From the NCBI GenBank assembly GCA_016840125.1, contig JAEOSY010000627.1:1-18386 (forward strand): a stretch of DNA of 18,386 nucleotides. The letters run 5' to 3'. Shown here one piece after another: positions 1 through 18,386 of the stretch. Origin of the DNA: Candidatus Helarchaeota archaeon (GTDB taxonomy: Archaea > Asgardarchaeota > Lokiarchaeia > Helarchaeales > HEL-GB-A). Each line of letters opens with the position of its first letter. Within the stretch, counting starts at the first letter, position 1. The position numbers and the translations under genes are program-made. Below the pieces are notes generated by a model. The model saw only the letters and a list, made by a program, of their open reading frames with translations, did not search any database and was not told the DNA's origin.

Positions 1-257
1 ATTACATCGTCCCAGAGAAGTGATGCATTGTGGATCAATTCGACTGCTATTGCTGCCTGCAGGACGGAAGTGATTTGACCACCAACAGCCTCGCATGAAA
101 GTAGAGCTAAAGCTGGGCGTATTCTCTTTCCCCCAGATCCTACAATGTGTTGTACTGCTTTATCTATGGGATCTGGAAACTCCCATGAATTGATTAGCTG
201 CTTGATCTCTGCATTCACGATCTCTATTTTTTCAGCAAGTTGGTCGAGCAAACTCAA
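1..257 (-). CDS. Polyprenyl (GGPP-type) diphosphate synthase, partial, runs off left edge
   Basis: The minus strand encodes about 85 residues of the N-terminus of an isoprenyl diphosphate synthase, the enzyme family that chain-extends isopentenyl diphosphate to make archaeal lipid side chains. Visible landmarks are the conserved GSGGKRIRPALALLSCEA stretch and, at the edge, ELIHNASLLWDDV, which is the start of the first aspartate-rich region (DDxxD) that binds the Mg-diphosphate. The rest lies outside the window. There is no ATG near the start. An in-frame stop just upstream leaves TTG at 255-257, which overlaps the stop codon of the upstream oxidase (TTGA), or TTG at 249-251. A GGGAAG ribosome site precedes it. 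Overlap with the preceding oxidase implies one transcript and translational coupling. The family call is firm; product chain length cannot be read from this fragment. Confidence 0.88.
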   Translation of the reverse strand, partial: MSLLDQLAEKIEIVNAEIKQLINSWEFPDPIDKAVQHIVGSGGKRIRPALALLSCEAVGGQITSVLQAAIAVELIHNASLLWDDV

Positions 258-1537
258 AAATCAAACTTCCCTGATTTGAATCGGTTAGCTTTATCGAATA
301 TTGGCTTCAATTTCTTTAGCAGAGCTAAATTAGGATATGATTCTTGGACAAAACCATTGAGATTACTTTCAATCGTTGGGGGATAACCCTCAAATTCATT
401 GATTTTATTTTTTAATCTCGTCAAGATCTCGTTCTTACGAGATGGGGCTATATCTTTTGCTAAAAACATATAGAGTAGGACATTACTTGGATTAAGAAAT
501 ATGCCAAAGAAAGAGGGATTCTCGAAAGCCTCACAAAACCTAAGAAATTGAGGAATATACTTCAACGGAATTATTAACGTTATAATAATGCTTGATGAGG
601 GAATTTGAGTGGATTCTATAAGACGATTTTCCCATAGGTTGTTGACTTCGGTAATAGTAGACTCATTCTCTTTACTCACTTCTTCTATTGTTGAAAACTC
701 CTCCTCTACTGCAGTTTGCGTCCCCTCTAATCGTATAAACAAGTCGAAACCAGATAGATTATGCATATTTAATGTTTTGAAAAGTGAGATATTATAAATT
801 GTAGATAATCTGCTTAACCTGGATAGAATTTGTAATGAGGAATCAATATTGGTTTGCAATAGGATATTTTGGTTGTAGGGTGCCTTGGGAAGTATTTCAA
901 GATCAGCATCAATTATAGTTCCAATATATCCTTCGGAACCACAAATGATGCTATTCATATTATATCCGTGTGAATAGGCAGGAGCATTTGGAATTCCAGT
1001 ATGCAATATTTGTCCATTAGAGAGGATAAGCGTGGTACTACGTAAATAGTTCATAAGGGTCCCGTTTTTATAGGCACCATACCCATATCCTCCAGTTGCG
1101 ATGAATCCGCCTAGAGTTCCATTTAAGAGTGGTTCAATTGGTAGCCGAAATCCTTTTTTTTCCAATTCATTTTGAAGATTCGCAAGGGATATTCCTGCAT
1201 GTGCGGTTACTATTAATCTTTCAATATCAATTTCCACTTTCTTATTCAGGAGTGTTAAGTCTATGATTAAATCTTTCGAATAAGCCCCTAAATTGATATC
1301 CAATCCTAACCCTCTCGAAGTTATAGAGGTGATTTTATATCGGCGTAGGATGAAATTCAACCTTTTAAAATGAGGTGGAGAAGATGGTTTGATAACCATG
1401 AGCGGGGGGTGGGTTCCTCCAAACAGATCTGAGCCGTATTTTATTAACGCGTCCTCGTTCATAATAACATTATCAGCTCCAACTAAATCGATTAGATCCT
1501 CAGCTAGAGATTTCTTATCAATACTCATTTTTTTCAC
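254..1537 (-). CDS. GlcD-like FAD-linked oxidase, divergent paralogue
   Basis: This is a 427-residue protein with the PCMH/VAO FAD-binding fold, the family of glycolate/D-lactate dehydrogenase GlcD and alkyl-DHAP synthase. The FAD segments are recognisable: SITSRGLGL near residues 71-79 in the place of the usual glycine-rich PP-loop, NGTLGGFIATGGYGYGAY at 139-156, and CGSEGYIGTIIDADLEI at 199-215. The PP-loop is clearly degenerate beside its neighbour, which has SRAGASSGSGAV. The C-terminal NPGK hallmark is also not kept (the end reads RFKSGKFDF). It may therefore be a non-catalytic or altered partner, as GlcE is to GlcD. The GTG start lies 3 nt after the stop of the upstream oxidase. An ATG three codons in (1528) is an alternative start. 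It overlaps the prenyl synthase downstream. The substrate is unknown. Confidence 0.82.
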   Translation of the reverse strand: MKKMSIDKKSLAEDLIDLVGADNVIMNEDALIKYGSDLFGGTHPPLMVIKPSSPPHFKRLNFILRRYKITSITSRGLGLDINLGAYSKDLIIDLTLLNKKVEIDIERLIVTAHAGISLANLQNELEKKGFRLPIEPLLNGTLGGFIATGGYGYGAYKNGTLMNYLRSTTLILSNGQILHTGIPNAPAYSHGYNMNSIICGSEGYIGTIIDADLEILPKAPYNQNILLQTNIDSSLQILSRLSRLSTIYNISLFKTLNMHNLSGFDLFIRLEGTQTAVEEEFSTIEEVSKENESTITEVNNLWENRLIESTQIPSSSIIITLIIPLKYIPQFLRFCEAFENPSFFGIFLNPSNVLLYMFLAKDIAPSRKNEILTRLKNKINEFEGYPPTIESNLNGFVQESYPNLALLKKLKPIFDKANRFKSGKFDF

Positions 1538-1540
1538 ACA

Positions 1541-2932
1541 CTAAGGTTTTGGGGGACGCATCTGTTCAGGAGTTCTATCCTCTGTAATTTTTCCCGGATT
1601 GCATAGACTATTTGGATCAAGAACTGCTTTGATTTCCGAAAAGAGCTTCAAATTCTCTTGATCATATATGAAAGACAAATAAGCCGTTCCCCAGAGTCCA
1701 ATTCCATAGGGAACACCCCCAAACTTAATCGCTCTACTAATTAATTTACGACTGAATGATAAAACCTTGAGATAGTCCATTCCTCGCCGTTCATCAGTTA
1801 AAATGAAGGGCATACAAAGCATACTAGCCCCATGCCCTAGCAATCCACAGAATCCAATATCAATTTTTTCGTCATCGCCCATTTCTTGAAAAGTCTTATA
1901 AATTTGAGGCACAGATTTTAATGGAGCCCCAACCTCCAGCAGGATTAAGCTAGGTCCCGCCCGTTTTATATACAATTCTGCATTGAATCGGCGATCCCAC
2001 TCTTCAAGAGCGAACTTTTTTGATAATTCACTTTGGTCAGGAAATATTGAACGAGTTTTCGCTATACCCTCCTCAATTGAAGACTTAGTTCCTTCTAGAG
2101 TGTATAGAACTACAAGTTCATCTTTCGGAACTTCAATTCCTAACGATTTTGAAACCTCTAAAAAGTGTCTATCCATCAACATTACATGATAGGGTATTAC
2201 TCCATCCTTAAGGGTCGCATCCAGAGAGGTAATTAGAGAAGTAATATCGGCAAACCCAAAAGCTAAGGGAGATATTAATTGTGATAGGGGATATAATCTC
2301 ATGGTAATTTCAGTAATAATCCCTAGAGTTCCTTCAGCTCCAATGAAAAGCGAGGCAAGGGGTGGATATACATCGAATACCTCTCCTGAGGGGGAGACAA
2401 CCTTTATTTTTTGAATTTGTTGGGCAATTGATCCGAATTTAGGAGCTCCAATACCAGCGTAACCACCTGTTGAAATAAAACCTCCAATGGTTGCAGAGGG
2501 AGAACTTGAGGGATGTATTCCCACCATTAGGCCCTCCTTTTTCAATAGAAAATTTAGTTTCGCCCAAGTAATTCCAGGTTGAACGGTTATTTGTAGCTGA
2601 TTTTCTTCATGATGTAAAATTTCTTGCATTTGTGTAAGATCTATTATAATTCCCCCATCAACAGAAATTACTGCACCACTTCCCGAGGAGGCTCCAGCAC
2701 GTGAAGTAAAGGGGATTTTATGTTCCACGGCAAGTTTTATAATTTTTGATACCTGTTCTGTCGTGGAGGGACGGATAACATATTTGGGAGATTGGATTTT
2801 ATAAACCTGTTTTATCATGGGGGGAAGAGATGCCAGATCACTCTTATACGCGATTAAATCCATTTCATTCGTAGATACATTATCTTCTCCACAAATATAA
2901 ATTAAAGTTTTAATTAAGTCAGATTTAGACAC
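1541..2932 (-). CDS. GlcD-family FAD-linked 2-hydroxyacid dehydrogenase/oxidase
   Basis: This is a 463-residue member of the GlcD/VAO flavoprotein family. It matches the usual length and has all the expected blocks: PP-loop SRAGASSGSGAV (about 78-88), SATIGGFISTGGYAGIGAPK (146-165), FIGAEGTLGIITEITMRLYP (196-215), and a C-terminal LDPNSLCNPGKI near residue 445. Relatives oxidise D-2-hydroxyacids, or in the alkylglycerone-phosphate synthase branch exchange an acyl for an alkyl chain. No 4Fe-4S GlcF subunit is present here. It is followed after 3 nt by a second, divergent copy and then by a polyprenyl synthase, so a lipid-related substrate is possible but is inference. The start is GTG with no ribosome site close by. 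An AT-rich TATA-like stretch about 45 nt upstream (around 2970-2982) suggests a short-leader transcript. Confidence 0.88.
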   Translation of the reverse strand: MSKSDLIKTLIYICGEDNVSTNEMDLIAYKSDLASLPPMIKQVYKIQSPKYVIRPSTTEQVSKIIKLAVEHKIPFTSRAGASSGSGAVISVDGGIIIDLTQMQEILHHEENQLQITVQPGITWAKLNFLLKKEGLMVGIHPSSSPSATIGGFISTGGYAGIGAPKFGSIAQQIQKIKVVSPSGEVFDVYPPLASLFIGAEGTLGIITEITMRLYPLSQLISPLAFGFADITSLITSLDATLKDGVIPYHVMLMDRHFLEVSKSLGIEVPKDELVVLYTLEGTKSSIEEGIAKTRSIFPDQSELSKKFALEEWDRRFNAELYIKRAGPSLILLEVGAPLKSVPQIYKTFQEMGDDEKIDIGFCGLLGHGASMLCMPFILTDERRGMDYLKVLSFSRKLISRAIKFGGVPYGIGLWGTAYLSFIYDQENLKLFSEIKAVLDPNSLCNPGKITEDRTPEQMRPPKP

Positions 2933-2999
2933 AGAAAAACACCGAAAAATTCGAAGGGATTTGAAGAATTAAAGTATATTAGAAAGAGGGGTTGCGTAT

Positions 3000-3015
3000 C
3001 ATCAAAAAAAAGAGG
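3000..3015 (-). terminator. Poly-T terminator after the HhH gene
   Basis: On the minus strand, a run of eight T (3004-3011) follows a C/T-rich stretch about 10 nt past the stop codon of the helix-hairpin-helix gene. Archaeal RNA polymerase typically stops at such U-tracts without needing a hairpin. Confidence 0.5.
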
Positions 3016-3021
3016 GAAGGT

Positions 3022-4218
3022 TTAATCTTGGTAATCCATTAATTCATAGTCATCAGTTTCATCAGAGTCGGCAGTATCTAGCTCAAAGGTCGATTTTACC
3101 CTTTTTCGTGAAGCGGATTGCCACTTCTTCACTTTTGTTGTGGTTATAGATTTTTCCTCAAGAAGAGTAGCGATTTCTTCGGCATCGGCAGAGAGTAAAT
3201 CTTCAACAGTTCTTATTCCTATTTCCATTAACAACCCTGCAGTTTTCGTACCAACACCTGAGGCTTTTTTTATGGGGTCGGTTAAATGTAATTCCTTATA
3301 TTTTTCTGTGTCGTCCGTTTTCTTTTTTTTCTTTAATGTTTTCTTTTTCTTCCGTGGTTTCTCCTCGTCCTCTTCTTCTGCATCGGTTCCACGTATTTTT
3401 CGCTTTTTCCGGGTTCGTTTTTTCTTTCCCGACTCTTCCTCTGAACTTGAGCTTTTGCCGCGCTTCGCTTTTCGAGGATTCATCATCAATTCTAGGGCGT
3501 CTTTTGATGGTTTAAGAGCTATAGTACCATCCTCAAGAGCTTTTACCGTACTTTTGATTTTGTTTGCGATAGCCTCATGATACTGTACCGTGCTGGCAAA
3601 TAATGCCAGAACATGTACAAAACTGGAGTTATCAGCTAAATCATCATTATAGATTTCGATTTCAACCTTTCCGCCGCGTTTTGAATCAATAAATGCTACT
3701 TTTTCATTGCCTAACTTTCTTGTAACGATAAAATCTGCTCCCATTGCAAGGGATTTTTTAGCAATTTGAAAAATATCAAAGAATCCCTTTCGTGAATCTG
3801 TCAGCATTGGAAATACCAATTTACTTGATTCTTTTTCGATATCAATTACGTACGGGAATCCGCTCAATGTTATCGTAAAAACAGGTAAATCACCACTCAC
3901 TGCAGATTGGGCTAATTCCTTTAAGATTCTCTCTTCAATTACTCCAACGCTACGTCCTTTTCTGCTATAGAGCTTAATGACAATCCTATCAAAAGAATCC
4001 AATTCTTGGGCGGTTGATTCTTCTGCCCAGTATTCTTTTTGTAAGCCTAACATGCCATAAATCTCTTTATCAATAAAAATTTCACCCATAAAGAAGGTGT
4101 CTTTTGGAGCTCTACTTATCCTAATGTCTTTACCAGCAGCATAAGCTTGAGCTTCACTCCCTTGTAGAGAAGTCTTAAAAAATTTCATTTCAACTTTTTT
4201 CTGAACCATTTCAGACAT
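3022..4218 (-). CDS. Lysine-rich protein with C-terminal helix-hairpin-helix domain
   Basis: This is a 398-residue protein with three parts. Residues 1-245 form a mixed alpha/beta region with no family I recognise. Residues about 249-302 are a highly charged linker with acidic patches and runs of Lys/Arg (KKKRTRKKRK, RKKKKTLKKKKK). Residues about 315-375 form a helix-hairpin-helix module (DPIKKASGVGTKTAGLLMEI, then GIRTVEDLLSADAEEIATLL), the DNA-contacting fold also seen at the ends of RecA/RadA and topoisomerases. The tail is acidic. A chromatin- or nucleic-acid-binding role is likely; catalysis is not evident. I chose the ATG at 4218 because AAAAAGGAG lies 9 nt upstream. The frame stays open to an ATG at 4377, but those 53 extra codons have no ribosome site. 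It stands alone, with its own terminator. Confidence 0.75.
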   Translation of the reverse strand: MSEMVQKKVEMKFFKTSLQGSEAQAYAAGKDIRISRAPKDTFFMGEIFIDKEIYGMLGLQKEYWAEESTAQELDSFDRIVIKLYSRKGRSVGVIEERILKELAQSAVSGDLPVFTITLSGFPYVIDIEKESSKLVFPMLTDSRKGFFDIFQIAKKSLAMGADFIVTRKLGNEKVAFIDSKRGGKVEIEIYNDDLADNSSFVHVLALFASTVQYHEAIANKIKSTVKALEDGTIALKPSKDALELMMNPRKAKRGKSSSSEEESGKKKRTRKKRKIRGTDAEEEDEEKPRKKKKTLKKKKKTDDTEKYKELHLTDPIKKASGVGTKTAGLLMEIGIRTVEDLLSADAEEIATLLEEKSITTTKVKKWQSASRKRVKSTFELDTADSDETDDYELMDYQD

Positions 4219-4454
4219 AGAGAAATACTCCTTTTTCTCAATTACCAGTTCTTTCTGTTTGATTTGAAAGCTGGAATTAAATCTTTTTAGCTGATTCTCC
4301 TTTAAAAAATCATTGTTTGGACATAAAGATCGAAATTGAATTTTTAAAGCCAAAATTCCTCGAAATTCAGGAGACATTGAAGAAAACTAACATTTGCTTT
4401 TAGAATATGTTGAGGAATTAATTGAATCCGTTGAAAAATTAGATTATTGTAAAA

Positions 4455-5060
4455 CTATTTCATTTGGGTCATTATTGAGGTCTTTGCTGCTTTATGAATT
4501 TGGAAAATACGTTCCAGTAATTGTCTAAATGCGGGATAAACGTTTTCATTTTCTGTTGCAACAGTCTCATAAATTGAAGTATTTGAAAGAAGTTGGAGTG
4601 TTTGTCTCAAAAATTCGTCTGAAACTATATCAGGGAGATCTCGTTTATTTAAGCAAACGCTAACTGGAATAATATGTTCTAGCCTCGAGCCAAAAAAGGA
4701 TTTTAATTCGTTCCAGCTTTTGATATTTTCTTCAGCTAGGGATTCTTGAGAATCTGCAACGAATAAAATGCCATCAGTCCCCTGCAATACTGTGGATCTT
4801 GTCGCACAGTAAAAATCTTGCCCAGTTGCAGTCCAAAAATTAAGTTTTAATTTCCATATACCAAATTTTAGCTCTAACGCTCCAAAATCGTAAAAAAGGG
4901 TCCTGCTATTCTCAGAATGGCTTGTATCAATTGAAACTAAGGGACCGCCACCATTTAATTGCCCATACAAGCCCTTAAGAGCTGTTGATTTGCCGGACAT
5001 GGCGCATCCGTAAAATACAATTTTACTCTGTACCGTTCGTGTTCCAAAATCTATTATCAC
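4455..5060 (-). CDS. MglA-like small Ras-superfamily GTPase
   Basis: This is a 201-residue small GTPase of the MglA branch, the prokaryotic polarity switches that pair with Roadblock-fold proteins. It carries P-loop GCAMSGKST (18-26), the FYDFGALEL segment (56-64) equivalent to MglA FFDFLPLEL, WTATGQDFYCATR (76-88) where most Ras proteins have DxxGQ, DGILFVADSQE (96-106), and the base-specificity motif NKRD (138-141) followed by an ETVAT G5-like segment (165-169). The missing aspartate of the G3 motif is normal for MglA (TVPGQ) and affects Mg handling. There is no lipidation signal or membrane helix. The start is GTG at 5060, supported by homology of the first residues to MglA. A TATA box at 5106-5113 drives it. 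A possible Roadblock-like partner lies just upstream at 5337-5732. The family call is strong; the cellular role is unknown. Confidence 0.88.
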   Translation of the reverse strand: MIIDFGTRTVQSKIVFYGCAMSGKSTALKGLYGQLNGGGPLVSIDTSHSENSRTLFYDFGALELKFGIWKLKLNFWTATGQDFYCATRSTVLQGTDGILFVADSQESLAEENIKSWNELKSFFGSRLEHIIPVSVCLNKRDLPDIVSDEFLRQTLQLLSNTSIYETVATENENVYPAFRQLLERIFQIHKAAKTSIMTQMK

Positions 5061-5095
5061 GATAAACCACTTCTACCAATTTTCAAAAAGAAGTT

Positions 5096-5119
5096 ATTAT
5101 AAAATTTTATAAACCCCCC
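5096..5119 (-). promoter_or_regulatory. Archaeal TATA/BRE promoter of the GTPase gene
   Basis: On the minus strand, a G-rich block followed by TTTATAAAATTTTATAA lies with the TATAAA core at 5106-5113. About 25 nt downstream of the TATA box would place the transcript start near 5084, leaving a leader of about 24 nt before the GTG at 5060. The spacing fits an archaeal promoter; this is inferred, not measured. Confidence 0.45.
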
Positions 5120-5124
5120 TATTT

Positions 5125-5159
5125 TGAAAAAATAACATTTTATCTATGAAAAAATAACA
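5125..5159. repeat. Two 13-bp direct repeats upstream of the GTPase promoter
   Basis: TGAAAAAATAACA occurs identically at 5125-5137 and 5147-5159, a 22-bp offset (two helical turns), immediately upstream of the TATA box. Placement suggests a tandem binding site for a regulator. The surrounding 5061-5336 stretch is otherwise AT-rich and holds no supported gene. Confidence 0.5.
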
Positions 5160-5336
5160 CATAATGATAGAAATTCTGCTGAGAAGATAAACTTAGAACT
5201 AACCAGATAAAATTTCACCTAAAATACTTAATTTAGATTAATTTAATCATAGTATTTTCTTTAAATCCCGTTTTTCATAGAAGATAAAGATTCTGCTTTA
5301 ATTTCATCAACTCTGTGATCATTCATGTTATTTTCT

Positions 5337-5732
5337 TTAATGAAGTAGAATTTTTATTTTCTTGAGGGGTCTATTCAATTTACGTTTAAAATATAACTCA
5401 TTTGCATCCATCGCGATCATCACCCAAATCAGTCCTTCCATGTTCTCGAGTTTTAAAGGGGTAAAATAAATTCTTACCTGTGAATAATTTAGATAGAAAT
5501 CATCAGGAATTTCTAGAGAATTTTCCTCTTTTGTTAACAGCCTTTTTAACTTCTGTGTAATTCGTTCTAGCTCTACCTTAGCGGAACCAACTACCGATTC
5601 TCGTACGAGGTCTCCCTCCCAAATGATACCGGCGGCTTGGAATTTCTCATCCTCAAGAATATCTTCGAGTATGCCCTTACAGAGAACAATTTTTTTTAAC
5701 CAATTCGGGTTAATTTCCATTGGAACTAACAC
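5337..5732 (-). CDS. Small alpha/beta protein, possibly Roadblock/LC7-like
   Basis: This is a 131-residue cytosolic protein. The order of elements resembles a Roadblock/LC7 (MglB-like) domain: an N-terminal helix, a strand (AAGIIWEGDLVRESV, about 33-47), a long helix (KVELERITQKLKRLLT, 52-67), a strand pair (NYSQVRIYFTPLK and EGLIWVMIAMD, about 82-110) and a closing helix. No invariant motif exists for this fold, so the call rests on the pattern and on the MglA-like GTPase gene downstream, since MglA and Roadblock proteins commonly pair. It is the last of three closely packed genes (23 nt after the preceding one). The start is GTG at 5732, with AAGGA about 12 nt upstream; ATG at 5720 is a possible alternative. 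It could instead be an unrelated small domain. Confidence 0.6.
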   Translation of the reverse strand: MLVPMEINPNWLKKIVLCKGILEDILEDEKFQAAGIIWEGDLVRESVVGSAKVELERITQKLKRLLTKEENSLEIPDDFYLNYSQVRIYFTPLKLENMEGLIWVMIAMDANELYFKRKLNRPLKKIKILLH

Positions 5733-5755
5733 ATCACTTTTCTTCCTTTTGTTGG

Positions 5756-6040
5756 TTATAAACTCCTCAAACTGAAATGGGTTGTAATTAAATTGTTAAG
5801 ATTATCGGACAATTCCACTCTTCCAGCTTCAAGGGTTTCCTGTAGAATCAGTCCATAGCGTCCCTTCGCCTCTCTTACCACCTTAATACATTTTCTACAG
5901 AAAAGCGGAACTTTGATCATGTATTCAAGGAGATTTGACATCACCAGAAAATTAACCACACACTCTTTCACGAGTTTGTCTTCTATTTGGTCAAGCTCCG
6001 CCTCTATTTGTCGTTCTTGCTTTTTTTCATCCACTTTCAT
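5756..6040 (-). CDS. Small helical protein of unknown function
   Basis: This is a 94-residue protein, predicted mostly helical, with a charged N-terminus (EKKQERQIEAELDQIEDK). A hydrophobic middle (CVVNFLVMSNLLEYM, about 27-41) is too polar at its edges for a confident membrane span. It has a single FCRKC pair (CxxC). I recognise no family. The ATG at 6040 is preceded by GGAAGGAG, which overlaps the stop codon of the upstream PD-(D/E)XK-like gene (6 nt gap). The three genes from 6628 to 5337 are therefore almost certainly one operon. Confidence 0.65.
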   Translation of the reverse strand: MKVDEKKQERQIEAELDQIEDKLVKECVVNFLVMSNLLEYMIKVPLFCRKCIKVVREAKGRYGLILQETLEAGRVELSDNLNNLITTHFSLRSL

Positions 6041-6046
6041 TCTGGA

Positions 6047-6628
6047 CTAGCTCCTTCCGCTCCTATTTCTCAAGAACGCAGATAATAATTGAGTCTTCTG
6101 CTGTATACTTGATGGCAAACTCCGGTGCAGAAGATTTGCTATTTCGGCATTGGGGCGCGTAAAAACTCGCGCCATACTCCCCAATAGTTTATTCAATTCG
6201 TATATTTCAACCCGCTCCGCCAAGAGCTTTTCTACCTGTTTTTTCTTGGGGAGGACTTGATCCCACCGATCCCGATAGCAGTCAAGGTGATTGGGTTTGG
6301 CGGAGTAGGGGTTGAGGGAAAGGGAACTGCTCTGCGGGAGTGCCTCTCGCGGAATGATATAAAAGAAATACTCGGTCTGTTTGCAACAGGCAATGACTTC
6401 ATAATCTACCACTTTCCGCTCAGCAGGTTTGATATGGCAGGCGAAATTTTTGTATTTAGGACTCCAATTTGCAAACTTCACTCCCAGCCGGTTCCCGTGC
6501 CTTGTGATGATGTCAATGGGCCAATTGTACGGGATAATAAGCGATTCCTCTCCAAACAGCCATAACAGGTGGCTCACCAAGACCTCACCATACCGCCCTT
6601 TCACATCAGTATACTTCCTCAACTTCAA
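6047..6628 (-). CDS. PD-(D/E)XK nuclease-like protein with altered active site
   Basis: This is a 193-residue protein. Its N-terminal 110 residues follow the restriction-endonuclease-like layout: a helix with GRYGEVLVSHLLW (11-23, conserved-type Glu15), a strand with WPIDIIT (36-42, Asp39), then RLGVKFANW (47-55, Lys51), and a later strand pair around VVDYEVIACC and FFYIIPREAL. In active relatives the second strand reads ExK; here Gly49 stands in place of Glu, so catalysis may be lost or use another acid. The C-terminal 80 residues are helical and basic. The start is TTG at 6628, supported by AGAGGG just upstream and an in-frame TAA at 6650-6652. That stop puts the preceding ORF in the same frame. 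The fold is moderately sure and the function unknown. Confidence 0.62.
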   Translation of the reverse strand: MKLRKYTDVKGRYGEVLVSHLLWLFGEESLIIPYNWPIDIITRHGNRLGVKFANWSPKYKNFACHIKPAERKVVDYEVIACCKQTEYFFYIIPREALPQSSSLSLNPYSAKPNHLDCYRDRWDQVLPKKKQVEKLLAERVEIYELNKLLGSMARVFTRPNAEIANLLHRSLPSSIQQKTQLLSAFLRNRSGRS

Positions 6629-6649
6629 ATCCCTCTCAGACCTCTCATT

Positions 6650-7057
6650 TTAACGCCGCGATCTTGTAATTTGGTGGGTATCGCCCATAAAGAGCTGACG
6701 AATATGACAATCGGATTGAGTTTGCCCTGAAAATACGACTTTATTGGGTTCAAGTGGTATCAAGAACAGTTCAACCCAAAAATTAAGGGCGACACCTTTC
6801 ACCTTACCTATTTGAACTCTGATGGATACGCCCTCAGTATAAAATGGGGGAGGAGGGAATGTAAAACTAATAAAAAATAGCGAGGGCGTATCTTTCACCG
6901 GGAAAATCAGATTGGTGGGTGCTGACCCTTGAGAAAAATAAAGTTGAGTAGTATGGGGGGTTGGGGGTAATAAATAATGTCTGGGAACAGCACCTTTCAC
7001 CTCAGACTGTGAAGTAAAAGATCTCAATTGGGAGGATTTCTTCTCTTTTGTTTTCAT
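6650..7057 (-). CDS. Hypothetical protein with three tandem ~33-residue repeats
   Basis: This is a 135-residue protein from the ATG at 7057, preceded by GGTG 5 nt away and an AAGGGG further up. The frame extends to a TTG at 7099 with no ribosome site. After a basic N-terminus come three degenerate repeats. Each begins VKG or VKD and runs through a hydrophobic strand to a proline pair: VKGAVPRHYLLPPTP, VKDTPSLFFISFTFPPPP, VKGVALNFWVELFLIPLEP. The starts are 34 and 32 residues apart. At DNA level the repeat starts share GGTGAAAG. The pattern suggests a small beta-rich domain and supports this being a real gene. It ends with TAA 21 nt before the PD-(D/E)XK-like start, in the same reading frame. 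I recognise no family. Confidence 0.5.
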   Translation of the reverse strand: MKTKEKKSSQLRSFTSQSEVKGAVPRHYLLPPTPHTTQLYFSQGSAPTNLIFPVKDTPSLFFISFTFPPPPFYTEGVSIRVQIGKVKGVALNFWVELFLIPLEPNKVVFSGQTQSDCHIRQLFMGDTHQITRSRR

Positions 7058-7422
7058 TTTTTCACCATTCCCCTTTTCAAGGCTTTTCTTCTTTATCAAA
7101 ACTGCTAGAAACCGACCAAACTGATATTTTCATTTTTCAAGACAATTTTTTGTTTCTTTGAGTAAATGGAGTTTTTATTGTATTTTTTTGTAACAATATT
7201 ACAATTTCATGTATAAAAAAGTTTCCTAAAGGTAGAGTATTATTTAAGAAAGGGATTAGTTATATGACTCTTTTAGCTAAGAAAGAAAGACAATATTCCA
7301 CCATTCCTAAGCTTTTTATTTAAAAAAAGGTTGATTTTTATGGATTATTTGATAAAAAAAAATAAAAATAAGTCCTAATTAATTTAAATTATTGGAAAAA
7401 AAAAGTCAAGTTAAGGATGAAC
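7058..7422. other. Divergent AT-rich intergenic region
   Basis: About 365 bp separate the leftward repeat protein from the rightward RHH gene. It is very AT-rich with long A and T runs (for example 7354-7362 and 7399-7404), as expected for a stretch holding two outward promoters. I see no RNA gene and no coding frame beyond a 19-codon fragment at 7264. Confidence 0.5.
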
Positions 7423-7569
7423 ATGCCAAAAGTCTTTATTCAACTGAGCGATAAACAAGTTGAAATCCTAGAAAAAATTAGTGAGAAACGCGGGATGAGC
7501 AAAATCCAAGAACTTATCCGGTTTTTAATTAATGACTTAATTGAGAAAGAATTGGAAGAAGAAGAATAG
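7423..7569 (+). CDS. Ribbon-helix-helix (CopG/Arc-like) DNA-binding protein
   Basis: This is a 48-residue protein on the plus strand, the only rightward gene in the window. The N-terminal strand MPKVFIQLSDKQVEILEKIS is followed by the RGMSKIQELIRFLINDLIEKE pair of helices. This is the standard ribbon-helix-helix layout, where the strand of a dimer enters the DNA major groove. The tail is four glutamates. AAGG lies about 6-9 nt before the ATG. It converges on the AbiTii-HEPN gene with only 45 bp between their ends. RHH proteins often act as autorepressors or antitoxins. Here it is not co-directional with a toxin, so a regulator role is the more cautious reading. Confidence 0.8.
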   Translation: MPKVFIQLSDKQVEILEKISEKRGMSKIQELIRFLINDLIEKELEEEE

Positions 7570-7614
7570 AAATTATCATATTTATAACGCCATTTTAGAA
7601 TTTTTTATAAATTA

Positions 7615-8610
7615 TCAAGCTAATCGTCGTAAAATTGAATTCAGTAAATCAACAATTAGTTTTAAATCCTCTATTACTGGAACATACTCTTTGCGTTTTT
7701 GGTTTTCAGGATGGATGATGTTTCTAAACTCTTGAAGTATATATGAAACTCTTTTGCTGACTTTAGTTAATAGTTCTAAATCCTCTGAAATTTCGATCAA
7801 TTTACTAAATGTTAATTTTTTAATCGGGATTGGCTTTTTATATCGTTCTTTAATCAATTCATCTGTTCTTGGTTCATCTCCTAAAAGATGATCTAGAAGA
7901 ACTGCTTCAATAATACTGCCCGCCAATATTATTCCTGACTTGATGCAATCATTTTGATAACATTTTATAATTTCTTTATAATCAGCATTTAAAATCTGTC
8001 TAAAATCGGTATCCTTTATAATAGTAAAGCAGTTATTGAGGAACAATTCAGTTCCTGCGAAATTTTTTTTAATTTTTTCGGTAAATTCAAGTATTTTAAC
8101 TCGGAGTGTTGTTATGAATGCTTGACAATCGACCTTTTTCATTCCTATACCTAAATTCTTTGGTAAATTTCGGTCATATTTTTTAATCTGATTTAATAAC
8201 GGTGTCTGAACCTGAAAGGAAGCAAATTCTAAATCTGATTTTAAAAACTCTTCTAAGGTTATTATAGGTGCAGGATTTTTCATAGTTAATATTTTCTGAT
8301 AAACTTTAATAGGAATATTAGGAACATTAATTTCTTCATTTTTATCCCTATCAAAGAACTTTATCAGATGAGTTCGGTATTCAGGGACTTGTTCTAAGTC
8401 TGGATAGCCCTGAAGCTCGTTTTTTATCCATTTTAAATCATCATCAATGTTATATGTTATACAAATCTTCATACAAATTTCAAGAACCTTTGTAACTTCG
8501 AACTCTTTGATTGGTTTTTTTAGCTGCTCATCAATGAAATTAAGCTGTTCTTCCAAGTAACTCACAACTTTTATTTTTGAATCATCCTGGCCATATAATC
8601 CCCATTTCAT
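7615..8610 (-). CDS. AbiTii-domain protein with C-terminal HEPN-like domain (abortive infection)
   Basis: This is a 331-residue protein. The N-terminal half (about 15-185) matches the AbiTii abortive-infection domain: a helical start, KVLEICMKICITYNIDDDLKW (41-61), the hallmark NELQGYP followed by EYR (64-79), and the closing RVKILEFTEKIKK (170-182). The C-terminal part (about 215-331) looks like a HEPN-type RNase domain: SGIILAGSIIEAVLLDHLL (225-243), then EFRNIIHPENQ (294-304), where Arg296, Asn297 and His300 fit the RN-x-x-H signature of HEPN nucleases. Expected role: phage-triggered RNA cleavage or growth arrest in the cytosol. The ATG at 8610 overlaps the ApeA-like gene by 29 bp, so the two are co-transcribed. 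The family assignment is by eye. Confidence 0.8.
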   Translation of the reverse strand: MKWGLYGQDDSKIKVVSYLEEQLNFIDEQLKKPIKEFEVTKVLEICMKICITYNIDDDLKWIKNELQGYPDLEQVPEYRTHLIKFFDRDKNEEINVPNIPIKVYQKILTMKNPAPIITLEEFLKSDLEFASFQVQTPLLNQIKKYDRNLPKNLGIGMKKVDCQAFITTLRVKILEFTEKIKKNFAGTELFLNNCFTIIKDTDFRQILNADYKEIIKCYQNDCIKSGIILAGSIIEAVLLDHLLGDEPRTDELIKERYKKPIPIKKLTFSKLIEISEDLELLTKVSKRVSYILQEFRNIIHPENQKRKEYVPVIEDLKLIVDLLNSILRRLA

Positions 8611-10000
8611 ATGTAAAGCGTTGGCTCCTTTTTAAAAGTGTGTTAATATTTTCTAGTTCTAAGCCAGTCTCTTTCAAGAGGCATACAAGTAATAATAATT
8701 TCAACTGTTGATTAATTCGCCTTAATTCCTTTTTGGATGCAACATTTTTCTTGGGTTCCTTCGAATGGTGGATTAGATAGTTTCTAGTACTTATGACTTT
8801 TTGAAAAAAAAGACTCCATTCATCTTCAGGTATGAACTTGTTTGTAACAAGTTTTAGACTTTTGAGGAGTTCCTTCAGTTCCTCTCGTAAAGTAATTCGA
8901 TTTGATAATTTATCTTCAATAAACTCTCGATACTCAGGGAAATTTTTGATTACATCCTTTTTTAATCGTCTAAATTCAAAGGTAGGTATTTTTTTTCTTT
9001 CCATATCAACAAAATTGCTCTGATATGCCTCAAAAGCAATTATTAATCTAAGAAATTTAGTTTCAGGGGTCATAGTGGAATCCTGAAATGTACTAAAGTA
9101 GAAATCACAGACTGGTTGGAGCTTTTCAGCATTATTTAACCAATGCTGGAGCATTTTTCCGAGCTTTTCTTGAATATTTTTGTAGAGGATGAGAATATCA
9201 TATACATCTAAGGTCTTTAGTGTGAATAATTCTCCCGAAGATTTGTTGAAGATTTCACCTCCACCAAAAGTTAATTCATTATATCCTCGTAATGATAAAA
9301 TTTTTACTGGTTTGAAAATCAGAAGTGTTAGGAAATCTCGCAGGTGATTAGCTACATCGAGGCAATAACCAAATTTTTCTGTTTTGGAAAAAAAAATATT
9401 TACTCTCGCATTCTGTTTATAAATTATTTCGGCACTAGCAATATTAAAACGAGGTTTAATCGTAGCTGGTTCTTTAGTGACCGAAAGGCTTAGGGTAATC
9501 TCCTCTTTTTGACTTTTTGTCAGTTTAATTTCTTCGTACGAGCTGTATTTTAAGAGATGACTTGGATCTTTCGATTTAATGTATTCCTCCTTAAAAAGAG
9601 ACTTATTAACCCATTCATGCAGTCCTGTAAATTCAACATTAAGAGTATTAAATTTGATTTGTTCTTCATTCAGAAATTGAACTCCATTAAAAACTACCCC
9701 TACTTCATAAATTGCATTGTATCCACCTACATCTTGATAAGTACCCTCTCTAAAAAAAGAATTGAAGAGTGTTATTTGTTTATTTAATGGATCAGTGCTT
9801 GATATTACGTCTCCTATAATAATTTTAGGAGCTCGTCCTAAGACACCTAATGAATAAGGTCTTTCTGAATTTTTAATGGATTCATCATCTATAACATCTA
9901 GAGTTGTCTTCATGTAAGGTATTACTCTTAAAGTGCCCATTAGTCTTTTCTCAGTGTTATTGGGTACCCACCATTTGCCCTTGGCAACTAATTCCTTCAA
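8582..10000 (-). CDS. apeA: ApeA-like HEPN anti-phage protein
   Basis: This is a 472-residue protein with the ApeA layout. The N-terminal beta-rich domain opens with GKWWVPNNTEKRLMGTLRV (8-26), the characteristic GxWW-x-P...GTL start, and continues to about residue 290 (probable sensor of phage components). The C-terminal helical HEPN domain (about 300-450) carries KVISTRNYLIHHSKE (401-415), with Arg406, Asn407 and His411 as the predicted RNase residues (Rx4H). ApeA is a known bacterial defence protein; a role as an infection-triggered RNase is inferred here. The start is TTG at 10000: the GGAGG at 10008-10012 sits 7 nt upstream, and no ATG in this frame fits as well. It overlaps the AbiTii-HEPN gene, making a two-gene HEPN cassette. 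Confidence 0.85.
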   Translation of the reverse strand: MKELVAKGKWWVPNNTEKRLMGTLRVIPYMKTTLDVIDDESIKNSERPYSLGVLGRAPKIIIGDVISSTDPLNKQITLFNSFFREGTYQDVGGYNAIYEVGVVFNGVQFLNEEQIKFNTLNVEFTGLHEWVNKSLFKEEYIKSKDPSHLLKYSSYEEIKLTKSQKEEITLSLSVTKEPATIKPRFNIASAEIIYKQNARVNIFFSKTEKFGYCLDVANHLRDFLTLLIFKPVKILSLRGYNELTFGGGEIFNKSSGELFTLKTLDVYDILILYKNIQEKLGKMLQHWLNNAEKLQPVCDFYFSTFQDSTMTPETKFLRLIIAFEAYQSNFVDMERKKIPTFEFRRLKKDVIKNFPEYREFIEDKLSNRITLREELKELLKSLKLVTNKFIPEDEWSLFFQKVISTRNYLIHHSKEPKKNVASKKELRRINQQLKLLLLVCLLKETGLELENINTLLKRSQRFTYEMGIIWPG

Positions 10001-10045
10001 ATTTTGCCCTCCATCTTAGAGTATTAGAGCTAAGAAATGGGCAAT

Positions 10046-10062
10046 GAATTTAAATTTTAAGG
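10046..10062 (-). promoter_or_regulatory. TATA-like promoter of the ApeA/AbiTii cassette
   Basis: Minus-strand CCTTAAAATTTAAATTC places a TATA-like core at 10048-10060, about 50 nt before the TTG start. A transcript start near 10028 would leave a leader that includes the GGAGG site. AT-rich background makes this tentative. Confidence 0.35.
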
Positions 10063-10091
10063 TTTTTTTATGAAAATCTTCAAGATTCTAT

Positions 10092-10110
10092 GATAAAAAA
10101 AAACTCTCAC
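10092..10110 (-). terminator. Poly-T terminator upstream of the ApeA-like gene
   Basis: On the minus strand GTGAGAG leads into nine T (10095-10103), about 20 nt after the stop codon of the 10127-10450 ORF. It separates that gene from the HEPN cassette. Confidence 0.5.
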
Positions 10111-10126
10111 TTTATGTTCTATAGGT

Positions 10127-10450
10127 TTATTCAGGCAAATTATGAAGTGCTGAAACGAATTTTAATATCCGTTCCTCATCTACAGAGCTTTGACTAAGGG
10201 TTTGCCTTATAAACATGGTCATATGAATCGTCTGATGCCACTCAACCTCCGTCATTCGCGGATAGGTTGCCCGGAGTGAATCAAATTTCTGATGCTTCTG
10301 ATTATCTCTCATGGTACGAACCAATTGGAGTAATAATCCCTCGTCTCCTGCGTTTTTCTTTATGAAACTTTTAATGGCACTTGCAAAACAAAATAATTCT
10401 CCCAAGATTGGATTATATGTGTGAATTGGTTCTTCAACCAAAGAAACCAT
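10127..10450 (-). CDS. Hypothetical helical protein, perhaps the 3' part of a frame-broken gene
   Basis: This is a 107-residue, largely helical, cytosolic protein with no family I recognise. Landmarks are GELFCFASAIKSFIKK (about 17-32) and EVEWHQTIHMTMFIRQTL (about 68-85). The ATG at 10450 has no good ribosome site. The same reading frame, interrupted by two stops, leads back to the well-initiated 34-codon ORF at 10621. An alternative frame between them encodes a plausible bridge. It may therefore be the C-terminal part of one gene broken by frameshifts, or a gene needing frameshifting. A poly-T terminator follows it. Confidence 0.5.
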   Translation of the reverse strand: MVSLVEEPIHTYNPILGELFCFASAIKSFIKKNAGDEGLLLQLVRTMRDNQKHQKFDSLRATYPRMTEVEWHQTIHMTMFIRQTLSQSSVDEERILKFVSALHNLPE

Positions 10451-10516
10451 TGATAGAGTCGTCCTTTCCGCGTTTGACTGGGGGGGTCTGAACCCTTCCC
10501 GCCTCTTTTAATCGCT

Positions 10517-10621
10517 TTACTTGCATACTTCTCCGTTCTTCGCAATGATTTTTAATAGTTCAGCGTCCTTCACCATTAGCGGGCGACCTCTCTTGGATTT
10601 CTGTTTTTTAGTCGCCTTCAT
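10517..10621 (-). CDS. Short ORF with strong start, basic N-terminus of a probable DNA-binding gene
   Basis: A 34-codon ORF begins at an ATG with a perfect GGAGG (10631-10635) 9 nt upstream and a TATA-like CTTAAATAG at about 10677-10686. The initiation signals are thus better than those of most genes here. The peptide is basic (KKQKSKRGRP) and then forms a helix (KDAELLKIIAKNG). It stops at 10517-10519. In another frame the DNA continues as QVKRLKEAGRVQTPPVKRG, which would extend it naturally into a winged-helix-like module. This suggests a broken or frameshifted gene whose remainder is the 10127-10450 ORF. Confidence 0.45.
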   Translation of the reverse strand: MKATKKQKSKRGRPLMVKDAELLKIIAKNGEVCK

Positions 10622-10674
10622 GTTGATTAACCTCCAATTTGACTTTCAAGTGCAAAATTGTCTGGGTAAAATTT

Positions 10675-10688
10675 CCTCTATTTAAGTG
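10675..10688 (-). promoter_or_regulatory. TATA-like box of the 10621 gene
   Basis: Minus-strand ACTTAAATAG lies about 60 nt before the ATG at 10621. A start site near 10655 gives a leader of about 34 nt containing GGAGG. The 41-bp repeat array begins directly upstream of it. Confidence 0.4.
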
Positions 10689-10700
10689 TTCTCCCAATTT

Positions 10701-10864
10701 TTGAACCCTCAAGATTTTTTGAACTTGTTACTCTCGAATTATTGAACTCGTCAAATCGAATTATTGAACCCGTTATTTATTTTTGAACTCGACAAATCGA
10801 ATTGTTGAACTCATCGCTAGTTTTTGAATCCGTCAAATTTGAATATTTGAACCTGTCAAATCGA
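10701..10864. repeat. Four degenerate 41-bp tandem repeats built of ~20.5-bp half-units
   Basis: Units start at 10701, 10742, 10783 and 10824, with a partial fifth after 10865. Each starts TTGAAC(T/C)CG(T)CAAATCGAATT or a variant, and has a second TTGAAC about 18-23 bp later. Counting every TTGAA-type element from 10703 to 10870 gives nine copies averaging about 20.9 bp, close to two helical turns. The clearest copies contain the palindrome TTGA-N5-TCAA (10742-10754 and 10847-10859). All frames contain stops, so it is not coding. It lies just upstream of the TATA-like box of the 10621 gene and looks like a phased operator array. Confidence 0.75.
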
Positions 10865-10879
10865 GTTTTAAACCCGTTG

Positions 10880-11250
10880 AATCCGACTAAAATCAAACAA
10901 AATCTAAAAATCATAAACCATTACAAATATTTGTGATGTCCTAGAATGAAAAATGAGTTAAAGAGCGCTTGGAACTTCTCATAATCATAGAACTATAATC
11001 TTAATCAATTTTTTTGTAATTTCAATCCAGCAGTTAATTTCATAAAACTTGCATACATTTTTAAATAAGAATTTTTCATAATTATCCTTGATGATCGTAG
11101 CAGAATCGTCTGAGAGGATTATTCTGTAAAAATCAGTAAACTGTCGTTAAACCTCCGTTTCACATTTTACCCTTATATGTTTCTACTCCACCTATAACTA
11201 GGAGTTTGGAAAGAAAAGCGAATGGAAAAGATAATGCTAGCTGAATTATC
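10880..11250. other. AT-rich non-coding region
   Basis: Between the repeat array and the DUF3800-like gene there is about 370 bp of AT-rich DNA. The only reading frame with a ribosome-site-like AAGGAT is a 24-codon ORF at 11005-11079 (minus), too short and featureless to call. I see no tRNA, attachment site or terminal inverted repeat. Confidence 0.4.
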
Positions 11251-12450
11251 CTATTTAAAGTAAGTCTCCATCTTTTCCAAGATATTTTTTACCTTCATTT
11301 GAGTCTCAGTTCTATAATAACCAGAGGCCTCTTCAATTGCTTTGAAAAAAGCAATAAAATCATTAATATACTCTGTAATTAAAATAGTCTCTATGTTGTT
11401 CCTTTGACATTTTTTTAGATTCATTTTATCCTGTTTTAATAACTTTTCAGAATATATTGCAATAGAATTATGAGGATTACCAATTCTTGAATAACGAAAG
11501 AAATTATCTATATCATCCTTTATTATAAAAGGTTCATACACAATTCTTCTATTCTTTTGGTGCAAAATATAGGGAATAAGTTCAAATAATTCAGATTCTC
11601 CTATAAACAAGATTCGGTTTTTAAAGAAGGGTTTCCTTAAAAAACTCCAAATCGTATCATAAAAAACATTTTCTGAAAAATGCAGGTCAGAAAAGTTATA
11701 CTCGATTTTTTCTATAGGAAGCTCAAAATACCGAGTTGTATCTTGCTGAAGTATTTGAGCCAATAAATGGGCAATATTCATTGATAAATAATAACGATCT
11801 CCGTGTGAAATTCCATTAATAAAGACTTTATTTTTCAATAAATCATTATTAGTATGAGTTTGAAATAATTGATACCACCAAAACGTGAGTGGGTATCCCC
11901 CATCTACTTGGATCTTTATCATATTATTCTCTCCCTTTAGAAAATTCAACATTCTTGAATTACTACAAATCTGATTACAAATAAATAAATATGCAAATGA
12001 TTTTACACAAAATTCTGGTAAAAACGCATAATTTCGATAATGTTGAAGTTGGGATATAAAATCTGCTAAGTGCCTCTCACTTATTTTTTTGAATGATTTT
12101 ATAAAATAGTCTCTCTCTTTAAACAAAATTCGTGCTTGGTGCTTAAAAACGTCATTATAGATTTTGGTCTTTTCCAAAGATGTTAGCTTATAAAAAGTGA
12201 CATCAATTAGATCATTATCCATTAATTTTCGTGCTAATCTGATTTTAGTTTTTATATCCCATCCTCTAATATCCTGTTTTTTTAATAGGAAGTTATTTGA
12301 TTCTTTGAGATTGTGAATAAAAAGATCTAGCTCGTTCAATTCATTAAATTCGACTTGGGTAAAAATGATAAATGGATCTTGAATTGTACCACTCTCATCA
12401 AATCCGATGATTTTAACATTCTTAGCCAAAGGTTTTGAGCTTTCATACAT
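11251..12450 (-). CDS. DUF3800-like RNase H-fold protein with C-terminal alpha/beta domain
   Basis: This is a 399-residue protein. The first strand reads KIIGFDESGTI (13-23), the DESG signature of DUF3800-type RNase H-fold proteins (Asp18 as first metal ligand). Further candidate acids are Asp183 in IQVDGGYP and Asp218 in SHGDRYYLSMNIAHLLAQ (215-232). The last stretch resembles the family's closing Q-x-AD-L motif, but here reads NIAH, so one ligand may be changed. Residues about 278-375 look like a separate alpha/beta unit (RILFIGESELFEL, SIAIYSEKLL, IETILITEYIND). DUF3800 proteins are often found in defence loci and are presumed nucleases. It lies 220 bp downstream of the giant Cas1-DHH gene, in the same direction. 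The ATG at 12450 is close to an AT-rich promoter-like stretch. Family call moderate. Confidence 0.6.
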   Translation of the reverse strand: MYESSKPLAKNVKIIGFDESGTIQDPFIIFTQVEFNELNELDLFIHNLKESNNFLLKKQDIRGWDIKTKIRLARKLMDNDLIDVTFYKLTSLEKTKIYNDVFKHQARILFKERDYFIKSFKKISERHLADFISQLQHYRNYAFLPEFCVKSFAYLFICNQICSNSRMLNFLKGENNMIKIQVDGGYPLTFWWYQLFQTHTNNDLLKNKVFINGISHGDRYYLSMNIAHLLAQILQQDTTRYFELPIEKIEYNFSDLHFSENVFYDTIWSFLRKPFFKNRILFIGESELFELIPYILHQKNRRIVYEPFIIKDDIDNFFRYSRIGNPHNSIAIYSEKLLKQDKMNLKKCQRNNIETILITEYINDFIAFFKAIEEASGYYRTETQMKVKNILEKMETYFK

Positions 12451-12670
12451 TTTTTATACCACATTTAAATTTTAATTTAGTTGATTAACAATAATTGTGA
12501 TTTTTGATTATTTAAGGTTTTTAAGTTTATAGGGGTTAATATGAGAAACGAATAACACTTGAAATCGTTAATAGGATGTTCTAATTTACGAAATAAAACT
12601 AAATCTAGTACAAGAATCATCGATAATTATAGTGAACCGCGTAACAAGTGAGATGAAATTAACAACTTTA
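12451..12670. other. Intergenic region between the giant gene and the DUF3800-like gene
   Basis: This is 220 bp of AT-rich DNA on the downstream side of the giant gene. It includes TTAAAATTTAAAT (minus, 12463-12475) close to the next start, the same 13-mer as in the ApeA promoter region. Its distance to the ATG (13 nt) does not fit a TATA box with a leader, so its role is unclear. Confidence 0.35.
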
Positions 12671-15600
12671 TTAAAACTCTCTGAATTTCATAGTGTTATT
12701 AGGTATTTTAGGGCGCTCATTCTTCAGAGCTAAATATCGCAATCCTTTTCTTAATCCAGATTGAAGAGCTGTTTCTATCTGTTCCTTTTCCGCATAATCT
12801 TGGAGCATTTCCAAATTATTCAAGATAGTATTTGAGATGTCATCAATTTCCTTCCAAGTGAAATACAATTGTAATTCAGTTAGGAAATCTTCCCACGTCT
12901 GAGTAATAATCCAAGGGTGGAGTGGGGGGAAGGGGTAGAAAAGAGGGAGAAGGGCATTGGATAAAGTTTCGACATCAGCTTCTTGAAATTCTTCCTTAGA
13001 TAATGCTTGAATTCTTTTTGTGTCTTGCTCTCCTACTGTTTTAAGATCGTCCCTCAATCTCCAAAGGTATCTAAGAAGCTGGTTAAATTCAAAGAATTGA
13101 AGTGTCAATTTCTGTAGGAACTTTTCAAAGGATGATACGTCTGAATGAACGCGATTAAAGTACATTCCATGCCCCTCTTGACGTGTATCCCCCCCATACT
13201 GTTCTAAAACCTGTAAATTGACTTTACTATTATAGATTGAATAATTCCCGTTGGGCCATAAAATGAGGTCAAAAGATCGGTTGGGTTTGAGTTGCTCCAG
13301 ATAAGCTTGTAAATTCTGAATATTCCCCGCATTGGGCTTGAATTGGCAGACCAGATACTTCATGCGATAGATAGTCTCCCGGATATAAGGCAATCGGTCA
13401 AGTTTTCTTTCTAATTCGGCAAATTCATTAAGGATAGGGGGAGTAGGAACGGTGAAGTCAATGGTTTCTTGGAGGGTTTCACTAAAATCGGATAGATGTA
13501 CCTCGTCAGGCGATTTCATGGCAGGGCGCGTAATTTTGACCACGTTCGGAGCTTCGAGAATGGTTCCCGAGTCATTAAACTGTTGAATCAAATGCACCCG
13601 TCTACGGGTCGATCTTACAAAAATCTTGCTCTTGATCGCACCACGCACGCGAAGGGGAAGGCGGGGGTGAATCAACTGATCTTCAGGATCGAAGAGGGTA
13701 GAATTTCTTGTGATAAGTAAGGATGTATCAGTACCGTGTATTATTTGTTGCAAGTCATTGATGAATCGGTGTTGAAGATCACCTAATTTACTCCAAAACA
13801 AGTAGGGGCGAATAGTTTGCTCGGCTAGATGCTCTTCGAGGAGGTTAAAGACCGAGGGGAGGATGATGAGGCAGATGTTCAATAGCTTGATAAGAGTTCG
13901 GAGGTGATTTTTGAGAAAAGAGTCTAGTGTCCGAAAATCCTTAATTTGGGTGAAATGTAATGCGGTCTGCAAGGAAGAGAGGGGAATTCCAAAACGGAGG
14001 AGGTGTTTGAATTGCAGGGTGTGATTGGTTGTATCAATATAGAGAATGGTAGGGGGTGGCATGAAATTGTCGGGGGGATGGTGCGTGAGATAGGTATGGA
14101 TGAGATAATGAAGCAGGGAGGTGATTGTGAATCGATCCCGCCAGTGGGTGTAAAGGATGGAAACTTGGTTACGGGGAAGCGTGAAAGTTTGCTTCTCTGA
14201 AAAGGGAAAGGAAATTGGGGGGAGAACCTCTTTCTCTTCGTCAAGATCTCTTAATATTCCATCAATGAATCCGATGGGGATCTCATAGGTGATCTGGTTT
14301 CGTATTTCATACCGCCACCAATAATATTTTGAAGTGGGGAGGGTTGCTACATTCAGGGGATCATCTGGAAGAAGGTCGGCGGGGTTCTCCGTAAGTACGC
14401 TCTTCGAAATCCACTCTATGACCTTATCTAACGGGCGATACCGATAGAGGTATAAACTCAATGGCGGGGGTCCCGTCCTAAGTGTGAGAGAGTAGACGCG
14501 TTGACGGGGGGTATAGATGGGGCCGGTGTAAGGGTGGGCATGAATGCCCTGATCCAGTAAAAGCCCGGAGACTCGCACTTGCTTGTTATAAGATCGCACG
14601 CTTAAGGTATGGTCGTGCCAGTAGCACACAACGGCATCGGGAAGATGGGGGGTGTAGTGGCGAAGGATCTCTCTGACGCGCGCAATGGGGAAGGACTGGC
14701 GGAATACGAGGAGGGCGAAGGTTTGCCCCGTGCTGGTGTTGTGGAGCGATCCATGTATGAGGGGGTCACTTAAAGGTTTCTTTTTAGGTTCATCGAGTGC
14801 GGGAGTGGGCGGCGGTTGCCGGAGCTGGCAGAGATGCTTAAAGAAGCGCGTCCAATTCTTACGGCGGCGTTGCCTTCGCGCCCAGTACGCCAAGAACCAA
14901 GCATACCAATTTTGGAGGTAATCAGAATCAGCAGGATACTTTAACCCTCCCGTAGATCGGACAACCAGCTTGGAATACAATTGAATGAGGTGTTTATGTC
15001 TTTTTGAAATCTCCGCAGGATCAAAGTCGCGTTTGAGCTCGTGCCAAAGAATCCGCCACGCATCGGTTTGAGTGTCATGATGGACATGTACCCCTACCTG
15101 TTGCTGTAAGATGGTTGGGGGGACGTTGGGATGGGCGTGGTGGTCGTACCAGTGCCATATGAGCAAGTCATCAAAGCCTCCCACTTGTTCCAGGTATTTC
15201 CGTTTGATGTTCCGGTAGACTTGCAGATCCTCTTGGATGGCAAAATCCGCGACGACGACTATATTCTGTGCTTCGTCGGTGAGTAATCGAGGGACTTGCT
15301 CTGTTAAGACTTTTTTCAAATAGAGCTGGTGGTGCGGATGGTTCTCTGCCACGATAACATGCACATTCGGCATGTGCTTGTAATATTTAATCATTAACAG
15401 GAGTGCGGAATTAAACCCATCCCGATCCCGATGTGTCACGATAATGACATTTTTCGGTAGACTGCGTACTTGCTCTTGCAGAGTGGTAGACACATCGGTC
15501 ACTGTAGGCACGCGGAGCTTTGGGCGATAGGGAGCTGATGGAACTCTATAATCGGCAATTTGCTGAATCCGGTAGTAATACCCTTTTACCTTTTGCATAT

Positions 15601-18386
15601 TGTCAACATTTCCAAACGCAATGAAGGGGGTGTGATTCTCCGAAACACCAAGTAGGAACTTTGCGAAATCCTGTGCTTCTTGGTGCATAATCTGTGTGAG
15701 AGAAAGTTCTTTCGGTTTGAATTCATTTTTTCGTTGGTAGAGGAATTTACGCACAGAAACCCGCCGGAAGAGTGCAGAAAGTCTGTTTTTACCTCTCTTT
15801 GTGAGGAAATAGACCCGGCGATTCCACTCATCTTGATCCGACTCAAAATCCGCGAGCGTAATTTCCCCCCGACGAATGGCTAAGAGGAGTTGATGGCGGA
15901 AGGGGGGGCGGTAGGCATCCATGAAATCAAAGAGGAATTCTCGATTGCGTTTTGTCTCTACTCTACGAGTAATTTGCCGGGGGGTTTGTGCGTCTTTTGG
16001 TTTATGGCGGCGTTTATGCAGGAGTCCCGCACCGGGGTAGTATTTGGAGAACCCTGCCTGCCCCAATGCCTCCGCTACTTCCTTCTGTAGCAGAAAGTAG
16101 AGATAATTCAGGGCTGCGTTGTACCGATCAAATGCCTTCGCACCGTAGTATAACGGGGTGCGAACATAGCGATGGCTTTGCCGACCCAGAAAGCGATATT
16201 TGCTGGGGAGGGCGTGCTTGATACCTAACCAAATGGCACTCTCCGCGTTCCCCTCTTGGGAACGTAACTTGTTGATGTAGTGAATGTAATCAATATCTTC
16301 CTGATTTTGATCTTCCAGTGCTTGCAGCTCCCGAATGGCAAAAAAGGAGAGGGTTACATGGTCGAGTTGCTTATAAACTAAATCCTGTATCGCTTTTGAG
16401 GGGAGGGAACTAGAGCTTATCAGGTCTTTCAGTTCATACGTGTAGAAAATGTTCGATTGCATCTTCGCCAGTATGAATTCATGCGCTTTCTCCGTCAATT
16501 CCTTCCCCTGTAAGGTCCATAGAGCCTCGCGTAACGCTTTCGCTCGTTCATCTTCGTCCTGAGCTGCTTGAATCTGTTGCTCAGATCGGGGGTGAATGGG
16601 AATTTGATGCGCCTTCAGGATCGCCCGCCCGGATTCGATTTCCCCTCCGGCGAGGATAATATCAAGGATTTCATCGAAAAAATAGGTTTTGCGGTATTGA
16701 TGATTGTAGTAGGTTTTCGCAAGGGGTAAATGGGATTTTTCCGTCTGAGTGACATACAATGTCCAGTCCTTTGGTAAAAAGATGGAACGGGGGGTCGGAT
16801 CAAGCGTAATAAAAGGCAACCCTTGTGCGTCCGTATCAAATTTCTCATCGGGGATGGTGGTATACAGTTGTCCGACGTACCGCCCTTGCCGAGTGCGCCA
16901 CAGTAAAATATTACAGTGCATACATTTCCGTAAGCGTTGGAGCGTCGGGATTTGTACCGTCCCCACCTTGCCGCATTGGGGGCATTTCACTTGTCCGTCA
17001 AGGACTTCGAAATCAGGGATCGAAATGCGACTCTCTAAGGTGTGCCGGAATTCATCACAGGCGGGATCTTGCCCAATCCGTTCCACCTTCCCCTTCGTGC
17101 ATTGCTTTCGTCGTGCGCGTTCCGACGTTCTAATGGTGGGGTCCTCTTTAAAAAAGACACACTCCTGACAGCGATCCTCTGTAGGGGGTAGGGGTACATA
17201 CTCAAAATGCCAGTAGCGTTCAAGGGGTCTCTTCCTCTTCGGGGAGTACTCCTTGCGTTTAATCACATCTCCCTGAAGGGTGCGGTTGAGGGCGGCATAG
17301 ATCGAGCTGACCGAGGCCGAGAGGTGATGGATTTCTTTTTTGGCAAAATATTGGGTGAGTTCGCTTTGGATCTCCTTGATGGTTGCACCCTTTCCTTTTC
17401 TTTTCCGTAAGATCTTTAAAATTGGGGTGCGATAATGAGAAACTGGGGTGAAAGAGGAGTGAGGGCGATTGAGAGGTTTCCGAATCCCGCACTCATCGGG
17501 TGATTGGAAGCGTTGGATCATCCGAGCGAGGCGGGGGGGCATAACTTTTTCATGTTCGAGAGCTTTTTTTGGGGAAATGGAATAGTATTGAATTTTTTTC
17601 CTTTTCTTCGCCCAAGTATGGAGCTTACTCCCCCTATAAATAGAATGAAAGCTGCTGGCGAGCCAAATCCCGACCCGACGAAGCACCTGTTCATCCCCCT
17701 CTGTTATCCCCTCCTTCTTTCGCAATAGTTTATTTTGGAGGAGTTTTTTGGCATGGTAGCGTTTCAAGAACCTCTTGATGGCGACCAACGGGACGGGGAG
17801 GCTCACCCACCGGGTTATTTCTCCAATGAGAAATTTACTGTAATGCAAATTAAATTGTTTATTACTGACCATTGGATTCTCTGCAAGTGGCGGACTCCCC
17901 TTTAATCCTCTGAATACGTTAGAAAGTGCAAAAAACAAAGAACTACATTGAAGAACTGCGTCCCAACTCTGGAAAAATTGAATTCCGCGAAGTGCCGCGT
18001 TGAGATCAAGCCCACTCGTCACAATGGCGTTGCCCAGATGGGTAAGACCATACTTTCCCTTCTGTTCTCGAATCAGTTCGTTCTCCAGTAAATCGGTTAG
18101 GATGGATTCAAAATTATACCGTTCTAATTCATCATCATTGAAATGAATGTTTTGATACCGTTCCAAATATGATACTAGTCGCTTTTTTGAGAACTGATGT
18201 CGGAACAGGGTTTCCAACATCAACCGAGGTAAATGACGGGGGCGCACCCGCGGCGGAGCCATTTCCAAGTGAAATCCTAAGATTTTTTTATAATCATCAT
18301 TGACTCTCACTTTGGTCTCATAGAACCAATCTCGCGGAAAGTAATCCCACCCCGGAAAATGATAAGACCCTAAATCTATGTGTGCG
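12671..18386 (-). CDS. Giant Cas1-DHH fusion protein (winged helix, zinc, Cas1, DHH/DHHA1, RecA-like), 5' end beyond window
   Basis: The protein has at least 1,879 residues (numbering from GTG 18310). The frame stays open to the edge and that GTG lacks a ribosome site, so the N-terminus is probably outside. Order: winged helix (about 25-97); second one (295-350); cysteines 381, 384, 404, 418; zinc ribbon CPQC/CMHC (443-466). Cas1 covers about 480-888, with an N-lobe (YFFDEILDIILAGGEIESG) and a catalytic lobe: Glu690, GRQSHRYVR, GAGLLHK (His765), FDFMDAYRP (Asp795, Asp798). DHH phosphoesterase follows: HRDRDGFNSA (960-969), VVVADFA (Asp1022), WYDHHAHP (1054-1061), DTQTDAW (1079-1085), then DHHA1-like LSVRSY...GIHAHP (1236-1260). 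Residues 1375-1600 resemble RadB/RecA with a lost Walker A. A second DHHA1-like stretch lies near 1680-1720. Inferred role: trims DNA ends (DHH) and integrates them (Cas1). It is more GC-rich than its neighbours. No Cas2 or CRISPR array accompanies it. Confidence 0.85.
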   Translation of the reverse strand, partial: AHIDLGSYHFPGWDYFPRDWFYETKVRVNDDYKKILGFHLEMAPPRVRPRHLPRLMLETLFRHQFSKKRLVSYLERYQNIHFNDDELERYNFESILTDLLENELIREQKGKYGLTHLGNAIVTSGLDLNAALRGIQFFQSWDAVLQCSSLFFALSNVFRGLKGSPPLAENPMVSNKQFNLHYSKFLIGEITRWVSLPVPLVAIKRFLKRYHAKKLLQNKLLRKKEGITEGDEQVLRRVGIWLASSFHSIYRGSKLHTWAKKRKKIQYYSISPKKALEHEKVMPPRLARMIQRFQSPDECGIRKPLNRPHSSFTPVSHYRTPILKILRKRKGKGATIKEIQSELTQYFAKKEIHHLSASVSSIYAALNRTLQGDVIKRKEYSPKRKRPLERYWHFEYVPLPPTEDRCQECVFFKEDPTIRTSERARRKQCTKGKVERIGQDPACDEFRHTLESRISIPDFEVLDGQVKCPQCGKVGTVQIPTLQRLRKCMHCNILLWRTRQGRYVGQLYTTIPDEKFDTDAQGLPFITLDPTPRSIFLPKDWTLYVTQTEKSHLPLAKTYYNHQYRKTYFFDEILDIILAGGEIESGRAILKAHQIPIHPRSEQQIQAAQDEDERAKALREALWTLQGKELTEKAHEFILAKMQSNIFYTYELKDLISSSSLPSKAIQDLVYKQLDHVTLSFFAIRELQALEDQNQEDIDYIHYINKLRSQEGNAESAIWLGIKHALPSKYRFLGRQSHRYVRTPLYYGAKAFDRYNAALNYLYFLLQKEVAEALGQAGFSKYYPGAGLLHKRRHKPKDAQTPRQITRRVETKRNREFLFDFMDAYRPPFRHQLLLAIRRGEITLADFESDQDEWNRRVYFLTKRGKNRLSALFRRVSVRKFLYQRKNEFKPKELSLTQIMHQEAQDFAKFLLGVSENHTPFIAFGNVDNMQKVKGYYYRIQQIADYRVPSAPYRPKLRVPTVTDVSTTLQEQVRSLPKNVIIVTHRDRDGFNSALLLMIKYYKHMPNVHVIVAENHPHHQLYLKKVLTEQVPRLLTDEAQNIVVVADFAIQEDLQVYRNIKRKYLEQVGGFDDLLIWHWYDHHAHPNVPPTILQQQVGVHVHHDTQTDAWRILWHELKRDFDPAEISKRHKHLIQLYSKLVVRSTGGLKYPADSDYLQNWYAWFLAYWARRQRRRKNWTRFFKHLCQLRQPPPTPALDEPKKKPLSDPLIHGSLHNTSTGQTFALLVFRQSFPIARVREILRHYTPHLPDAVVCYWHDHTLSVRSYNKQVRVSGLLLDQGIHAHPYTGPIYTPRQRVYSLTLRTGPPPLSLYLYRYRPLDKVIEWISKSVLTENPADLLPDDPLNVATLPTSKYYWWRYEIRNQITYEIPIGFIDGILRDLDEEKEVLPPISFPFSEKQTFTLPRNQVSILYTHWRDRFTITSLLHYLIHTYLTHHPPDNFMPPPTILYIDTTNHTLQFKHLLRFGIPLSSLQTALHFTQIKDFRTLDSFLKNHLRTLIKLLNICLIILPSVFNLLEEHLAEQTIRPYLFWSKLGDLQHRFINDLQQIIHGTDTSLLITRNSTLFDPEDQLIHPRLPLRVRGAIKSKIFVRSTRRRVHLIQQFNDSGTILEAPNVVKITRPAMKSPDEVHLSDFSETLQETIDFTVPTPPILNEFAELERKLDRLPYIRETIYRMKYLVCQFKPNAGNIQNLQAYLEQLKPNRSFDLILWPNGNYSIYNSKVNLQVLEQYGGDTRQEGHGMYFNRVHSDVSSFEKFLQKLTLQFFEFNQLLRYLWRLRDDLKTVGEQDTKRIQALSKEEFQEADVETLSNALLPLFYPFPPLHPWIITQTWEDFLTELQLYFTWKEIDDISNTILNNLEMLQDYAEKEQIETALQSGLRKGLRYLALKNERPKIPNNTMKFREF

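Follow-up and report, generated by a model that had tools for sequence, protein, structure and literature searches.

The gene at one end of the window (the whole 18,386-nt stretch of a Helarchaeota contig that was analysed) is most likely the C-terminal part of an Asgard helicase-Cas1-DHH-Rad51-like fusion protein, judged by its relatives. Its domains suggest that the fusion likely opens, trims and inserts DNA pieces by itself, and our tentative reading is that this one polypeptide serves a CRISPR-derived system as its DNA-capture enzyme. Table 1 lists the main features with their positions.

The ORF list of the window gives the gene as a single uninterrupted frame (protein P0002), which is open at the window edge, its 5' end running off the window. 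The frame has a GTG at 18310, but translation probably starts further upstream, since the codons ahead of this GTG align with the relatives. These relatives carry about 400-700 extra residues ahead of the window's first codons, including an SF2 helicase. Thus, the complete window protein would reach about 2,300-2,600 residues, a size that can be compared with those of the copies L001 and L002 (Table 1). The original prediction of Cas1 followed by DHH in one open frame is confirmed by the Cas1 profile, by the motifs and by the predicted fold. However, the protein was then seen as a stand-alone Cas1-DHH enzyme, and this is not supported: the relatives show a helicase ahead and a Rad51-like domain behind, and the latter was absent from that account. 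An artefact of assembly or frame, in which separate genes were joined, is extremely improbable. The window sequence is seen in one contig only, but nine other alignment rows with both Cas1 and DHH, from at least six assemblies, have the same order, the 1904 codons contain no stop and the active sites are conserved. The relatives therefore refute an artefact as the source of the architecture and rule out an assembly chimera.

The Cas1 domain matches Pfam PF01867 at residues 693-795 (3.6e-12; 46.5 bits against a cut-off of 22.3) and the Cas1 models of PADLOC (8.7e-16). TIGR00287 matches at 3.3e-15, yet below its own cut-off, and the Cas1 of A. fulgidus is matched by sequence at 1.7e-4. In the predicted structure (pLDDT 81), this region matches Cas1, including Cas6-RT-Cas1 structures, and RecJ and other DHH enzymes are matched behind it, in agreement with the original assignment; the fold matches listed (VIA list) are mainly Cas1. 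The catalytic set of Cas1 consists of Glu, His, Asp and a further acidic residue, as described in PMC9939771. The tetrad was originally placed at Glu690, His765, Asp795 and Asp798, in a numbering that equals the P0002 number minus 25. The His and both Asp residues stand (H790, D820 and D823 of P0002), but the catalytic Glu is residue 686 of that numbering, which is E711. We take E711 and not position 715 as the catalytic Glu because all 23 fusion rows have Glu at position 711, which the PDB alignment pairs with the Cas1 Glu; E715, the former Glu690, is replaced by Asp, Ala or Thr in three rows. The Glu/His/Asp/Asp tetrad is present in all 16 rows of the window clade, while in all seven rows of a sister clade (described below) the last Asp is replaced by Glu, like in canonical Cas1. 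By fold and catalytic residues, the domain belongs to the Cas1 superfamily.

The region behind Cas1 contains the DHH motifs I (HRDRDGF, within HRDRDGFNSA), II (VADF, within VVVADF) and III (WYDHH), and its second half may, by eye, be a DHHA1-like domain. The Pfam scan reported no DHH family for P0002, and the DHH profile had no match among PDB sequences at E <= 1; the assignment follows from the motifs and the fold. By these, the region is a DHH (RecJ-like) phosphoesterase, with putative nuclease activity. DHH is present in 10 of the 16 window-clade rows, where some of the six DHH-less rows are fragments, and in none of the seven sister-clade rows. In relative P0007, the flanks on both sides are present and DHH is missing. 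Within the fusion family, DHH is an optional module. Further toward the C-terminus, all 38 PDB sequence matches at E <= 5 belong to the RadA/Rad51 family, and the best match of the fold search reaches 1.9e-9. By eye, the Walker A loop of this Rad51-like domain is missing in eight of eight aligned rows. As for the winged helices and the zinc ribbon that had been proposed ahead of Cas1, the ribbon holds, with four cysteines invariant in seven of seven rows and no library scoring it above its cut-off, whereas the winged-helix region gives weak matches only. The presence of Cas1 and DHH with conserved active-site motifs in one polypeptide is supported, and so is the idea that end-processing and integration are combined there. 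Both roles originally offered for it, a capture machine working alone and the integrase of a mobile element, are still candidates.

Table 1. Positions of features in the window (plain numbers) and at related loci (numbers after a locus name)
Feature	Position	Strand	Remarks
Fusion ORF P0002	12671..18385	-	1904 codons; N-terminal helicase, as in relatives, expected past 18386
N-terminal winged-helix region, P0002 about 26-400	17186..18310	-	weak; HTH_45 0.0072, below cut-off
Zinc ribbon, Cys 468, 471, 488, 491 of P0002	16904..16990	-	conservation; weak library matches
Cas1 domain, P0002 529-925	15611..16801	-	profile, PDB sequence alignment, fold, conservation
Likely catalytic E711, H790, D820, D823	16253-16255, 16016-16018, 15926-15928, 15917-15919	-	
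DHH phosphoesterase region, P0002 977-1329	14399..15457	-	motifs, fold; WYDHH at 15137-15151
Rad51/RadA-like domain without Walker A loop, P0002 about 1387-1620	13526..14227	-	sequence and fold
C-terminal tail, P0002 about 1656-1904, and stop codon	12671..13420	-	predicted structure only, pLDDT variable
Three imperfect 41-nt repeat copies	10738-10883		gene-poor stretch; no recognised array
AbiTii-like and ApeA-HEPN genes	7615-10000	-	strand of the fusion
Fusion copies of G001	L001, L002, L055, L056		2600 aa, 2766 aa, 2147 aa, cut by contig end
DHH-less fusion copy of G001	L003		1439 aa; leucine-rich repeats at end
Left end of duplicated unit	L055:5652, L056:5915		sharp; hairpin in L055, imperfect in L056
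TnpB (Cas12f-like) genes	L001:6496-7971, L055:5764-7167, L056:6028-7431		head-to-head with fusions
Winged-helix genes beside two G001 fusions	L055:13918-14454, L002:16986-17507		related to each other
RNA element copies	L068-L072, L074-L079, L081-L083; solo copies L114-L130		G177, G178, G175

A search of 5.8 billion proteins yielded 5404 candidates, of which six are relatives at E <= 0.001. Five of these six have PF00270/PF00271 helicase domains ahead of Cas1, and the helicase was rescanned in four of them (P0003, P0004, P0005 and P0007); the sixth, P0008, begins just ahead of the zinc ribbon. The helicase is also found in all five copies of the Helarchaeota genome G001. With a query from the sister clade, four proteins were found. 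The source label of relative P0003 is Candidatus Deferrimicrobium. Among 227 Asgard genomes, Cas1 scores over the cut-off in 69 (71 at E <= 0.001), and it lies in frames of more than 1,000 aa eight times, five in G001, two in G177 and one in G178; this count is a lower bound, as the search missed further sister-clade copies of G177. When the same 227 genomes were searched with the fusion alignment, at least ten matched at 1e-20, most over the helicase part only, and this figure is likewise a lower bound, two first-look candidates being scored per genome. A DNA-pattern scan of the species collection, which missed the sister clade, returned 23 loci: three fusions, all in Helarchaeota, and 20 partial matches to the Cas1 region. 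In viral contigs, 68 stretches fit a pattern and none encodes a relative; plasmid and phage records gave no match at 1e-5. We also noted that two DHH-less versions, L003 and P0014, end in leucine-rich repeats.

The Helarchaeota genome G001 (5.8 Mb; its locus L001 is named LW55_61) encodes five fusion copies, which account for all five of its PF01867 matches, and a profile search of the genome gave no Cas2. Its sole RAMP match and the L003 fusion are about 4 kb apart, and the other four fusions have no RAMP nearby. Two copies, L055 and L056, are 80.8% identical over a shared 8.1 kb. The shared unit starts about 112 bp past a TnpB gene and runs through the fusion. In L055, a short frame resembling the beginning of an acyl-CoA synthetase gene precedes the left end of the unit, and the remainder of the interrupted gene was not found nearby. 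Three of the six TnpB genes of this genome (PF07282 matches) are head-to-head with three of the five fusions, and two of these three pairs are the one duplicated unit of L055 and L056. With an assumed, uncounted 5,500 genes, the chance of two independent TnpB pairings in four loci is about 7e-6. The winged-helix gene at L055 is TBPIP/Hop2-like at 1.6e-4, just below the cut-off. Beside L056 we observed a PD-Lambda-4-like protein (3.6e-29).

Two other Asgard genomes, G177 and G178, contain helicase-Cas1 fusions of about 1,330 aa. In the tree, this sister clade joins the window clade against 11 canonical Cas1 sequences with a support of 100/99; the 11 rows, drawn by a DNA-pattern search, are not a representative sample, and one of them, L017, forms a long branch. 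RAMP genes are found at 15 loci, 11 in G177 and four in G178, and those run through PADLOC match Csm3, down to 4.3e-10. The helicase-Cas1 gene adjoins the RAMP gene at eight of the 15 loci (L068-L072, L078, L079, in two pieces, and L081, cut by a contig end). An HD-type gene accompanies the RAMP gene at 14 of the 15; it is missing at L077 and in pieces at L074. We take this companion as an HD-type protein because of its conserved LLHDFVH and NHH motifs; PF01966 is matched weakly, in five of 12 members (best 0.0025), and no PDB sequence matches at E <= 5. Thus, the original remark that no other CRISPR component accompanies the fusion holds inside the window but not for the relatives, given the RAMP gene near L003 and the RAMP, HD-type and RNA genes of the sister clade. 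The placement of the sister family beside Cas7-like genes and structured RNAs hints at an unrecognised CRISPR relative. The G178 locus L125:3340-3891 and the G177 locus L070 have similar neighbours, and G178 retains the first 17 helicase-Cas1 codons and the RNA element, as if the remainder of the unit had been lost. A third genome, G175, is fragmented and contains a C-terminal piece of a window-type fusion (L039); no RAMP gene was found in this fragmented assembly. At L039:2034-2996, a gene that by eye is RadA-like faces the fusion fragment.

The RNA element beside the RAMP and HD-type genes is about 131 nt long, and its fold covaries. Across 29 copies, 15 of 26 pairs show double-sided changes and 95.3% of cells are paired, in an alignment that was fitted to the model and is biased towards it; a free alignment of 12 copies gave double changes in 12 of 26 pairs. 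None of 500 shuffles scored as high, and slid versions paired at 42-56%. The RNA is present at 14 of the 15 RAMP loci, on the same strand as the genes, and is missing at L080. There are at least 25 copies in G177, at least 20 in G178 and at least three in G175, the last on contigs other than that of the L039 fusion piece, and none in G001 among the 150 candidates scored per genome. Rfam had no match in the window or in L001, L055, L068, L070 and L072.

The sequence 3' of the RNA scaffold differs between copies, and many of them have a terminator-like hairpin after it. A comparison of 34 of the 48 copies (ten copies directly before HD-type genes and four weak ones were set aside) showed that, on the same strand, this variable part resembles its own downstream flank more than the flanks of other copies (permutation P 0.001), but not in antisense (0.65). 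The resemblance exceeds that to every other flank in seven of the 34. At L077, the variable part copies the start of an apparent pyrD gene (25 nt, 96%), and at L079 and L081 it copies, by eye, part of the downstream gene, while the flank match of L126 is due to a tandem gene copy; further flank matches are those of L069, L078 and L130. A GIY-YIG-like frame was seen by eye directly after the RNA at three loci. Two of the many variable segments, used as exact 21- and 24-nt patterns, had no viral match. A guide is one reading of a variable part that resembles its own flank; a leader, a riboswitch and the trace of a local duplication are others.

The window itself has defence genes downstream of the fusion, ApeA-HEPN (PDC-S58, 4.5e-61) and AbiTii (1.9e-11), both by PADLOC. 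No Cas2, RAMP or HD-type protein is present among the scanned ORFs, and no CRISPR array was recognised in the window, which ends at 18386; for lack of an array, the window is not read as a canonical CRISPR locus. No convincing terminal inverted repeats or target-site duplication were found in the window, one end of the gene lying beyond its edge, and no family B DNA polymerase among the subset of its ORFs that was scanned. The structured RNA has no match in the window, where the best candidate scores 13.9 bits (E 0.17, filters off). A small GTPase encoded in the window has its best match in G001 (57% identity) among the 227 Asgard genomes searched, 95 of which match at E <= 1e-40; on this basis the window is most likely from an Asgard archaeon near Helarchaeota. 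Downstream of the fusion, at 11251-12450, a 399-aa frame may be DUF3800-like from its start, by eye; it has no Pfam or PADLOC match and one weak NCBIfam match (7e-4, far below the cut-off).

Cas1 normally depends on other proteins for making and trimming the DNA that it inserts. From the observed domain order, folds, catalytic motifs and sister-clade gene setting, we infer how a capture enzyme might work in one polypeptide. The helicase would open DNA or move along it, and the DHH domain would trim single-stranded ends in the manner of RecJ. The Rad51-like domain, which lacks the ATP-binding loop, may keep single strands bound or attach to a RadA filament of the host, and Cas1 would link the trimmed 3' ends with a target site. 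We prefer this reading, tentative as it is, on account of the RAMP, HD-type and RNA setting of the sister clade, the RAMP gene beside L003 and the defence genes around copies, in the window and next to L056. It is weakened in that the window shows neither a RAMP gene nor the RNA, and also by the TnpB neighbours and duplicated units, which speak for a mobile element.

The fusion could then be the integrase (transposase) of a casposon-like mobile element with TnpB, in which insertion would be due to Cas1 and end processing to the helicase, DHH and Rad51-like domains. The five copies in one genome, the head-to-head TnpB genes and the duplicated unit, with its sharp left end, its hairpin and the apparently interrupted acyl-CoA synthetase gene, argue for such an element. 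On the other hand, no second end, inverted repeats or target duplications came to light, and the rest of the interrupted gene was not found nearby; viral, plasmid and phage collections yielded no relative, two of the three TnpB pairs are one duplicated unit, and the sister loci pair the helicase-Cas1 core with RAMP and HD-type genes. We therefore consider a mobile-element integrase rather unlikely. Another reading is an enzyme of DNA repair or recombination whose helicase, RecJ-like and Rad51-like domains would work on breaks, with Cas1 serving either as a structure-specific nuclease or to join fragments. Three folds typical of break repair and the gene that, by eye, is RadA-like and adjoins the G175 relative are in its favour, and Cas1 and Fen1 are reported to have equivalent functions in archaeal DNA repair (PMC9051519). 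However, the distribution is patchy, with long Cas1 frames in three of 227 Asgard genomes and a fragment in a fourth (counts from searches that may miss copies), several diverged copies occur in one genome, and the neighbours are RAMP, TnpB and defence genes, so that a repair function seems improbable.

A bolder version of the CRISPR-derived reading, to which we give little credence, is an array-free, RNA-guided CRISPR relative of Asgard archaea. Its stand-alone RNAs, each a fixed scaffold with a variable 3' guide of its own, would act with the Cas7-like RAMP, the HD nuclease and the helicase; the helicase-Cas1 protein would write guides behind the scaffolds, and the window megaprotein would be the most elaborate writer, with trimming and strand-holding built in. 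Returning to the preferred capture enzyme, a polypeptide that unites a helicase, a trimming nuclease, a strand holder and an integrase would show every step of substrate handling within one molecule, in a directly testable form. Likewise, the sister loci, with helicase-Cas1, RAMP and HD-type genes and an RNA with variable 3' ends, make the programmability of array-less Asgard CRISPR derivatives testable.

Diverged Asgard Cas1 systems are already published. According to PMC8730458, which cites Makarova et al. 2020 (PMC7307682), CRISPR derivatives named ARAMP, most with a distinct Cas1, are encoded by Asgard archaea, and the Cas1 homologues of these archaea show an unprecedented diversity, some being possibly linked to new mobile elements. 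The fusions described here share with ARAMP the Asgard hosts, a distinct Cas1 and a Cas7-like RAMP, which accompanies the sister clade and one of the Helarchaeota copies. They differ from ARAMP, as it is described in PMC8730458, in that no RAMP was found in the window, DHH and Rad51-like domains are in the same polypeptide and a structured RNA occurs in the sister clade. Our literature search, with most subscription papers outside its scope, found no description of a helicase-Cas1-DHH fusion. The Cas1 fold and tetrad are common to the fusion and to the Cas1 of Cas1-Cas2 adaptation, but Cas2 is found neither in the window nor in G001, and the window has no array. Compared to casposase, the Cas1 of casposons, the fusion has a helicase, DHH and Rad51-like domain attached, and inverted repeats were not found. 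The DHH region is like RecJ and other DHH enzymes in motifs and fold, whereas here it is placed inside a Cas1 fusion and its activity is putative; similarly, the Rad51-like domain is like RadA/Rad51 in fold and profile and differs in the missing Walker A loop. In RT-Cas1 and Cas6-RT-Cas1, too, Cas1 is fused to an enzyme that prepares its substrate; there the partner is a reverse transcriptase, and here the partners are a helicase, a DHH phosphoesterase and a Rad51-like domain.
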